A DNA stretch of 64,000 bases, from contig NZ_FOLL01000009.1 of the NCBI RefSeq assembly GCF_900112315.1, positions 1-64,000 of the forward strand, written 5' to 3'. Shown here in pieces: positions 1 through 64,000 of this stretch. The position numbers were made by a program, and so were the translations under genes. The notes beneath the pieces are model-generated. The model did not search any database. It was not told the DNA's origin and saw only the letters and a program-made list of their open reading frames with translations. Source of the DNA: Parapedobacter composti (lineage in GTDB: Bacteria; Bacteroidota; Bacteroidia; Sphingobacteriales; Sphingobacteriaceae). Position 1 is the stretch's first letter; every line of letters starts with the position of its first letter.

Positions 1-76
1 CAATCCGACCCAAAAACCCAAACAAACAACCGGAAAAAAAACCTCAACGAACAACCGCCTCCTCCGAAACGGGACG

Positions 77-107
77 CAAAGGTAGAAAGGTTATCTTAAA
101 ATTCAAA
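77..107 (-). promoter_or_regulatory. Bacteroidota-type promoter reading off the left edge
   Basis: On the minus strand a TTTG box (107-104) is followed by exactly 19 bases and then TACCTTTG (84-77). This matches the Bacteroidota primary sigma consensus (TTTG, about 19-20 bases, TAnnTTTG). Transcription would start near 71 and leave the window, so a minus-strand gene probably begins just left of base 1. The match is direct; the gene is inferred. Confidence 0.7.
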
Positions 108-133
108 CAATAAATTGAAAAAAATCAACTAAC

Positions 134-148
134 CACTGATTATCAGTG
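134..148. promoter_or_regulatory. Inverted repeat, possible operator
   Basis: CACTGAT and ATCAGTG form a perfect 7-base inverted repeat with a one-base spacer, about 27 bases upstream of the -33 box at 104-107. The position suits an operator for the gene off the left edge, but no regulator can be assigned. Confidence 0.35.
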
Positions 149-211
149 CTATTGTTCGTTTACTAACCAAATATCTTCTTAATGAACGATCCCTACAAGA
201 ATGCAGGGCAA

Positions 212-244
212 CAAAGATACACAGAATCGAAGCAACGCTCCAAA
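212..244 (-). promoter_or_regulatory. Second possible minus-strand promoter
   Basis: TATCTTTG (219-212) fits the TAnnTTTG box. A TTTG at 244-241 lies 21 bases upstream, slightly more than the usual spacing. It would read in the same direction as the promoter at 77-107. Apart from these elements and the inverted repeat at 134-148, nothing else is seen in 1-260. Confidence 0.35.
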
Positions 245-260
245 TAAATGTTATTTTTTA

Positions 261-1250
261 TTAACCCTTGGATAAATTTATGGCTTCAGCCGGCAACGGA
301 TGACCTTCGGCGTCCAAGAGAAATGATATCGGATGTTCCGGATTCTTGATTATTTCAAACAACGTGAGCCCCCATGGCGCCCAAAAGTTTTCGAGCACTT
401 GCCCAAACGTCTTGACCTGCCAATGGTCAAAGATTGGCTTCATGCTCATATCGGCCAACGGCATCGGCTCAACGTATATACTGTCGTCTGTGGACATCAC
501 CGTATATTCGGGCAACCGATTAAACAAGTACGCCGAATAAAAAAAGCGTGCACACAATTCCTCAAATTGAACGGGGTGCAGCACCCGACCATGAAGCTTT
601 TCTAAATATTCCTTGTGGTAAACCTTATTCGTTCCGTTATCTTGAAGGCAAACGATCAGTCCGATGTCATTTATCTGGAGAGAGTACACCAGTGTATTAA
701 TTTCATCACGGTAATTGAACGTCTCCTTCGGGTTCTCTACCGGAACCACCACCACCGTAAACGGAAGTGCCCCCTCAAACTCCATCGGTACTATCAAGGA
801 TTGTAGCATCAAGTGCAGGTTTTTAAACTTATGCGCCAACACTTGAGAGAAGTTCATCGGTTCACCACTGATGGCCTGTTGCCGTATCCCTGCTTGTATT
901 TCATTCACAATAACTCCATATACCATACGGCCAACCCATTGGAATAACGTGACCTGACTGAGCTCCTTTACGGCTGCGTATCCCACGGAAAACGCTTTTT
1001 CAGTCTGTTCATCCAATTCGTATATCTTTCCGGCCACTGCGGCCGCACAGGGCAATTGCAATTGTTTATATGTCCGGATACTATCATCCAGCAACTTGAA
1101 CGGTTTATCTTCAAGGGCATACTTATGCATTAACCAACGCGGAAACACCGATACGCGATCGTCTGCCGAACTCAAGGGCTGTCCGCTCAGAAAACACGTA
1201 TTATTATCAAAACGGAAGTCGTTAAAAGGATCGTACAATGTGTGAGCCAT
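261..1250 (-). CDS. Conserved hypothetical protein downstream of dgt
   Basis: A 329-residue soluble protein that I do not recognise. It has no signal peptide and no clear membrane segment. An upstream in-frame start at 1328 would overlap dgt by more than 50 bases; the ATG at 1250 (MAHTLYDPFND) gives a 22-base gap after the dgt stop and is preferred. The sequence is evenly mixed, with a VVVVPVEN strand in the middle and a Pro-rich, acidic C-terminal third, and looks like an ordinary folded cytoplasmic protein. It is probably co-transcribed with dgt. No function is proposed. Confidence 0.7.
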   Translation of the reverse strand: MAHTLYDPFNDFRFDNNTCFLSGQPLSSADDRVSVFPRWLMHKYALEDKPFKLLDDSIRTYKQLQLPCAAAVAGKIYELDEQTEKAFSVGYAAVKELSQVTLFQWVGRMVYGVIVNEIQAGIRQQAISGEPMNFSQVLAHKFKNLHLMLQSLIVPMEFEGALPFTVVVVPVENPKETFNYRDEINTLVYSLQINDIGLIVCLQDNGTNKVYHKEYLEKLHGRVLHPVQFEELCARFFYSAYLFNRLPEYTVMSTDDSIYVEPMPLADMSMKPIFDHWQVKTFGQVLENFWAPWGLTLFEIIKNPEHPISFLLDAEGHPLPAEAINLSKG

Positions 1251-1272
1251 AGAAAAGATATAATAGGGTCTT

Positions 1273-2616
1273 TTAATCCAATGATGGGAACGAAATTCCC
1301 TTAATTTTACGGTACAATTCAACGGCATAAAGATCGGTCATCCCCGAGACGAAATCAAGCACCGACCGGATTTTCGCGTAAATGCTTTCCTGTTCTGTAT
1401 GGAACTGTTTAGGCATCAGCGCTACTAGCTTGGCGTCATATTTCGTTTTCTTCGACTTAAGGTATGCCGGAATAAACTCCTCCAGCAGGCCATTCATCAC
1501 CTTATATCCCGCTACCTCTATCTGTACTACGGCAGGTGCATTGTATATTCTGCTGACTGAAACCTCAGCTATACGCCGCATGGCTATACGCAACCGTTCA
1601 TCTATAGCATCGATCAGCGGCCGATCAAAACGACCTTGCAGAATACGCCATTGCTCCTTCACAAAAACATCAGCACAAGCAACAATCAAGGTGTTGATCG
1701 CCTTGGCCCGCAACAAACTCACCCGGCTGTCCAGATCTTCCAGTTGTGCCAGCCTGCTACCTAACTTCTCATCCCGGCAAAGCGGCAGCAGTAATTGAAC
1801 GACCTCATCGTATGACAGAATATTCAGCCGGTGCGCATCTTCCAGGTCAATAATATTATAACAGATATCATCCGCAGCTTCCACCAAGTAAACCAACGGA
1901 TGCCTTTTATATACAGCCGGGTTCTCCGCATCCCGAAGCAGCCCCAACTCTCGGGCAATCTTATCAAAGACATGCCGTTCGGACTGGAAGAAGCCGTATT
2001 TCTTCCGATGATGATGTGGCATATGCCCATCCGGCGATGAGCAGGGATACTTTACGATGGCCGCTAATGTGCTGTAGGTTAAGGCATATCCATTTTTATC
2101 CTTTCCTGTAAACGGATGGGTAAGTATACGCAGAGCGTTGGCGTTCCCTTCAAAGTGGATCAGGTCGGCCCACTCGGCTGGTGTCACCTGCCTGCTGTAC
2201 TCACTTCCGGCGCCATCCGTAAAATAATTGGAAATAGCGGCTTCGCCGGAATGGCCGAAAGCGGGATTCCCCAAATCATGAGACAAGCATGCGGCTGATA
2301 CGATGTTCCCTACTTCTTGCAGATATGGTAGCTCATTGTCTATATCCGGATTCATTTTGCGCATCTCATTATAAAAAATACGCCCCAACGAACGCCCAAC
2401 ACTGGCAACCTCTAAACTATGTGTAAGCCGATTATGCACAAACACGCTCCCTGGTAACGGAAATACTTGCGTCTTATTCTGAAGCCTTCGGAACGGTGAC
2501 GAGAAAATCAGCCGATCATAGTCGCGCTGAAACTCCGAACGTGCGTCATGCTGATCGTCGATGCTACGGGATTCATACCCCCATCTTTTGGCTGCGAGCA
2601 GCTGTTGCCAACTCAT
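1273..2616 (-). CDS. dgt: Deoxyguanosinetriphosphate triphosphohydrolase (dGTPase)
   Basis: HD-superfamily phosphohydrolase that splits dGTP into deoxyguanosine and triphosphate and so affects dNTP pools. The N-terminus (WQQLLAAKRWGYESR) and the RTQ-type motif NRLTHSLEVA followed by ACLSHDLGNPAFGHSGE carry the His and His-Asp metal ligands typical of Dgt, not of ordinary HD proteins. The length (447 residues) fits the family. An ATG nine bases further upstream (2625) lies almost at the predicted transcription start, so MSWQQL at 2616 is chosen. The hypothetical gene at 261-1250 follows in the same direction. Confidence 0.93.
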   Translation of the reverse strand: MSWQQLLAAKRWGYESRSIDDQHDARSEFQRDYDRLIFSSPFRRLQNKTQVFPLPGSVFVHNRLTHSLEVASVGRSLGRIFYNEMRKMNPDIDNELPYLQEVGNIVSAACLSHDLGNPAFGHSGEAAISNYFTDGAGSEYSRQVTPAEWADLIHFEGNANALRILTHPFTGKDKNGYALTYSTLAAIVKYPCSSPDGHMPHHHRKKYGFFQSERHVFDKIARELGLLRDAENPAVYKRHPLVYLVEAADDICYNIIDLEDAHRLNILSYDEVVQLLLPLCRDEKLGSRLAQLEDLDSRVSLLRAKAINTLIVACADVFVKEQWRILQGRFDRPLIDAIDERLRIAMRRIAEVSVSRIYNAPAVVQIEVAGYKVMNGLLEEFIPAYLKSKKTKYDAKLVALMPKQFHTEQESIYAKIRSVLDFVSGMTDLYAVELYRKIKGISFPSLD

Positions 2617-2632
2617 TGTTTCCATAGTCGTG

Positions 2633-2640
2633 CAAAGGTA
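2633..2640 (-). promoter_or_regulatory. -7 box of the dgt promoter
   Basis: TACCTTTG on the minus strand (2640-2633) is a perfect TAnnTTTG box. No good TTTG lies at the expected distance upstream. The start of transcription near 2626 would give dgt a leader of about 10 bases and argues for the ATG at 2616. Confidence 0.55.
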
Positions 2641-2726
2641 AGATATCCATATTAAAGACCGACGGGTTATAAACTTACTTATATAATAATTTGGTAGCGT
2701 CTCTTACCCCCACTTACTATCAAGGC

Positions 2727-2757
2727 TTGTGGCATCCTGTTTTTTATCGTATTTTAG
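2727..2757 (+). promoter_or_regulatory. galKM promoter
   Basis: TTG (2727-2729), 20 bases, then TATTTTAG (2750-2757), close to the TAnnTTTG consensus. Predicted transcription starts near 2763, so the in-frame ATG at 2729 lies inside the -33 box and cannot be the galK start. Confidence 0.5.
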
Positions 2758-2779
2758 GCGCTCGAATTATATACCGCGA

Positions 2780-3955
2780 ATGGAAACGACAATGGCTGTG
2801 GTGCTGCAAGACTCAGTACGGACAAAATTTCAAGAACTTTTCAATGACACCCCTTTGCTTATCCGTTCGCCCGGACGTGTGAACCTCATCGGCGAACATA
2901 CAGACTATAATGGAGGCTTGGTACTTCCCGCCGCAATAGACAAAAACATCGTGTTGGCGATCGGGAAACGGGATGACGATTCGGTACAACTTTACTCGTT
3001 GGATCAGCAACAAACGCATCAGGCCACCCTTCATACCCTAGACCGTGCTCCGCAGCTATGGCCGGATTACATCCTGGGCGTTGTGCAGCAACTTCAAAAA
3101 CGAGGATTTGCGCTCCAAGGGTTCAACCTCGTTTTCGGTGGGGATATTCCCCAAGGGGCAGGACTTTCATCGTCTGCTGCACTGGAATGCGCCACGGCGT
3201 TTGCCCTCAATGAACTTTTCGGGTTCGGCATTGCGCGGCTCGATCTTGCACTTATCGGCCAAGCGGCAGAAAACGAGTTTGTCGGCGTGAAATGTGGACT
3301 GATGGATCAGTTTGCCAGTGTATTTGGACAAGCGCAGCAGCTCATTAAACTAGATTGCCGGGACTTCAGCTACGAATACATCCCCTTCAACACCCCGGAC
3401 CTACGAATTGTTCTGTTTGACACACAGGTAAAGCATTCACTGGCTTCGTCGGCTTATAATGAGCGCCGTGAGCAATGTGAATATGGGGTTTCTCTTATTC
3501 AACGGCACCATCCGCAGGTAACAAGCTTACGTGATGCAACGCTTGAACAGGTTGAGCGCTACGTTAAGCCAGAGAATGAAGTGGTCTACAACCGCTGCCA
3601 CTACGTTGTTGCCGAAATCCAGCGGCTGCAAGATGCCTGCGAGGATCTCAGACGCGATGATTTCGTTGCGTTCGGCAAACGTATGTTCGAAACACACGCC
3701 GGTCTTCAACATCAATATGAAGTGAGCTGTGCAGAATTAGATGTGCTTGTAGACCTGGTTCGGGACGACGATGCTGTATTAGGTGCTCGGATGATGGGCG
3801 GCGGTTTCGGCGGATGCACTATCAATTTGGTAAAAGCCGACCAAACGCAGCGCGTCATAGATACCGTTGTCCGACTGTATGCCGAAAAAACAGATAAACA
3901 TGCCCAAGCATATGTGGCCAACATTGCTGAAGGCACCGCTATCATAAACCATTAA
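2780..3955 (+). CDS. galK: Galactokinase
   Basis: Phosphorylates alpha-D-galactose at O1 using ATP, the first committed step of the Leloir pathway, in the cytoplasm. Signatures are the N-terminal galactokinase motif RSPGRVNLIGEHTDYNGG, the GHMP ATP-binding loop PQGAGLSSSAALE, and the C-terminal GHMP motif GARMMGGGFGGCTI. About 391 residues is the normal family length. The ATG at 2780 (METTMAVV) is used because the promoter lies over upstream in-frame codons; 2792 is an equally possible start. galM follows after seven bases, so the two form an operon. No galT or galE is present here. Confidence 0.95.
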   Translation: METTMAVVLQDSVRTKFQELFNDTPLLIRSPGRVNLIGEHTDYNGGLVLPAAIDKNIVLAIGKRDDDSVQLYSLDQQQTHQATLHTLDRAPQLWPDYILGVVQQLQKRGFALQGFNLVFGGDIPQGAGLSSSAALECATAFALNELFGFGIARLDLALIGQAAENEFVGVKCGLMDQFASVFGQAQQLIKLDCRDFSYEYIPFNTPDLRIVLFDTQVKHSLASSAYNERREQCEYGVSLIQRHHPQVTSLRDATLEQVERYVKPENEVVYNRCHYVVAEIQRLQDACEDLRRDDFVAFGKRMFETHAGLQHQYEVSCAELDVLVDLVRDDDAVLGARMMGGGFGGCTINLVKADQTQRVIDTVVRLYAEKTDKHAQAYVANIAEGTAIINH

Positions 3956-3962
3956 CAAACAT

Positions 3963-5036
3963 ATGACCAGTTATCGATTGCCAGACCCGAAAAACTTCGA
4001 GCACCGTATTTCCGGCAAAAACACACACCTACTGGTTTTGGAAAATGCCCGAGGGATGGCTGTTGCCGTTTCGGACTTTGGCGCCCGTATTGTTAGTTTA
4101 TTCGTGCCGGATAAGCACGGCACACCGACCGATGTAGTACTGGGGTTCAATACCATACAGGAGTATTTGAAAGCTGAGGAACAATATCATGGTGTTACCG
4201 TGGGACGATTTGCCAACCGCATTGCCAACGGCCGATTTACGATTGATGGGGAAACCTATTATATCCAGCCTAACAATGGACCAAATGCTCTCCACGGCGG
4301 TGCAGAGGGTTTTCATAGCCGACTTTGGGACAGACGGGTAGCGTATCGCGAAAGTGTTGATTTTTATTACGTATCCGCTGATGGAGAAGAAGGGTTTCCA
4401 GGGGAACTTGCCACAACAGTCAAATACCGGCTTACAGACGATAACGAGCTCGTTATCAGCTACCGCGCCGAAACAGACAAACCAACGGTGGTTAACCTCA
4501 CCAACCACGCTTATTTCAATTTGAATGGCGAGGGTAACGGCAACGTGCTCAACCACCTATTACAAGTACACGCAGACAACTATCTACCCGTTGATAAGCA
4601 CCAGATACCGACCGGTTCGCCTATGCCGGTTGCGGGCACACCGTTCGATTTCAGCGTGGCTAAGCCGATCGGGCAAGACATTAATATGCCGGATGAGCAA
4701 CTGATTGGTGCCAATATGGGATACGATCACAATTTTGTGCTTAACCATCGAACTTTGTCAGAAAAATTGCCAGTGGCCATGGCATACTCGCCACAAACAG
4801 GTATCCGGTTGGAGGTTTTGACCACCGAACCCGGACTTCAATTTTATACGGGAAATTTCCTGACCGGAACGGACAAGGGCAAACGGGGGATTCCATACGG
4901 AAAACACGATGCTTTCTGCCTAGAAACACAGCATTTTCCGAATTCACCGAACCGGATGGATTTTCCCAGTACCGTACTGATGCCGGGCGGTGTTTTTCAG
5001 TCGGAAACGGTATACCGTTTTTCGGTAGTTAAGTAA
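3963..5036 (+). CDS. galM: Aldose 1-epimerase (galactose mutarotase)
   Basis: Interconverts alpha and beta anomers of galactose and feeds the alpha form to GalK. The beta-sandwich family signatures are visible: GRFANRIANGRF near residue 80, NNGPNALHGG near 105, TNHAYFNLNG near 180 with the conserved His, and ETQHFPNSPN near 320 with the catalytic Glu. There is no signal peptide, so it is cytoplasmic, unlike secreted relatives found in some PULs. It lies seven bases behind galK and is surely co-transcribed. Confidence 0.95.
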   Translation: MTSYRLPDPKNFEHRISGKNTHLLVLENARGMAVAVSDFGARIVSLFVPDKHGTPTDVVLGFNTIQEYLKAEEQYHGVTVGRFANRIANGRFTIDGETYYIQPNNGPNALHGGAEGFHSRLWDRRVAYRESVDFYYVSADGEEGFPGELATTVKYRLTDDNELVISYRAETDKPTVVNLTNHAYFNLNGEGNGNVLNHLLQVHADNYLPVDKHQIPTGSPMPVAGTPFDFSVAKPIGQDINMPDEQLIGANMGYDHNFVLNHRTLSEKLPVAMAYSPQTGIRLEVLTTEPGLQFYTGNFLTGTDKGKRGIPYGKHDAFCLETQHFPNSPNRMDFPSTVLMPGGVFQSETVYRFSVVK

Positions 5037-5049
5037 ACAGGCGGCAAAG

Positions 5050-5080
5050 TTTGATTCTTCGTTAAAAAGGTCTATTTTTA
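5050..5080 (+). promoter_or_regulatory. Promoter of the signalling operon
   Basis: TTTG (5050-5053), exactly 19 bases, then TATTTTTA (5073-5080), a one-base departure from TAnnTTTG. Transcription would start near 5086, giving a leader of about 9 bases before the ATG at 5095. It is independent of galKM. Confidence 0.65.
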
Positions 5081-5094
5081 GCAACCGCTTAACG

Positions 5095-6213
5095 ATGATA
5101 TTGATTGTAGACGACAAAATTGAAAACATTACTGCGCTAAAAAAGATTTTAGCGTCTCAAGGTTTACCTGTGGACACGGCGCTTTCGGGCGAGGAAGCAC
5201 TTAAGAAAGTGCTAAAACGTGAATATCAACTGGTAGTGCTTGACGTGCAGATGCCGGGCATGGATGGGTTTGAAGTTGCCGAGGCAATCTCGGGAATCAG
5301 TAAAACGAGTGACCTGCCTATTATATTTCTATCTGCCGTAAATGTTAGCAAAGCTTTTATCACGAAGGGGTACACGTCCGGTGGGCATGATTATCTCGTA
5401 AAGCCGGTAGACCCGGATATTTTGGTGCTCAAGATTAAGATGTTTATCAAGCTCCAGGAACAGGCAAAGGAGTTAGCCCGCACCCAAGAAGAGCTGCGCA
5501 ATGAAATCGAGCAACGCAAACGCTTGGAAGAAAAAAAAGATGAGTTTATCGGCATGGTAAGCCATGAAGTGAAAACTCCGTTGACATCGGTTAAAGCTTA
5601 CATACAGTTGGCCGGTGCCGCAATACAAGACAACAAGATAAACAGGGCATTGCAGTTTGTCACGAAGGCCAACAATCAAGTGGATAAGCTCAACCAAATG
5701 ATGACCGAGTTGCTCGACATTGCCAAAATGGAATCCGGTGTATTGGACTATAACCTCTCAGAGTTCAACTTCTCCCAGCTACTGGACGACGTGCTGGATA
5801 TCTTTAAGCAAAGCCATCCTGAACGCTCGGTCGTACTCACGGGAAACACGAATATTACCATACGAGGCGATGCATTACGGCTGGAACAGGTGTTACTGAA
5901 CTACCTCTCCAACGCAGCTAAGTACTCTCCTGAAACCGAAAAGATATATGTAAACGTAGCGCAATCAGCAGGTGATATGGTCAAGATCTGTGTGAGAGAC
6001 AACGGTATCGGTATTGAAAAAGAAGAACAGGATAAACTTTTCAACAAGTTTTACCGGACCAAGCAATCCAGCGCCAAATACCGAGGATTAGGCATGGGGT
6101 TATACCTATGCGCTGAAATCATTAAATTCCATGGTGGTGAATATGGTGTAACAAGTGAATTAAAGAAGGGCTCAACATTTTATTTTACGCTACCGGTTAT
6201 GCCCTCTGCATAA
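5095..6213 (+). CDS. Receiver-first histidine kinase
   Basis: A 372-residue soluble protein with a receiver domain at the N-terminus (about 1-118; acidic pair D6-D7, phospho-acceptor D50 in VVLDVQMPGMDG, Lys103 in LVKP), a short coiled coil (120-150), a HisKA domain with H157 in SHEVKTP, and an ATPase domain with N box (NYLSNAAKYSP), DNGIGI and GLGMGLYL. It has no membrane segment, so its input is probably phosphorylation of the receiver by another kinase, such as the hybrid kinase encoded next. It begins the operon that runs to the cheR gene at 11002. The specific signal is unknown. Confidence 0.9.
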   Translation: MILIVDDKIENITALKKILASQGLPVDTALSGEEALKKVLKREYQLVVLDVQMPGMDGFEVAEAISGISKTSDLPIIFLSAVNVSKAFITKGYTSGGHDYLVKPVDPDILVLKIKMFIKLQEQAKELARTQEELRNEIEQRKRLEEKKDEFIGMVSHEVKTPLTSVKAYIQLAGAAIQDNKINRALQFVTKANNQVDKLNQMMTELLDIAKMESGVLDYNLSEFNFSQLLDDVLDIFKQSHPERSVVLTGNTNITIRGDALRLEQVLLNYLSNAAKYSPETEKIYVNVAQSAGDMVKICVRDNGIGIEKEEQDKLFNKFYRTKQSSAKYRGLGMGLYLCAEIIKFHGGEYGVTSELKKGSTFYFTLPVMPSA

Positions 6214-6240
6214 CCCGCTGCTCAAAGAACGATAAGATTT

Positions 6241-9200
6241 ATGCTGATGAATATTAAAACGAACACGAATCTAAAGGTAGGTTTCGGGCTTTCGATTCTA
6301 TTGCTAATCTTAAGCTCCGTTATTGCTTATATCTGCATCGATCGGCTACTCAGCAGTTCAGTGTTAGTTCGCGAGACCAACGAAATAACACGTACGCTGG
6401 AGCAAGTCGTATCCAGCGTGCAGGAGGCAGAAACATCGCAAAGAGGTTTTTTACTGACCAGCAATGTGCTGTATCTCCAGCCATTTACGGCAGCATGCGA
6501 CCGGGCCCACCAATTGCTTGATCAGGTGGTACTTAAAACCAAGGACAATCCGGTACAGCTGAAAACCGGGCAGCAATTGAAGGAAGCACTCAGTATGCGA
6601 GTGGAGCGTATGAACGCCATGATAGACAGGAAACGCGAGGTAGGCTCCATCAATGAAGGTGATATGGAAACCGGCCGGATTTACATGGAAAACATCCGCA
6701 CACTGTCAAACCAAATGATTGCCGAAGCCAATGCCCAGCTCGAAGCGCGGATAGCCATACGGGATAGGTTTGCCAAGTTTACCCCCGGCGTTATTGTATT
6801 GACCACACTGCTTGCCATATTGATTTCCGTGGTTTTCTATTTACGGATTGTCAAAGATATGGCTGAACGGACGGCATTGCACCAGGCCTTAGAACGGAAA
6901 GATAAGGAGGTGCAACAGCGCATCGATGTCATTCAAGGCATCGCGTCCCAGATTTCATCAGGCAACTACACCGTCCGAGTCAAAGACGACGAAAAAGACA
7001 CACTGGGCAGCTTAGCTGGCTCATTAAACCAAATGGCCGAATCGTTGGCGATATCCTTTGGGCGACTGGCCAATAACGAATGGTTACAGAGTGGCGTTGC
7101 CGCATTAAACGAAAAAATGGTGGGTGAAAAGCAGGTCGACGCGATCTGCCACGATATCATTAACTTCCTTGCTGAATACACAGACAGCAAAACCGGCGCG
7201 CTATACTTACTTGAAGGGAACGAGCTGGAGTTGCAAAGCGGATACGCGCTTCAACCCGATAAAGCACTGAAAATCGCGCCGGGACAGGGAATTGTAGGGC
7301 AGTGTTTCATCGACGGCAAAGCAATCCTGCTGGAAGACATCAGTGGCGACGCGATCATCGTGTCATATGCAACCGGTTCAATCCGTCCGAAGGGTATTAT
7401 CGTATTCCCGATATTCCACGAACGAAATTGTATCGGTGTTATTGAATTAGCGGCGTTAGATCCGTTTACGGATATCGAACAGGAATTCCTCAGCGTTGCA
7501 GCCCAAAACATTGGCACGGCCATTTACGGAGCCCAAAGCCGCAGGAAGCTGCAAGAATTATTGGAAGAAACACAAACGCAGGCCGAAGAACTCCAAGCGC
7601 AGCACAACGAGCTGGAAAACCTGAATGCTGAACTGGAGGCACATACGCAGAAACTCCAAGCATCTGAAGAAGAACTACGTGTACAACAGGAAGAACTACA
7701 GCAAAGCAACGTCGAATTAGAAGAACGCAACCGCCTGATCCGTGAGCGCAATGCGGAAATCATGGAGAAAGCCAAGCAATTGGAGCAAAGCACCCGGTAT
7801 AAATCAGAGTTCATGGCTAATATGTCACATGAACTGCGCACGCCGCTCAATTCCATCCTACTGTTATCGCGCTACTTGGCTGAGAACAGCGAGCAAAACC
7901 TCACAGAAGATCAGAAAGAATCGGCAACAGTAATCTATAATTCGGGAAATGGTCTATTGCAGCTAATCGACGAATTGCTTGATCTTTCCAAAATTGAAGC
8001 CGGCAAAATGGATGTAGAATATACAGAAGTTTCGATAGCTGAAATACTAAGCTCCGTCGAGAGTACCTTTATGCCCGTTGCGCAAGATAAAAAATTGGCA
8101 TTGATCTTCGAAAACACCGTGCCCAGTGATATGGTGGTAAGCACGGATAAAATGAAACTGGAACAGATTCTGAAAAACCTAATATCCAACGCCTTAAAAT
8201 TCACAGCCGAAGGGCATGTAAAATTAACGGTAAAAACAAAATCAAGCGGGAAAGACCGGTTGGAATTCGTGATCGCTGATACCGGCATCGGCATACCAGC
8301 CGACAAGCTCGGTCAGGTATTTGAGGCATTCACACAGGCCGACGGTTCAACCAAACGGAAATATGGGGGAACCGGACTTGGCCTTTCGATAAGCAGGCAG
8401 TTGGCCCGTTTACTGGGGGGAGAAATCACAGTAACCAGCGAACTCAATGTAGGCAGTGAATTCACCTTAACGATACCAGTGACCCAGCCACAGCAGGCTG
8501 CTTCATCTGAGCTCCCATCCTATGGGCCTGCAGAAAGCCAACAGGCACCTATTTCTGAGCATGTGGTAACAGTCATTCCCCCTCCTGTCGCAGATGACAG
8601 GGATGATATCAGCCCCGATGATAACGTGCTCCTTATCGTGGAAGACGACACTGTTTTTGCCAGAGAACTGCTTCAATTTGCCAGGAAAAAGAAGTATAAA
8701 GGCATTGTAGGCGTGCGAGGCGATGAAGTTATGAACCTTGCGCTGCAGTACAAACCGCTCGCTATACTGCTGGATATCAAACTGCCAGTGAAAGACGGCT
8801 GGCAGGTTATGGAAGAATTAAAATCAAACACTGCAACACGGCATATTCCCGTACATATCATTTCATCGTTAGAGGCCAAAAAAGAGAGCCGCAAACAAGG
8901 TGCGGCAGACTTTTTCAGAAAACCGCTGGCGATTGAGCATATGCAAGATATGTTCCAGAAAATTGAAGCAGCGTTGGCAAAAGGCCCTAAGAAGGTCCTT
9001 ATTGTGGAAGAAAATACGAAACATGCGCAAGCATTATCCTACTTTCTGGAATCTTTTGAGGTTTCTTCGAGCGTAAAGCACTCCATTAATGAAAGTGTAG
9101 ACAGTCTACTGAACGGCGAGGCCGATTGCGTTATCCTGGACATGGGTGTACCGGATAAGAATGCCTACGACTTGTTGGACACCGTGAAACAGCACCCCGG

Positions 9201-9801
9201 TCTTGAGGACGTACCAATCATTGTGTTCACCGGCAAAAACCTGTCTCCTGCAGAGGAATTCCGGCTCAAACAATATGCCGACTCGATCGTTGTCAAAACA
9301 GCGTACTCGTACCAACGGCTCATGGATGAGGTTGCTATCTTTCTGCATCTGGTTGAAAAGCAACGGGAAGAGGGCGTGCCGACCGAGTCGAAATTACAGC
9401 TTACGGTTAGTGACGTATTAAAAGGGAAGACGGTATTGATCACTGACGACGACGTCCGCAACATCTTTTCGCTGACCAAAACCTTGGAAAAGTTAGGGAT
9501 GAACGTCATATCAGCAACCGACGGATTGGAAGCCCTGCAGATGCTTGAACAGCATCCAGAGACAAACATTGTGTTAATGGACATGATGATGCCGCATATG
9601 GACGGTTACGAAAGCACCGCAAAAATAAGGCAACAGCCTAAGTTCCGGAACCTGCCTATAATTGCCGTTACAGCAAAGGCTATGCTTGGCGACCGTGAGA
9701 AGTGCATAACGGCAGGGGCATCTGACTATATTTCCAAGCCCGTTGATCTGGACCAACTGGTGTCTTTGCTCCGCGTGTGGTTATATGACAGCAACAGTTG
9801 A
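6241..9801 (+). CDS. CHASE3-HAMP-GAF hybrid histidine kinase with three receivers
   Basis: A 1186-residue membrane sensor kinase. Order: membrane helix (about 12-34), periplasmic CHASE3 domain (about 38-180, with QEAETSQRGFLLT), second helix (181-203), HAMP (about 205-272), GAF (about 290-430), long coiled coil (430-520, rich in Glu and Gln), HisKA with H530 in NMSHELRTP, ATPase domain (N box SNALKF, DTGIGIP, GGTGLGLSI), then receivers with Asp at 845, 967 and 1114. The middle receiver looks degenerate: its acidic cluster reads EEN and the conserved Lys-Pro is replaced by KTA. Another ATG lies at 6247. The neighbouring receivers and CheR suggest a multi-step phosphorelay. Confidence 0.93.
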   Translation: MLMNIKTNTNLKVGFGLSILLLILSSVIAYICIDRLLSSSVLVRETNEITRTLEQVVSSVQEAETSQRGFLLTSNVLYLQPFTAACDRAHQLLDQVVLKTKDNPVQLKTGQQLKEALSMRVERMNAMIDRKREVGSINEGDMETGRIYMENIRTLSNQMIAEANAQLEARIAIRDRFAKFTPGVIVLTTLLAILISVVFYLRIVKDMAERTALHQALERKDKEVQQRIDVIQGIASQISSGNYTVRVKDDEKDTLGSLAGSLNQMAESLAISFGRLANNEWLQSGVAALNEKMVGEKQVDAICHDIINFLAEYTDSKTGALYLLEGNELELQSGYALQPDKALKIAPGQGIVGQCFIDGKAILLEDISGDAIIVSYATGSIRPKGIIVFPIFHERNCIGVIELAALDPFTDIEQEFLSVAAQNIGTAIYGAQSRRKLQELLEETQTQAEELQAQHNELENLNAELEAHTQKLQASEEELRVQQEELQQSNVELEERNRLIRERNAEIMEKAKQLEQSTRYKSEFMANMSHELRTPLNSILLLSRYLAENSEQNLTEDQKESATVIYNSGNGLLQLIDELLDLSKIEAGKMDVEYTEVSIAEILSSVESTFMPVAQDKKLALIFENTVPSDMVVSTDKMKLEQILKNLISNALKFTAEGHVKLTVKTKSSGKDRLEFVIADTGIGIPADKLGQVFEAFTQADGSTKRKYGGTGLGLSISRQLARLLGGEITVTSELNVGSEFTLTIPVTQPQQAASSELPSYGPAESQQAPISEHVVTVIPPPVADDRDDISPDDNVLLIVEDDTVFARELLQFARKKKYKGIVGVRGDEVMNLALQYKPLAILLDIKLPVKDGWQVMEELKSNTATRHIPVHIISSLEAKKESRKQGAADFFRKPLAIEHMQDMFQKIEAALAKGPKKVLIVEENTKHAQALSYFLESFEVSSSVKHSINESVDSLLNGEADCVILDMGVPDKNAYDLLDTVKQHPGLEDVPIIVFTGKNLSPAEEFRLKQYADSIVVKTAYSYQRLMDEVAIFLHLVEKQREEGVPTESKLQLTVSDVLKGKTVLITDDDVRNIFSLTKTLEKLGMNVISATDGLEALQMLEQHPETNIVLMDMMMPHMDGYESTAKIRQQPKFRNLPIIAVTAKAMLGDREKCITAGASDYISKPVDLDQLVSLLRVWLYDSNS

Positions 9802-9813
9802 TTTGTGTATACC

Positions 9814-10179
9814 ATGAAGAAACCCATTCTTATTATTGATGACGATCCGAGAAACATTTTTGCACTGGCACTTACGCTGAAAACGAAGGGTTACCGCTGC
9901 TTGTCAGCTACCAATGCAGCCGACGGTCTGAAACTACTAAAAGATGAACAGATAGGCCTCGTATTATTGGACATGATGATGCCTGATTTGGACGGGTACC
10001 ATACCATTGCTATTATTAAAAAGGACGACCGCAACGCTCAATTGCCCATCATTGCCGTAACGGCCCAAGCCATGCCCGGTGACCGTGAAAAATGCCTTGC
10101 CGCCGGCGCAAATGACTATATCTCTAAGCCGATTGATGTTGATGCGTTACTAGGGTTACTCAGAAAATATGGATACTAA
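9814..10179 (+). CDS. Stand-alone response regulator receiver
   Basis: A 121-residue protein that is only a receiver domain: acidic residues D9-D11, phospho-acceptor D53 in LLDMMMPDLDG, Thr in the AVTAQAMPGD loop and Lys in the SKPIDVD loop. There is no output domain, so it works as a CheY-like or Spo0F-like phosphate carrier. It closely resembles the third receiver of the preceding hybrid kinase (shared AVTAxAMxGDREKC and DYISKP), which suggests a duplication. The ATG at 9814 is preferred to an in-frame GTG at 9805. It overlaps cheR by 11 bases. Confidence 0.92.
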   Translation: MKKPILIIDDDPRNIFALALTLKTKGYRCLSATNAADGLKLLKDEQIGLVLLDMMMPDLDGYHTIAIIKKDDRNAQLPIIAVTAQAMPGDREKCLAAGANDYISKPIDVDALLGLLRKYGY

Positions 10180-11002
10180 CGAAGCGATACCGCCGATAAC
10201 AGACGAAGATCTTGAGCTGCTGCTTGGTGACATCGTTGAGGCGTATGGCTATGATTTCAGTGCTTATGCATGGGCATCGCTCAAACGACGGGTGACGCGT
10301 CTATTTTCAATAGGCCGCTTTGCCAGCTTCGCGGAGCTCCGCCACCGTATCCGTACAGACCGGGAATACCTGCCCCGTTTTATTGAAGAGATAACGGTGA
10401 ATGTAACCGAAATGTTCCGCGATCCTTCATTTTTCCGTGCCTTGAAGCAAGAGATCTTCCCTGCTCTTTCGACTTATCCGTTCATACGTATCTGGCATGC
10501 CGGATGTTCCACAGGAGAAGAGGTGTATTCCATGGCTATTATGCTACATGAGGCCAATTTATTACATAGAGCCGTCATATACGCTACGGATATCAGCCCT
10601 GCTGCAGTAAAACAGGCCGCGAGTGGCTTGGTTCCGATAAGGCATATGAAACAATATGCCAGAAATTATATTGAGGCAGGAGGTATCAATGACTTCTCTG
10701 CTTACTATACGGCAAGTAATAATCAAGTATTATTCAGGGATGAGCTACGGAAGCATATGGTGTTTTCGACACATAACCTCGCATCCGAGACATCATTCAA
10801 TCAATTTCAGCTGATTTGTTGCCGCAATGTGCTCATTTACTTCAATAGCGCACTACAGGAACGGGTATTCAATCTGTTTGATCAGAGCCTTGAACGGTTC
10901 GGATTTTTGGCATTAGGTTCCAAAGAGTCCATGAGGGCTGCCCAATGCTATAACCGGTATAAGCAAATCAGTAAGCAAAAAATATGGCGAAAAATAGCTT
11001 AA
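10169..11002 (+). CDS. cheR: CheR-type protein-glutamate O-methyltransferase
   Basis: A 277-residue SAM-dependent methyltransferase of the CheR family. The N-terminal helical domain covers about 1-85; the methyltransferase domain has the SAM loop GCSTGEE at 112-118, the acidic end of the second strand (YATDIS near 141), and the CheR motif CCRNVLIYF around 216-224. In chemotaxis CheR methylates receptor glutamates, but no methyl-accepting protein, CheA, CheW or CheB is encoded in the window, so its target here may be a sensory coiled coil such as that of the hybrid kinase (inference). It is the last gene of the operon and ends five bases before the convergent argH stop. Confidence 0.92.
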   Translation: MDTNEAIPPITDEDLELLLGDIVEAYGYDFSAYAWASLKRRVTRLFSIGRFASFAELRHRIRTDREYLPRFIEEITVNVTEMFRDPSFFRALKQEIFPALSTYPFIRIWHAGCSTGEEVYSMAIMLHEANLLHRAVIYATDISPAAVKQAASGLVPIRHMKQYARNYIEAGGINDFSAYYTASNNQVLFRDELRKHMVFSTHNLASETSFNQFQLICCRNVLIYFNSALQERVFNLFDQSLERFGFLALGSKESMRAAQCYNRYKQISKQKIWRKIA

Positions 11003-11007
11003 TGTTT

Positions 11008-12339
11008 TTACTCCAGCAGCTTATTTAAGGCTTTATTTACGCGCTCAAAATCAAACGCGGCTACCAAACGGTCAAACGCCTGACGGATGTCTGCATTGCA
11101 TAAATTGCCAATACTGCCCTCATGGGTATGCTGAACGTCCTTCTGCGGTTTAAAGGTTCCCGACTCAATTGCTAATCCAATATTACGATAAGCTTCCCTG
11201 AATGGCACGCCTTTGAGCACTTCATCATTTACCACCTCAACGCTGAAAAGGTAATCATATTTCGGATCGTCCAGGATATTCTCCTTGATACGGATGTGTT
11301 CCAACATAAACGCCGTCATCTCCAAGCATTCATGCAGTGACTGAAATGCCGGGAAAAGGTTCTCCTTAAGCAATTGTAAATCACGATGATAACCCGAAGG
11401 TAGATTTGCTGTCATTAAGGCAATCTCGTTTGGCAACGCCTGTATCTTATTGCAACGCGCCCGCACCAGCTCAAATACATCTGGGTTTTTCTTATGGGGC
11501 ATGATGCTTGAACCGGTCGTAAGATGATCAGGGAACGAAATGAATCCGAAATTCTGGTTCATGTACAGGCATACATCCATTGCGAACTTGGCAAGCGTGG
11601 CCGCAACGGCACTCATTCCCTGCGCCAGTATACGTTCTGTTTTGCCCCTGCCCATTTGAGCGTACACCACATTATAGTTCAGGTCGTCGAATCCCAACAG
11701 CTCGGTAGTCATCCTCCGATTCAGTGGAAAGGAAGACCCGTATCCGGCGGCAGAACCCAGCGGGTTTTTGTTACACACTTTCCATGCCGCCTTCAACAAC
11801 TCCAAGTCATCCACCAAGCTTTCCGCGTAAGCGCCAAACCATAGGCCAAAAGACGAAGGCATCGCGATTTGCAAATGTGTATAGCCCGGCATCAGCACTG
11901 ACTGGTGGGCGTCACTCAGCTGAATAAGCCGATTAAACAATACCGTCGTACGCTTAACCAGTTCAGCTATCTCCATACGGAAAAAGAGCTTCAGGTCCAC
12001 CAGTACCTGGTCATTCCGTGAGCGACCGCTATGTATCTTCTTTCCAGCTTCACCGATGCGCTCGGTAAGCAATAACTCAACCTGAGAATGCACATCTTCC
12101 ACACCTTCGCCTATATGAAACTGGCCCTGTACGGCTTCCGTATACAGCTCCTTAAGCCCCCGCTGGACCGAAGCCAAATCGTCGTTGCTCAATAAGCCTA
12201 CGCTATTGAGCATCCGGGTATGTGCCAGCGATCCAAGGATATCCGCTACGGCGAGTTGCAGATCCAGTATACGATCGTTGCCTACCGTAAACGCTTCCAC
12301 AAAGGCGTTTACGTCTGTGTTTTTCTGCCAAATCTTCAT
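11008..12339 (-). CDS. argH: Argininosuccinate lyase
   Basis: Cleaves argininosuccinate to arginine and fumarate, the last step of arginine synthesis. The fumarase/aspartase superfamily signature GSSIMPHKKNPD is near residue 275, with the mobile-loop Ser, and the substrate-binding motifs GRSRNDQV near 107 and TPGYTHLQ-type LMPGYTHLQIAMP near 150 are present. The length of 443 residues with the ATG at 12339 (MKIWQKNTD) fits the family; an in-frame ATG at 12378 would add residues that do not resemble ArgH and would lie upstream of the predicted promoter box. No other arg genes are adjacent. Confidence 0.95.
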   Translation of the reverse strand: MKIWQKNTDVNAFVEAFTVGNDRILDLQLAVADILGSLAHTRMLNSVGLLSNDDLASVQRGLKELYTEAVQGQFHIGEGVEDVHSQVELLLTERIGEAGKKIHSGRSRNDQVLVDLKLFFRMEIAELVKRTTVLFNRLIQLSDAHQSVLMPGYTHLQIAMPSSFGLWFGAYAESLVDDLELLKAAWKVCNKNPLGSAAGYGSSFPLNRRMTTELLGFDDLNYNVVYAQMGRGKTERILAQGMSAVAATLAKFAMDVCLYMNQNFGFISFPDHLTTGSSIMPHKKNPDVFELVRARCNKIQALPNEIALMTANLPSGYHRDLQLLKENLFPAFQSLHECLEMTAFMLEHIRIKENILDDPKYDYLFSVEVVNDEVLKGVPFREAYRNIGLAIESGTFKPQKDVQHTHEGSIGNLCNADIRQAFDRLVAAFDFERVNKALNKLLE

Positions 12340-12347
12340 TTCAACGC

Positions 12348-12379
12348 CAAAAATACAAATCGCTTTTATATTCCCCACA
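12348..12379 (-). promoter_or_regulatory. Likely argH promoter
   Basis: On the minus strand TGTG (12379-12376), 20 bases, then TATTTTTG (12355-12348), a perfect TAnnTTTG box. Transcription near 12342 would leave only a few bases before the ATG at 12339, so the mRNA may be nearly leaderless. The weak -33 box lowers confidence. Confidence 0.45.
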
Positions 12380-12434
12380 TTTTTAGCTTATCATGCCGGC
12401 CAATTAATTGCTAAAAGGATAAAGCTAAATTAAC

Positions 12435-12450
12435 GTGAGTGTTTACTCAC
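12435..12450. promoter_or_regulatory. Inverted repeat, possible operator
   Basis: GTGAGT and ACTCAC are perfect 6-base arms around GTTT, 18 bases upstream of the plus-strand -33 box at 12469. A further GTGAGT occurs at 12560. The arrangement resembles a dimer operator, but no partner regulator is evident. Confidence 0.4.
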
Positions 12451-12468
12451 TTATTTTTAAAAAAACCT

Positions 12469-12499
12469 TTTGTAGTAATTATTTATATTCATACGTTTG
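12469..12499 (+). promoter_or_regulatory. Perfect orphan promoter
   Basis: TTTG (12469-12472), exactly 19 bases, then TACGTTTG (12492-12499): a perfect match to the Bacteroidota consensus. It faces right in a 340-base gap where both flanking genes are on the other strand, so it serves no annotated gene. Transcription is predicted to start near 12505. Confidence 0.7.
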
Positions 12500-12504
12500 T
12501 AGCC

Positions 12505-12730
12505 ATAAGAGGGGAAAATGGTAGAGATTCAGTTGCTTTTTAACACACTCTGTCTAAAGGTGAGTGAATCATAAATTACTCGATATTGTAAACATAAATG
12601 ATGATAGACCTCCATGTCTTAAAACTGGAAACAACGAATTGCTAACCAATTATAAACCTATTTGTTTATTTTTATTTGACAAGAAGCGGCGTAAAGTGTG
12701 GGAAACTTTACGCCGTTTCTAATTTTTCTT
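12505..12730 (+). ncRNA. Candidate small RNA or micro-mRNA
   Basis: The stretch between the perfect promoter at 12469-12499 and the intrinsic terminator at 12684-12730 would give a transcript of about 220 nt on the strand opposite to both neighbours. It includes one tiny reading frame (12518-12574, 18 residues, MVEIQLLFNTLC...) preceded by a purine-rich AGAGGGGAAA, so it could be a peptide-coding mRNA; a second 15-residue frame (MMIDLHVL...) begins at 12600. The 3' end is antisense to the last codons of the Crp-family gene at 12719. The function is unknown; the evidence is structure only. Confidence 0.5.
12684..12730 (+). terminator. Strong intrinsic terminator
   Basis: Arms CGGCGTAAAGT (12687-12697) and ACTTTACGCCG (12705-12715) pair perfectly around a 7-base loop, extended to about 14 pairs by AAG/TTT with one wobble pair. 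On the plus strand it is followed by CTAATTTTTCTT; on the minus strand the following tract is not T-rich. It therefore terminates mainly plus-strand transcription, although it also lies directly after the minus-strand Crp-family gene. Confidence 0.75.
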
Positions 12731-13306
12731 AGTGGCCAGTCTCCGCCTCACTTTACTTAAAAATTCAGGCGTCATACCTAGATATGCTGCAATGTAATGC
12801 TGTGGCACTCGCATGGCGATACCAGGGTATTGCTTCATGAAATCTATATACCGTTCCTCCGCTGTTTTGGCCATGGTACGGAAAAGCCGTTGCTGCATTG
12901 CCGAAACGTGCCTTTGCACCATCAGACGAAACATGCGCTCAAATTGAGGGACGCGGGCCAACAGTGCTTCCTTCCGGACGGGATTGAGGGTTAACAATTC
13001 GCTGTCTTCCATTGCCTCGATGTACAATAAGCTGGGTTTACGTTCATGGAAGCTTCCGATGTCACTGACCCACCAATCTTCCACAGCGAACTGAAGAATT
13101 ACTTCGCTACCGCTTTCATCGATATAATAATTGCGTATGCAGCCTTTTATAATGTACGCTTCAAAATCGCATATTTCTCCTTCCCTGAGCAATAGCTGCC
13201 TTTTTTTTACCGATCTGGGCTTCAACAGGCTATCAAAGAATGCCAGATCTTCGGATGAAAAGTTACCGTAACGGTTGGCGTATTCATTAATGGGCGCAAA
13301 CATCAT
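12719..13306 (-). CDS. Crp/Fnr family transcriptional regulator
   Basis: A 195-residue regulator with an N-terminal cyclic-nucleotide-binding fold (about 10-120; KKRQLLLREGEICDFEAYIIKG matches its beta-roll entry) and a C-terminal winged helix (TPEFLSKVRRRL near 180 as recognition helix). The phosphate-binding cassette of true CRP (RxS) is not seen, so cAMP is probably not the ligand. An upstream in-frame start at 13369 is rejected because the promoter box at 13322-13329 lies downstream of it; the ATGs at 13306 and 13303 fit. It is divergent from the dioxygenase and hydrolase genes, which it probably controls (inference from position). Confidence 0.88.
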   Translation of the reverse strand: MMFAPINEYANRYGNFSSEDLAFFDSLLKPRSVKKRQLLLREGEICDFEAYIIKGCIRNYYIDESGSEVILQFAVEDWWVSDIGSFHERKPSLLYIEAMEDSELLTLNPVRKEALLARVPQFERMFRLMVQRHVSAMQQRLFRTMAKTAEERYIDFMKQYPGIAMRVPQHYIAAYLGMTPEFLSKVRRRLATKKN

Positions 13307-13321
13307 ATCAACTTTTATTAA

Positions 13322-13329
13322 CAAACATA
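13322..13329 (-). promoter_or_regulatory. -7 box of the Crp-family gene
   Basis: TATGTTTG on the minus strand (13329-13322) is a perfect TAnnTTTG. Its upstream -33 region does not match TTTG. Predicted transcription start near 13315, about 10 bases before the ATG at 13306. Confidence 0.5.
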
Positions 13330-13398
13330 CCGATTTTTTTAAAAAAGGATCTGAACCATTTCTTGTCATAGATTAATGTACAGCGGAACCATAGCCCA

Positions 13399-13406
13399 TA
13401 CTTTTG
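13399..13406 (+). promoter_or_regulatory. -7 box of the dioxygenase-hydrolase operon
   Basis: TACTTTTG (13399-13406) is a perfect TAnnTTTG; no TTTG is found 19-20 bases upstream, as expected for a promoter that needs an activator. Transcription near 13413 and a purine-rich AAAGGAAC ahead of the ATG at 13432 support the start. It lies 70 bases from the divergent promoter, so one regulator-binding site between them could control both. Confidence 0.5.
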
Positions 13407-13431
13407 TGTTGATAAAAGAAAGGAACAGATT

Positions 13432-14370
13432 ATGGACAACAAAATCTTGGGCATACATCACATTACCGCCATTGCGGGAGATGCCAAACGGAACCATGAT
13501 TTTTATACCCGTGTGATGGGGCTGCGTTTGGTAAAAAAAACAGTCAATTTCGATGATCCGGAAACCTATCACTTCTATTTTGGTGATGAGGTGGGTACAC
13601 CGGGAACTATCCTAACCTTTTTTCCTTGGGGCGATCGTGTGAGGCAGGGGCGGCGGGGCACACAACAAGTGACGGAAATCGGTTACGCCGTACCGGCAGG
13701 AAGCCTGGATTTCTGGAAAAAGCGCTTTGAAGACGCAGGAGCCATTCATAATAATGTTGCGGAAAAATTCGGCGAACAGTACCTGACAGTGCTTGACCCG
13801 GATGGATTAAAACTGGAACTTACCGTACCTCAAGTTCCGGATGCACGTAAGCCTTGGGTAACCGATGAAGTAAGCGCCGAATTCGCTCCCCGTGGATTTC
13901 ACCACATCACCATCACCACCAATAAAATGGACGCAACGGCGCAGATATTGACGGATGTTTTCGGCTATCGGTTGTTGCAGCAGGAAGTGAACCGCTTCCG
14001 GTTTATTACAGATGCGGTGAGTGAAGCGGCATTGGTAGATTTGGTAGAAGCGCCCGGAGAGTCCATCGGACTCGTTGCCGGCGGTTCTGTCCACCACGTG
14101 GCCTTCCGGGTAAAAGACGAAGCTTCCCTAATGAAGTTCCGGGAAAAAATTATGTCACGCCGACTCAATATTACAGAGAAAATAGACCGCAATTACTTCT
14201 ATTCCGTGTATTTCCGGGAACCCGGCGGGGTGCTGTTCGAAATCGCAACCGATAATCCCGGGTTTGCGACCGACGAGACCGTAGCGGAACTAGGCAATGC
14301 GCTGAAATTGCCGCCGCAATACGAAGGCTACAGGAAACGCATAGAAAGTGTTTTACCTCGATTAGATTAA
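13432..14370 (+). CDS. mhqO: Ring-cleaving dioxygenase, MhqO/LinE-like
   Basis: A 312-residue protein with two vicinal-oxygen-chelate modules (about 5-130 and 153-280). Probable metal ligands are H10, H222 and E270, the His-His-Glu set of extradiol dioxygenases and related VOC enzymes. Relatives in Bacillus (MhqO) are thought to open hydroquinone-type rings and are induced by quinones. The next gene encodes an MhqD-like hydrolase, the same pairing as in Bacillus quinone-resistance operons, which supports a detoxification role. In Bacillus the regulator is the MarR-type MhqR; here a Crp-family gene is divergent. The substrate is not proven. Confidence 0.87.
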   Translation: MDNKILGIHHITAIAGDAKRNHDFYTRVMGLRLVKKTVNFDDPETYHFYFGDEVGTPGTILTFFPWGDRVRQGRRGTQQVTEIGYAVPAGSLDFWKKRFEDAGAIHNNVAEKFGEQYLTVLDPDGLKLELTVPQVPDARKPWVTDEVSAEFAPRGFHHITITTNKMDATAQILTDVFGYRLLQQEVNRFRFITDAVSEAALVDLVEAPGESIGLVAGGSVHHVAFRVKDEASLMKFREKIMSRRLNITEKIDRNYFYSVYFREPGGVLFEIATDNPGFATDETVAELGNALKLPPQYEGYRKRIESVLPRLD

Positions 14371-14379
14371 TCATTTGCC

Positions 14380-15003
14380 ATGTACACACACGAAAAACAA
14401 TTTATTCAGGCTGGCAAATTAGCTGCACATGCCAAGAAAGCCGTGATCTTGCTCCATGGACGGGGCAGCACAGCACAAAGCATATTGTCATTGCAGCGCC
14501 ATCTGCAATTAGAGGATGTGCTATTGCTGGCACCCCAAGCCAACAACAACTCGTGGTATCCCTATACCTTCCTGGCTCCGGTACCCAATAACCAACCGGC
14601 ATTAGACTCCGCGTTGGAACTGGTAGATGCAGCGGTATCGGAAGCCATCAAACAGGGGGTACCAGCAGCGCAAATTTACTTTGTTGGCTTTTCGCAGGGT
14701 GCCTGCCTTACCTTGGAATACGTCGCTCGCCACGCGAAACGCTATGGCGGGGTGGTTGCTTTCACGGGCGGGCTAATCGGAGCGGAACTCGATACTGCAA
14801 ATTATCAGGGCGATTTCGCCGGCACTCGGATTTTGATTACGGCAGGCGACTATGATCCACACGTTCCGCTGCAACGGATAGAGGGTAGTGCAGTCATCCT
14901 CCGTGAAATGGGTGCTGACGTGAAGGTGGAGATTTATCCCGATAAGCCCCACAGCATCAGTGCGGACGAAACCCTACTTGCGAATGAATTCATATTCGGT
15001 TGA
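14380..15003 (+). CDS. mhqD: Alpha/beta hydrolase, MhqD-like carboxylesterase
   Basis: A 207-residue hydrolase of the phospholipase/carboxylesterase family. The oxyanion region HGRGST is at 26-31, the nucleophile is S105 in GFSQGAC, the acid D159 in YDPHVP, and the base H191 in KPHSIS, the order expected for the fold. It starts nine bases after the dioxygenase stop, so both are in one operon, and it probably hydrolyses a ring-opened product or a quinone adduct (inference). It ends three bases before the convergent GH3 gene. Confidence 0.88.
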   Translation: MYTHEKQFIQAGKLAAHAKKAVILLHGRGSTAQSILSLQRHLQLEDVLLLAPQANNNSWYPYTFLAPVPNNQPALDSALELVDAAVSEAIKQGVPAAQIYFVGFSQGACLTLEYVARHAKRYGGVVAFTGGLIGAELDTANYQGDFAGTRILITAGDYDPHVPLQRIEGSAVILREMGADVKVEIYPDKPHSISADETLLANEFIFG

Positions 15004-15006
15004 TGT

Positions 15007-17310
15007 TTAATCAACCAATATGAATTTCTTCTCTTGTACATCTCTTGAATTAGGGCCTACGAATACCGAAAATTCCCCAGGCTCAGCCACGTAGTTTAAC
15101 TCCGCATCATAAAATTTAAGGTCTTCTGCTGTGATATCAAAAACAACCTGCTGTGACTCACCAGGTTCCAAACGGATCTTCCGGAATCCTTTCAGTTCCT
15201 TAACAGGCCGTGTTACTGAACCGACTAAATCACGAATATATAGCTGCACAACCTCTTCACCGGCATACTTACCCGTATTTTTCACTGTTACGCGCACCTG
15301 AAGGCTTCCCGCCTGGTGGAGCTGTTCAGCGCTGAGCTCCATCTGATCGTATGTAAACGTGGTATAACTTAGGCCATAGCCAAAAGGATAAAGCGGATCG
15401 TTGCTCACGTCTAGGTAATTAGAGCGAAATTTTTGAAACCACTGCCCATCTGCCAATGGCCGTCCCGTGTTTTTATGACTATAGTACAAAGGCACTTGTC
15501 CCACGTGCTGCGGAAACGTGGCCGGCAATTTTCCCGATGGGTTTACATCCCCAAAGAGCACATCAGCCACGGCCTTTCCGGTTTCCGTACCCCCGAACCA
15601 CACATTCAGGATGGCGGGCACATGCTCATTTTCCCAGGTAAGCGTAAGTGGCCGTCCTGTGAACAGCACCAGCACCACCGGCTTGCCGGTCTCCAGCAAC
15701 TTGGCCAATAACCGTTGCTGTACAGTAGGAATGCCGATATCGGTACGGCTGGAGCTCTCGCCGCTCATCTCCGAACTTTCTCCCAAGGCCGCAATGATCA
15801 CATCCGCCTGTCCGGCGACTGCCAAAGCCTCGGCGATCACCTCCTGCTCCGGCCGTTCATCGCGGGGTATGGTACGCCCGAACATCGTGGCCCGCTCTTG
15901 ATACGCTGCATCCTCCAGCAGGTTCGACCCGTGGTGATGGACAATCTTCACCTGGTTACCCAACGCATCACGCATTCCCTCCAGCAGGGAAGGCGTGTTT
16001 TCCAGATCAGCGCTCACACTCCACGTGCCCGGCATGTTAGTGCCGGTATTAGCCAGTGGCCCGATCAGTGCTACCGTTCCCTGCTTTTTAAGAGGCAGCA
16101 CCTGTCTGTCGTTTTTCAACAGCACAAATGACTTACCTGCTGCCTCACGCGCTTTGGCCAGGTGCGCCGAATTGAGGATCACTTCCCTCGCCCGGCTATC
16201 ATCGCAATAACGGAACGGATCTTCAAACAGTCCGAGTTTATACTTTGCCTCTAATACGAGCCGGCAGGCACGATCAATATCGGCCACGCTTACTTTACCT
16301 TCTTCCACTGACCTTTTTAACGTCGTGAGAAACCCTTCGCCCACCATATCCATCTCCACGCCTGCTTTGAGCGACCGCGCCGATACTTCCTGTAGATCGC
16401 CAAGGCCATGGTCGATGAGTTCATTGACTGCTGTGTAATCCGTCACGACAAACCCGGTAAACCCCCATTGATTGCGCAACACATCCGTCATCAACCATTT
16501 ATTGGCTGTAGCGGGCACCCCGTTGATGTCATTGAAAGCGGTCATCACACTACCAGCCCCTGCATCGATAGCCGCTTTGTACGGAGGCAAGTATTCGTTA
16601 TACATACGGTGCAGGCTCATATCCGTCGTATTATAGTCGCGCCCTGCCTCAGCAGCCCCATATAGCGCAAAATGCTTAACACACGCCATCAACGTGTTAT
16701 GAGCGGCGAGGTCGTCACCCTGATAGCCCCGTACCATCGCCTCAGCAATGCGCGACCCAAGGTAGGTGTCTTCGCCGCTACCTTCGGATATCCGCCCCCA
16801 GCGTGCGTCACGCGAGATATCTACCATGGGTGAGAATGTCCAGTTCAACCCGTCAGCTGAAGCCTCCATGGCAGCAATGCGTGCAGTCTCCTGGATAAGT
16901 TCCATATCCCAGGAAGCCGCAAGGCCCAGCGGAATCGGAAACATCGTTTTATAACCATGAATAACATCCATTCCGAAAATGATGGGAATTTTCAGTCTTG
17001 AGTGATTGACCGCCAGTTCCTGTGCAGCACGGATACGCTGCGGGGTGCTCATGCTGAAGATCCCGCCGATCTTTCCTTCTTTGATTTTGGATTCCACGTC
17101 GGTACTGACCACTGATCCGGTCACCGCCTCTCCCGCAGTGACCAAATTGAGCTGTCCGATTTTCTCTTCGATGGTCATCCGGCTCATCAGTTCGCTGACA
17201 AAGCGGTCCATATCGTTATGAGCTTGTTGGGCGCACACTGGTTTCATAGCCAGCGACAGGTATATCAGGCCTATACAAAAACGAAACTGTTGACTATATA
17301 ATATTTTCAT
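15007..17310 (-). CDS. bglX: Periplasmic beta-glucosidase, GH3
   Basis: A 767-residue secreted GH3 enzyme that removes beta-linked glucose from non-reducing ends. An N-terminal signal peptide ends near VCAQ; the TIM-barrel domain follows, with substrate motifs KHFALYG and the nucleophile Asp in VVTDYTAVNEL (about residue 291). The alpha/beta sandwich domain covers about 390-600, and a fibronectin-III-like C-terminal domain begins near 660 (SLQVRVTVKNTG). The length is typical of BglX. An ATG nine bases upstream (17319) is an alternative start. It is the last gene of the PUL, 34 bases behind a GH43-like gene, and would finish degradation to glucose. Confidence 0.93.
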   Translation of the reverse strand: MKILYSQQFRFCIGLIYLSLAMKPVCAQQAHNDMDRFVSELMSRMTIEEKIGQLNLVTAGEAVTGSVVSTDVESKIKEGKIGGIFSMSTPQRIRAAQELAVNHSRLKIPIIFGMDVIHGYKTMFPIPLGLAASWDMELIQETARIAAMEASADGLNWTFSPMVDISRDARWGRISEGSGEDTYLGSRIAEAMVRGYQGDDLAAHNTLMACVKHFALYGAAEAGRDYNTTDMSLHRMYNEYLPPYKAAIDAGAGSVMTAFNDINGVPATANKWLMTDVLRNQWGFTGFVVTDYTAVNELIDHGLGDLQEVSARSLKAGVEMDMVGEGFLTTLKRSVEEGKVSVADIDRACRLVLEAKYKLGLFEDPFRYCDDSRAREVILNSAHLAKAREAAGKSFVLLKNDRQVLPLKKQGTVALIGPLANTGTNMPGTWSVSADLENTPSLLEGMRDALGNQVKIVHHHGSNLLEDAAYQERATMFGRTIPRDERPEQEVIAEALAVAGQADVIIAALGESSEMSGESSSRTDIGIPTVQQRLLAKLLETGKPVVLVLFTGRPLTLTWENEHVPAILNVWFGGTETGKAVADVLFGDVNPSGKLPATFPQHVGQVPLYYSHKNTGRPLADGQWFQKFRSNYLDVSNDPLYPFGYGLSYTTFTYDQMELSAEQLHQAGSLQVRVTVKNTGKYAGEEVVQLYIRDLVGSVTRPVKELKGFRKIRLEPGESQQVVFDITAEDLKFYDAELNYVAEPGEFSVFVGPNSRDVQEKKFILVD

Positions 17311-17344
17311 GGTTGCCATGTATTAACAAATTTTATATTATTCG

Positions 17345-19075
17345 CTACTCTACCGCTTTTACGGCTGTTTGTCCAGAAATTCCGTTTTCATTAAATGCTT
17401 CCACGGTGAAATAATACGACTGATCCACCGTCAGCCCTTTGATCTCCAAGGCATGCTGCCCGTACAGCATCCAAGCACTATACAGCTTATCGGGCGCGAT
17501 ACCCCATCTGACCGTGTAGCCCTGCACGTTTTCCTGCGCATCCCAGGTCAGCTGTGCATCCCGCCGGTCGGTGTCACGCACCACCTCGAGGTTTTTGACG
17601 GTGACCGGCTTCTTGCCGCTACCGACGCCGAATATCCGCAGCCCGGAAATGGAAAGGTAAGGCGTAGGCACATGGATGTTGCGATACCGGATATACCGCA
17701 GGTGCGCCGGGTTCTCCAATTCTACGTAGTCATTCGGTACATCGCGGAAGCTGTTTTGCCGGTCTACCAGCAGTCGCCAGTCCTGCCCATTTTCCGATCC
17801 TTCAATCGCATAACGGTGAAAAAGCCCTTCGGGCTTCCCGTAAAGGTCCGATTGATAGTCGTTGAAGTTGACCTGTATGGCATGCACCTCCGCCACGCGC
17901 TGGAGATCGATCTGGAGCCATTGCGTATCGCCGTTGTCTTCGGCCACCCAAAATGTTTTCACCTGTTCGTCGGTGACGTGCTCCGGCCCATAGCTCCCCA
18001 GCTGGGAAGATGCCGTTACCGGCTTTTGGTACGACAGCAGCATCCAGCCGGTAAATGTTCCCATCTTGCCCGGAATATGCGGCGCATAATGCGGATAGTC
18101 TCCGTAGGCGGTGTTGGCGTGCATCAACCCATCCGCGTCGAAATAAGTGGGAAACATCCCGATACGCCGTTCCCAGCCGATATTGACATCCACAGCCATC
18201 GTACTGAAATGCCAGTAATGTCCAGCCGGACCTTCCACCGTACTTCCATGGCCGGCCCCGTTGATAAAGCCGCCCGGTTTATACGAAAAAGGATTGTTGG
18301 ACGCATACCTATATGGGCCGAGCGGCGCGTCGGCGATGTATACCCCATCGCCGTACACGTCAAACTGGGTGCCTGGCGCTGCGTATTGCAAATAATACTT
18401 ACCGCCCCTTTTCAACATGGACGCTCCTTCTATATAACCCCGGAGCACCGTATCGCTGTGATTGTGTCCGAAACGTTCCCACCCATGCCGCTCTCCATCC
18501 AGGTTGAACAATTCATATACCTCCTTTGACATCGGAATGAAGCGGTTGGTTCGATCGAGCTTCTTAGCCCGGATCGGAAACTTATTGGATGAACCCCAGA
18601 ACATGTACGCCTGACCGTCATCATCTATAAACAAGTCAGGGTCCTGCAACTGCGTCAATACGGAAGGTACAGCCTTCCAGTCGCCCCGCTTGGGGTTATC
18701 GGTATACAAGATGGCCATCGCGCCGACGGGGTTACCCGTCACGTACAAAACCGAGTCTTTATAATTATGCGCGGTGGGGGCGTTAGACCCCTCAAAATAC
18801 CATTTCTCCGGGCGGACAAACGTCCAGTTGTGCAGGTCGGGCGAGTACCAGTAGCCCATGGAGCGGGTTACAAACATATAGTAATCACCACGGAATTCCA
18901 CCACGGTGGGATCTGCGCCCGAGCGGTATGACAGACTGTCAAACCGCGTGGCGTATGCATAGTCCAGATTCAGCGGATTGCAGTACGTCCGCTGCAGCAA
19001 CGCCTGCGCCGACACACCGTGAGAGGCGACAGATAGGACTCCGGCACAAGCCACTATGAGAATTGTCCGCTTCAT
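17345..19075 (-). CDS. GH43-like glycoside hydrolase with discoidin and FnIII domains (copy 1)
   Basis: A 576-residue secreted protein with a signal peptide ending near VSAQA. The five-bladed propeller (about 30-330) carries the GH43 acidic triad: D55 in GADPTVV, D147 in QDPDLFIDDDG and E216 in YIEGASM. A discoidin-like F5/8C domain (about 345-475) and a fibronectin-III-like domain (about 485-575) follow, as in many exo-acting PUL enzymes. GH43 members act on arabinose-, xylose- or galactose-containing glycans; the subfamily cannot be named from sequence alone. Its ATG overlaps the sulfatase stop (TGATG), so translation is coupled. It is a clear paralog of the protein at 20581-22347. Confidence 0.87.
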   Translation of the reverse strand: MKRTILIVACAGVLSVASHGVSAQALLQRTYCNPLNLDYAYATRFDSLSYRSGADPTVVEFRGDYYMFVTRSMGYWYSPDLHNWTFVRPEKWYFEGSNAPTAHNYKDSVLYVTGNPVGAMAILYTDNPKRGDWKAVPSVLTQLQDPDLFIDDDGQAYMFWGSSNKFPIRAKKLDRTNRFIPMSKEVYELFNLDGERHGWERFGHNHSDTVLRGYIEGASMLKRGGKYYLQYAAPGTQFDVYGDGVYIADAPLGPYRYASNNPFSYKPGGFINGAGHGSTVEGPAGHYWHFSTMAVDVNIGWERRIGMFPTYFDADGLMHANTAYGDYPHYAPHIPGKMGTFTGWMLLSYQKPVTASSQLGSYGPEHVTDEQVKTFWVAEDNGDTQWLQIDLQRVAEVHAIQVNFNDYQSDLYGKPEGLFHRYAIEGSENGQDWRLLVDRQNSFRDVPNDYVELENPAHLRYIRYRNIHVPTPYLSISGLRIFGVGSGKKPVTVKNLEVVRDTDRRDAQLTWDAQENVQGYTVRWGIAPDKLYSAWMLYGQHALEIKGLTVDQSYYFTVEAFNENGISGQTAVKAVE

Positions 19076-20568
19076 CAGTAAGTCCCCCTATACAGGTGAT
19101 CGATGCGCTTCTGATAAATTTTTTTCAGCGGAATCTGCATCCCGCCGGTTGATTCCAGCCAGTCCCAAAGCTCTTTCTTCAACTGACCGGCAATCTCCTG
19201 CGACTGGGGATCGCGGATCAGGTTGTTCATTTCATACGGATCATTCTCCAGATCATACAGCTCATTGGCATCCCATAGCCCGTGGTTAAAAATGTATTTG
19301 TATCGGTCGGTGCGTACGGCAAAGATAGTGGGCGTTTGCGGGAATGCCCATTCCCAATAATATTCGTAATACACCTTATCGCGCCACCCTTCGATAGACT
19401 TACCCTGCAGTAACGGCAGGAAAGAGTAGCCCTGCATCTGCTCCGGTTTTTCCATACCGATCAAGTCGAGGACGGTAGGACCGATATCGACATTCATCAC
19501 CATCTGGCTGATTTTCGTTTGCGGCTTGACCAATTTCGGCGACCAGGCCAGCAGCGGTACCCGCATAGATGCCTCGTACGCGTTCCGCTTGTCTATCAGG
19601 CCATGTTCACCGAAAAGGAACCCATTGTCACCCATGTAAACCACCAGTGTATTTTCGGCGAGGCCCCGCTCCTCAAGCCAGGCGATAACAGCGCCGATGC
19701 TCTCATCAACGCTGCGGAGCGTCTCGCAGTACTGGCGATAGAAATCCTCAAATACGATCGCTCCATCGTACATATAATCCACGCCATGCCAGCTGTATCG
19801 TTGTTTGCGCACCCATTCCGGTATATCTTCCCGGTTCACCGGGCCATCGTAAGGCGTTTCGGTACCCACCCGCATGCTACTGTCTGTCGCGGTCAGGTAC
19901 ATGGAAGGCGGGGTCACAACCGGCATGTCTTTATAAGTCCCCCGGTGCCTTTCAGCAGGCTCGAACTCAGCATGCACGCCCTTGTGAGATAGGTACAGGA
20001 AAAACGGCTGCTCGCTGTCTAAGCTGTTAAGCCAGTCGATGGCATATTCGGTCAGCAGATCGGTCGTGTAGCTTCCTTCGGGCTGCTTCACTTCCTCCCC
20101 GTTGATATTGAACGTCGGCGAATAGTATACCCCCTGCCCCCTGAAGCTCACCCACTGGTCGAACCCGGGCTGTTTACCCGCACCTTCATTACCCATATGC
20201 CACTTGCCGAAAAACCCGGTTTTATACCCCTTTTGCTGCATATACTGCGGAAAGAAGGTGAGCCCTTCGGGCATGGGCGCATTGTTATCTACAATGGTAT
20301 GCGTATGCGCATATTGACCGGTAAGAATAGACGCCCGGCTTGGCGAACAAAGGGAAGTGGAAACAAAAGCATTCTCCAGATGCGCCCCTTCCCGTGCCAT
20401 GCGGTCCATATGGGGTGTTTCCAGATGGGGCACCTTGTCCATGAATCCCATGAAGTCATACCGGTGGTCATCGCTCAAGATGAACACTACATTATATGGT
20501 TTGCCGGGCTGGGCATATCCTAAAATCACAGCTCCCCAAACACCTAAAAATAAAAAAATCCTTTTCAT
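19075..20568 (-). CDS. Sulfatase, S1 family
   Basis: A 497-residue secreted arylsulfatase-family enzyme. Signal peptide ends near GYAQ; the metal site DD is at 33-34; the active-site signature CSPSRASILTG has Cys at 74, which must be converted to formylglycine by a maturase not encoded in this window. The surrounding TSLCSPSRASILTGQYAHTH recalls N-acetylglucosamine-6-sulfatases, and C-terminal VYMGDNGFLFGEHG is the usual metal loop. Its presence indicates that the glycan target, or a related host or algal glycan, carries sulfate esters. It is tightly coupled between the two GH43-like genes (12-base gap and 1-base overlap). The exact linkage is unknown. Confidence 0.92.
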   Translation of the reverse strand: MKRIFLFLGVWGAVILGYAQPGKPYNVVFILSDDHRYDFMGFMDKVPHLETPHMDRMAREGAHLENAFVSTSLCSPSRASILTGQYAHTHTIVDNNAPMPEGLTFFPQYMQQKGYKTGFFGKWHMGNEGAGKQPGFDQWVSFRGQGVYYSPTFNINGEEVKQPEGSYTTDLLTEYAIDWLNSLDSEQPFFLYLSHKGVHAEFEPAERHRGTYKDMPVVTPPSMYLTATDSSMRVGTETPYDGPVNREDIPEWVRKQRYSWHGVDYMYDGAIVFEDFYRQYCETLRSVDESIGAVIAWLEERGLAENTLVVYMGDNGFLFGEHGLIDKRNAYEASMRVPLLAWSPKLVKPQTKISQMVMNVDIGPTVLDLIGMEKPEQMQGYSFLPLLQGKSIEGWRDKVYYEYYWEWAFPQTPTIFAVRTDRYKYIFNHGLWDANELYDLENDPYEMNNLIRDPQSQEIAGQLKKELWDWLESTGGMQIPLKKIYQKRIDHLYRGTY

Positions 20569-20580
20569 CAGTCGTTTATT

Positions 20581-22347
20581 CTAATCAACACGTTTTACTT
20601 CACTCCTCGCGGACACCCCGTTTTCATTGATCGCCTCGATGGCAAAGTAGTAAGACTTTTGGCTGTCCATCGCCTTGTAATAATACTCGTTGGCACCATG
20701 CACCATGATGCAGTTGTACAGCTTATCCGGTGCCAGGCCGGTATAGATGTTGTACGCATACGCGTCGTCTACGGGGCTCCACTTGATCCACGCACTACGC
20801 TTATCTTTTTCCGTGCGCACGACGATAAAATCCTCCACCGAATCAGGCTTGCGGCCCTGCCCCCTCCCAAACACGCGAAGGCCGCTGATGGCAAATTTGC
20901 CGGTAGGCATGTGTATGTTTTCCAGCCGGATATACCGCGCTTGTACCGGAGCCTCAAGTTCCACGTAATCATGCGGGACATCCGTATCATTTTGGCTCTT
21001 ATCTACCAGTACCTTCCAGCGTTTGCCGTCCTCCGAGTAAGACAGGATGTATTGGTGATATATGCCCTGCATCTTGCCCAGAAACGCGCTATCGGCATCC
21101 TGGTCAGCGTAGTTGACTTGCACGGCGTGTACGGTGCTGACAGCACCAAGATCGCTTTGTATCCATTCACCCTTATCACCGCTGGCGGCGCTCCAATAGG
21201 TCTTCATGCTCTCATCCACGGCATGGTTTGCCGGATACGCCGCGCCAAGGGTGGAAGACACTTGCACCGGCTTGTTGTAATTGAGCAGCATCCAGCCCGT
21301 AAACCTGCTCCGCAGATGATCAGTAGGTCCGTCGGGCAGATAATGCGGATAATCGCCAAAAGCGGTGTTACAATACATCACACCGTCAGCATCGAACCCC
21401 GCGGGCCACATGCCTAGCCTCCGTTCGAAATTATTTTTTACGCCTAAGACAACGGTTGCCACATGCCAATAGTTGCCATCGTTATCCTGGAATGTCGCCC
21501 CATGTCCCGCGCCCCGCGCAAAGCCACCAGGTTTATAGCTCAGTGGGTCAGACTGTGTTGCAAACGGACCCAGGGGGCTGTCACCAACAGCCACCCCATC
21601 GGCATACCCGCTGAACTCAGTGCCCGGGGCTGCATATTGCAGATAATACTTACCGTTGTGCTTGGTCATGTGCGCCCCCTCGATAAACGGGTCGAGAAAA
21701 GTGTTATCCATATACTCGCCGAAACGCTGCCAGCCGTAGCGCCAGTCTTCCAGCAGATATAGCTCCTTACGGGTGCCTATCGGTTCCATGGTCTGCCGGT
21801 TCAATTCGATGCCGTAAAGCGGATAACGGTTGCTGCTACCATTATACATGTAGAAGCGGCCGTCATCATCTGTAAAAAAATCCGGGTCCCAGCCGCCTAT
21901 GGCGAACGAGTCGACCAGCGGCTGCCACTCGTTGGCCTTGGGGTTGGTACTCATCCAGATGGTAAACTTGTCCGTATAGGTAGAGCCAAATACAAGCATG
22001 GTATCGCCCACGATTCCCACAGCCGGTGCACAGAGCTCATCATACACATCCCCGTTCCACGGACGCAAAAATTTCTTGGACACAAAGTTCCATTTTGACA
22101 GGTCGCTGCTCCACCAATAGCCCCACTGATTTGTGCTAAAGAGATAGTAGTCGCCCTTGTAGTTCACAATAACGGGATCAGCCGTGGCGCGATGCCGCCC
22201 CCATTCCGAAAAATTAGGAATCGGTGTATAACCATAGTCAATATTTATCGGATTGCAGTACGTGCGCGGTACCTGGGCGCGGATGGTTCCGCTGCATAGC
22301 AACCAAGCTCCAATAACCAACCAACCATATTTCCAACGATGTTTCAT
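20581..22347 (-). CDS. GH43-like glycoside hydrolase with discoidin and FnIII domains (copy 2)
   Basis: A 588-residue secreted protein, paralog of the product of 17345-19075. With the ATG at 22347 (MKHRWKYGW) it has a clean signal peptide ending near IRAQ; upstream in-frame codons from 22401 lack sense as a leader. The GH43 triad is D57 in TADPVIV, D156 in WDPDFFTDDDG and E223 in FIEGAHM. A discoidin-like domain (about 360-485) and a fibronectin-III-like domain (about 500-588) follow. Both copies share YCNP, the GYWxS-DL stretch and GDYPHY segments. The two copies probably act on different linkages or at different steps. Confidence 0.87.
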   Translation of the reverse strand: MKHRWKYGWLVIGAWLLCSGTIRAQVPRTYCNPINIDYGYTPIPNFSEWGRHRATADPVIVNYKGDYYLFSTNQWGYWWSSDLSKWNFVSKKFLRPWNGDVYDELCAPAVGIVGDTMLVFGSTYTDKFTIWMSTNPKANEWQPLVDSFAIGGWDPDFFTDDDGRFYMYNGSSNRYPLYGIELNRQTMEPIGTRKELYLLEDWRYGWQRFGEYMDNTFLDPFIEGAHMTKHNGKYYLQYAAPGTEFSGYADGVAVGDSPLGPFATQSDPLSYKPGGFARGAGHGATFQDNDGNYWHVATVVLGVKNNFERRLGMWPAGFDADGVMYCNTAFGDYPHYLPDGPTDHLRSRFTGWMLLNYNKPVQVSSTLGAAYPANHAVDESMKTYWSAASGDKGEWIQSDLGAVSTVHAVQVNYADQDADSAFLGKMQGIYHQYILSYSEDGKRWKVLVDKSQNDTDVPHDYVELEAPVQARYIRLENIHMPTGKFAISGLRVFGRGQGRKPDSVEDFIVVRTEKDKRSAWIKWSPVDDAYAYNIYTGLAPDKLYNCIMVHGANEYYYKAMDSQKSYYFAIEAINENGVSARSEVKRVD

Positions 22348-22449
22348 GCTTTTTATGCTGTATGCATTATGCCTATAGCTTACGGCGGTCCCACCATTCA
22401 ATTCTGCTCACCGACCATTCACCACCGATCACGGATCACCAACCACCCA

Positions 22450-23808
22450 TTAAATCTCCGGGCTTTCGAATCCCAGCTTTTTCAATCCTTCTTTAATTTC
22501 TGGTGCCCCCATAAACAGTTTCCAGAACAACCCACTGCGGTGGTTTTCAATCATGACCACAATAGGTCCTTGATCAATAGCCAGGTAACGCTGTGGAAAC
22601 CAATTTTCTGTTTCGCTGTACGCATCGTAGAAGCCGTATTCACCCCACACCTTATCGCCCAGCTCTTCATACAGGTAGCGCATCATATCCAAGCTCTGCT
22701 TAGGCGTATATGGAATGGAAGATAAGGCAGCGGTAGGTGAAATTACACCCAGATCGTTACCGGGATAATGAGCAGAATACCCGTTGACTGAATAGCTGGC
22801 AGTAAGCCCCCATGCACTGGGCCCGTACCCCTTATATCCTTTGGGATTTTCTACACAGTAGTCGTAATGGATCAGGGCATGGCTGGTGTTGAGTGTCCAG
22901 TAATCGGCATACTTATCCTTTAATCCCTTTGGGTTCAAACCCAAGTATGAATAATGCGACCAAAACAGCGGGCCTACGCCATTTGCTTCAGTCACATTAT
23001 GTTTCAGCTCGATAGAACGTCCGTAGCGCTCGGCATCAGACTTGATGGCTCCTCCGCGGGCCCACCCCTCATGGTATACTTCGGCTGGTACCCCATGTGT
23101 GGGCGAGGATGCAGCTAACACATAGGTGATGAGGCACTCGTCATAACCACGGATAGGATGATTAGCAGCCCACCCTGCCGTCGGGCTCCAATGCCAATAC
23201 AGCACGTTCTGATCCCCTTGGCGGTACCAATCCCATTCAATAGTCTTCCAGAGGGCATCGGCGCGTGCAGCCAATTGCTTTTCCTGTTCACCACCTTGCT
23301 GGAAATATTCCCTGACACAAATCAATGCCTGCGCCATAAAGGCCGTTTCTACGAGATCGCCACCGTTATCATTCTTGCTGAAAGGCTTCACCTCGCCCGT
23401 GGGGCCGTGTATCCAATGCGACCACGCCCCGTGAAAACGATCCACCTTTTCGAGGAAGCTGAGAGCTTTGTCAAATCGCTCAAGTGCTTGTTCTCGGGTT
23501 ATGAATCCGCGTTCTATGCCAGCGATAATGGCCATTAGCCCAAAGCCACTGCCGCCTATGGTCACCACATCACGGTCGTTCTGCGGGTATTCTCCATCGA
23601 TGTGTATCCGTTCGCGGGCTAGGCCCGACATGGGCTCAGCCCCATCCCAGAAATACCGGAAGGTTTGATGCTGTACGCGGGTGAGTAGGGAGTCATCGGA
23701 AAGCGTCCGCTCAGTCGGTACCGAGCCGCTTTGCGAAGTTTTGTTTTGATGACATCCAGTAATGCCGACGACTGAAAAGGTTAATAGCACGATGCCGACC
23801 TTAAACAT
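22450..23808 (-). CDS. GH144-type endo-beta-1,2-glucanase lipoprotein (glycoamylase-like)
   Basis: A 452-residue lipoprotein of the PF10091 family, whose characterised Bacteroidota members (GH144) cut beta-1,2-glucans. The ATG at 23808 gives a lipoprotein signal (FSVVGITGC, Cys19). The family is recognised from QHQTFRYFWDGAEP at about 45, TIGGSGFGLMAI near 85, FMAQALI near 145 and GYDECLITYVLAASSPTHG near 210, and YGFYDAYS near 400. It may sit on the outer-membrane surface. With the GH3 enzyme it could form a glucan-degrading pair; older annotation calls this family glucoamylase, which is not a safe name. Confidence 0.85.
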   Translation of the reverse strand: MFKVGIVLLTFSVVGITGCHQNKTSQSGSVPTERTLSDDSLLTRVQHQTFRYFWDGAEPMSGLARERIHIDGEYPQNDRDVVTIGGSGFGLMAIIAGIERGFITREQALERFDKALSFLEKVDRFHGAWSHWIHGPTGEVKPFSKNDNGGDLVETAFMAQALICVREYFQQGGEQEKQLAARADALWKTIEWDWYRQGDQNVLYWHWSPTAGWAANHPIRGYDECLITYVLAASSPTHGVPAEVYHEGWARGGAIKSDAERYGRSIELKHNVTEANGVGPLFWSHYSYLGLNPKGLKDKYADYWTLNTSHALIHYDYCVENPKGYKGYGPSAWGLTASYSVNGYSAHYPGNDLGVISPTAALSSIPYTPKQSLDMMRYLYEELGDKVWGEYGFYDAYSETENWFPQRYLAIDQGPIVVMIENHRSGLFWKLFMGAPEIKEGLKKLGFESPEI

Positions 23809-23866
23809 GGGAATTTTCGTTCTTTTGATTGATTTACTGTACACGCTTAATAGGGTTTTATATGAC

Positions 23867-24859
23867 TTAATATCCGGTTTTCAGATAAGGATATCGGATT
23901 TGAAACTGATGAGCTTCCTCTTCACGGTAAGCATTTACATACGGAGAATACGTCGTAATAAATAAGTTATTTTCCTTCGGATTGACTTTAAGTATCCTCA
24001 ACCAACCGTTGCCGCCGTTGACCGTTCCTGTTACGCCTTCTTGAAAATTAGCAAGAAACTGATATACCGGAAAACCGGCTTCGTTGATACTTACCAATGT
24101 CCCCACCCCGCTATTCAGCACGTGGCCGGAAAACACGAATCGGATATTGGGATGTTTCTTCACTAACTTCTGCCAGATCTGCTCGCCGTCGTTTACCGCA
24201 TGCGTTGCCGTATCCTTACCTATACCATAACCCTGTGGCCGCCAATAATCGCCGTGACCTTGCCTCGTACTGTCGGAGTACATATAGCTATGTGTATTGA
24301 GTATGACCAGCCGGTCGGGATGATCGGCCACAACATCGTTGGCCCAAACCAACACCGATTCGCGCGGGCCAAATTCCAGGGAAAGCACCAACCATTTATA
24401 ATCACCAGTTTCCAACAGATAGTATGCATTGTCAAGCCGCCCTTCTTCGAATATTCCGCCAAAAGCAGGTAGCTTGGCCATGTGCGCAACAGGAAAGAAG
24501 GTGTTGAATAGCGTTGTATTACGAACATCGGCAAACTTACCCGGCTCACTGCCCATATCATGGTTCCCTACGGCTAATACGTAGGGAACCTTATCGTCAA
24601 GGCGCCGAAAAGCGTTGCGCACCAATTGCCACTCTTCTTCGTTGTTGTTTTGCGTCAGATCGCCTTGCTGAATCACCATCGCGATGTTCGCTGCTTCTTG
24701 TTCAATCCAATTGATCTGTGCATCGAGGATATCGGGATATTTTTCAGCATATGTCTGCGTGTCCGGCAATAGCACAAAAGTGATCTCTTCTTCAGCTTTT
24801 GGAGTACATGCATTTATCAGTATACCGAATAAGCCTAACAGCAATATTCTGGGCGTCAT
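23867..24859 (-). CDS. Calcineurin-like metallophosphoesterase lipoprotein
   Basis: A 330-residue lipoprotein (lipobox LINAC, Cys18). Metallophosphoesterase motifs appear in order: LPDTQTY near 33, QQGDLTQNN near 65, VGNHDMGS near 97, LNTHSYMY near 190 and FSGHVLNSG near 245, which together form the two-metal site. Such proteins occur in Bacteroidota PULs and may remove phosphate from phosphorylated glycans or act on phosphoester substrates outside the cell. It is 54 bases behind the second SusD gene and 58 bases ahead of the GH144 gene. The substrate is unknown. Confidence 0.87.
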   Translation of the reverse strand: MTPRILLLGLFGILINACTPKAEEEITFVLLPDTQTYAEKYPDILDAQINWIEQEAANIAMVIQQGDLTQNNNEEEWQLVRNAFRRLDDKVPYVLAVGNHDMGSEPGKFADVRNTTLFNTFFPVAHMAKLPAFGGIFEEGRLDNAYYLLETGDYKWLVLSLEFGPRESVLVWANDVVADHPDRLVILNTHSYMYSDSTRQGHGDYWRPQGYGIGKDTATHAVNDGEQIWQKLVKKHPNIRFVFSGHVLNSGVGTLVSINEAGFPVYQFLANFQEGVTGTVNGGNGWLRILKVNPKENNLFITTYSPYVNAYREEEAHQFQIRYPYLKTGY

Positions 24860-24913
24860 TTGATTATTTTATGATTCTCTTACTTACTTTATAGCCCAAT
24901 ATATAAATCTCAA

Positions 24914-26440
24914 TTACCTATTCCATTCCCTTAGCTGTGGCAAAATATCGATTTGCTGCAATGGATAAGGGACAAACCGATGTTCAATGGGCTGGTATAC
25001 CTTCCCCTCATGGGTCAATTCATCCGCCCGTTCGTACCGCGCCAGATCGTAAAACCGAATACCCCATTCCATGGCAAATTCTGCGTACTTCTCATTCAGC
25101 ACATCATCAAGGGTTACATTGCTGAGATCGTTCAACCCAGCCCTGTTTCTCACCTCGTTCACAGCGGCATCAGCGGAGATTGAGCTAGCGGCGCCGTTGA
25201 CCAAAGCCTCGGCATGCATCAGTAACACCTCCGCATAGCGGATGATGATTAAATTTTTGTTTTCTCCATAGGTTGTCCGGCCCGGCGTTATTTGCGTGGA
25301 AGGGAGGTAGTGCTTGCCACTTAGAAATAAGTATCTTGGATGGTTATTAAAGACATCCCCTTCTGGCGTCTCGTTAGCCACCCAATCCGGCAACTCAGCG
25401 TAATTTGGGTCGTCCTGGATCCGCGCTATACCGTCTGGCGTAAACAGCACCGAGGTTCGCAACCGTGTATAGTCTCCGCGGTCCAACATAAACTTGATGT
25501 ATTTAACGGTCGGCTCAAAAAATCCCCACCCGCCACCGATACCCTCACGGGCAGGCGTCCAACTTGAAGGCCCATAAACCTCAAAGCTGAATCGGTTGGA
25601 TGTCCCGGTTCCTGTGCCGTAATCCGAATACTGAAACTCCAACAGATTTTCGTCGTTGAGCTTACCGGGGATTTTGAACAGCTGATAGTAATCTTCCTCG
25701 AGGCTGAAAAGGCCACTGCCCATAATCTGCTCGGTTGCGTCGGCTACAGCTTGGTAATTTTTCAGTTCTAGGTTGGCCATAGCCTTTATTGCCAACGCCG
25801 TATAGCTGGTCACCCCTCCGCGCACGTCGCTGCGCTGGTTGGGGCGTACATTAGGCAACTGAGGAATCGCCTCATCCATTAGATCGGAAATGTATTGCAT
25901 CACGTCTTCAAAGCGTGACACTTCTACATCAAACAGTGCAGCAGGCGCCGAATTATTGGGAATGAGAATATCTCCCCAAAGGCGGGCCAATTGTAGCAAC
26001 TGCAGCGCCTGCATCACCTTAATTTCAGCGATGTACTGCTGTGCGGTATTTTCGGGAGCTCCGGCTTCCTGGTACTTTTGAATCTCCTCAATAGCACCAT
26101 GCCAATGCAGGATATCGGAGTAAAGGTTGAGCCATACTGAGTTATATATCCAAAAATTACGGTCATACCGAAAGGCATCGGTCTGAATCAGTGGGTCCTG
26201 ATCACCGGCGGCATTGACGTCATCGCCGCGTACGGCGAGGGTTGGATAGGTTTCCCACTGCGTAGCATACAGCTCCGCATAGGCACCGTGCAGCATCAAT
26301 ACCATATTTTCCGTTTGCGTATAGTCGGTTTCTTCCGCGATCTGTTCGTTTTCCAACGGCTGTTCAAGGCTGCATGAAGCACCAAACAACAGGGCCAATC
26401 CCATCATCAGGCTGTAGCAGATATATCGTAGCGATTTCAT
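24914..26440 (-). CDS. SusD-family glycan-binding lipoprotein (pair 2)
   Basis: A 508-residue outer-membrane lipoprotein that captures glycan at the cell surface and closes over its SusC partner. The ATG at 26440 gives the lipoprotein signal LLFGASC (Cys23); the longer open frame upstream is only readthrough inside susC. SusD/RagB landmarks are the tetratricopeptide-like helices, NLIIIRYAEVLLMHAEALV near 395, INEVRNRAG-type VNEVRNRAGL near 430 and EKYAEFAMEWGIRFYDLARY near 455. It lies 20 bases behind its susC and forms the second pair of the locus. Confidence 0.95.
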   Translation of the reverse strand: MKSLRYICYSLMMGLALLFGASCSLEQPLENEQIAEETDYTQTENMVLMLHGAYAELYATQWETYPTLAVRGDDVNAAGDQDPLIQTDAFRYDRNFWIYNSVWLNLYSDILHWHGAIEEIQKYQEAGAPENTAQQYIAEIKVMQALQLLQLARLWGDILIPNNSAPAALFDVEVSRFEDVMQYISDLMDEAIPQLPNVRPNQRSDVRGGVTSYTALAIKAMANLELKNYQAVADATEQIMGSGLFSLEEDYYQLFKIPGKLNDENLLEFQYSDYGTGTGTSNRFSFEVYGPSSWTPAREGIGGGWGFFEPTVKYIKFMLDRGDYTRLRTSVLFTPDGIARIQDDPNYAELPDWVANETPEGDVFNNHPRYLFLSGKHYLPSTQITPGRTTYGENKNLIIIRYAEVLLMHAEALVNGAASSISADAAVNEVRNRAGLNDLSNVTLDDVLNEKYAEFAMEWGIRFYDLARYERADELTHEGKVYQPIEHRFVPYPLQQIDILPQLREWNR

Positions 26441-26460
26441 AGCATTTCTTCGTTTATGTA

Positions 26461-29400
26461 TTAAAGACTGATTGATAATCCCAACGTATAGACTGCAGGA
26501 ACAGGATATACTTCTCGGTCTACGCCATTGGGCACTTCGGGGTTGAAGCCGTTGTATCTGAAAACAGTAAGTGGCCGTTCTGCGGTGAAAGTGAGCCGGG
26601 TACGCGGGAGCATTGCCCCACCTTGGGTTTCCCTGCCAAAGAACGAATAGGAAAGACGTACATTCTGTACCCGGAAATACGATCCATCCTCCACATAATA
26701 GCTGCTCATCGGCTGGTTCCAACTCCGGCGCAGCCCTGATGCAGACGGGTAGCTGTTGGAAGTTCCCGGCCCACGCCATAGGTTGGCGGCTAAATCAGCA
26801 TCAATATTCGTATCATTGGTAAAGATTAGCTCTCCCCTTTTCCGGTTAAGAATGCTGTAGCCCGATTGTCCCTGAAGCAACGCGGAAAAATCAAACCGCT
26901 TATAGCTGAACCCTAAGTTGAGACCCCACGTAAACTTTGGCAGGTAAGAGCCGAGTACCACACGGTCTTCATCGTCAATAACGCCATCGCCATTGACATC
27001 ACGAAAGATAAGGTCGCCTGCCTGCAACTGCCTAGCGGCGATGAACTCGGGATTATAACCACTTACCTGTGCCATTTGCGCTATATCCGCCGCGCTGCTG
27101 AAGTGCCCTTCCTGAAAAACCCCCACTACATCATATCCAAAAAAGGCCTGATACGGTTGGCCGATGATCGAGCGCTGGCGGAACTCACTGCTTCCTGCGT
27201 CAAGGTATCCTGCGCCACCGAGCCCCCTAACGGTATTCTTCAGGGTAGCGATGTTGCCCCCAATGCTATACGAGAAATCCTCCGAAAGCTGATCGCGCCA
27301 ATTCAAGTTCAGTTCAACTCCCGTGTTACGGATTTCGCCCACACTGCGGCGTTCACTGGCCCGTATCACGGGAGGAACAATGCCTACAGCCAAGCTACGT
27401 GTGTCACGGATGAAATAATCGGCTTCAAGTGAGAGACGGCTGTTTAAGAATTGCGCATCCAAACCGAAATTGGTTTCCACCGTTGTTTCCCACTCGGTGA
27501 TTAGGTCATAGGTCGGATCTAAGCGCCGGCCTACTACCCGGGTATCGTTGATAGCACCGCTGTTTTCCACCAATGTAGGCGCGCCCACGGCAGGGCTGAT
27601 CGCGTCGTTGCCCAACTGCCCCCACGATGCCCGCAGCTTCAGGAAGTCAATGCCGCCTACATCAAAGAACTCTTCTGAGGAGATAATCCAGCCCAAGCCA
27701 ACCGTTGCAAAATTACCCCATTTCTTTTGGAACTTATTATTGCCGTCGCGGCGAAATGTCGTATAAAACAGGTAGCGCTCGTCATAGTTGTATGCGGCAC
27801 GGCCAAAAAAGGAGAGGAAACGCAGGTTGGCATTAAGGGTATTTTCATTTGCATCGCCGACGTCATCCAAGTCGAAGTCTGTGGCGTTCCGCAAATACCA
27901 ATACTGCTCCGCTGCGCGCGACGGCGCGGGACTGATGGCCGTACCTCGTGCGTATAGCAACTCGCTGTACTCACTGCGAAACGATTGTCCAAGCACCACA
28001 TTTAGATTATGCTTCCCGAAGTTATCATCGTATGTCAGGAAATTATCCCATACCTGATCATAGTCCGAAGTGTTTTCCCGACGAATAGCCGATTGATGCC
28101 GGGTTACCCCGTCGTTATATTCGAAATCTACGCGCCTCCGGTTGATGAAACTCAAACCATAGTTGTACTGCGTGCGGAATTTCAGCTTGCTTTCAATGAT
28201 GTTAGCCTCTAAGTGGAAATTGCCAAGCAATTTGGCAATATGATGCCGGTTGTCGACATAATAGAGCGGAAAAAAAGGATTCTGGCTACCACGATATCCG
28301 AGTAACTGCGCATTGGCAAGCCTGTGGGGCGCGGCAGCCGTGTTGTTTTCGTCAAAAACCGGCAAAATCGGTACGGAAAAATAAGACCGAAACCAAGCGG
28401 TATTCTCTCCAATATACTGGCGGGCCATGCTTGCGTTGAAGTTGCCGCCCACACTCAGCCAATCCTTTACCCTGCTGTCCACCTTGACGCGGAAGTTCAT
28501 CCGCCTGTAGTTATTGCGATGCTCGTTCAGCAATCCCTCTTGATCGAAATAACTGCCACCGATGGAATAACGAGTGTTCTCGCCTCCGCCGTTAAATGTC
28601 AGGTTATGGTTTTGAATAGGCGCCGGGCTCATCACCTCATTGTACCAGTTGGTATTTACGTTGGGCAAGTTCGGGTTGCTCGGATGTGCGCCGAAACGCG
28701 CTATGGCGTTTTGCACAAAAGTATTATCTGCGGAGGCTCCGGTTTCCTGAACATATTGGACAAACTGTTCGGTATTGGCCATCTGCAGCACATTCTGGGG
28801 GTTCTGTATCCCATAGTACGCATCATATTCGATAGTTCCCTGCTGGTTGTAAGCACCCGACTTCGTTTCGATCAGCACGACACCATTTCCCGCGCGCACC
28901 CCATATATTGCCGCCGCAGAAGCATCTTTCAAAACTGAAATCGTTTCAATGTCATTCGGGTTAAGAAAGTCGATATTGTCAAAGAACATGCCATCAACCA
29001 CGTAAAGCGGCGCTGCCCCGCCTTCAAACGAACCGATCCCTCGCAGTCGCACGGTTGGCGATGCACCTGGAGCTCCGCTGCTTACAATTTGTACGCCCGC
29101 CACCCGGCCTTGTAACGACTGCATGGCCGTTGCAGCGGGCGTCCGTACAATCTCTTCGGCGCGCACAGTGGACACCGCCGTGGTCAGCTCACGCTGCCGC
29201 TGTGTACCGTACCCGATCACTACCACCTCTTCCAACTCTGTGCCCTGGTCCTCCAACACAACGTCAACCGTTGTACGGTTGTCCACAGCGATTTCCTGTG
29301 GGGCAAAACCTAAAGATCGGAACACCAACGTATCGGTCAGTGCCGCTTCTATGGAATAATTACCTGCCGCATCCGTCTGGGTCGCTACGGATGTTCCTTT

Positions 29401-29541
29401 CACCATAACGGTCACCCCCGGTATACCGTTGGCCGTCAGTGCATCGGTCACCTTGCCACTTACCCTGCCTTCCTGCGCATACACAGCGCCGCACCACAAG
29501 AGGCACAGGCCCCAAAAGCAGTTTCTCAATGTGTTTTTCAT
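26461..29541 (-). CDS. SusC-family TonB-dependent transporter (pair 2)
   Basis: A 1026-residue outer-membrane transporter that takes up oligosaccharides using TonB energy. Signal peptide ends near VYAQ; a carboxypeptidase-regulatory-like domain follows (about 27-105), then the SusC signature with the TonB-contact stretch VVVIGYGTQRQREL, the plug (VTGSR-type region 130-230 with LYVVDGMFF and IETISVLKDASAAAIYG), and a beta-barrel to the C-terminus (YTLGLSISL ends in an aromatic-type barrel strand). ATG at 29541 is used; an in-frame GTG lies six bases upstream. It has no N-terminal STN domain, so no direct sigma/anti-sigma signalling is expected. Confidence 0.95.
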   Translation of the reverse strand: MKNTLRNCFWGLCLLWCGAVYAQEGRVSGKVTDALTANGIPGVTVMVKGTSVATQTDAAGNYSIEAALTDTLVFRSLGFAPQEIAVDNRTTVDVVLEDQGTELEEVVVIGYGTQRQRELTTAVSTVRAEEIVRTPAATAMQSLQGRVAGVQIVSSGAPGASPTVRLRGIGSFEGGAAPLYVVDGMFFDNIDFLNPNDIETISVLKDASAAAIYGVRAGNGVVLIETKSGAYNQQGTIEYDAYYGIQNPQNVLQMANTEQFVQYVQETGASADNTFVQNAIARFGAHPSNPNLPNVNTNWYNEVMSPAPIQNHNLTFNGGGENTRYSIGGSYFDQEGLLNEHRNNYRRMNFRVKVDSRVKDWLSVGGNFNASMARQYIGENTAWFRSYFSVPILPVFDENNTAAAPHRLANAQLLGYRGSQNPFFPLYYVDNRHHIAKLLGNFHLEANIIESKLKFRTQYNYGLSFINRRRVDFEYNDGVTRHQSAIRRENTSDYDQVWDNFLTYDDNFGKHNLNVVLGQSFRSEYSELLYARGTAISPAPSRAAEQYWYLRNATDFDLDDVGDANENTLNANLRFLSFFGRAAYNYDERYLFYTTFRRDGNNKFQKKWGNFATVGLGWIISSEEFFDVGGIDFLKLRASWGQLGNDAISPAVGAPTLVENSGAINDTRVVGRRLDPTYDLITEWETTVETNFGLDAQFLNSRLSLEADYFIRDTRSLAVGIVPPVIRASERRSVGEIRNTGVELNLNWRDQLSEDFSYSIGGNIATLKNTVRGLGGAGYLDAGSSEFRQRSIIGQPYQAFFGYDVVGVFQEGHFSSAADIAQMAQVSGYNPEFIAARQLQAGDLIFRDVNGDGVIDDEDRVVLGSYLPKFTWGLNLGFSYKRFDFSALLQGQSGYSILNRKRGELIFTNDTNIDADLAANLWRGPGTSNSYPSASGLRRSWNQPMSSYYVEDGSYFRVQNVRLSYSFFGRETQGGAMLPRTRLTFTAERPLTVFRYNGFNPEVPNGVDREVYPVPAVYTLGLSISL

Positions 29542-29680
29542 GTCCACTTCATTTAATTGATTTTTGTACGCTTACTCATAGCACTTCTACCACAATTAAC
29601 TGGTTGGTTACATGGAAACCATTGACACTTAGTATATGTTTTTATAAAAATCAATTCCTATCCACCGCAGCCCGTTGGAA
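29542..29680. repeat. susC2 leader with long-spaced inverted repeat
   Basis: The 139-base gap ahead of the second susC has perfect 11-base arms, AATTGATTTTT at 29555-29565 and AAAAATCAATT at 29646-29656, plus a central TTTTTATAAAAA-type palindrome partly overlapping the right arm. The gap is the largest inside the PUL and is AT-rich, so it may hold an internal promoter or a looped leader RNA. No consensus TAnnTTTG box is found. Confidence 0.3.
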
Positions 29681-31165
29681 TCAGCGCACCCTAGGCGAAA
29701 CCCGCATCGCCGTGATATAGTAGAACCCGTTCCCATTGTTATTGTTCGGGCCTGCAGTAATGGTCACCCGGATCACACCCTCAGCATCGGGCTGTATACC
29801 ATTCGTACATGCCACATCCGTTTTATTGTTTGAGGTGTTAATCACCGCTGTAGCCTCGTTTGCGCCCTGCGCGGTATAGGCCGTTTCACGGTTATCGCCC
29901 ACACCGCCCCGTGACCCGAAATAACATAGATCATAAGTTTTATCCGTATCCAGTCCGGCAATGGTGAGCACACTCTGTTCTACCACCATGTTATTGAAGG
30001 GCGTTTTTGAGTTCCCAAAAAATGAATTTTTGGCTACGTTTTCCGGCATATTAAATGCAGTAGCGTCGAGTTCTCCATTTGTATTAATGCCGTTAAACCG
30101 TTCTTCAACCCTGAGCGTTACACCGGTAAAGTCACCGTTCATATCTTTAAGATTAAGTATAGATGCACCGGCTAGATAACCTGAAAGCGTGTTCCAGCCT
30201 TCAGCGCCGCCTACGCCACCAAAATCAATGAATGCCGGATGCAGAAATTCGAACGATCCGCCCCAGTCTTTATAGTCAACCATATCGGTCACCTGATTGG
30301 GTTGTTGAATAGCCAAATGGGCAGCCTGTTGAGCAATTTCAGCTTCATAATCAGACAGTGCTTCTGGCTTAAAGGGGTTCCCCACTACACTTTCGCCAAA
30401 AATCGCCTCAAACCAAGCACAGGCTGCCGTGTACCGGCCGATGTTGTTGTCCAGGTGATAGCCGTCACGCGTAAAATTATCACCGATGATACTGGTCCGG
30501 CCGTTTTGTATGGCGGTTCCAGCCGGCACAATAAGATCGATATCCACCAAGTTTTTGGCCCGGTTCACCGCATCCACTATTGCCGAATACATTGTCATTT
30601 GATCATTTCCATAGTTAGGGAATGCCGCGTGGGTAGAATTTTGTGCGTAAGCCCAAGTCTGATGCAGCATGAATTTAACTTCAGGATGCCTCGCACGAGG
30701 TGACACGTAATTATATACGGTAGAAAGCGATGCTTCCCATGTTTCGTATTGTCCCGAATAATCGCTTACTTGCTGGAAACTGATATGTGTCCATTTTTCA
30801 TCGGCCATGGCTTCCGCGATAGACGTGTTGGCCACGGTCGTTTTCTTGCCGTCTCGACCAATCTTTCGATAACTGTAAGCCTTCTCGTTGTTCGAAACAT
30901 TCCTTGCATGCAATTCAAGTGAAGCCCCTCCGATATACAGGTTCCCAATAATTACGGGAATATCCTTCGCTGCGGCCAATTCATACAAATAATTTTCGAT
31001 TGCATCTTCCGAGAAACTATTTCCGATAGCCAGGATTCTTATTGTCCCGTCGTCAGGTGGATCGGGAATGATATTCATTTCCGGCCGTTCCATTTTTTGG
31101 CAACCGGCCGTCATCAATCCAGCGAAACTCACCAATGCAGCTATTGTATAGAAAAAATTTTTCAT
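29681..31165 (-). CDS. SGNH/DUF4886 lipoprotein with C-terminal beta domain
   Basis: A 494-residue lipoprotein (lipobox MTAGC, Cys22). The first 270 residues match the SGNH-hydrolase-like DUF4886 family: nucleophile Ser50 in AIGNSFSEDA, Gly in GGASLEL near 83, and DGYHL near 227 with the Asp-x-x-His pair. The remaining 200 residues form a probable beta-sandwich domain (LNLKDMNGDFTGVTLRVEE onward), a possible carbohydrate-binding module. SGNH members often remove acetyl or other ester groups from glycans; that is the likely role but unproven. It sits between susD1 and the second susC, 11 bases behind susD1. Confidence 0.8.
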   Translation of the reverse strand: MKNFFYTIAALVSFAGLMTAGCQKMERPEMNIIPDPPDDGTIRILAIGNSFSEDAIENYLYELAAAKDIPVIIGNLYIGGASLELHARNVSNNEKAYSYRKIGRDGKKTTVANTSIAEAMADEKWTHISFQQVSDYSGQYETWEASLSTVYNYVSPRARHPEVKFMLHQTWAYAQNSTHAAFPNYGNDQMTMYSAIVDAVNRAKNLVDIDLIVPAGTAIQNGRTSIIGDNFTRDGYHLDNNIGRYTAACAWFEAIFGESVVGNPFKPEALSDYEAEIAQQAAHLAIQQPNQVTDMVDYKDWGGSFEFLHPAFIDFGGVGGAEGWNTLSGYLAGASILNLKDMNGDFTGVTLRVEERFNGINTNGELDATAFNMPENVAKNSFFGNSKTPFNNMVVEQSVLTIAGLDTDKTYDLCYFGSRGGVGDNRETAYTAQGANEATAVINTSNNKTDVACTNGIQPDAEGVIRVTITAGPNNNNGNGFYYITAMRVSPRVR

Positions 31166-31176
31166 GACTAATTGTA

Positions 31177-32676
31177 TTATTGATAATCTGGATTTTGTAT
31201 CAACACTCCACCGGACCGATCTACCTCCTTCTGAGGTATTGGGAAATAGCGGTTGCGTTGCTGGTAACCGACATGGCCTGCACCGTGCATGGTTTCTACA
31301 TCAATTCCCCACCGTACCAGGTCAAAAAAACGTTCGTTTTCCATACCCAGCTCTACTTGCCGTTCGTGGCGGATGGCCTGCCGGAGCTCCGCCTGATTTC
31401 TTGTTGTTACAGGTGGTAAAATTCCACTATTGCCGCCACGTGCGCGTGCGCGTACTTGTTCCAGGTAGTCCAAGGCCAAGTCGATATTTGCATCGCCCCC
31501 CAGTTCGTTGGCGGCCTCAGCGGCCAGCAACACGATATCCGCATAGCGGATGATACGAACGTTGAACCAACGGCCGAAATTATTGCCCAACTGCCTGCGG
31601 ATTGCCGGATCGGTATACGCTTTCTTGTTCCACTGCGCCCGCGGCAGATTATCGGGTAACACATTGCCGAACCCATCGTCTTTACCGGAATAAAGGACAG
31701 TGGCTTCGTGCCGGGGATCGTTCGGTTCGAACGCATCAATTAACCGCTGGTTCGGGATGTTCCATCCCCACCCCAGGTTCCATTCACCTGAACCACGCAC
31801 GCCCTGCCTGCTTGCCCATGTTACGCCAAAATCCTGTACACCGTCAAAAAGTGCCTGTATCTCAAAAATGGACTCTTTACTATTTTCACGTTCTTCGCGG
31901 AAAATCTGATGGTAGGGTACACTGAGATCGTATACGCCAGACGAGATAATTGCCTGGGCCGAAGCCAACGCCTGAGCATACAGTTGGCGTGCCATGTATG
32001 TCTTGGTCTGTACGGCCAACGCCGCGCCCCGAGTTGCCCGTCCTGGATAACCGTCCCACTGTTCGGGCAGCATGGCTACCGCTTCTGCGATATCGGCGTC
32101 AATGAAACGATAGATCGCATCAATGGTAGATTTCGGCCGTATTGCAGATGCTTGGTCAGTAATACGGAAATCAATAATGGGCACCTCTCCAAACGTACGG
32201 ACCAAATTGAAATAAGCCCATCCCCGCAAAAACTTAGCTTCAGCCACGTTTACCAATGTACCCGTGCTTGGTTCGGCAATGGAATCCAACGCCGTAATCA
32301 CATTGTTAGTCAGATTAATCAAAGCGTAATGGCCATCCCAGTAACTATCTGTAAGCCAGTGCGACAACGAATAATTGAATTCGTCATAAATTGGTCCTGC
32401 CTGTGCATAGTCGCCCGAATTACTACCCAGATGAGCATCGTCAGACCGGATGTTGTGCACTGCCGCATACGGCAGTCCACTTGTCGCTTCGCTCCGGAGG
32501 CCCGAATAGGCCGCAAATACCCTTCCTTCCAAAGAGCCGGCCGGCAGGTCTTCTTCGGTGAAGCGCCCCTTGGGTTTAATCTCCAACCAATCAGTGCCAC
32601 AACCTGCCAATAGCCATACGGTTAAATAAGCTATCGCTAATCGCTTGATGTCTGCTGTTATTATTTTCGTCTTCAT
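31177..32676 (-). CDS. SusD-family glycan-binding lipoprotein (pair 1)
   Basis: A 499-residue outer-membrane lipoprotein with the lipobox LLAGC (Cys26). RagB/SusD landmarks are AEAKFLRGWAYFNLVRTFGEVPI near 135, RIIRYADIVLLAAEAANELGG near 385, QVRARARGG near 415 and RHERQVELGMENERFFDLVRWG near 445. It captures the glycan for the SusC encoded 18 bases upstream. It differs clearly from the second SusD of the locus, so the two pairs probably bind different fragments. Confidence 0.95.
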   Translation of the reverse strand: MKTKIITADIKRLAIAYLTVWLLAGCGTDWLEIKPKGRFTEEDLPAGSLEGRVFAAYSGLRSEATSGLPYAAVHNIRSDDAHLGSNSGDYAQAGPIYDEFNYSLSHWLTDSYWDGHYALINLTNNVITALDSIAEPSTGTLVNVAEAKFLRGWAYFNLVRTFGEVPIIDFRITDQASAIRPKSTIDAIYRFIDADIAEAVAMLPEQWDGYPGRATRGAALAVQTKTYMARQLYAQALASAQAIISSGVYDLSVPYHQIFREERENSKESIFEIQALFDGVQDFGVTWASRQGVRGSGEWNLGWGWNIPNQRLIDAFEPNDPRHEATVLYSGKDDGFGNVLPDNLPRAQWNKKAYTDPAIRRQLGNNFGRWFNVRIIRYADIVLLAAEAANELGGDANIDLALDYLEQVRARARGGNSGILPPVTTRNQAELRQAIRHERQVELGMENERFFDLVRWGIDVETMHGAGHVGYQQRNRYFPIPQKEVDRSGGVLIQNPDYQ

Positions 32677-32694
32677 CGTTTTCGATTCTTTACG

Positions 32695-35600
32695 TTAAAA
32701 GTTGAGGTTAATACCAAACGTATATATCGCCGGTACGGGATAAGTACCGTTGTCTACGCCAAACGACACGGCACTTCCGCCTATTTCCGGTGTAAAACCT
32801 GTATTGTTGGCCAGCGTAAACACATTCTGCGCGTTGAAAAATAGCCGCAGCGATTTCAGGTTCATCCGGGCAATGGTTTCCTGCGGAAAAGTATAACCAA
32901 GCGTCACGTCTCTGAGTCGAAAGAAACTACCGTCCTCAATGAAATATGTTGAATGTTGACGGTTATTGGCCCTACCTTCATCAAGTATCGGTTCCCAATT
33001 ACTGGTTCCCACTCCGTTCCAACGCCCCATGCGATCACGCAGAAAGTTGTAGGTTGCAAACTGGCTTTGATTCCAAGTACGCATAATTTCATTGCCATAT
33101 ACGCCCTGGAATTCCAGATTGAGGTCAAAATTCCGGTAAGAAGTATTCAGCGAAATCCCATAGAAAAAATCCGGTGTCGGATTGCCAATCATCGTACGGT
33201 CATTCACGTCAATACGCCCATCTCCATTCACGTCGCGGAAGCGGATATCTCCCGGCCGGAAACGACCGCTGCCGAGACCATTTTCGGGAGCTTGTGCAAT
33301 CTCTGCCTCAGTTTGGAAAATGCCGTCATGGATATATCCCCAGAAATAACCAATAGGATACCCGGCAATCGTGCGCGAGGGGCCGTCGATGATATTGTAA
33401 CCATCTGTGGACAATGCTATCACGTTGTTCTTCACTGTAGTGATATTACCGCCGATGGAAAAACGCCAGTCATCCGTCATCCGTTGGTTCCAACGTGTAG
33501 ACAACTCTAGCCCCTTGTTTTCAATCTCCCCTAAGTTGCCCAATCCCGGCAAGCTGCCAAAAATACCAGGTATCCGAACCAATACACCATCGGTATTTTT
33601 ATGATAATACACCGCTTCAAGATCAAACCGATTATTGAATGCACTCAACTCAAATCCTGCCTCCCATGCCTTTACCACTTCCCACCGTAAATTAGGGTCT
33701 GGGATATACTCAGGCCCATAAGCAGGTACCAACCGGTTACCAAAAACGGTAGAATTACCTGCTACCAACTGCGGATACATGGGATATCTGTTGCCCCCTA
33801 CGTCTTGGTTCCCCAAGCTACCCCATGAGCCACGGATTTTCAGCAAATTTACCCACGTCTGGTCTTGCATAAAATTTTCGCGCGTGAGCACCCATGCACC
33901 TCCTACAGCATAGAAGTTTTGCCACGGATTTCCTTTGGCGAACGCAGAACTCCCATCCCTCCGGAAAGAAGCATTGAGCAGATACTTTCCGTCGTAATTA
34001 TATAATGCGCGGGCCAAGTACGACAGCGTCCGGTATTCCCATGCCGTACCACCACCCCTTTGCGTATTCACATCCCCTATACCCACATACCAATAGTCAG
34101 GGTCGTTCGGTATTTCCAGCCCTTCGCCCTGCGTCCGTCGCGCAGTGGTGGCTTCAAATCCCTGCATATAAGTCGTAAAACCACCCATGGCTGTCAGGTT
34201 GTGCAATCCGAAGCTCTTCTTGTAATTCAGCAACCAATCCGTTTGGTACTTGTAATATTTATTTTGTTCTTGCTCTACAGAAGTCAGCTGATTATCTATC
34301 AGCTCTGCCTTGTTTTCGCCAGACATATCCGGGTTATACACCCGCACCAGTCCCTGATATGTACGAAACTGGTTAAACCCGTAATCGGCAGAAAGGTTCA
34401 CCCTAAAGTTGAAGTCCTGCAAAAAATCCACTTCGGCAAACGCATTGGTCACCGCCCGGTAGTTTAACCTAATTTGTGAATTTTTACGCTCTTCTATGGG
34501 CACGAGCGGGTTATTGACCTGAGCCCGCTGAAAATCGGGCATTGAATGGTAGAGACCATATTCCTCGTTGAATACCGGGGCGATGGGCGCCGCCAAAATA
34601 GCGCCGAACACCCCACGCTCCACCGGCAATTGCGCCCTATAGCCATTGAATACGATACCTGTGCGGAAGTTATCTGTGATTTTAAGTTCGTCGCTTACAT
34701 TCAATGTGAGTTGCCTGTGACGCTCGTTTCTAATAATGCCCTCATCATGCGAATAGCCTACTCCCATACGGAAACTATTACGTTCGGTAGCCCCGCTTAC
34801 ACTCAGGTTGTTGTAATTCAACAAACCATTGGTAAAAATTTCATCCTGCCAATCTGTGTTGGCTTGCCAATGGGTATAGTCATATGGCGCATCCCCCTGA
34901 TTAAAGCGCTGTTCCTCGTACAATTCACGAAATTGCGCTGCATCGGTCAGTTTCATCCGATGCGCGACATCCTTAATCCCTAAACGAGAACTAAACTCAA
35001 AGTTCAGTTGTCCCGCCCTTGCTCGTTTGGTAGTGATGGCTATCACACCATTGGCTCCGCGCACGCCGAAAATAGCTAATGAAGAAGGATCTTTAAGCAC
35101 TTCGATGCTTTCGATATCTGCAGGGTTTAAGAAATTGATATTATCATTCAATAACCCATCAACCACATAAAGCGGTTTAACTCCGTTTATCGAATTTGTA
35201 CCTCGGATACGGATGTCTGGTTCCTGTCCGGGCCTACCCGAATTGGTTACCTGCAAACCCGACACTTTCCCTTGAAGGTTTGCAACGGGATTTGTTCCTG
35301 GCCGATCAACTATTTCAGCTCCCTTTACCTGTGCGATAGACCCCGTCAAATCCCTTTTTTGCGCCGTACCATAGCCGATTACCACGACCTCGCCCAACTC
35401 CGTGCTGTCGTCTTCCATTATCGCATCAATCACCGTACGGCCTCTCACGGCGATTTCCTGTGTGGCAAATCCCAGCGAACGGAATATCAGCGTGTCTGCC
35501 GTTCCTACCTCAATGGAATAATTTCCAGCCGCATCCGTTTGCGTTGCGATTGACGTACCTTTTACCGTCACCGTAACGCCAGGGAGACCAACTGAAGTAA

Positions 35601-35703
35601 TCGCATCGGTTACCTTTCCGCTTACCTTCGTATCCTGTGCATAGGTGGTGCCGGCCCAAACAATACACAGCCATAAAAAACAGCTTGTAAATAGATTTCT
35701 CAT
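32695..35703 (-). CDS. SusC-family TonB-dependent transporter (pair 1)
   Basis: A 1002-residue outer-membrane transporter, first gene of the PUL. Signal peptide ends near TYAQ; the carboxypeptidase-regulatory-like domain covers about 25-105; VVVIGYGTAQKRDLTGS marks the start of the plug; LYVVDGLLND and IESIEVLKDPSSLAIFG follow; the barrel reaches the C-terminus (IYTFGINLNF). The ATG at 35703 is used; an in-frame TTG lies nine bases upstream. It resembles the second SusC over the N-terminal 250 residues but diverges in the barrel, as expected for different ligands. Confidence 0.95.
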   Translation of the reverse strand: MRNLFTSCFLWLCIVWAGTTYAQDTKVSGKVTDAITSVGLPGVTVTVKGTSIATQTDAAGNYSIEVGTADTLIFRSLGFATQEIAVRGRTVIDAIMEDDSTELGEVVVIGYGTAQKRDLTGSIAQVKGAEIVDRPGTNPVANLQGKVSGLQVTNSGRPGQEPDIRIRGTNSINGVKPLYVVDGLLNDNINFLNPADIESIEVLKDPSSLAIFGVRGANGVIAITTKRARAGQLNFEFSSRLGIKDVAHRMKLTDAAQFRELYEEQRFNQGDAPYDYTHWQANTDWQDEIFTNGLLNYNNLSVSGATERNSFRMGVGYSHDEGIIRNERHRQLTLNVSDELKITDNFRTGIVFNGYRAQLPVERGVFGAILAAPIAPVFNEEYGLYHSMPDFQRAQVNNPLVPIEERKNSQIRLNYRAVTNAFAEVDFLQDFNFRVNLSADYGFNQFRTYQGLVRVYNPDMSGENKAELIDNQLTSVEQEQNKYYKYQTDWLLNYKKSFGLHNLTAMGGFTTYMQGFEATTARRTQGEGLEIPNDPDYWYVGIGDVNTQRGGGTAWEYRTLSYLARALYNYDGKYLLNASFRRDGSSAFAKGNPWQNFYAVGGAWVLTRENFMQDQTWVNLLKIRGSWGSLGNQDVGGNRYPMYPQLVAGNSTVFGNRLVPAYGPEYIPDPNLRWEVVKAWEAGFELSAFNNRFDLEAVYYHKNTDGVLVRIPGIFGSLPGLGNLGEIENKGLELSTRWNQRMTDDWRFSIGGNITTVKNNVIALSTDGYNIIDGPSRTIAGYPIGYFWGYIHDGIFQTEAEIAQAPENGLGSGRFRPGDIRFRDVNGDGRIDVNDRTMIGNPTPDFFYGISLNTSYRNFDLNLEFQGVYGNEIMRTWNQSQFATYNFLRDRMGRWNGVGTSNWEPILDEGRANNRQHSTYFIEDGSFFRLRDVTLGYTFPQETIARMNLKSLRLFFNAQNVFTLANNTGFTPEIGGSAVSFGVDNGTYPVPAIYTFGINLNF

Positions 35704-35999
35704 GTGTCTCAATTTAAATTGGCTTAATTAAATGTGCATATCCTTCGTCAGTTTACGCTGACTATAGGAGCAATGTGTTTACAAAAATGACCATGTATTG
35801 TTTGAAAGACGAATTTAGCACCTATACATTGCTACATCTGGCAAAAAATACTTGCTCAATCCAACCGTCAGAAATATCACAACAATCTATAAACCATCTA
35901 TTTATAAAAAAAACACCAAATTCGTCGATTGCTCTATTGGTGTAAAACATACACACTTCCAGATGTGAGGTAATGATGTAGTGATTAAGAAGCCCTGTT
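35704..35999. other. Upstream region of the PUL
   Basis: No confident gene. GTCAG (35747-35751) and CTGAC (35758-35762) form an inverted repeat with a 6-base spacer, 44 bases ahead of susC1, and could be a regulator site. No consensus TAnnTTTG box was found for susC1, which fits a promoter needing an activator or an ECF sigma factor. A minus-strand open frame of 71 codons (35822-36037) is AT-rich and starts inside the mscS promoter, so it is not called. Confidence 0.35.
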
Positions 36000-36030
36000 T
36001 TTGATAACTCCTCAAGAACCCTTACATTTG
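36000..36030 (+). promoter_or_regulatory. Perfect mscS promoter
   Basis: TTTG (36000-36003), exactly 19 bases, TACATTTG (36023-36030): full consensus. Transcription near 36036 would give a leader of about 38 bases to the ATG at 36074. Confidence 0.75.
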
Positions 36031-36073
36031 ATGACATTCAATAATTAACTATTAATTACAAAAACGCTCTGTT

Positions 36074-36934
36074 ATGCAAAACGAAGGATTAAGTGCAAAC
36101 ATGGAGAACATCAGTAACTACTGGGAAAAATTTTGGACGGCAGCAATTGAATGGGGGCCCCGGATAGCTCTTTCATTGGTCTCATCGCTTTTGATCTTGT
36201 TGATTGGTTCATGGTTAATCAAAATGATCATGAGATACCTAACCGGCATGTTTGAGCGGCGTAACGTAGATCTTTCTTTAAGGAAATTTCTGAGCACCCT
36301 CGTGCGCTGGGCACTCAACATTATACTGTTCATTCTGATTATTACGCAACTGGGCGTACAAACGTCGGCTTTCGTAGCGATGATCGGGGCTGCTGGACTG
36401 GCCATCGGTTTAGCATTGCAAGGATCGCTTGGCAACTTTGCCGGCGGTATTCTTATTCTAACATTAAAACCATTCCGGGTCGGCGATTTCATTCAATCCA
36501 GCAATGGCGAATCCGGCACAGTAAAGGAAATCGATATCTTCGCCACCAAATTGCATACTCCCCAAAACCAATTGGTGGTGGTGCCGAACGGAAGTTTGTC
36601 AAACAGCAGTATCACTAACTTTACCCAATTGGGCACACGTCGGACTTGGTTCGACATCCGTGTATCATATAGCGCAGACCTCCGGCTTGCCAAGCAGGTA
36701 TTGCTGGAAGTAATAGCGAAAAACGAACATGCCTTTACCGATCCGGCCCCTCAGATTATGGTTACCCAGTTGGGCGACAGTGCGGTAAACCTTTCGGTGC
36801 GCGTTACCACCAGCAATGACAAATTCTGGGAAATGCAGGAACAGCTTATCATCGATTGCAAAGCTGCATTGGATAAGGCGGGCATTGAAATCCCCTTTCC
36901 TCAACGCGACATACATATCCGGACGAAGGGCTAA
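36074..36934 (+). CDS. mscS: Small-conductance mechanosensitive channel
   Basis: A 286-residue inner-membrane channel that opens under membrane tension and lets solutes out on osmotic downshock. Three hydrophobic helices lie at about 25-50, 70-95 and 97-125; the pore helix has the Gly/Ala pattern GAAGLAIGLALQGSLGNFAGG of MscS, followed by KPFRVGDFI at the start of the beta domain and a C-terminal alpha/beta domain. The length equals that of E. coli MscS. Its stop overlaps the stop of the convergent regulator gene by four bases. Confidence 0.94.
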   Translation: MQNEGLSANMENISNYWEKFWTAAIEWGPRIALSLVSSLLILLIGSWLIKMIMRYLTGMFERRNVDLSLRKFLSTLVRWALNIILFILIITQLGVQTSAFVAMIGAAGLAIGLALQGSLGNFAGGILILTLKPFRVGDFIQSSNGESGTVKEIDIFATKLHTPQNQLVVVPNGSLSNSSITNFTQLGTRRTWFDIRVSYSADLRLAKQVLLEVIAKNEHAFTDPAPQIMVTQLGDSAVNLSVRVTTSNDKFWEMQEQLIIDCKAALDKAGIEIPFPQRDIHIRTKG

Positions 36935-39807
36935 ACTTCCATAAGGAATTCCGTGAGATTCTTACTGTGTGGCACATTTAGCTTTTTACGCAGACGATAA
37001 CGCCGGATTTCGACACCCCTTGTGGTGATGTTGAGCAACGAAGCGATTTCCTTGCTGCTCATGTTCATGCGTAGATAAGCACATAGCTTTAGATCATTAG
37101 GCACCAGCCCCGGATAGTCGGCTTTGAGCTTTTTGAAAAAGTTTTCATGAGCTTCGTTAAAGCTTTCTTCAAAAATATTCCAATCACGCTCATCGCTCCG
37201 CGCGTCTTCAATGATTTTATTAATTTTCCGGAGTTGATCGCTGGATAACTTACGTCCTTCACCATCCCGGAGTTGAAGCAGTTCTTCATGCACGTTATTA
37301 AGCAATTCGTTTTTATACACTATACTCATGGCGGTGTTGGCCAGTTCGCGGTTTTTGCTGGCTAACTCACGTTCCAACTGTTCATTTTTGAGTTTCATCA
37401 GCCGTCGCGCGTTTTCTTCTGTTTCTTTCGCCAGTATTTCCTGTTGTTTTTTGGCCATATTAGCATGTATTTGCTCTCGGTGTTTATGAATTTTCCGACG
37501 GTACCATGCCCGGCCTGCGCCCAACAGCAGCGCTGCCATCACGGCATACACGGCTAAGGCTATCCATGATAGGTACCAGGGCGGCAAGACGGTGAACCGG
37601 TAGGTGGCAATCCCAGACACGGTGCCGTCCGGAGCCATGGCCCTAACCTTGAAGGCGTAGTCTCCCTGCCTTAGATTGGTGAATTCCTTCTGTGCGGCTT
37701 CGCCCCATTCAGACCACGTACGGGAGTAACCTTCCAAGTAATATTGGTAGCGCAACGGTATCGCGCTATACCAGGGGGCTGCATAACTGATTCGGATATT
37801 ATTATGCCGGTATGGGATTTGGGGGTTTTCTCCCATCATATGCCATAAATCCGGCAAGCTATCGGTAATATTACTTACTGTACGGATCAATGGCACGGGC
37901 AACCGGGTATTGTTTACCGCAGTATCCATTGCCTGGTAAATCGCAAAACCGTCATCGAGGCTTATTAGATACTTATCTTCGACACGATTAATGCTCTCGT
38001 AAAACTTCATCATGCGGCCATTAAGCATGGCAAATTGCGTAGAATCTATCTGCAGCGCTCCTTTGGCACCCAAATTAACCAACGCTATACGGGCCCGGTT
38101 AATAAACCAATACTGGTTGGCTACGGCGTGAATAATTTTGTTGGAAAAGGCAAAAGATCCCAACTGCTCGTTGAGTTGATCATATCGATAAAACCGATCC
38201 GTAATATCGTCATATCGATAAAATCCACTATCGGTGGCGAATACCGGACGTCCGGCCAATCTGAATACATTTATGAATGTACTTTGAGGGAGGCCGTTTG
38301 CCGTATCATACAAATGAACCTGTTCAACCTGCTCTAATTTACTGTCCAGTGTAAGCAATCGCAGTCCTTTGTAACCGCTTGCCCATACCGTCGCAGTTGA
38401 TATGGGCTCGATAAACTGTGTGGGATCGCTATACCCCTTGACGCGATTTGAAAAAGTCCAACCCTGCCCGGTTTTTTGAAAAACAGCTAAACCGGTATAA
38501 GTGCCCTGCAACAAGATGTTTGGCTTGTTAGCTAACTGCTGAAGCGTCCATCCGCCGGTCACGCTTGAAAGCTTGGTCAGTTTGCTTCCCAACACCTTGA
38601 ATGTTCCGTCGTTATGACCGCAAAGCAATTCACCGTCAGCCACGGTCAGGTTCCATACCTGTCCCTGTGAACCTTCCACCAGCTTAAACTCAAAGAGTCG
38701 GTAACTATCTCCTGACGGCCAAGGGCTATAAAACAATCCTTGGTTAGTGCCCAGATAAATATGGCCGCCGAATATACGCGCCGCATAAACCGTACCTATA
38801 CTACCGCTGTTATCGGTATAATAATGCAATGGTGCACTAATTTCGATACGGTCTATGCCGTTGTCCAGACCTGCCCATATATTCTGCTGTCGGTCCATAT
38901 TCATGCTTAGCACGGTATTGTTTTGCAACCCATTGGCCTTATGTATGTGTTGCACAACGTTGCCCTCTTCATCTATAATAATCACTCCTTGCAGTATCGT
39001 GCCAAACGCATAGAAACCCTTCCGTACCCGTAGCCCATTATTTAACTGTGCGGCCTGCAGCAGCGCATCGGCGGCGTTATGCCACTTTCTTATGGACAAC
39101 GTGCTATCCATGAGAAATAGGCCGGACTTAGCCGTGCCGATGAGTACTTGCCCGTTTTTGAATGGTAGCATGGCAAGCACATTAGCGCCGCCCAACATCT
39201 CTTTATCATTCAGCGGAACCAATTCATCGCCGCTTAACTCATGCAAGCCGGACGGTATAAGTTCGATAAATGTGCGGCCATGCACCCGGTGCAAGAAAAG
39301 AAACGGCTGGCCTCCCCCTTTAATAATCTGAATATTGTTGTTTTCGTAGCTGTATACCGTTGAGAACGACTGGAATAGAACACGATCTCCATCAATAACG
39401 ATTTTCCAGATTTCATCCTTTATTCGTTTGTCATCATCCAGGAGTTGGCTTACCGATTGGTAACGCATCCTTCCGAACCCTACGTTTTCCCAATAGCCAA
39501 ACTCTGCCAAGCCGCCTACATAAATTCTTCCCGTACTGTCAACGGCAACGCTTCTCAAGGTACCTTTGTTGGGAAGGCGGTGCAACGTCCAGTATTGGCC
39601 GTCGAAAACCATTAATCCGTCGGCATTGGCTATGTACATTACCCCATCCCGGCCTGTAGCAACGGCCCAATTCTGATTGCCTGCCCGGTAATCCGATTTG
39701 GTGTATTGCTGTACCAATGGCGAGCCAATACGCTGAAACTCCTGCGCATCTACCCTGATGGCAGCCAGAAGACAAACAACATACAAATAAACTGGTGGTT
39801 TACACAT
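36931..39807 (-). CDS. Membrane sensor-regulator: beta-propeller, Y_Y_Y, coiled coil and LuxR-type HTH
   Basis: A 958-residue one-component membrane regulator. Signal peptide (MCKPPVYLYVVCLLAAIRVDA), two-component-regulator-type propeller repeats (about 30-690, with motifs such as GTVYAARIFGGHIYLGTNQGLF), a Y_Y_Y domain (about 690-755, FTNLRQGDYAFKVRAMAPDG), one membrane helix (about 765-785), a long coiled coil, and a C-terminal helix-turn-helix (SSKEIASLLNITTRGVEIRRYRLRKKL near 915). No HisKA, ATPase or receiver domain is present, so the signal must pass directly across the membrane, as in SusR-like regulators. The ATG at 39807 suits the promoter at 39832; 39822 is the alternative. It could sense products of the nearby PUL (inference). 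Confidence 0.88.
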   Translation of the reverse strand: MCKPPVYLYVVCLLAAIRVDAQEFQRIGSPLVQQYTKSDYRAGNQNWAVATGRDGVMYIANADGLMVFDGQYWTLHRLPNKGTLRSVAVDSTGRIYVGGLAEFGYWENVGFGRMRYQSVSQLLDDDKRIKDEIWKIVIDGDRVLFQSFSTVYSYENNNIQIIKGGGQPFLFLHRVHGRTFIELIPSGLHELSGDELVPLNDKEMLGGANVLAMLPFKNGQVLIGTAKSGLFLMDSTLSIRKWHNAADALLQAAQLNNGLRVRKGFYAFGTILQGVIIIDEEGNVVQHIHKANGLQNNTVLSMNMDRQQNIWAGLDNGIDRIEISAPLHYYTDNSGSIGTVYAARIFGGHIYLGTNQGLFYSPWPSGDSYRLFEFKLVEGSQGQVWNLTVADGELLCGHNDGTFKVLGSKLTKLSSVTGGWTLQQLANKPNILLQGTYTGLAVFQKTGQGWTFSNRVKGYSDPTQFIEPISTATVWASGYKGLRLLTLDSKLEQVEQVHLYDTANGLPQSTFINVFRLAGRPVFATDSGFYRYDDITDRFYRYDQLNEQLGSFAFSNKIIHAVANQYWFINRARIALVNLGAKGALQIDSTQFAMLNGRMMKFYESINRVEDKYLISLDDGFAIYQAMDTAVNNTRLPVPLIRTVSNITDSLPDLWHMMGENPQIPYRHNNIRISYAAPWYSAIPLRYQYYLEGYSRTWSEWGEAAQKEFTNLRQGDYAFKVRAMAPDGTVSGIATYRFTVLPPWYLSWIALAVYAVMAALLLGAGRAWYRRKIHKHREQIHANMAKKQQEILAKETEENARRLMKLKNEQLERELASKNRELANTAMSIVYKNELLNNVHEELLQLRDGEGRKLSSDQLRKINKIIEDARSDERDWNIFEESFNEAHENFFKKLKADYPGLVPNDLKLCAYLRMNMSSKEIASLLNITTRGVEIRRYRLRKKLNVPHSKNLTEFLMEV

Positions 39808-39831
39808 ACCCGGCAGCGACATGAACACACG

Positions 39832-39839
39832 CAAACATA
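39832..39839 (-). promoter_or_regulatory. -7 box of the sensor-regulator gene
   Basis: TATGTTTG (39839-39832, minus strand) is a perfect TAnnTTTG; a T-rich run with TTTTTTG ends about 17 bases upstream. Start of transcription near 39826 favours the ATG at 39807 over 39822. Confidence 0.5.
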
Positions 39840-39883
39840 ATCATTTCGGGTGTGAACAAAAAACCGCCCAAGCACGTATCAGG

Positions 39884-42310
39884 TCAGGGCATACTTATAC
39901 GGCTTTTTTCCTCACTTTGGGTATCGTTACGGCGCGCGCCGTTTTTCATGTTTCCAAAGTTATAGGTAAGGGTGAGCCGCGCAATCCGTGTTTCATTCTT
40001 CTGGTTCACAATCGCGTTCATGTTATTGTAGCGGGTACGCACATCTTGGATGCGGGTATCGAAAATGTCGCTTACAGAAAGCTTAAGGTTTGCTTTCTTA
40101 TCAAGAAATGATTTGTTCAGCCCAGCGTCGATAGACCACTGCGCTGCGATGTGATATACACTATATATCAATGAAGATTGGTAGTTAGCCGATGCCTCTG
40201 CCGTAAGGTTAGGTACGATAGTGAATGTATGGTTGCTGCGCAACTGCCAGGCAAATTGTCCCTGCCGGAGGTAATCGCCATTCAGCGGTCCCTCAAATCC
40301 CATATAAAAGGCATTAAAATTGGTGTTGCTATTCCAGAACTTCGTGATTTTAACCGGCACATTAAGGTTGGCATACCATATGTTTTGCTTTGCTAGGTTG
40401 TCGCGCGTTACCCACGTACGTTTGGTTACCTCGTCTTGATTCATGGATTCGGCGATTACATCGTTTGTACGGTTATAACCAGCACTCAGGTGATACCGTT
40501 GCATCAATGTATACGAAAAATCAAAAGCGTGGGTGTACTCCGGTCTAAGATAGGGGTTACCCTGTTCAAAGGTATATTGGTCAAGGAAATACTCAAATGG
40601 ATTCAGATTGCCATAGTTAGGTCTGTTTATACGCTTGCTATAAGATAAACCGGTCTGATGATTGTCCGAAATGCTATAATTCACAAAAACGCTTGGAAAA
40701 AAATCTAAGTAGTCGCGTTGTATGCGGTTGGCCAAGGTGATGGAATTACCATCGGAAACTGTGTATTCGCTGCGTAATCCTGCTTGGACACCCCATTTAC
40801 CCCATTGCGTACTGTAATTGACGTAAGCGGCAGCTACCTGTTCGTCATAGACAAAATGGTTAGTACGGCCTGCATCGTTCTGCCAAACGTCCTCCTCCAG
40901 ATTCTCGAACCGCATATCATTGTCTGAAACAACATTGCTGTACTTTAAACCGGCTTCCAGCTTTTTGCCCTTGCCCATGGGATGCGTATAATCAACTTTA
41001 GCCACCCGGATATCGATAATCGTCGGCATGTCGCTACGGGAGAGCAACGGCTGACCTTTCATATCGCCCGACGGCAAATAAAACGTGTTGTCATAATGCG
41101 CTTTGTTACGGTTTGAAAACCTTGAGATATCCACATCGGCCACCAGTTTCCGGCCTGTACTGTCTATCGTAAACTGATTATTTGCATTGACGGTTATACT
41201 TGTATAGTTTCCGTCGAACACGGACGTTGTCGATAGCGTTGAATCAGGGAATGCGACATTCCTCCCGATAAACGTGTTGCTTGAGTTGTCATTGTCATTA
41301 CCGCTTGCATATCCGCTCACCAGCAAGCCCACAACGTTGCGCTCAGAAGTATTGTAGTCGACACCCGCCCGGTAATTGTGACTCCGGTTTTTCCGGTTAA
41401 AATCCGTATACTGCTGGAAATCGGTATAATCATTGCCGTGCACCACGGATCGGAAAATATCGAATTCATTACCACCCCTATTATTAAGGTAGCTGTACGT
41501 ACCGAAGACGTTTGTCCGGCCTGTTTTATGATTCAGATTTAAAGATGTGTTTGCCTTATGGCCGACTCCATAGCCTGTACCAAGCGAAAGCGTGCCATTC
41601 GTTCCGGCCAATCGGTTTTTTTTAAGTACGATGTTAATCATGCCGGCTGTGCCTGAAGCATCGTATTTTGATGAAGGATTGGTGATCAGTTCGATGGACT
41701 TTATCATATTACCGTCTGTATTGCGCAGGAAATTGGCGAGTTGCTCCGCAGAAAGGTAGGTTTGTTTCCCATCAATCATTACTGTCACTCCTTGTTTACC
41801 CATAAGGCTGATGTTATCATCTTTATCTACCGTCACGCCAGGCGAACGTTCGAGGATGTCCATAGCCGTGTTGCCGGCTGCCAGGGCGGAGTTCTCCACA
41901 TTAACAACCAGCATGTCTGGCCTGCGCTCCACCAATGGACGCTGCACGGTAACAGCCACTTCTGCCAACAGCTTATTGGTTGCTTTCAACACGATAGCCG
42001 GAAGACTTTTTGCCGGTGTTGCCGGCGTAATGGTGATCGGGCTGATGGCATCTTCATAGCCTACCAGCATGACCGATAAAAGGAATTCTCCGGGGGCAAT
42101 ATCTGACAATTCGAAATACCCCTGTCCATCCGGAAAACCAGTCTTAACTACCGTAGAATCGTTTGCCAGCAATAAGGTCACCGTAGCTAAATCAAGTGGA
42201 TTATTATCTTCATCTATCACTCTTCCAGCAATAGTTGCCTGTTGCGCGTAAGCAAAATCAAATCCGGCAACAACCAAAAGAGATACAAGGATATGGGTAA
42301 CAGTTTTCAT
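39884..42310 (-). CDS. Outer-membrane beta-barrel family receptor (TonB-dependent type)
   Basis: An 808-residue outer-membrane protein with a signal peptide ending near FAYAQQ, a carboxypeptidase-regulatory-like domain (about 24-110), a plug (SPGVTVDKDDNISLMGKQGVTVMIDGK near 165; SIELITNPSSKYDASGTAGMINI near 205, a typical plug motif), and a long barrel of the OMP_b-brl_3 type. It is not SusC-like and has no SusD partner. Substrates of this class are usually unknown; some handle peptides or metals. The distance to the next upstream gene is 81 bases and no consensus promoter is visible there. Confidence 0.9.
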   Translation of the reverse strand: MKTVTHILVSLLVVAGFDFAYAQQATIAGRVIDEDNNPLDLATVTLLLANDSTVVKTGFPDGQGYFELSDIAPGEFLLSVMLVGYEDAISPITITPATPAKSLPAIVLKATNKLLAEVAVTVQRPLVERRPDMLVVNVENSALAAGNTAMDILERSPGVTVDKDDNISLMGKQGVTVMIDGKQTYLSAEQLANFLRNTDGNMIKSIELITNPSSKYDASGTAGMINIVLKKNRLAGTNGTLSLGTGYGVGHKANTSLNLNHKTGRTNVFGTYSYLNNRGGNEFDIFRSVVHGNDYTDFQQYTDFNRKNRSHNYRAGVDYNTSERNVVGLLVSGYASGNDNDNSSNTFIGRNVAFPDSTLSTTSVFDGNYTSITVNANNQFTIDSTGRKLVADVDISRFSNRNKAHYDNTFYLPSGDMKGQPLLSRSDMPTIIDIRVAKVDYTHPMGKGKKLEAGLKYSNVVSDNDMRFENLEEDVWQNDAGRTNHFVYDEQVAAAYVNYSTQWGKWGVQAGLRSEYTVSDGNSITLANRIQRDYLDFFPSVFVNYSISDNHQTGLSYSKRINRPNYGNLNPFEYFLDQYTFEQGNPYLRPEYTHAFDFSYTLMQRYHLSAGYNRTNDVIAESMNQDEVTKRTWVTRDNLAKQNIWYANLNVPVKITKFWNSNTNFNAFYMGFEGPLNGDYLRQGQFAWQLRSNHTFTIVPNLTAEASANYQSSLIYSVYHIAAQWSIDAGLNKSFLDKKANLKLSVSDIFDTRIQDVRTRYNNMNAIVNQKNETRIARLTLTYNFGNMKNGARRNDTQSEEKSRISMP

Positions 42311-42391
42311 ATTTGCGGTTATTATGACGCATCAAGCTGTACGAAAGTTGCACGTCATGCCGATTTTTTTGTGAAATAGCTGAACGACACG

Positions 42392-44044
42392 TTATGGTTT
42401 CCCAACGCCTGGCACCTCAATGCTGTCTGATACAATTCCTGTTGGTACCGTATCTATAATCTCCCTATCTTCAACAGGAGGAGGCATCGCTGTGCATTTC
42501 AAGCCGGATTCGGTCATTATCCATTCCGTTTTATCGGGTCGGTTGCCATCAGGATAACCGTGGTTCTTTTCACACTGATTAAAAGGCAAATCCAAGATAT
42601 GTCGCTGGAGATCGCGATCAATAACCAGCTTGGTACCCACTGGTATATTAAGCTTCAGGTACAGGCGCTGGTCTCGCATAAGATCGCCGCGCTGCAGATT
42701 GAAATGGCTATCAAACGCCAATGCCGCACCTCGCTGTTCCATGCGATAGTCAATTCTGCCCGCCCTGTCAGCCGCCAGCTCATAAGTGGCACCCCGCGCC
42801 GAATATTCATAGGTAATGGATGGTGCCTGTGTTGTATCAATCCTGACAACGCGCATATACATGCGGTTTTGTCCTTCCGACAGGTGGTTGTTGCGCACTA
42901 ACGCGCGTTGCCGTATACGGGATAGGCGATCAAGGCTATCGTTTTGCAGGCGGATTACCGTAAGGTCATTGCGGGATAGCTGATATACCTCGTTTTGCTC
43001 CAGGGGTCGTTCTTCAACCACCGTGCTTTCTTCCCGGAAATCATTCAACGTACGGGTGCCATATACCGTGGTGAATCCTACCGCGATCAACCATGCGACC
43101 AATAAGGTAAAGCCCGTGTATCTCCCGATGACATTTTTATTGAATAAAATCCGGATAACTAACCCTACCAATGCAAGAAAAGGGATAATCGCCACAAAAA
43201 GTGCGCTGATGAGCATCGGCGTGCGGAAACCAGGTTCAATCACGTTAAGGGGAAACATAGCCATATCCGTATCCGAGCCGAAAAAACCAAAACTGGCAAC
43301 AATAGCAATGGCCAAAACCACAAACCCGACGCATAACCCCATGATAAAAAGAACCCCGATGATCTTCGCGAGAATAATAAATGTCCGAACCACGAAATTA
43401 CCGGCCGAGTTCAGCCCTTTTCTAAGGCCTTCCTCGGCCCCGGTAAAATTTGAACGGAGGCCCTCCATCTCCTCCTGAAAGCTCCGTTTGAAGTTCTGCA
43501 AATTAGGTGTTTCTCCGCGCATGGCCATCCGGTCGGCACGAGTAGTAGCCAGCGGCATTACGATCCATAAAATAATATAAAGCAAAAATCCGGCACCTCC
43601 GAAAATAAAAAGCAATACCAGGAAGAGCCGTATCCAACGCGCTTCGATACCGAAATAATGTCCCAACCCGCTGCATACCCCACCGAACACTTTATCGTCG
43701 GGGTCACGCATGAGCTTACGCTGCCCGCTGATGGGAGGTACATCATAAAACGCTTCGGAAGAGCTATCGTCCACTTCCGCGCCTTCGAAATCGCTTACCT
43801 GCCCCATCTGTGTGATTACCTCGTTCACATCCGCCATCGTTATGACCTCTTTCCTTCCCTGTACAATGCGTTCGCCGAACATTTCGGCAATGCGGTTTTC
43901 GATGTCTTCAACGATTTCCTGGCTGTCCGCAGTGTTTCCGAAGTGCCTTTTCACATCGATCATATATGCGCGCAGTACCTCATAAGCATCTTCCTCGATA
44001 TGGAATACAATGCCGTTTATATTAATGATGATTGTCTTGTTCAT
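42392..44044 (-). CDS. PspC-domain membrane protein
   Basis: A 550-residue protein. Its N-terminal cytoplasmic region (about 1-105) is acidic; the PspC domain (about 108-172) has KVFGGVCSGLGHYFGIEARWIRL followed by one helix; more helices lie near 215-250, 275-300 and 315-335; the last 200 residues are soluble and Arg/Gln-rich and resemble the C-terminal part of Bacteroidota PspC proteins. The function in this phylum is a guess based on the phage-shock family: envelope-stress response. It is 28 bases behind the PadR gene and belongs to one operon with it. Confidence 0.85.
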   Translation of the reverse strand: MNKTIIININGIVFHIEEDAYEVLRAYMIDVKRHFGNTADSQEIVEDIENRIAEMFGERIVQGRKEVITMADVNEVITQMGQVSDFEGAEVDDSSSEAFYDVPPISGQRKLMRDPDDKVFGGVCSGLGHYFGIEARWIRLFLVLLFIFGGAGFLLYIILWIVMPLATTRADRMAMRGETPNLQNFKRSFQEEMEGLRSNFTGAEEGLRKGLNSAGNFVVRTFIILAKIIGVLFIMGLCVGFVVLAIAIVASFGFFGSDTDMAMFPLNVIEPGFRTPMLISALFVAIIPFLALVGLVIRILFNKNVIGRYTGFTLLVAWLIAVGFTTVYGTRTLNDFREESTVVEERPLEQNEVYQLSRNDLTVIRLQNDSLDRLSRIRQRALVRNNHLSEGQNRMYMRVVRIDTTQAPSITYEYSARGATYELAADRAGRIDYRMEQRGAALAFDSHFNLQRGDLMRDQRLYLKLNIPVGTKLVIDRDLQRHILDLPFNQCEKNHGYPDGNRPDKTEWIMTESGLKCTAMPPPVEDREIIDTVPTGIVSDSIEVPGVGKP

Positions 44045-44072
44045 GACTATTGTTTTTTTATATACTTATCTG

Positions 44073-44441
44073 TTAGTTGATGTCTGATTTATCGTCTGCT
44101 TTGGGCTGCTCCGGCCGGCCCTCCATGGATGTCTGCACAGCAAAGGCCAGTTCTTCCCATGTTGCATCGAGTTTGCGGAGCACTTCCAAGCCAGCAGGTG
44201 TAATCTGGTAATATTTGCGCGGAGGACCGGAAGTCGATTCTTTCCAGTTGTAGCTCAGCAGGCCATTGTTTTTCAACCGCGTGAGCAGCGGATACAGAGT
44301 ACCCTCTACCACCAGCAGCCGCGCCTTCTTGAGTTCGCTGATGATGTCTGAGGCATATATCTCGCCTCGCGAGATAATCGAAAGGATACAGTACTCCAAT
44401 ATCCCTTTCCTCATCTGGGTTTGCGTATTATCAACTATCAT
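44073..44441 (-). CDS. PadR family transcriptional regulator
   Basis: A 122-residue PadR-type repressor. The N-terminal winged helix (about 8-85) reads MRKGILEYCILSIISRGEIYASDII, then VVEGTLYPLLTRLKNNGLLSY and GPPRKYYQITPAGLEVL, all family hallmarks; the C-terminal helix (90-110) dimerises. It is the first gene of a two-gene operon with the PspC-domain gene. A 7-base inverted repeat (44468-44486) lies over the -33 region of its promoter and suits autorepression. Confidence 0.94.
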   Translation of the reverse strand: MIVDNTQTQMRKGILEYCILSIISRGEIYASDIISELKKARLLVVEGTLYPLLTRLKNNGLLSYNWKESTSGPPRKYYQITPAGLEVLRKLDATWEELAFAVQTSMEGRPEQPKADDKSDIN

Positions 44442-44445
44442 AATG

Positions 44446-44477
44446 CAAAGATATATGTTTTATTTTGTACTATGCAA
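44446..44477 (-). promoter_or_regulatory. padR-pspC promoter
   Basis: TATCTTTG (44453-44446, minus strand) is a perfect -7 box; TTG (44477-44475) lies 21 bases upstream. The ATG at 44441 is five bases from the -7 box, so the transcript is leaderless or nearly so. Confidence 0.55.
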
Positions 44478-44486
44478 TACATAGTA
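44468..44486. promoter_or_regulatory. PadR operator candidate
   Basis: TACTATG (44468-44474) and CATAGTA (44480-44486) are perfect 7-base arms with the 5-base spacer CAATA. It covers the -33 box of the padR promoter. PadR-family operators commonly have ATACT/AGTAT-type or ATGT/ACAT-type arms, which is the pattern seen here. Binding is inferred. Confidence 0.6.
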
Positions 44487-44489
44487 TTA

Positions 44490-44789
44490 TATTTTTGTAA
44501 AAAGCCATAGCACACTCCTGTCTGGGCGTCTAGCTGCTGCTAAACTCCTTTGTACCAGTCCGTTCCCATATAGCATGACGATAGCAGCCGTATACTCATA
44601 GGTTCCGTTCATTACGGTGTCCTGCCTAAGGTTTTAAAGAACAGGTAAGGAAAGTAAAAGTATAAATACAATAAATATTAAACCGGCGAAAAGCCTTTGT
44701 AGGTCGAGTACTTTACTCATTAGTATAAGCATAATATACTTCAAAAGGGTTAACTTTGACAACTGTGTCAATAGTGACGTTTATTTCTA
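44490..44789. promoter_or_regulatory. Intergenic region with weak plus-strand promoter
   Basis: The gap has no supported gene. TAACTTTG at 44751-44758 is a perfect TAnnTTTG and would start transcription near 44764, 26 bases before the ATG at 44790; no TTTG is found 19-21 bases upstream. No hairpin terminator or repeat was noticed in the rest. Confidence 0.4.
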
Positions 44790-45585
44790 ATGGAAAATCA
44801 TTATAAAAGGCTGACCTTCCTTATATTTTCGCTTTTAACATTTGGTCTTCGGGATGTATGTGCGCAATTGTCCCTCCAAGTGGATGAATCACGGAATTTT
44901 GTATATTTCTATTCGGATTCAGTCTTGTATGCCAACCGGGTCCGGATGCGGACGGACATGCTGAACCAACTTGTGCTAAAGGCAGATTCAAGACGGATTC
45001 CATTGCGCCAAGTGAAGTTTCTTAATACAGACGAAGGCTTTTTTGCAACAACGCGACGCCTACCAGGATTAGCCAAAGAACAACTGTCGGAACGGGTAGT
45101 GGAAGGACGGATTAATATTTTTCAAGAACGGCCGGACCAATTATTGGGACCATCGGAGACAGTATAGGTACGGTGAGCGTTATCGGAGTACCAACACCAG
45201 TATTAATATGCGCATGTACTTTAATAAAGGATATGATGACCTCAAAAAAGTGAATTACGCTAACCTCAAGCTCGCCATGGCAGATAATGCGGAAAGCATC
45301 AATCTATTGAAAGATTACCACAAGAGGAAGTCAAAAAGCAAAGCGTTATACATCAGTGCCGGGGCAAGCATCGGCGCAGCATTGGTATCATTTTTAATAA
45401 CAGCTAACCGAAACCACGCAGATTTCGACTTACAGCACGGATTTTCGCGCGAACCTGCAATGCCCAGGTTCACCGCCAGCTACATTTTACTGGGCGCCGG
45501 TACCGGCTTGGCTATCGGCGGCTATTTGGTTCAATTCACCGGCTTAAGGAGGCTCGAGGCTGCGATAGACCATTATAATCGATGA
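44790..45585 (+). pseudogene. Frameshifted hypothetical secreted protein
   Basis: Two open frames look like halves of one gene. The first (44790-45167) starts with a signal peptide (MENHYKRLTFLIFSLLTFG, cleavage near VCAQ) and ends ...NIFQERPDQLLGPSETV. The second frame (+1) is open upstream of its ATG at 45208 and reads RRQYRYGERYRSTNTSIN before MRMYFNKGYDDLKKVNY, which looks like genuine protein rather than leader. The break lies between about 45118 and 45160, near a run of five T (45118-45122). C-terminal part has two hydrophobic helices (ALYISAGASIGAALVSFLI and YILLGAGTGLAIGGYLV). It resembles small Bacteroidota exported proteins of unknown function. Sequencing error, recent mutation or a true pair of genes are all possible. 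Confidence 0.6.
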
Positions 45586-45697
45586 AAAGCCGCAAGTGAT
45601 CACTTGAACTGGGCAGGATACGCGCGTGCAATCGGCCCAGCTTACGGGAATTTGACGAAAACCTGGAAGAAGGGGGATCCGAAAAAAATATATTTTT

Positions 45698-45728
45698 TTT
45701 GCTAAGTGTGATAAATACACTATCTTTG
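45698..45728 (+). promoter_or_regulatory. Perfect promoter of the candidate small RNA
   Basis: TTTG (45698-45701), exactly 19 bases, TATCTTTG (45721-45728). Full consensus match; transcription is predicted from about 45734. An intrinsic terminator ends only about 70 bases downstream. Confidence 0.75.
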
Positions 45729-45733
45729 TAGCA

Positions 45734-45802
45734 TCATAATTTAGGTTTATAATTGGTTAGTAAAGGTTTCCATTCTCCCCGTTTGGAAACCTTTCTTTTT
45801 TT
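45734..45802 (+). ncRNA. Candidate small RNA of about 69 nt
   Basis: A transcription unit made only of a perfect promoter (45698-45728) and a textbook terminator (45762-45802). The unpaired 5' part (about 28 nt, AU-rich) is followed by the terminator stem whose 11-base loop reads TTCTCCCCGTT. A C-rich UCUCCCC loop is the kind of element other small RNAs use to pair with G-rich ribosome-binding sites, although Bacteroidota rely little on such sites. No start codon with a credible frame fits inside it. It lies on the opposite strand to gldH, about 170 bases from its stop. No known family is recognised. Confidence 0.6.
45762..45802 (+). terminator. Intrinsic terminator of the candidate small RNA
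   Basis: AAAGGTTTCCA (45762-45772) pairs perfectly with TGGAAACCTTT (45784-45794) around an 11-base loop; C and then seven T follow (45796-45802). It is the clearest Rho-independent terminator in the window. Confidence 0.85.
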
Positions 45803-45849
45803 CACGGCAGCTATACAGCATTGCTGGCAGTGTTCGTTGCTAGAGCACC

Positions 45850-45882
45850 AAAAAGAAACCCGTTACCTCAAAGATAACGGGA
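45850..45882 (-). terminator. Terminator of the map-holB-ricT-gldH operon
   Basis: CCCGTTA (45859-45865) and TAACGGG (45875-45881) form a 7-pair stem with a 9-base loop. Read on the minus strand it is followed by TTTCTTTTT, so it terminates transcription coming from gldH, whose stop is about 90 bases away. Confidence 0.6.
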
Positions 45883-45970
45883 ATCCGCCCCAAAGGGTTA
45901 GGGGCTATCAACTTAAATCTGATAAAAGATACATCTTCATTTTGGCATGTGAGGAATTTCCTGGATGCGG

Positions 45971-46435
45971 TTATTCCGTTGGTTCAATCCGCATACCCAC
46001 ATGGGTAACCTCACGCAACGGATTCTCGCGCATGTGTTGTTCTAAGGTAAAAACATAAGTTCCCGTATCCGGGAATCGCACGCCTTCTTTAATGAGCACT
46101 TGATGAGTATAAACGCTCCCCCCACCTTTTCCCAGCCACCGGCCATCGGATAGTGCAAGAGGCAGTTCTATGCGTTCAGTAGTATCCCGGCCATCGGGCA
46201 ACGTTTGATGCAGCAGCACGTAAACGTTGGCATACTTGTAATCCGGGGTATGCCTGAAATTCAAGTATATGTGATAGGGCTGGACGGTATCGGTAATCCG
46301 GGCTACGATTTCCGGCTTTTCGTGATAATCCCAGGCATTGCCGGGTATTGCCAGATATTGATCAAGCAATGCCGAGTCCGTACAGGATACGGTCAAAAAA
46401 ATCGCTCCTAAAAATGCTGCACTGAACCGATACAT
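45971..46435 (-). CDS. gldH: Gliding motility lipoprotein GldH
   Basis: A 154-residue lipoprotein (lipobox TVSC, Cys18). The order WDYHEKPEIVARITDT, YKYANVYVLLHQTLPDG, LADG-type LALSDGRWLGKGGG and YVFTLEQHMRENPLREVTHVG is that of GldH, a component needed for Bacteroidota gliding in flavobacteria. Many non-gliding Sphingobacteriaceae also keep it, so motility cannot be concluded. The linkage holB-ricT-gldH, with gaps of a few bases, is conserved in the phylum and supports the name. Confidence 0.88.
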   Translation of the reverse strand: MYRFSAAFLGAIFLTVSCTDSALLDQYLAIPGNAWDYHEKPEIVARITDTVQPYHIYLNFRHTPDYKYANVYVLLHQTLPDGRDTTERIELPLALSDGRWLGKGGGSVYTHQVLIKEGVRFPDTGTYVFTLEQHMRENPLREVTHVGMRIEPTE

Positions 46436-46438
46436 CTG

Positions 46439-47794
46439 TTAACCGTCCTGTGGTTTAGTTTGCTGCTGCCCGCCCGCTTTTCCCTTTCTTTGCCGGCCAG
46501 GTGAGCGCTTTCTGGCTTTAGCCGGCTTTCCGTTGCCCGTACCGGGTGCTTCGGCACCTTGCTTTGGTGCAGCCTGCTTTTGCCCGCTGACTTTGGCCTC
46601 TCTGCCCGAAGCCTCCGGCGCGGCTGCCTCTTTCGTTTCTTTTTTGCCCCCCCCTTTTCGTTTGCTCTTATTTGAGCGCTTTTTTTTCTTATTCCGTTCG
46701 TCCAATCGGGTCAAGCTGTCCTGCCCCACCACATTCTCATAATCATAACTAACAGGTTTTTCCTCCACAGTCTCGATCACCACCGCCCCGATATCGTCGG
46801 GCCGTACACCTTCTTTATTTAATTGGTGAATTTCCTTAACCCGATCAGTGGTAAGCGGAATCCAGTTTTCTTCACCGGGATAACTAAACCACATCAACTT
46901 TTTGAAAATATCGGTTTTCTGCAGGAATGCGGTTCCTTTCTGGGTTTCAATGCGTTCTATGTTATTCGGGATGTCTTTTAGCGCATCCATATAACTATCC
47001 AGCTCATAATTTAAACAACACTTGAGCTTTCCGCATTGTCCGGCAAGCTTCAAGGTGTTCAGCGAAAGGTTCTGGTATCGTGCTGCGGACGTAGATACGG
47101 TCTTGAAATCAGTGAGCCATGTAGAGCAGCACAGTTCCCTGCCGCAGGATCCGATACCACCAAGCCTGCTTGCTTCCTGCCGCATACCAATCTGCCGCAT
47201 TTCTATCCGCACGCGGAACGCCTCCGCCATCCGCTTGATAAGCTCCCGGAAATCGACGCGGCCGTCGGCCGTGTAATAAAACGTAGCCTTTGATTTATCG
47301 CCCTGGAAATCTACATCGCTAATCTTCATAGACAGCCCCAAATCAAGGGCCATCTTTCTGGCTTTATGCATGGTTTCCCACTCCAGATCTTTAGCAGCCT
47401 GCCACTTTTTAATATCGGCATCGGTCACTTTCCGGTAAACCTTTTTGGACACCGCAGATGGATCTACATTGTTCTTTTTCAGTTGCAGCCTGACCAGCTC
47501 GCCTGTCATTGAAACATGTCCAATGTCATATCCCCCCGTATTAGGCTCTACAGCCACCATCTCACCCATTTCAAGGTACAGGTTATCCGGATTGACATAA
47601 AAATCCTTCCTTGAACCTTTGAATCTTACCTCTACGATGTTAAAGGGTTTATAGTTTGTTGGCATGTCCATATCGGCCAGCCAATCATATACATCCAATT
47701 TATTGCATCCGCTCGTCATGCAAGCACCATTGTTTTGGCAGCCTGCAGGTGTCGTTCCACACCCTCCGCCGGATGAGCAATTGCTACACCCCAT
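46439..47794 (-). CDS. ricT: PSP1-domain protein, RicT/YaaT family
   Basis: A 451-residue cytoplasmic protein. A Cys-rich N-terminus (GCSNCSSGGGCGTTPAGC) precedes the PSP1 domain (about 55-290), which contains GSCGRELCCSTWLTDFKTVS and GQCGKLKCCLNYE, the conserved Cys pairs of the family. In Bacillus RicT (YaaT) forms a complex carrying iron-sulfur clusters that assists RNase Y function. The last 90 residues are a low-complexity basic tail rich in Lys, Gly, Ala and Gln, not found in the Bacillus protein. It overlaps holB by 11 bases and is followed by gldH after 3 bases. Confidence 0.92.
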   Translation of the reverse strand: MGCSNCSSGGGCGTTPAGCQNNGACMTSGCNKLDVYDWLADMDMPTNYKPFNIVEVRFKGSRKDFYVNPDNLYLEMGEMVAVEPNTGGYDIGHVSMTGELVRLQLKKNNVDPSAVSKKVYRKVTDADIKKWQAAKDLEWETMHKARKMALDLGLSMKISDVDFQGDKSKATFYYTADGRVDFRELIKRMAEAFRVRIEMRQIGMRQEASRLGGIGSCGRELCCSTWLTDFKTVSTSAARYQNLSLNTLKLAGQCGKLKCCLNYELDSYMDALKDIPNNIERIETQKGTAFLQKTDIFKKLMWFSYPGEENWIPLTTDRVKEIHQLNKEGVRPDDIGAVVIETVEEKPVSYDYENVVGQDSLTRLDERNKKKKRSNKSKRKGGGKKETKEAAAPEASGREAKVSGQKQAAPKQGAEAPGTGNGKPAKARKRSPGRQRKGKAGGQQQTKPQDG

Positions 47795-48947
47795 AGTTGT
47801 CTATATATATTGAGTCCGCCCTGCGACGGAACGTGTGATATTTATATATTAAAACCAATTGCAAAGATAAATCTAAAAATAATATTTTCGGGTTGGCATT
47901 ACGCTCAATGTGATAATGAGCTTCTTCGAACAGCCGGATGGCTTCTTCAATCTGTTCTAAGCGGTAATGTTTACTGAATTTCTGAGCAAAGTCCAGCTCT
48001 GTCTCCGGTAAATGAACCAGTTGCGACATCCCTGCCTTCAGCAGCACGGCCTGCCGCATGGTATTGACCGCATAAAGCAAAAAGCTCTTTTGATTTTCGC
48101 GGCCTAACTTGGCGAGCTCTTCATCACAGGTTTTGACGAGCTGTGAACCTGCATCCGTCACACAATACCGTAGCCAACGAATCAGAAGATCAAAATGGCC
48201 TTTACCGCCTTCGCCCAATACATCAATGGCCCGTTGAATATTCCCGTCACTGATAAAGGCTATCTCTTCAGCCTGTTGTCCGTCCAGTTGATAGGCATCT
48301 ATCAAATATTTGGCAACGCTCGTATCATCAAGCCGGTTAATCTTAACCAGCTGCGTACGCGATATAATGGTATTCAGTATTTTATCCTGATTTTCAGCCA
48401 CCAGGAGGAATAATGTTTTTGCCGGCGGCTCTTCTATCAGCTTCAGCAAAGCGTTGCCCTGAGACTCTAGGTATTCCGGAAGCCACATAATCAGCACCTT
48501 ATATTCCGCTTCGAAAGCTTTGAGACTGAGCTTTTTTATAATATGATGAGCCTCGGCGATGTTAATGTTGGCCTGCTTATTTTCTGCCTCTAGCTGGTTA
48601 CGCCAATAATCAAGGCTCAAATAAGGATTGCTCAGAAAGGCTCTTCGCCATTCCTCTGCATATGTAGTAGCCGTGTCTTCTTTATGCTTAGCAAAAAACG
48701 GATAAGAGAAATGTAAATCTGGATGGATTAACTTGCCGTATTTCCGGCAAGAAATACACGTTCCGCAACTATCGTGCGCCTGCCTGTCTTCACAATTGAT
48801 GTATTGAGCATAAGCAACCGCAAGGGCCAAGCTGCCGCTACCTTCCGGGCCCAGAAAAAGCTGGGCATGGCTTACCCGGTTTTCTTTTACCGTATTGATG
48901 AGGTGCCGCTTTACACTATCCTGTCCGATAATTTCTTGAAACAGCAT
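47784..48947 (-). CDS. holB: DNA polymerase III delta-prime subunit
   Basis: A 387-residue clamp-loader subunit. The N-terminal AAA-like domain begins LFQEIIGQDSVKRHLI; the P-loop GPEGSGSLAL lacks the Lys of active ATPases, as expected for a delta-prime stator; the zinc-binding cluster CEDRQAHDSCGTCISC follows near 52-67. The C-terminal collar helices occupy the last 120 residues. It overlaps the start of ricT by 11 bases and is 19 bases from map. Confidence 0.9.
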   Translation of the reverse strand: MLFQEIIGQDSVKRHLINTVKENRVSHAQLFLGPEGSGSLALAVAYAQYINCEDRQAHDSCGTCISCRKYGKLIHPDLHFSYPFFAKHKEDTATTYAEEWRRAFLSNPYLSLDYWRNQLEAENKQANINIAEAHHIIKKLSLKAFEAEYKVLIMWLPEYLESQGNALLKLIEEPPAKTLFLLVAENQDKILNTIISRTQLVKINRLDDTSVAKYLIDAYQLDGQQAEEIAFISDGNIQRAIDVLGEGGKGHFDLLIRWLRYCVTDAGSQLVKTCDEELAKLGRENQKSFLLYAVNTMRQAVLLKAGMSQLVHLPETELDFAQKFSKHYRLEQIEEAIRLFEEAHYHIERNANPKILFLDLSLQLVLIYKYHTFRRRADSIYIDNYGV

Positions 48948-48966
48948 AATTCGCTATCGTTTACTT

Positions 48967-49731
48967 TTACTCCCAAATGCCGTTACGGGCGGTTAAGATA
49001 ATGGGCTCTCCGTCTGTTACCACTATAGTATGTTCATGTTGCGCTACAAACCCACCACGATTACCCACCAATGTCCACCCGTCTTTTTGTGTATATGCGA
49101 GGGTAGAATGCGTAGATATAAACGTTTCTATTGCCACTACCGTATGCTTTTTAAACCGGGCCCGGTTAAAGCGGTCATAGTAATTTGCTACTTCATGCGG
49201 TTCCTCGTGCAAACTACGGCCCACCCCATGCCCTGCAAGATTTTTGATGACAGTGTAACCTGATTTCCTCGCTAGACCTTCAATAAGCCTCCCGATATCA
49301 GCGATACGAACTCCACCGCGGATTTGACCGATGGCTTTCTTCAGGATGCTTTTAGACGCGTTCACCAACGGTTGATGGCGGTACAGATCCTGTCCTACGA
49401 CAAAAGAACAGCCGTTATCCGCCCAATATCCGTCCAGTTCAGCAGACACATCAACATTCACCAGATCACCTTCCTGAATGACCCGATTAACCGCCGGTAT
49501 ACCATGCGCTATTTCTCCGTTCAAACTGATACAGGTACAACCTGGAAAACCGTAGGTAAGCGCCGGCGCAGGCTTAGCACCCTGCTTTTCAAGAAGTTGC
49601 TTGCCGAAATCATCCAATTGCTTGGTGGTTATGCCCGGCTTGGCATACTCCTGCATGGATTTCAACGTTGTAGCCACCGCTTCGCTGGCTTTCCTGATTC
49701 CTATCCAATCAGATTCACTGCTAATAGACAT
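48967..49731 (-). CDS. map: Methionine aminopeptidase, type I
   Basis: A 254-residue cytoplasmic enzyme that removes the N-terminal methionine. The metal ligands appear in the usual order: VDVSAELDGYWADNG (two Asp), GHGVGRSLHEEPHE (His), AIETF (Glu) and AQHEHTIV (Glu). The ATG at 49731 (MSISSESDWIG) is used; the upstream in-frame ATG at 49767 adds 12 residues not typical of the family. It heads the map-holB-ricT-gldH operon. Bacteroidota often have more than one map gene, so this may be an additional copy. Confidence 0.93.
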   Translation of the reverse strand: MSISSESDWIGIRKASEAVATTLKSMQEYAKPGITTKQLDDFGKQLLEKQGAKPAPALTYGFPGCTCISLNGEIAHGIPAVNRVIQEGDLVNVDVSAELDGYWADNGCSFVVGQDLYRHQPLVNASKSILKKAIGQIRGGVRIADIGRLIEGLARKSGYTVIKNLAGHGVGRSLHEEPHEVANYYDRFNRARFKKHTVVAIETFISTHSTLAYTQKDGWTLVGNRGGFVAQHEHTIVVTDGEPIILTARNGIWE

Positions 49732-49787
49732 ATCTGCATTCCATCGCTTATTCCAGCTTATGGACAATTTTCCATAAGCAAACTTTC

Positions 49788-49795
49788 CAAATGTA
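49788..49795 (-). promoter_or_regulatory. -7 box of the map operon with overlapping inverted repeat
   Basis: TACATTTG (49795-49788, minus strand) is a perfect TAnnTTTG. The spacer region upstream contains ATATCT-TGG-AGATAT (49799-49813), a perfect 6-base inverted repeat, which could be a repressor site. The -33 box (TTCC) is weak. Confidence 0.45.
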
Positions 49796-49914
49796 CGAAT
49801 ATCTTGGAGATATCGGAATTAATCCATTCAACCGCTACATTACGGCGGCCAACGCCGCAAAAAGGGATCACTTATTGCAGAAGAAAAGGTGGGCAGAAGT
49901 AGTTCACAGATACT

Positions 49915-51612
49915 ATGGAAAAACGTAACGCACCCCAACACGAACACAGACTGGCTACGGCACTATCCGGTGTGAAAAAACTGCAAGAGATTAGCACCCG
50001 CTTAGTAACGGAGAACAACATAAATCAATTATACAACGATATTCTTGATGCTGCCGTTAATCTCATGGAGGCTGATATGGGCAGCATACAGCTTTTCGTT
50101 CCGGAAAGCGATGAACTGGTACTTCTTGCCCATAAGGGATTAGACGGCCGGACGGTCGAATGTTGGCAAACAGTAAAGGTGCCCGCATGCACTGCCTTTG
50201 AAACGGTGCCAACCATGAAGCGTCGGGTGTTTATAGCCGATATTGAACATTGCGAGTCCGTTACTGAAGACGATCGGGAGCCCTTCCGTTGGTCAGCCAT
50301 CCGCTCCATACAGACAACTCCGCTGGTATCACGGGACGGTAAAGTCGCAGGAGTGCTTTCTACCTACTGGAACTGCATTCATCAACCAACGGAGTATAAC
50401 CTATGGTTGATAGATATCCTGGCTCGTCAGGCAGCAGACCTCATTGAAAGGAGCAAAGCCGAAAAGACACTTCGCGAGTCGGAAGAACGGTTACGTTCAG
50501 CGGTTCTTGCCGCGGAACTCGGCACCTTCATCTGGGACCTAGAAAAAGACGAGATAAAGCCCGACGAACAGATGCTAAACCTGCTCGAAGCACCTGCAGC
50601 TACAGCCGACTTAGCCGTACTTTTCCGATCAATCCTTCATCCTGACGATGCTAACCGGTATGAGAGCGCGGTTGAAAAAGCCAGAGCACCCGGAGGCCCG
50701 GGATTAATACAGGAAGATATCCGTATAGTTCTACCCAGGGGCGGTCAACGCTGGCTTGCGTTCTACGCCCGTATGTACTCTTTAACAGCCGGCACAACTG
50801 AATACATGGCCGGCTGTGTCATGGACATCACGCACAAGAAAACGCTTGAACAACATAAAAGTGAATTTATCGCAATAGCCGGCCATGAGTTGAAAACACC
50901 CGTTACAGGTATCAAGGCCTATGCCCAACTATTGACGGATCGGTTTTATGAAAACTCGGAAGAAACCAATTTCCTCATTATCAAGAAACTGGGAAAACTC
51001 ACTAACCGCCTTACCAAACTGCTGAACAAGCTATTGGATTCGACCAAAGTCATGGACGGCCCCTTAGAACTGAATCTTGAAAAGGCGGATCTGAATCTGT
51101 TGATCGGAGAATGCGTCGATGACCTGCAGTCACTTACACGGATTCACCGCATTATATTCCATTCGGCAGACCGGCAGACGGTACTGGTAGACAGAGAAAG
51201 GATCACACAGGTGTTGACAAACCTGATTTTAAACGCAATAAAGTACTCGCCGGACGGTGGTGATATCCACGTTACATCAGAAACCACCAACGATGGGCAA
51301 ATCAAAGTCAGCATTAAGGATTTAGGCATCGGAATTGCCGATGGGCTGAAAGGCCGGATATTCGATCGCTTTTTCAGGACAGATGACAGTGACATGCAAC
51401 GGCTTCTTGGAATGGGGTTGGGGCTTTATATCTGCGACGCCATTATCCAGCAACACGGCGGCAAGATAGGCGTAAAAAGCAATGGGCAAAAAGGCACGAC
51501 TTTTTACTTCTTATTGCCACATCCCGAGACAGCAGTGGTCACCATGTCCAAATCACCGGACATCAAGCATACGCTCCGCCAAAGCGACAACGAGCATAAC
51601 CAGACGGCCTGA
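49915..51612 (+). CDS. GAF-PAS sensor histidine kinase
   Basis: A 565-residue soluble kinase: GAF domain (about 20-180), PAS domain (about 190-305), HisKA with H324 in IAGHELKTPVTG, and an ATPase domain with NLILNAIKYSPDGG, DLGIGI and GLGLYICDAI. It has no membrane segment and no receiver; the partner regulator is not adjacent. The HisKA and ATPase parts resemble those of the kinase at 5095-6213 (both have FIGMVSHEVKTP/FIAIAGHELKTP-type boxes). The signal is unknown; the GAF and PAS domains suggest an intracellular small molecule or redox input. Its upstream 147 bases show no clear promoter. Confidence 0.9.
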   Translation: MEKRNAPQHEHRLATALSGVKKLQEISTRLVTENNINQLYNDILDAAVNLMEADMGSIQLFVPESDELVLLAHKGLDGRTVECWQTVKVPACTAFETVPTMKRRVFIADIEHCESVTEDDREPFRWSAIRSIQTTPLVSRDGKVAGVLSTYWNCIHQPTEYNLWLIDILARQAADLIERSKAEKTLRESEERLRSAVLAAELGTFIWDLEKDEIKPDEQMLNLLEAPAATADLAVLFRSILHPDDANRYESAVEKARAPGGPGLIQEDIRIVLPRGGQRWLAFYARMYSLTAGTTEYMAGCVMDITHKKTLEQHKSEFIAIAGHELKTPVTGIKAYAQLLTDRFYENSEETNFLIIKKLGKLTNRLTKLLNKLLDSTKVMDGPLELNLEKADLNLLIGECVDDLQSLTRIHRIIFHSADRQTVLVDRERITQVLTNLILNAIKYSPDGGDIHVTSETTNDGQIKVSIKDLGIGIADGLKGRIFDRFFRTDDSDMQRLLGMGLGLYICDAIIQQHGGKIGVKSNGQKGTTFYFLLPHPETAVVTMSKSPDIKHTLRQSDNEHNQTA

Positions 51613-51823
51613 TCCGTCAGAAGCGTTTTTATTACCTGTACTCCGGATAGGTTGGATTATTCCTACGGCTGACATACTATCCATGTCTAAACGTTTATAA
51701 ACGGATATACTCGTTTATCATCCGGCTGATACAATGCTGTTTACCCATTTTCGCCCTTGCCGATGGCCGAGGGAAGCCGCGGTATTCATTTGTTGTATTA
51801 TTGTCTTAATTTATTTACGTACC

Positions 51824-52168
51824 ATGAACAGATTAAAGAACAGCGTGCGCTTAACAGGATTCTTAGGAAGCAATCCGGAAACAAAAGTATTGGATAATAA
51901 CAGAAGCCTTGCCCGTGTATCCATAGCAACTAATGAACGGTATCGGAATGCCCACGGCGATTGGGTTACAGACACCCAGTGGCACAACTTGGTTTTCTGG
52001 GGCAGCCAAGCCGTTTTCGCACAAAAAAGCCTGACCAAAGGCTCCGAAATATGCGTCGAAGGCAAATTGGTAAACCGGCAATATGTGGATAAGGACGGTG
52101 TAACCCGTTACGTCACGGAGATCAATGTCAATGAAGTGTTGCAACTGAACCGCAAACCCGAAAAATGA
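51824..52168 (+). CDS. ssb: Single-stranded DNA-binding protein, short form
   Basis: A 114-residue OB-fold protein: MNRLKNSVRLTGFLGSNPE, WHNLVFWGSQAVFAQKSLTKGSEICVEGKL and RYVTEINVNEVLQL match SSB. It ends directly after the OB fold (NRKPEK) and has no acidic C-terminal tail of the DDDIPF type that recruits repair proteins in the normal SSB. It may therefore be a second, specialised SSB. The ATG at 51824 begins the conserved sequence; the frame is open 90 bases further upstream without homology. A perfect 12-base palindrome CGTTTATAAACG lies at 51692-51703 in the gap before it. Confidence 0.9.
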   Translation: MNRLKNSVRLTGFLGSNPETKVLDNNRSLARVSIATNERYRNAHGDWVTDTQWHNLVFWGSQAVFAQKSLTKGSEICVEGKLVNRQYVDKDGVTRYVTEINVNEVLQLNRKPEK

Positions 52169-52190
52169 TGCGATGGTGGTGCCATAACAT

Positions 52191-52221
52191 TTTCATGGCA
52201 CCGCCATTTTCCTTAGCTTTG
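52191..52221 (+). promoter_or_regulatory. gcvT-comB promoter
   Basis: TTTC (52191-52194), exactly 19 bases, TAGCTTTG (52214-52221): perfect -7 box and a one-base change in -33. Start near 52227; leader of about 16 bases to the ATG at 52243. It rules out the in-frame ATG at 52165. Confidence 0.65.
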
Positions 52222-52242
52222 CCCAACCAAAGAATTGCACTT

Positions 52243-53325
52243 ATGATCAAAAACACTGCTCTATCTGATATGCACATCGCAATGGGAGCCAAGATGGTAC
52301 CTTTTGCAGGCTTCAACATGCCCGTACAATATACAGGGATCAATGATGAACATGAAACTGTGCGCAAAGGAGTTGGGGTTTTCGATGTAAGCCACATGGG
52401 CGAATTTATCCTAAAAGGCGCCCACGCACTGGATTTGGTGCAGAAAATCAGCTCCAATGATGCGGCTAAACTTTATGATGGCAAAGTACAATATGCCTAC
52501 ATCCCTAATGAAACGGGTGGAATTGTGGATGATTTCCTCATATACCGCATCGATGAAAAAACGTATTTTTTAGTAGTCAACGCCGGTAATATCCAGAAAG
52601 ATTGGGATTGGATTTCGAAATACAACACCTACGGGGTTACCATGAAAGATATTTCGAACGAAACTTCATTGTTCGCTGTCCAGGGCCCTAAGGCCACAGA
52701 CGCATTGGCCAGCCTAACGGACATGGATTTGAGTACCATGGAATACTATACATTCAAGAAAGGAGTGTTTGCCGGCGTGGAAAACGTACTGGTATCAGCT
52801 ACTGGCTATACGGGAGCCGGGGGGTTTGAAATCTATGTAGCCAACAAAGACGCCAAAAAAGTGTGGGAAGCGATATTGGATGCCGGCGCACCTTATGGCA
52901 TCAAACCCATCGGCCTCGGCGCGAGAGACACTTTGCGGCTCGAAATGGGCTTCTGCCTCTACGGGAATGACATAGACGATACTACGTCGCCGCTGGAAGC
53001 TGGTTTGGGATGGGTAACCAAATTCAATAAAGAGTTTGTCAATGCCGAAGGCTTGAAAAAACAGAAAGAAGCTGGATTACAAAACAAGTTGGTCGGGTTT
53101 GAAATGATCGACAGGGGTATTCCACGCCATGGATATACGATAGTTGACGTAAGCGGCCAACCCATCGGCCGTGTTACATCCGGAACACAGTCTCCTACGC
53201 TGCGCAAATCTATCGGGCTGGGCTACGTTACCATGGGTCATGCTAAGGAGGGTTCTGAAATTTATATAGACATCCGCAATAATCACTTAAAAGCCAAAGT
53301 AGTTAAACCGCCTTTTGTAAAATAA
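52243..53325 (+). CDS. gcvT: Glycine cleavage system aminomethyltransferase
   Basis: A 360-residue T-protein that passes the aminomethyl unit to tetrahydrofolate in the glycine cleavage system. Hallmarks: GFNMPVQYTGINDEHETVRKGVGVFDVSHMGE in the first 60 residues (the 5-formyl-THF-binding region), GYTGAGGFEIY near 190, IGLGARDTLRLEMGFCLYGND near 225 with the conserved Asp, and RGIPRHGYTIVD near 295. Length matches the family. No gcvH or gcvP is adjacent. comB follows after one base, so translation is coupled. Confidence 0.95.
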   Translation: MIKNTALSDMHIAMGAKMVPFAGFNMPVQYTGINDEHETVRKGVGVFDVSHMGEFILKGAHALDLVQKISSNDAAKLYDGKVQYAYIPNETGGIVDDFLIYRIDEKTYFLVVNAGNIQKDWDWISKYNTYGVTMKDISNETSLFAVQGPKATDALASLTDMDLSTMEYYTFKKGVFAGVENVLVSATGYTGAGGFEIYVANKDAKKVWEAILDAGAPYGIKPIGLGARDTLRLEMGFCLYGNDIDDTTSPLEAGLGWVTKFNKEFVNAEGLKKQKEAGLQNKLVGFEMIDRGIPRHGYTIVDVSGQPIGRVTSGTQSPTLRKSIGLGYVTMGHAKEGSEIYIDIRNNHLKAKVVKPPFVK

Positions 53326-53326
53326 C

Positions 53327-54073
53327 ATGGCAATCACTGGACCCAAAAGTATACAGGTCTGCCTAAGTCCTGCCCTATTGCCCTACTATCATCTGGATGA
53401 TACCGTTGCGGTTGTCATCGATATTTTTCGGGCAACATCATCCATGTGTTATGGATTGGCAAACGGTGCCAAAGCGATTATCCCCGTTGCAGAAGTAGAA
53501 GAATGTTTGGCCTACCGCAAACATGGATATTTATTGGCCGCAGAACGCAACGGCGAAGTCGTAAAAGGTTTTGACTTTGGCAACTCGCCGTTCTCCTATA
53601 CTCGGGATCGGGTTGAAGGCAAAACCATTGTGCTGACCACAACTAACGGCACACGCGCCATCCGGCACTGCGCCGGAGCCACGGCGGTCGCCATCGGATC
53701 ATTTCTGAATATCGGCGCACTTTCCAACTGGCTAAACAAACAGAACCGTCATATCCTGTTGGTCTGCGCAGGCTGGAAAAACCATGTAAACCTGGAGGAT
53801 ACCGTTTTCGCCGGCGGTGTGATCAGCAGGATATCACATGACGACATTGAAATGGATGATTCTGCTCAAGTTGCCTTAGCGATGTTTCGTCAAGCACAGG
53901 GAGATTTGGCCGGCTTCCTTAGCAGGGCGTCCCATGCAAAGCGCATGCAGCACCTGCACATTGAGCAAGATATAGCCTTTTGTCTGCAAACAGATACGAT
54001 TGCCGTTGTTCCGGTTTTGCAAAACGATGCATTGGTTTGCCTTAACGAAGACCAATATGTATCATTACCGTAG
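53327..54073 (+). CDS. comB: 2-phosphosulfolactate phosphatase family protein (ComB)
   Basis: A 248-residue protein of the ComB family, which in methanogens removes phosphate from 2-phosphosulfolactate in coenzyme M synthesis. Conserved stretches: VVIDIFRATSS near 32, GFDFGNSP near 85, LTTTNGTRAI near 105 and CAGWKN...LEDTVFAGG near 145, including the Asp/Cys active-site region. Most bacteria with this gene lack coenzyme M, so the real substrate here is unknown. It starts one base after the gcvT stop. Confidence 0.87.
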   Translation: MAITGPKSIQVCLSPALLPYYHLDDTVAVVIDIFRATSSMCYGLANGAKAIIPVAEVEECLAYRKHGYLLAAERNGEVVKGFDFGNSPFSYTRDRVEGKTIVLTTTNGTRAIRHCAGATAVAIGSFLNIGALSNWLNKQNRHILLVCAGWKNHVNLEDTVFAGGVISRISHDDIEMDDSAQVALAMFRQAQGDLAGFLSRASHAKRMQHLHIEQDIAFCLQTDTIAVVPVLQNDALVCLNEDQYVSLP

Positions 54074-54087
54074 TGACCACGCCACGG

Positions 54088-54276
54088 TTATTTACGCCTA
54101 GTCATTTGCCGCACCTGCTTCAATAAGCGGTATTTGAGATACCCTAGTACGCCGATAATCGCCATCGAAACAACCAAAGCCAGATATTGGCGGCTCTGAA
54201 ATGCTGCCACTGCACTAAGCGTCATCAAAATAAGCCCGATATTCAGCAGGGTATTGTATAGAAAGTGTCTTTTCAT
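54088..54276 (-). CDS. Small two-helix membrane protein
   Basis: A 62-residue protein with two hydrophobic helices (about 8-26 and 31-48) and a basic C-terminus (RLLKQVRQMTRRK). I do not recognise it firmly; it resembles short Sphingobacteriaceae membrane proteins of DUF6358 type. It is 15 bases behind the rhodanese gene, so it is probably co-transcribed. Function unknown. Confidence 0.65.
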   Translation of the reverse strand: MKRHFLYNTLLNIGLILMTLSAVAAFQSRQYLALVVSMAIIGVLGYLKYRLLKQVRQMTRRK

Positions 54277-54291
54277 ACCCTTTCTCTGGAA

Positions 54292-54606
54292 TTAATATAC
54301 CGGCATATCGGGTTCGAACGCATCGCGCCAAGCCAGAATACCACCTTGAAGGTTATATAAATTATCAAATCCTTCCTGTTCCAATATATGGATAGCTTGG
54401 GCACTCCGTTTGCCACTACGGCAATGGACCACAACCGGCTTGTCTTTGGCAATCTTGTCCTGTTCAAGGACAACTTCTGCTAACGGAATATTCTCGCCGT
54501 TGATATTCGAGGTTTCGTACTCAAATGGTTCACGCACATCAATCAGTTGGAAATCCTCATTGGTGTCTATCTTAGCTTTTAGCTCTTCAACCGTTATTTC
54601 TTTCAT
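54292..54606 (-). CDS. Single-domain rhodanese-like protein
   Basis: A 104-residue rhodanese with the six-residue active loop CRSGKRSA (Cys62) after VVVHCR. The first strand reads LIDVREPFEYE and the C-terminus GILAWRDAFEPDMPVY. It probably carries sulfane sulfur in the cytoplasm; GlpE is a similar-sized example. A promoter is clear at 54626-54657; the small membrane protein follows. Confidence 0.93.
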   Translation of the reverse strand: MKEITVEELKAKIDTNEDFQLIDVREPFEYETSNINGENIPLAEVVLEQDKIAKDKPVVVHCRSGKRSAQAIHILEQEGFDNLYNLQGGILAWRDAFEPDMPVY

Positions 54607-54625
54607 GCTGTCTTCTTTTCAACGT

Positions 54626-54657
54626 CAAACTTATACAAATTGCCTTTAATATGCAAG
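54626..54657 (-). promoter_or_regulatory. Promoter of the rhodanese operon
   Basis: CTTG (54657-54654, minus strand), 20 bases, TAAGTTTG (54633-54626). Perfect -7 box and a good -33 box. Start near 54620; leader about 14 bases. Confidence 0.6.
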
Positions 54658-54761
54658 TTGTAGAGGGGATATGAAGGCACGTATCAACCGGCTCCATCTG
54701 TGCTCGGCATAAAATTACCCGCGTTCTTGATATGATACTCGCGAATACCACGTATTTTGAT

Positions 54762-54769
54762 TATGTTTG
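54762..54769 (+). promoter_or_regulatory. -7 box of the M28 peptidase gene
   Basis: TATGTTTG (54762-54769) is a perfect TAnnTTTG; no TTTG lies at the usual distance upstream. Transcription near 54775 supports the ATG at 54791 over an in-frame TTG at 54767. Confidence 0.45.
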
Positions 54770-54790
54770 GCTACGATAAAAGGCGAAGCT

Positions 54791-56092
54791 ATGTTAAAGA
54801 CAATACTTTATAGCATCCTGCTGTCCTGCTTTTTGGCTGCATGTGCCATCCGTCAATCTTCTGATCGAATCGTCGATACCATGGAGGTAACCCGGTTGTT
54901 GAGAACCTTGGCTGCAGACGACATGGCTGGCCGGGCTTCCTTTACACCAGGGGCAGAGCGCGCCGCTGATTTCATAGCCGGTGAATTCAAAAAAATAGGT
55001 TTAGCCCCCTTTGCGGAAGAGAATTACCGACAAACGTTCCACGTTACACGAATCAGCCCTGCAACATGGGAGATTGTATTTGACGGAGCAGAAATTCCTG
55101 AAGATCATGTTATCATATCAAGCAATAGTCCCGGCATAAACTGGAACACAGATCCCGGAGTGGCCGTCATCCAGATTAAGGCCGGCGAAGATTTCGCCCG
55201 ACGTTTCAGGGAAGTAGCTGTAGGAGGAAGAGACGCTGTTGTGGTGGTTGACACCAGTTTTGCGACGCTTTTCAAGCGCTACAAGGGATATTTGATGCAA
55301 GGAAGAATCATGCAGCAAAACGCAGCACCCAGCCCATCCATCGCCTATGTATTGGCTGACTCTTTGCCGACATCGTTTCGCGTCAGCTTTACCAATACCA
55401 TAGAGGAATTGCCGCTCTTTAACGTTGCCGGCATGCTGCCAGGCAAATCAAAACCTGACGAGTATGTTATTTTTTCTGCACATTACGACCATATTGGCAT
55501 CATCGAGCCTGTTGGTCAGGACTCCATTGCAAACGGGGCCGACGATGATGCATCAGGCGTGTCGGCTGTAATTAGCTTGGCCCGTTACTTTAAAAACCGA
55601 AACGATAATGAGCGTACCCTCCTGTTTGTTGCGTTTACAGCTGAAGAAATCGGCCTGGTCGGTTCTAAATATTTTTCCCAGCAGTTGGACCCCGATGATG
55701 TCATAGCCATGATTAATATTGAAATGATTGGAAAGGACTCCCGTTTCGGGCCTAATGCTTTGTACGTAACAGGTTACAATCAGTCAGATTTAGCTGAAAT
55801 TATGCAAGCCAACGTACAAGGCACCCCGTTTACATTCCATCCCGATCCTTATCCTACGCAAAACCTGTTTTACCGAAGCGACAATGCATCTTTAGCGGCG
55901 CTCGGCGTACCAGCCCACACGTTTTCCACGGTACAAATTGAGAAAGATCAGTATTACCATACGGTAAAGGATGAGGTTGAAACGCTTAACGTGGAAAACA
56001 TCGTTTCCTCCATCAAGGCCATTGCGTTAGGAACAAGGGGTATCGTGGCCGGCAAAGATACACCACGCAGGGTTGCTAAACTGACGCCATAG
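54791..56092 (+). CDS. M28 family zinc peptidase lipoprotein
   Basis: A 433-residue lipoprotein (lipobox FLAAC, Cys18). After a short linker comes a protease-associated-like insert, then the M28 catalytic domain: first His in SAHYDHIG near 232, bridging Asp in NGADDDASG near 252, catalytic Glu pair in FTAEEIGLVG near 285, Asp in IEMIGKDS near 312 and last His in YYHTVKDEVE near 395. This is the two-zinc aminopeptidase set. It probably trims peptides in the periplasm or at the cell surface. Standalone gene. Confidence 0.93.
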   Translation: MLKTILYSILLSCFLAACAIRQSSDRIVDTMEVTRLLRTLAADDMAGRASFTPGAERAADFIAGEFKKIGLAPFAEENYRQTFHVTRISPATWEIVFDGAEIPEDHVIISSNSPGINWNTDPGVAVIQIKAGEDFARRFREVAVGGRDAVVVVDTSFATLFKRYKGYLMQGRIMQQNAAPSPSIAYVLADSLPTSFRVSFTNTIEELPLFNVAGMLPGKSKPDEYVIFSAHYDHIGIIEPVGQDSIANGADDDASGVSAVISLARYFKNRNDNERTLLFVAFTAEEIGLVGSKYFSQQLDPDDVIAMINIEMIGKDSRFGPNALYVTGYNQSDLAEIMQANVQGTPFTFHPDPYPTQNLFYRSDNASLAALGVPAHTFSTVQIEKDQYYHTVKDEVETLNVENIVSSIKAIALGTRGIVAGKDTPRRVAKLTP

Positions 56093-56164
56093 CACCGTCA
56101 GCTTCTGCGGCAGATGGATATGCATTTTTTCTAAACATACGAAATCGTGGATTGTTAGTATGGT

Positions 56165-56380
56165 ATGGGAACAGATCGACATGAAAATGACATCAAACGG
56201 AAAGGGCGCCCGTCCGGAAAAGGAAAAAGCGGAAACAACCTTAGGGACGCATTTGCTGTAAATGAACTGGGGCAGGAAGATAAAACAGCGGAAAAGTACT
56301 TAGAGGCAGGGGAAGAACCCGCAGAGAATGTCCGGCTTAAAAACCCCAACCGGAATCCGAATAAGGGCAACCAAGAGTAA
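56165..56380 (+). CDS. Small hydrophilic protein
   Basis: A 71-residue protein rich in Asn, Glu, Lys and Gly (MGTDRHENDIKRKGRPSGKG ...), with no hydrophobic core, so it is probably disordered. It does not match a family I know well, but its composition recalls small stress-induced proteins of soil bacteria, and it heads the stress-type cluster of this region. It is 72 bases after the peptidase stop and 26 bases before the next gene. Confidence 0.6.
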   Translation: MGTDRHENDIKRKGRPSGKGKSGNNLRDAFAVNELGQEDKTAEKYLEAGEEPAENVRLKNPNRNPNKGNQE

Positions 56381-56406
56381 ATGGAACTTATCTAACATCA
56401 GTAGAC

Positions 56407-56685
56407 ATGAGTGCATCCAAACAAACCCATGATCATGAAGAAATAAAACGGTGGGCGTCTGCGCGTGGCGGCGTTCCTGCTAAGGTTAAAGGTACCGGCA
56501 ATACGAACGACGAAGGTGTATTGCGTATCCATTTTCCGGAAAACAGTGAAAACAAGGACGATTTAGAAGAGATTCCGTGGGAAGATTTCTTCGAGAAATT
56601 TGACGAAGAGCAATTAGACTTCCTTTACCAAGAGAAGAAAGCCGATGGCGAGGTGAGTACATTCCATAAATTTGTTAACCGCTGA
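56407..56685 (+). CDS. Small acidic protein, stress-associated type
   Basis: A 92-residue protein with RRWASARGGVPAKVKGTG-like start (KRWASARGGVPAKVKG), LRIHFPENS, LEEIPWEDFFEKFDEEQLDFLYQEK and HKFVNR. This pattern is a recurring small protein of Bacteroidota and Proteobacteria that is often mislabelled 1,4-alpha-glucan branching enzyme. It has no glycosidase domain. It follows the 71-residue protein on the same strand; function unknown. Confidence 0.8.
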   Translation: MSASKQTHDHEEIKRWASARGGVPAKVKGTGNTNDEGVLRIHFPENSENKDDLEEIPWEDFFEKFDEEQLDFLYQEKKADGEVSTFHKFVNR

Positions 56686-56706
56686 CAATGAAACGGACAC
56701 TTGTCT

Positions 56707-57396
56707 TCACTTAATGGCGACTGTCCATTCGTTGGCCCGACCGCAGTTCGGACACGTGAGAGGCTGTTCGCTTTTCGTTACGGTTTTTCCACAACGCCCG
56801 CATGCAACGGCCTCCTCATCTTGCTCCATCGTTGACAAGAATTCCTGATCCCACTCCGGCATAATGGACAGCCCCGGCCTTGCTTCAGGATTGAGCTTCA
56901 AACTGAAAGTGCCATTGGCTTCCAAGAAAAGCCTATCTACCATTCCCAAATGGCTTACCTGCATCGATCGCAGTTGTGCAAACAGTCGATTTCTTGACAA
57001 CCTGCTCCGTTCCATTCCCTCCAAATTGAGGATTGAATCTGTTATCAACAATTCAATATTTCCCTGGCTTATCCGTTCAAATCGTTGATCGATAGCTGCA
57101 CGCCGTGTAATTAAGCTTTGAAAAAACATGACAATTAATGCAATAACGATAACGGGCAGGAGCCCTCGGCTCGGGTCCTGCAACGGAACTCCGATAGCTG
57201 CAGCCAATGACACCATGGCAGCCATTTCGTTCCGACCGATCTGCGATGCCATCCGTTTTCCCATCACCCGCATACTTATCATCAACACCAAATAGATTAT
57301 AAGTATCCTGAAAATCACCTCCACATAAAATTCGCCGGGCACTTCCCCGAAGAGGATACGGGAAACATCGGAAAGCTTGATATCTTGTTTCTCCAT
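56707..57396 (-). CDS. DUF421 membrane protein with zinc ribbon (copy B)
   Basis: A 229-residue YetF/DUF421 family membrane protein. Three helices (about 22-42, 55-75, 80-100) are followed by the soluble DUF421 domain (NIELLITDSILNLEGMERSRLSRNRLFAQLR near 112), which may form a channel or sensor. The last 35 residues are a CxxC...CxxC zinc ribbon (ACGRCGKTV...LTCPNCGRANEW). It is paralogous to the upstream gene, two bases away, and both belong to one operon. The role is unknown; DUF421 proteins are linked to spore and stress physiology in Firmicutes. Confidence 0.9.
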   Translation of the reverse strand: MEKQDIKLSDVSRILFGEVPGEFYVEVIFRILIIYLVLMISMRVMGKRMASQIGRNEMAAMVSLAAAIGVPLQDPSRGLLPVIVIALIVMFFQSLITRRAAIDQRFERISQGNIELLITDSILNLEGMERSRLSRNRLFAQLRSMQVSHLGMVDRLFLEANGTFSLKLNPEARPGLSIMPEWDQEFLSTMEQDEEAVACGRCGKTVTKSEQPLTCPNCGRANEWTVAIK

Positions 57397-57398
57397 AA

Positions 57399-58094
57399 CT
57401 AATTTACCGCTTTAATCCATGTCAAGCTACCGCAATTCGAACAGGCTTTTTGCTCTCCTGCAATATTGGCTTCAGCCAAGAATCCACAGGTATTGCACAC
57501 GTGCGGATCGTCTTCTGCCGTTGTCGCTGAATCGAAAGATGACTCATTCAGTTCATAGGTCGTTGACATTCCCGGCCTTGGATGCTCAAAATAGAAGATG
57601 GAAAACATTCCACTGGCTTCCAGATAAACCCGTCTCACTTCACCCAAATTAAAAATCCCTTTATTCCGCAACGCGGCAAACAGCTGTTGCCTGGATATCT
57701 TGTTAGCTCTCAACGATGCCAGCTGCAATACACCATCCTTAACTAAAAGGCTCTCGCGTCCTTCAGCTAACCATTCTGCTTGTTTGCTATGAACCTGCCA
57801 AAGGTTAATGCCTTGATGAAACAACAGGGCACACACCAAGACCAGCAGTCCCAATAATACGCCCCGGTCAGCCAACTGCATAGGTACCGATACGATTGCG
57901 CCCAATGTAATCATTACAGCCATTTCAGCCATCGACAGCTGTCCGGTCATCCGCTTTCCCATAAACCTAAGCGCAACCAATAGCGCGCAGTACACTACAA
58001 TGGTCCTTAAGAAAACTTCCACCAAGAATACCATCGGGGTATCACCAAAAAGAATACGTTGCCAATCCGTTATCTTAATATCTTCCTTATCCAT
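57399..58094 (-). CDS. DUF421 membrane protein with zinc ribbon (copy A)
   Basis: A 231-residue relative of copy B. The N-terminus MDKEDIKITDWQRILFGDTP aligns with MEKQDIKLSDVSRILFGEVP, which fixes the start at 58094 rather than 58106. Helices and a soluble domain (ESLLVKDGVLQLASLRANKISRQQL near 115) match; the C-terminal ribbon is HVCNTCGFL ... KACSNCGSLTW. Copies differ in the soluble part, so they may form a hetero-oligomer. Two bases separate it from copy B. Confidence 0.9.
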   Translation of the reverse strand: MDKEDIKITDWQRILFGDTPMVFLVEVFLRTIVVYCALLVALRFMGKRMTGQLSMAEMAVMITLGAIVSVPMQLADRGVLLGLLVLVCALLFHQGINLWQVHSKQAEWLAEGRESLLVKDGVLQLASLRANKISRQQLFAALRNKGIFNLGEVRRVYLEASGMFSIFYFEHPRPGMSTTYELNESSFDSATTAEDDPHVCNTCGFLAEANIAGEQKACSNCGSLTWIKAVN

Positions 58095-58192
58095 GGCTTT
58101 TCTCATATGAGATCCGGCCTCCCGGACGCTTCTTCACTCCCTAATGATGTGCCAAAAAGTGAAACGGGTAGATTTGGACCCCGCATTATCAG

Positions 58193-58223
58193 GAAGTTTA
58201 GCGAAGCTGACAGTAAAACCAAA
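58193..58223 (-). promoter_or_regulatory. Possible promoter of the DUF421 pair
   Basis: TTTG (58223-58220, minus strand), exactly 19 bases, TAAACTTC (58200-58193). The -33 and spacing are perfect but the -7 box matches only in part. The divergent treZ gene has a possible TAGATTTG box at 58169-58176, also without -33. Confidence 0.35.
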
Positions 58224-58312
58224 AAAAAGGACAGTGCCGTCATGCAAGTATACATATCAAACCGCCTTAACCGCATTACTGAATCAGGCATGGAAAATGA
58301 TGATAAGCCATC

Positions 58313-60139
58313 ATGCAACAATTATTTTCAATAATTGCGGGTCCGCAGTTTCAAACGGATGGACGATGCCTGTTCAGGGTATGGGCGCCGCAGCAGCAGC
58401 ACATCACGTTACAACTGGTTTCACCAGAAGAACGCGTTATTCCCATGACGTTAAAGACAGATGGTTATTTCGAAGCGGTACTAGAAGATTGCTCCCCTTT
58501 AACTCGTTATTATTACCAGCTAGACAGTGGAAATTGGTACCCTGATCCCGGTTCTCACTTTCAACCAGAAGGTGTTCATGGGCCGTCAGCACCGATCAAC
58601 CATGACACGTTTGTTTGGTCAGACGACACTTGGGAACCTCCCCCCATAAATGAACTGGTTATATATGAATTGCATATTGGCACCTTTACTGAATTAGGTA
58701 CGTTCGACGCCGTTATTCCCCGTTTGGACGACCTGCTTGACATCGGCGTTAATGCCATTGAAGTTATGCCCGTCGCGCAATTCCCCGGAGCTCGAAATTG
58801 GGGATATGATGGCGTGTTTCCTTACGCAGTCCAACATTCCTACGGCGGACCGGAGGGGTTGAAGAGATTGGTGGACGCCTGTCATCGGAAAGGCATAGCG
58901 GTCATTTTGGATGTTGTTTACAACCATTTGGGGCCCGAAGGCAACTATTTAGGCCATTTTGCCCCTTACTTCACAAAGGCGTATCAAACACCCTGGGGAG
59001 AGGCACTGAACTTCGATGGCCCTTGGTCTGACGGCGTACGGGATTTTTTTGCCGGCAATGCACTGCATTGGTTCCATCATTACCATATCGATGGACTACG
59101 GCTTGATGCTATCCATGCAATACTGGATAATGGCGCAGTACATGTGCTCCATTATATTAATGAGCACGCAGACCAATACACGCAACAGACCGGGAAACCG
59201 GTATATATGATTGCGGAGAGCGATCTCAATGCTCCGCGGGTGATTCAGAACTTCAAGACGGGCGGCTATGGTTTCGATGCGCAATGGCTTGATGATTTCC
59301 ATCACGCCCTGTTTGTATTGTTATATCCCGAGGGCAAGCAACGCTATGAAGATTTCGGGTCGTTGGAACAATTGGCTAAGGCCTATACCGAGGGCTTCGT
59401 ACACAGCGGCGAATATGTTAAGGCCCGTAAGCGGAAATACGGCGCGTCTTCGGCCGGTATACCAGGCTTCAAATTCATTGTGTTTAATCAAAACCATGAC
59501 CAGATAGGCAATCATAAAAACGGTGAACGTTTAGCCACATTGGTGCCTGATAATCACCTGCGTATTGCCGCTGCGGCCCTTCTTCTTTCTCCTTATATCC
59601 CCATGCTGTTTATGGGAGAAGAGTACGGAGAAGAACGGCCGTTCCTCTATTTTACAAGCCATACCGATCCGCAGCTGGTCGCGCAAGTGAGGGAAGGCCG
59701 GAAGCAGGAATTCGAACATTTTCTTGGCGATGAGGATCCACCTGATCCACAAGCGGAACCGACGTTCCTGTCTTGCATACTTGATTGGCCAAAGCGCAAC
59801 CAAGGCCGGCACCGTCAATTGCTGACATGGTATAAAGCCTTAACCGCGTTGCGCCGGTCACATGCCGCACTACGGAATTTCAATAAATTGGACACACAGA
59901 TCCATATTATCGGTACAGGCGCTTGGGCGCTATGGAGAAAAGACGAATCTGGGCTCTCACAGCTATTGGCTTTGTTTAATTTGTCTGACCAAAACCTGCC
60001 GTATACACTTCCGCAAAACACAAGGTGGACGTGTTTGTTAAACTCAACAGCGGCGGATATCGCTCATACAGCAGCAGTGAGCCCTTCAGCGCTTGCCATA
60101 CCGCCCGTCAGCGTACTTGTATTTACCTCAACAGCATAA
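58313..60139 (+). CDS. treZ: Malto-oligosyltrehalose trehalohydrolase
   Basis: A 608-residue GH13 enzyme that releases trehalose from maltooligosyl-trehalose. An N-terminal beta domain (about 12-95) precedes the barrel: IELVEVMPVAQFPG-type AIEVMPVAQFPGARNWGYDG near 150, nucleophile Asp in GLRLDAIHAI near 258, acid/base Glu in YMIAESDLNAPRV near 298, and transition-state Asp in NQNHDQIGN near 402. Features such as GFDAQWLDDFHHALF are typical of TreZ. No treY is present in this window; glgX (treX type) converges from the right edge. It is followed closely by a small lipoprotein and an alpha-glucosidase. Confidence 0.92.
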   Translation: MQQLFSIIAGPQFQTDGRCLFRVWAPQQQHITLQLVSPEERVIPMTLKTDGYFEAVLEDCSPLTRYYYQLDSGNWYPDPGSHFQPEGVHGPSAPINHDTFVWSDDTWEPPPINELVIYELHIGTFTELGTFDAVIPRLDDLLDIGVNAIEVMPVAQFPGARNWGYDGVFPYAVQHSYGGPEGLKRLVDACHRKGIAVILDVVYNHLGPEGNYLGHFAPYFTKAYQTPWGEALNFDGPWSDGVRDFFAGNALHWFHHYHIDGLRLDAIHAILDNGAVHVLHYINEHADQYTQQTGKPVYMIAESDLNAPRVIQNFKTGGYGFDAQWLDDFHHALFVLLYPEGKQRYEDFGSLEQLAKAYTEGFVHSGEYVKARKRKYGASSAGIPGFKFIVFNQNHDQIGNHKNGERLATLVPDNHLRIAAAALLLSPYIPMLFMGEEYGEERPFLYFTSHTDPQLVAQVREGRKQEFEHFLGDEDPPDPQAEPTFLSCILDWPKRNQGRHRQLLTWYKALTALRRSHAALRNFNKLDTQIHIIGTGAWALWRKDESGLSQLLALFNLSDQNLPYTLPQNTRWTCLLNSTAADIAHTAAVSPSALAIPPVSVLVFTSTA

Positions 60140-60151
60140 AAAATATTCGTT

Positions 60152-60331
60152 ATGAAAACACTACTGTTATTTGCTTTCTTTTGTGCCGCCACCCTTGCTT
60201 GCAATCCACCAAGAAGCGGCAACGACCCCGTAAGAAGGGACAGTATAGGCGATCCGATCCACCCAACAGATACCAGCGTAACCCGGCTGGATCCCGACTC
60301 CGTCACGGATACACCCGAAGTCAGGTTTTAA
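60152..60331 (+). CDS. Small lipoprotein, 59 residues
   Basis: A complete small gene (ATG 60152, TAA 60329-60331). It has a lipoprotein signal with lipobox TLAC (Cys17) after MKTLLLFAFFCAA, and a 42-residue Pro/Asp/Thr-rich tail (NPPRSGNDPVRRD ...) that looks unstructured. It lies 12 bases after treZ, and the next ATG follows its stop after two bases, so it sits inside the operon. Function unknown; it would be missed by length cut-offs. Confidence 0.7.
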   Translation: MKTLLLFAFFCAATLACNPPRSGNDPVRRDSIGDPIHPTDTSVTRLDPDSVTDTPEVRF

Positions 60332-60333
60332 CA

Positions 60334-61962
60334 ATGGCCGTGCGTATGGATCAAATCATGTCAAATATACCATGGTGGAAAACTTCTGTCATCTACCAGA
60401 TCTATCCCCGGTCATTCCAAGATACCAATGGCGATGGCATCGGTGATCTGCGGGGGATAATCGACCGAATCGACTATTTGCAGTGGCTCGGAATCGGCGC
60501 CATCTGGATTTCTCCGATATATCCTTCACCAATGGTTGACTTCGGCTATGATGTAGCTGATTATACGGACATTAATACCATCTTCGGGTCTATGGCTGAT
60601 TTTGACGAACTGCTATTGCAGGCGCATCAGCGCAATATTAAGGTCATCATGGATTTTGTGCCCAATCATACGTCCGACTGCCACCCGTGGTTCGTTGAGT
60701 CAAGACGTGCTACGTCATCGCCAAAGCGCGACTGGTATATTTGGAAAGACGCGAAGCCCGATGGTAGTCCTCCGAACAATTGGCGGAGTGTATTTGGCGG
60801 AAGTGGTTGGGAATGGGATGCCCCTACCCGCCAGTTTTACTTCCATGCTTTTCACAAGGCGCAACCGGATCTTAATTGGCGGAACAATGACGTGCAGGAG
60901 GCCATGTTTAACGTGATGCGCTTTTGGTTGGATAGAGGTGTCGACGGGTTCCGCGTAGACGTCATGTGGCATATCATTAAAGATGAGCTGTTCCGCGACA
61001 ATCCGCCTAATCCGGAATATAAAGAGAGCCAGCCTCCGTATGACCAGCTTTTGCCTGTATATTCAACCGACCAGCCGGAAGTTCACGACATCGTGGCACA
61101 AATGCGGCAGATTGCCGATGGATATGGAGACAGGGTAATTATCGGTGAAGTATACCTTCCAATCCAAAAACTAATGGAATATTACGGGCCGAATAACGAA
61201 GGGGCCCACATGCCTTTCAACTTCTTGATGCTACGCCTTCCATGGCATGCTCCGGAGATCGCGGCAGCTATTGATCAATATGAAGGCGCACTCCCCACAG
61301 AAGGGTGGCCTAACTGGGTATTGAGCAATCATGACAATCCGCGGATTGCGAGCCGTGTGGGCGAAGCGCAAGCCCGCATAGCAGCGATGTTGCTCCTTAC
61401 GCTGCGCGGAACGCCTACCATCTATTATGGCGATGAAATCGGTATGCGCGACGTGGCAATTCCGCTGGAAGAGCAGCAGGATCCCCAAGGCCTTAATATG
61501 CCTGAAAAAAATTTGAGCCGCGACCCATGCCGTACACCGATGCAGTGGTCTGCCGATGAATATGCCGGTTTTTCAAAAGTACAACCATGGCTCAGGGTGG
61601 ATAAAAAATACCCGCGAATTAATGTTCAGCAACAACAGAACGATGCTTACTCCATGTTAACGTTGTACCGCAAACTTGTTCAGCTAAGGAATGACGAACC
61701 CGCATTGAACCATGGCACGTATACGCCTGTTTATTCGAACGATCAATTCATTGCTTACCGGCGAGATGCACCGGGCGCTGATAGTTTCTTTATCATGCTC
61801 AATTTGACGTCCCGGCCCTGCCGGTACAGCCAGCCTCCTTCTGACACCTTGAAAGGGCAGGTGATTATCGCGACGGCACCAGAAGCTGAGGGGATGGACA
61901 TTGAGAAAGACATCTATCTGAATGGCGACGAAGGCATTGTAATACGCCTTACTGCACCTTAA
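60334..61962 (+). CDS. GH13 alpha-glucosidase
   Basis: A 542-residue cytoplasmic GH13 enzyme. WWKTSVIYQIYPRSFQDTNGDGIGDL near the start is the oligo-1,6-glucosidase/alpha-glucosidase signature; DFVPNHTSD is region I, nucleophile Asp in GVDGFRVDVMWH near 210, acid Glu in IIGEVYLP near 280, and the third Asp in SNHDNPRI near 330. It has no signal peptide. ATGs at 60346 and 60358 are other possible starts. It could hydrolyse maltooligosaccharides or trehalose-related sugars made in the same cluster; the linkage is not fixed by the sequence. Confidence 0.92.
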   Translation: MAVRMDQIMSNIPWWKTSVIYQIYPRSFQDTNGDGIGDLRGIIDRIDYLQWLGIGAIWISPIYPSPMVDFGYDVADYTDINTIFGSMADFDELLLQAHQRNIKVIMDFVPNHTSDCHPWFVESRRATSSPKRDWYIWKDAKPDGSPPNNWRSVFGGSGWEWDAPTRQFYFHAFHKAQPDLNWRNNDVQEAMFNVMRFWLDRGVDGFRVDVMWHIIKDELFRDNPPNPEYKESQPPYDQLLPVYSTDQPEVHDIVAQMRQIADGYGDRVIIGEVYLPIQKLMEYYGPNNEGAHMPFNFLMLRLPWHAPEIAAAIDQYEGALPTEGWPNWVLSNHDNPRIASRVGEAQARIAAMLLLTLRGTPTIYYGDEIGMRDVAIPLEEQQDPQGLNMPEKNLSRDPCRTPMQWSADEYAGFSKVQPWLRVDKKYPRINVQQQQNDAYSMLTLYRKLVQLRNDEPALNHGTYTPVYSNDQFIAYRRDAPGADSFFIMLNLTSRPCRYSQPPSDTLKGQVIIATAPEAEGMDIEKDIYLNGDEGIVIRLTAP

Positions 61963-61984
61963 TATCATTCATAAACTTTATATC

Positions 61985-62320
61985 ATGGAAGATACCATAC
62001 AATCGTTGCTGCAAAAAACTTGGCACTGTGCATTGATGTGCGAGAACTGCGCTGCCGCAAGTATTAAGACGGAACAAAACGGACAGTTTGCCGATTGCAT
62101 ACAGCTAAGTTTGGATTGCGCTGAAGTGTGCATGCTACTCTCCAAGGCCATTAAACGGCAATCGATGCTGCTGCAGCCCCTCTTAGACCTCTGCCACTGG
62201 ATTTGCCAACAGTGTGCGGAAGTATGCGGCAAACACGAAGAAGACCATTGTCAGCAATGTGCAGCTGCTTGCTTATTATGCAGCGAGGCCTGCCTATTAG
62301 CGAAAAGTAAAAACCGATAA
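61985..62320 (+). CDS. Four-helix-bundle copper-binding protein (Cys-rich)
   Basis: A 111-residue all-helical protein with about 15 Cys spaced for an inner-bundle arrangement (HCALMCENCAAAS, DCAEVCMLL, LCHWICQQCAEVC, HCQQCAAACLLCSEACLL). It matches the DUF326/Csp copper-storage type, in which thiols bind many Cu(I) ions. There is no signal peptide, so it acts in the cytoplasm. Its place among stress proteins suggests copper or redox protection. Confidence 0.85.
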   Translation: MEDTIQSLLQKTWHCALMCENCAAASIKTEQNGQFADCIQLSLDCAEVCMLLSKAIKRQSMLLQPLLDLCHWICQQCAEVCGKHEEDHCQQCAAACLLCSEACLLAKSKNR

Positions 62321-62331
62321 CGCATCAACAC

Positions 62332-62730
62332 ATGACTATACGAATCATCAGCAGACCCTTGCATGCCGTTCTTGACTACGTTTCTGGCGCCGTGATGTTG
62401 GCAAGCCCTTGGATATTAGGCTTTACCGGGGTCGATGCGGCAAGGAACGTGATGATAGGTTTGGGCGCCACCGTGCTGGCCATGTCCATGCTGACCAACT
62501 ACGAAGGGGGGATTTTCAAAAAAATCGCCATGTCGACGCACCTGTGGGGCGACTTATTTATTGGTATTTTTTTAGCTGCAGCCCCTTGGCTGCTCTTTTT
62601 TGACAACGAAGTGTATATCCCTCATCTGGTAATAGGCTTGTTTTCAATTACGGCAAGCTTGTTGACAGTGAATACATCGCAGGTTAAGCGGCATAGGTCC
62701 ATCGATTTTGTTGAGGGTAACCTTTGGTAA
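62332..62730 (+). CDS. SPW-repeat membrane protein
   Basis: A 132-residue membrane protein with four hydrophobic segments (about 14-34, 40-58, 70-90, 95-112) and the SPW motif twice, once as ASPWILGF and once as AAPWLLFF. Such proteins are widespread in stress-related clusters of soil bacteria; the function is unknown. It follows the Cys-rich protein after 11 bases and ends three bases before the glgX stop. Confidence 0.87.
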   Translation: MTIRIISRPLHAVLDYVSGAVMLASPWILGFTGVDAARNVMIGLGATVLAMSMLTNYEGGIFKKIAMSTHLWGDLFIGIFLAAAPWLLFFDNEVYIPHLVIGLFSITASLLTVNTSQVKRHRSIDFVEGNLW

Positions 62731-62733
62731 CCG

Positions 62734-64000
62734 CTATTTTTGTTGTTGCTTACACCGGTATACCTGTACAGAACGCCCTTCAACCTGAATATGGCTGCCC
62801 GCAACAAGTCGGTCGGGCCAGCTATCCACCTCGGCACTGACCGTGTCGATAACCTTAACCCAAGACTCGCCATAGCGTTTATCTTTTGGCAACACAAAAT
62901 CCAGCGAATCATGATAGGCATTAAAAATAAGATAAAAACTATCATCGACAATGCGTTGTCCTTTTTCATCCACCGAACGGATGCCATGCCCATTGAGGAA
63001 TACAGCAAGCGAACGAGCAAAGTCGTGATCCCAGTTTTCATCCGGCATTTCCCTGCCATCTGGAAGAAACCAAGCGATATCTTCCACGCCTACACCTTTG
63101 ATAGGCTGCCCGGTAAACCACTTTCTGCGGCAGAATACTGGATGTGACCGCCGCAGCGCTATAAGTTTACGGGTAAATTGCAGTAATGTATGATCGGCTT
63201 TTTCCCAATGCAACCACGAAATTTCGTTGTCTTGGCAATACGCGTTGTTGTTTCCCTTTTGGGTCCGACTCAATTCATCACCGGCCAACAGCATCGGCAC
63301 CCCCTGCGACAACAGAAGCGTCGTCATGAAATTCCGTTTCTGCCGCGCACGCAATGTATTGACAGTTTCATCGTCTGACGGCCCCTCCGTTCCGCAGTTC
63401 CATGAACGGTTATGATCTTCTCCGTCTTTGTTATCCTCCTTATTGGCTTCATTATGTTTATGGTTATAAGACACCAAATCATGTAACGTGAAGCCATCAT
63501 GGGCAGTTACGAAATTTATGCTTGCCGTAGGCCTTCGATAGTCATCTTGATACAAATCCGAGCTTCCGGTAAAGCGCTCGGCAAACTCAGACAGCATGCT
63601 GTCTGCACCCCGCCAATAGTCGCGCACGCAATCGCGGTATTTACCATTCCATTCCGCCCAGCCCGGCGGAAAATTACCTACCTGATATCCGCCCTCGCCC
63701 AGATCCCAAGGTTCAGCAATAAGTTTAACTTGTGAGATCACCGGATCTTGGTGAATAATATCGAAGAATGCGCTCAGCCGGTTTACCTCATGCAGCTCAC
63801 GAGCTAACGTAGCAGCCAAATCAAACCGAAAGCCATCCACATGCATCTCGGTAATCCAATACCGCAGGCTGTCCATAATCAATCTTAGCACATTGGGCAG
63901 ATTGGCATTCAATGTGTTGCCAGTTCCGGTATAGTCCATGTAATAACGCCTGTCATCTGCCAGTCTATAATAGTTTGCATTATCAATGCCCTTGAAACTC
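62734..64000 (-). CDS. glgX: Glycogen debranching enzyme GlgX/TreX (partial, cut by right edge)
   Basis: C-terminal 422 residues of an isoamylase-type GH13 enzyme that cuts alpha-1,6 branches. The frame stays open to base 64000 (before the Met at 63939 it reads [20 protein letters not shown], standard GlgX sequence), so 63939 is an internal Met, not the start. Motifs: [16 protein letters not shown] (nucleophile Asp), [16 protein letters not shown] (Glu), [17 protein letters not shown] (third Asp) and [19 protein letters not shown]. The family is about 700 residues long, so about 280 are missing. It could act as TreX together with TreZ. Confidence 0.93.

Follow-up and report, generated by a model that had tools for sequence, protein, structure and literature searches.

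A multicopy small RNA family of Sphingobacteriaceae with a constant 5' arm predicted to pair with SusC translation starts

A short transcription unit of Parapedobacter composti was found to belong to a multicopy RNA family of the Sphingobacteriaceae. The unit lies in a 64,000-nucleotide stretch of contig NZ_FOLL01000009.1, which is the window referred to below. In the reading that we favor, with a probability of roughly 0.6, the single-stranded 5' arm of the RNA, and not its C-rich loop, represses SusC-type importer mRNAs by pairing with their translation starts; we infer expression, pairing in the cell, and repression from sequence. In each copy of this putative trans-acting family, a short transcript would combine a single-stranded 5' arm that stays constant with a terminator hairpin that varies freely. 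The arm would pair with the translation initiation regions of RagA/SusC outer-membrane importer mRNAs, mainly through UUGGUUAG against CUAACCAA; in the cases found, this site is predicted to lie about 11 to 56 nt 5' of the start codon. Some top-ranking predicted duplexes would additionally place UCAUAA against the start codon. Such pairing would block ribosome loading, and the importers would probably be turned down by RNA, much as is done by FopS in gut Bacteroides. The arm may also bind a protein, since its conserved letters exceed what an 8-nt seed needs.

The earlier note on this DNA had described a promoter, a 69-nt unit, an 11-pair stem, a C-rich loop, and a tract of seven T residues, and all of these could be read from the sequence where it had placed them (Table 1). 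According to an excerpt of PMC9723704, the sigma-A box TAnnTTTG occupies positions -12 to -5, and the transcript is therefore predicted to start at A45733, one base from the 45734 proposed earlier. The loop, TTCTCCCCGTT, is closed by 11 pairs, and the fold energy is -15.4 kcal/mol versus a mean of -8.8 (SD, 2.5) for shuffled sequences, 1 of 200 of which folded as well. The hairpin (-14.2 kcal/mol) had been called the strongest terminator in the window, but it ranks 14th of 186 in a rough scan in which some rows overlap, the strongest being at 12682. Likewise, the promoter elements are present as described, but the TTTG-N19-TAnnTTTG spacing is not unique, with three sites on the plus strand and two on the minus strand of the window. 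A 101-codon open frame from a TTG at 45753 crosses the RNA unit. The core copy on the minus strand listed last in Table 1 lies 3' of a gene that encodes a cyclic-nucleotide-binding domain and adjoins the strongest scanned hairpin terminator.

Table 1. Coordinates of the features of the small RNA locus and of a further core copy in the window
Feature	Position	Strand	Basis
-33 element TTTG, 19 bases 5' of the -7 box	45698..45701	+	Read directly from sequence
GTGT-N7-ACAC inverted repeat in promoter spacer, possible regulator site	45706..45720	+	Sequence
-7 element TATCTTTG	45721..45728	+	Read directly; exact TAnnTTTG at equal core distance in 23/49 related copies
Predicted 70-nt small RNA, from A45733 to the end of the T tract	45733..45802	+	Promoter spacing; R1 (bit score, 92.9)
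Constant 5' arm UCAUAAUUUAGGUUUAUAAUUGGUUAGU, proposed seed	45734..45761	+	Predicted mostly unpaired, unlike the stem
Terminator hairpin: stem 45762-45772 with 45784-45794, C-rich loop 45773-45783	45762..45794	+	Fold, covariation
T7 tract, preceded by C	45796..45802	+	Read directly
14th core copy without hairpin, remnant or other form	12630..12668	-	R1 (bit score, 26.9)

The unit had been taken for an orphan, which was an error: the window locus is one of 13 copies in the Parapedobacter genome. A search with 131 bases returned 13 places at an E value of ≤0.001, all of which contain AGGTTTATAATTGGTTAG, and their stems differ yet remain complementary. A covariance model, R1, was built from these copies. 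Among 60 relatives, R1 matched 30, comprising 30 of 37 Sphingobacteriaceae genomes (1 to 21 copies each) and none of the 23 genomes from other families of the class, with matched lengths of 67 to 72 nt. In a larger draw, 223 of 251 Sphingobacteriaceae genomes (19 of 25 genera) matched; with the best 20 candidates per genome scored, some genera had from 10 to at least 20 copies and others had one. The 5' arm, GGUUUAUAAUUGGUUAG, is nearly unchanged among copies. The exact 16-mer core is present in 48 of the 50 loci that hold a genome's best match (L020 to L069, with L021 from the genome studied here), a choice that favors close copies. Seven loci of genome G041 were excluded, none being above the family cutoff, and six places had been fetched under two locus identifiers, so that locus counts refer to distinct ones.

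The exact core was also found in at least 116 stretches of the genome_contigs set and in 37 viral stretches from IMG/VR. R1 matched 79 of the 80 genome_contigs stretches listed and 34 of the 37 viral stretches; the sole nonmatching genome_contigs stretch listed is titled Archaeon HR02 and is probably a chance occurrence. Both sets were selected by the exact core, and for this reason only their hairpins count as evidence.

The earlier note had proposed a search for compensatory changes in relatives, and the stem does covary. In alignments fitted to R1, which lean towards the structure, 96.9% of stem cells were paired in 29 distinct sequences, 93.9% in 78 distinct genome_contigs sequences, and 91.1% in 27 distinct phage sequences, with two-sided changes in 10, 11, and 11 of the 11 pairs, respectively; shifting the partners by one column lowered pairing to 48 to 68%. 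In each of the three sets, all 500 shuffles fell below the observed covariation score and percentage of paired cells, while the bare count of two-sided pairs was unremarkable, being reached by 2, 51, and 102 of 500 shuffles. The loop is mostly C rich and not fixed: 75 of 134 distinct copies have CTCCCC, 45 have GCCCATC or GCTCATC, and 14 have neither.

Upstream of the core, 4 of 12 own copies have a TAnnTTTG box that ends exactly 15 nt 5' of it, as have 23 of the 49 copies from relatives, 16 of the 80 from genome_contigs, and 1 of the 32 from viral contigs. (The own count is 12, as one of the 13 copies is only 20 bases away from the end of its contig; a stretch that occurred more than once was counted a single time.) Five of the remaining eight own copies carry TGTCTTTTCAT before the core, which defines a second upstream class. 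Upstream GTGT and ACAC, 5 to 9 bases apart, are seen with 4 of the 12 own copies, 13 of the 49 from relatives, 23 of the 80 from genome_contigs, and none of the 32 viral ones.

The 13 genomic places and the covariation of the stem indicate that the window unit is more than chance. The interpretation as a regulatory small RNA is well supported by the 13 paralogues, the conservation across the bacterial family, the compensatory stem changes, and the box at a fixed distance. Features by which trans-acting small RNAs are judged, namely, an own promoter and terminator and a conserved structure, could be read from the sequence. That the RNA belongs to no recognized family was borne out with Rfam 15, for which there were no matches at the gathering score in the window or in 12 own loci. 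A different apparent conserved small RNA, with a GCCC-GGGC hairpin, ATGTTTTTCATAGGTAGATG, and a terminator, was seen at L449 (G000:C29:6850-6906, in the own genome) and at L448 and L453 in genome G014; no Rfam match at the gathering score was found at these places.

The genomic surroundings of the copies vary. The earlier note had regarded absence from sister species that keep the flanking genes as evidence against the element, and at the window locus this is what was found: all nine Parapedobacter genomes have gldH, but a copy of the RNA within 1.5 kb of that gene was found in the own genome alone and in none of the eight sister species. The family is nevertheless present elsewhere in all eight sisters, with 8 to 21 copies. 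With none of the sisters sharing it beside gldH, the window copy is probably young. It shares 91% identity over 121 bases with the own copy at the nuoD-like locus, and as this similarity extends through the promoter, it probably arose from that class by recent duplication. The class itself comprises four distinct Parapedobacter loci in which the RNA lies behind a Complex1_49kDa (nuoD-like) gene (own copy, L009). The most widely shared arrangement, at 22 distinct loci of several genera, has the RNA opposite an Lrp/AsnC-family gene (Pfam) at a distance of 156 to 860 nt (own copy, L019). At eight distinct loci, the RNA is beside floA (own copy, L014; Pfam), and most of these loci also contain a Maf-like gene and, in our own reading, a KdsC-like gene to which Pfam assigned no family. 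L013 (G000:C22:20-89 and 4032-4101) contains two copies 4 kb apart with identical upstream sequence, which points to duplication or a cassette-like arrangement. No near-perfect antisense matches to the arm were found elsewhere in the own genome; the 14 exact matches are the 13 family members and the remnant at 12642, and beyond these there was one more match with three mismatches.

The reverse complement of the arm resembles a SusC leader that ends in a start codon, and SusC leaders were therefore tested as targets. The own set of 55 leaders was derived from 56 matches (54 leaders fetched and 2 from the window) after L160 was dropped for its unsure start, and it was compared with 107 non-SusC control genes, from which eight had been dropped as longer than 900 amino acids or SusC-like. 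SusC start codons were chosen by a signal-peptide heuristic, and for control genes the first ATG was taken. The top 7-mer in the own SusC leaders was TAACCAA, seen 9 times versus 0.84 expected from shuffles and in 1 of the 107 control genes. The top 6-mers were AACCAA (16 versus 3.2 expected; 4 in controls) and TAACCA (11 versus 1.8; 2 in controls). These enriched 6- and 7-mers are the complement of the arm. The mean duplex energy of the arm with the own SusC leaders was better than that of all 300 shuffled arms, and 1 of 200 was as good when the test was repeated with other shuffles. With the 107 control genes there was no signal, as 284 of 300 shuffled arms paired as well or better. Complementarity of the 5' arm to SusC translation starts, a property of FopS, was thus found in a sequence test.

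The arm was also tested in genomes G022, G023, and G080, which represent two genera other than Parapedobacter (G022 and G080 share one genus). For the first 30 leaders from these genomes, none of 200 shuffled arms was as good, but the top 6-mers were AAAGAT and AAAAGA, with CCAATT only fourth and ATAACC only seventh. For 60 further leaders, 1 of 300 shuffles was as good (0 for G023, 5 for G080, and 1 for G022, each of 300), and the top 6-mer was TAACCA (13 versus 2.5 expected). Genomes without an R1 match fit the arm less well: G014 had a z score of -2.0 on 28 leaders (7 of 200 shuffles) and -1.5 on 45 of its 46 leaders (L539 has no usable start), G035 had a z score of -0.6, and G057 had one of +0.4 on 7 leaders. 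No fixed register between the arm and the SusC start codon was found. TTATGA at the SusC start codon occurs in 14 of 45 and 7 of 28 leaders from genomes without R1 matches, in 12 of 55 and 23 of 90 leaders from genomes with them, and in 2 of 107 control genes. A general AT-rich habit of SusC leaders may explain part of the signal.

The UCUCCCC of the loop had been put forward as a targeting element, a suggestion that does not agree with the variation of loop type among the 134 copies or with the rarity of its complement in SusC leaders. The C-rich loop was rejected as the main seed on these grounds, GGGGAG being found in 0 of 55 and 1 of 90 SusC leaders and GGGAGA in 2 of 55 and 0 of 90.

In G014, the top leader 6-mers assemble into AACCTAAAC. 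A search of this genome for the complement of AACCTAAAC followed by GGTT within 30 bases gave five matches, as did the reversed control. One match, candidate L548, has a TCATA start and reads TCATATATATTGGTTTAGGTTAG; 3' of this lie a 12-pair hairpin, whose loop is GCCC, and T6. A hairpin and a T run also come after L550 but after none of the other three matches. L548 and L550 each score 17 bits with R1 (E value, 0.023 in 15 kb). The candidate G014 arm had a z score of -6.6 with the leaders of G014, compared with -1.3 for the own genome and -2.2 for G022, G023, and G080; this seed test is partly circular, as the candidate was found by the complement of the motif, while the TCATA start, the hairpin, and the loop are not.

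Some copies are associated with phages and with tRNA genes. Ten proteins from seven of the core-bearing viral contigs were tested, and every one gave a match to a terminase, portal or head, tape-measure, or integrase family. Among 30 viral contigs scanned, there are three (L409, L423, and L424) in which the element begins 7 to 9 nt 3' of a tRNA called by ARAGORN. In four host loci (L042, L043, L045, and L046, from G016, G027, G009, and G032, respectively), it directly follows what is, by eye, a class II tRNA-like sequence that lies opposite the Lrp/AsnC gene and has a 7-bp acceptor, a long variable arm, and the loop letters TTGTCTC but is not called by ARAGORN. Shorter tRNA-like remnants were seen in L039, L040, L044, and L048. 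A tmRNA trailer, suspected from GGTTCGATTCC upstream of some copies, was rejected, as no tRNA or tmRNA was called in 60 host loci and the tmRNAs of G009, G016, G027, and G032 are located on other contigs. The element adjoins a phage integrase gene in viral L412 and L422, and some phage copies may therefore be traces of integration into the RNA gene and not cargo of the phage. A blastn search of the 69 nt against INPHARED phage and PLSDB plasmid records gave no match. The phage hairpins are quite unlike those of the hosts while the arm is the same, and some copies lie behind phage tRNA genes; on this basis we consider, as a doubtful extension, that phages of Sphingobacteriaceae exploit the host's importer-silencing seed for their own ends. 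SusC/TonB importers would then be lowered in infected cells, for example, denying a second phage its receptors. In the same doubtful extension, seed and SusC-leader motif would coevolve between genera (UUGGUUAG with CUAACCAA and, in G014, GUUUAGGUU with AACCTAAAC).

Other explanations were weighed against pairing of the arm with SusC mRNAs. The arm might instead be recognized by an RNA-binding protein or a nuclease, with the RNA titrating or being handled by that protein and having no mRNA target. The invariant letters of the arm, which are more than pairing needs, are consistent with this, as is the binding of RbpB to the 5' part of FopS in Bacteroides thetaiotaomicron described in an excerpt of PMC11697453. 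No RRM_1 (PF00076) match was found, however, in the own genome, G023, or G035 (G003, in a 633-amino-acid frame, and G014 have one each), and the motif enriched in SusC leaders complements the arm. We regard this explanation as rather unlikely. The element might also be a portable terminator with a 3'-processing signal, placed after tRNA-like, phage tRNA, and other genes and having no target in trans. Its position behind tRNAs in viral contigs and behind tRNA-like sequences in host loci would fit, as would the many copies that lack both the second upstream class and an exact sigma-A box at -30 to -9, which are 3 of the 12 own, 14 of the 49 related, 54 of the 80 genome_contigs, and 27 of the 32 viral copies. 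This is hard to reconcile with the promoter box at a single fixed distance in nearly half of the related copies (23 of 49) and with an orientation opposite to the neighboring gene at the most widely shared locus; moreover, a terminator could do without an invariant 17-nt arm and without SusC leaders that match it, and we consider it improbable that the element is nothing else.

It is very improbable that the RNA is FopS itself, a Bacteroides family, diverged beyond recognition. The size, layout, and predicted target class are similar, and the Rfam FopS model aligns with the window copy over positions 1 to 71 or 12 to 71 (bit scores, 13.5 and 14.4). Both scores fall far short of the gathering score (56), the matches of the FopS model in the own genome at an E value of ≤10 include none of the 13 paralogues, and no RbpB-type protein was found there, and membership in FopS was rejected. 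With the same model, L437 (G008:C167:79623-79690) scored 29.3 bits and L439 (G023:C1:2599056-2599120) scored 25.9 bits, also below 56; by eye these resemble small RNAs with a promoter box and a terminator, and they are possibly distant FopS-like RNAs.

If the arm does target SusC mRNAs, Bacteroides is not alone in directing multicopy RNAs against SusC start sites. Another such family, whose seed is different and whose hosts are environmental Bacteroidota, with no RRM_1 partner in the genome studied here, would point to a general layer of control over nutrient import; to our knowledge, the classic Hfq system is mostly absent from Bacteroidota. It would also allow joint change of seed and target from genus to genus to be tested, and the copies carried by phages prompt the question of how phages benefit.

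Small RNAs with C-rich loops in other phyla, such as RsaE of Staphylococcus, expose a C-rich stretch in a hairpin. The RNA described here likewise has a C-rich stretch exposed in a hairpin, but its loop varies between copies, and the complement of the loop is rare in SusC leaders. In the open-license literature, no description of such an RNA was found for Sphingobacteriaceae, nor one containing the 16-mer. Rfp18 of Flavobacterium psychrophilum is also a conserved small RNA of Bacteroidota, its conservation being within the genus; in contrast to the RNA described here, it is predicted to target metalloproteases and an adhesin by pairing through a stem-loop, according to an excerpt of PMC9723704 in which multiple copies are not mentioned. 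The closest known RNAs are FopS (Rfam RF04319) and GibS (PMC7366714, in excerpt) of B. thetaiotaomicron. As described in an excerpt of PMC11697453, FopS has 14 copies of about 65 to 70 nt with a constant 5' seed arm and canonical promoters, pairs with SusC translation starts, and has its sequence reported in a Caudovirales phage. Our family differs from FopS in its arm sequence, which is below the Rfam cutoff, in the bacterial family in which it occurs, in the RRM_1 protein not found in the own genome, in a terminator loop that is mostly C rich, and in the location of some copies behind tRNA or tRNA-like genes. It resembles FopS and GibS, as far as these are covered by the excerpts cited, in being multicopy (13 own paralogues, each with a 5' arm and a terminator) and of about the same length, in the constant 5' arm that serves as the seed, here by prediction, for SusC translation starts, in its canonical promoters, and in its occurrence in phages.
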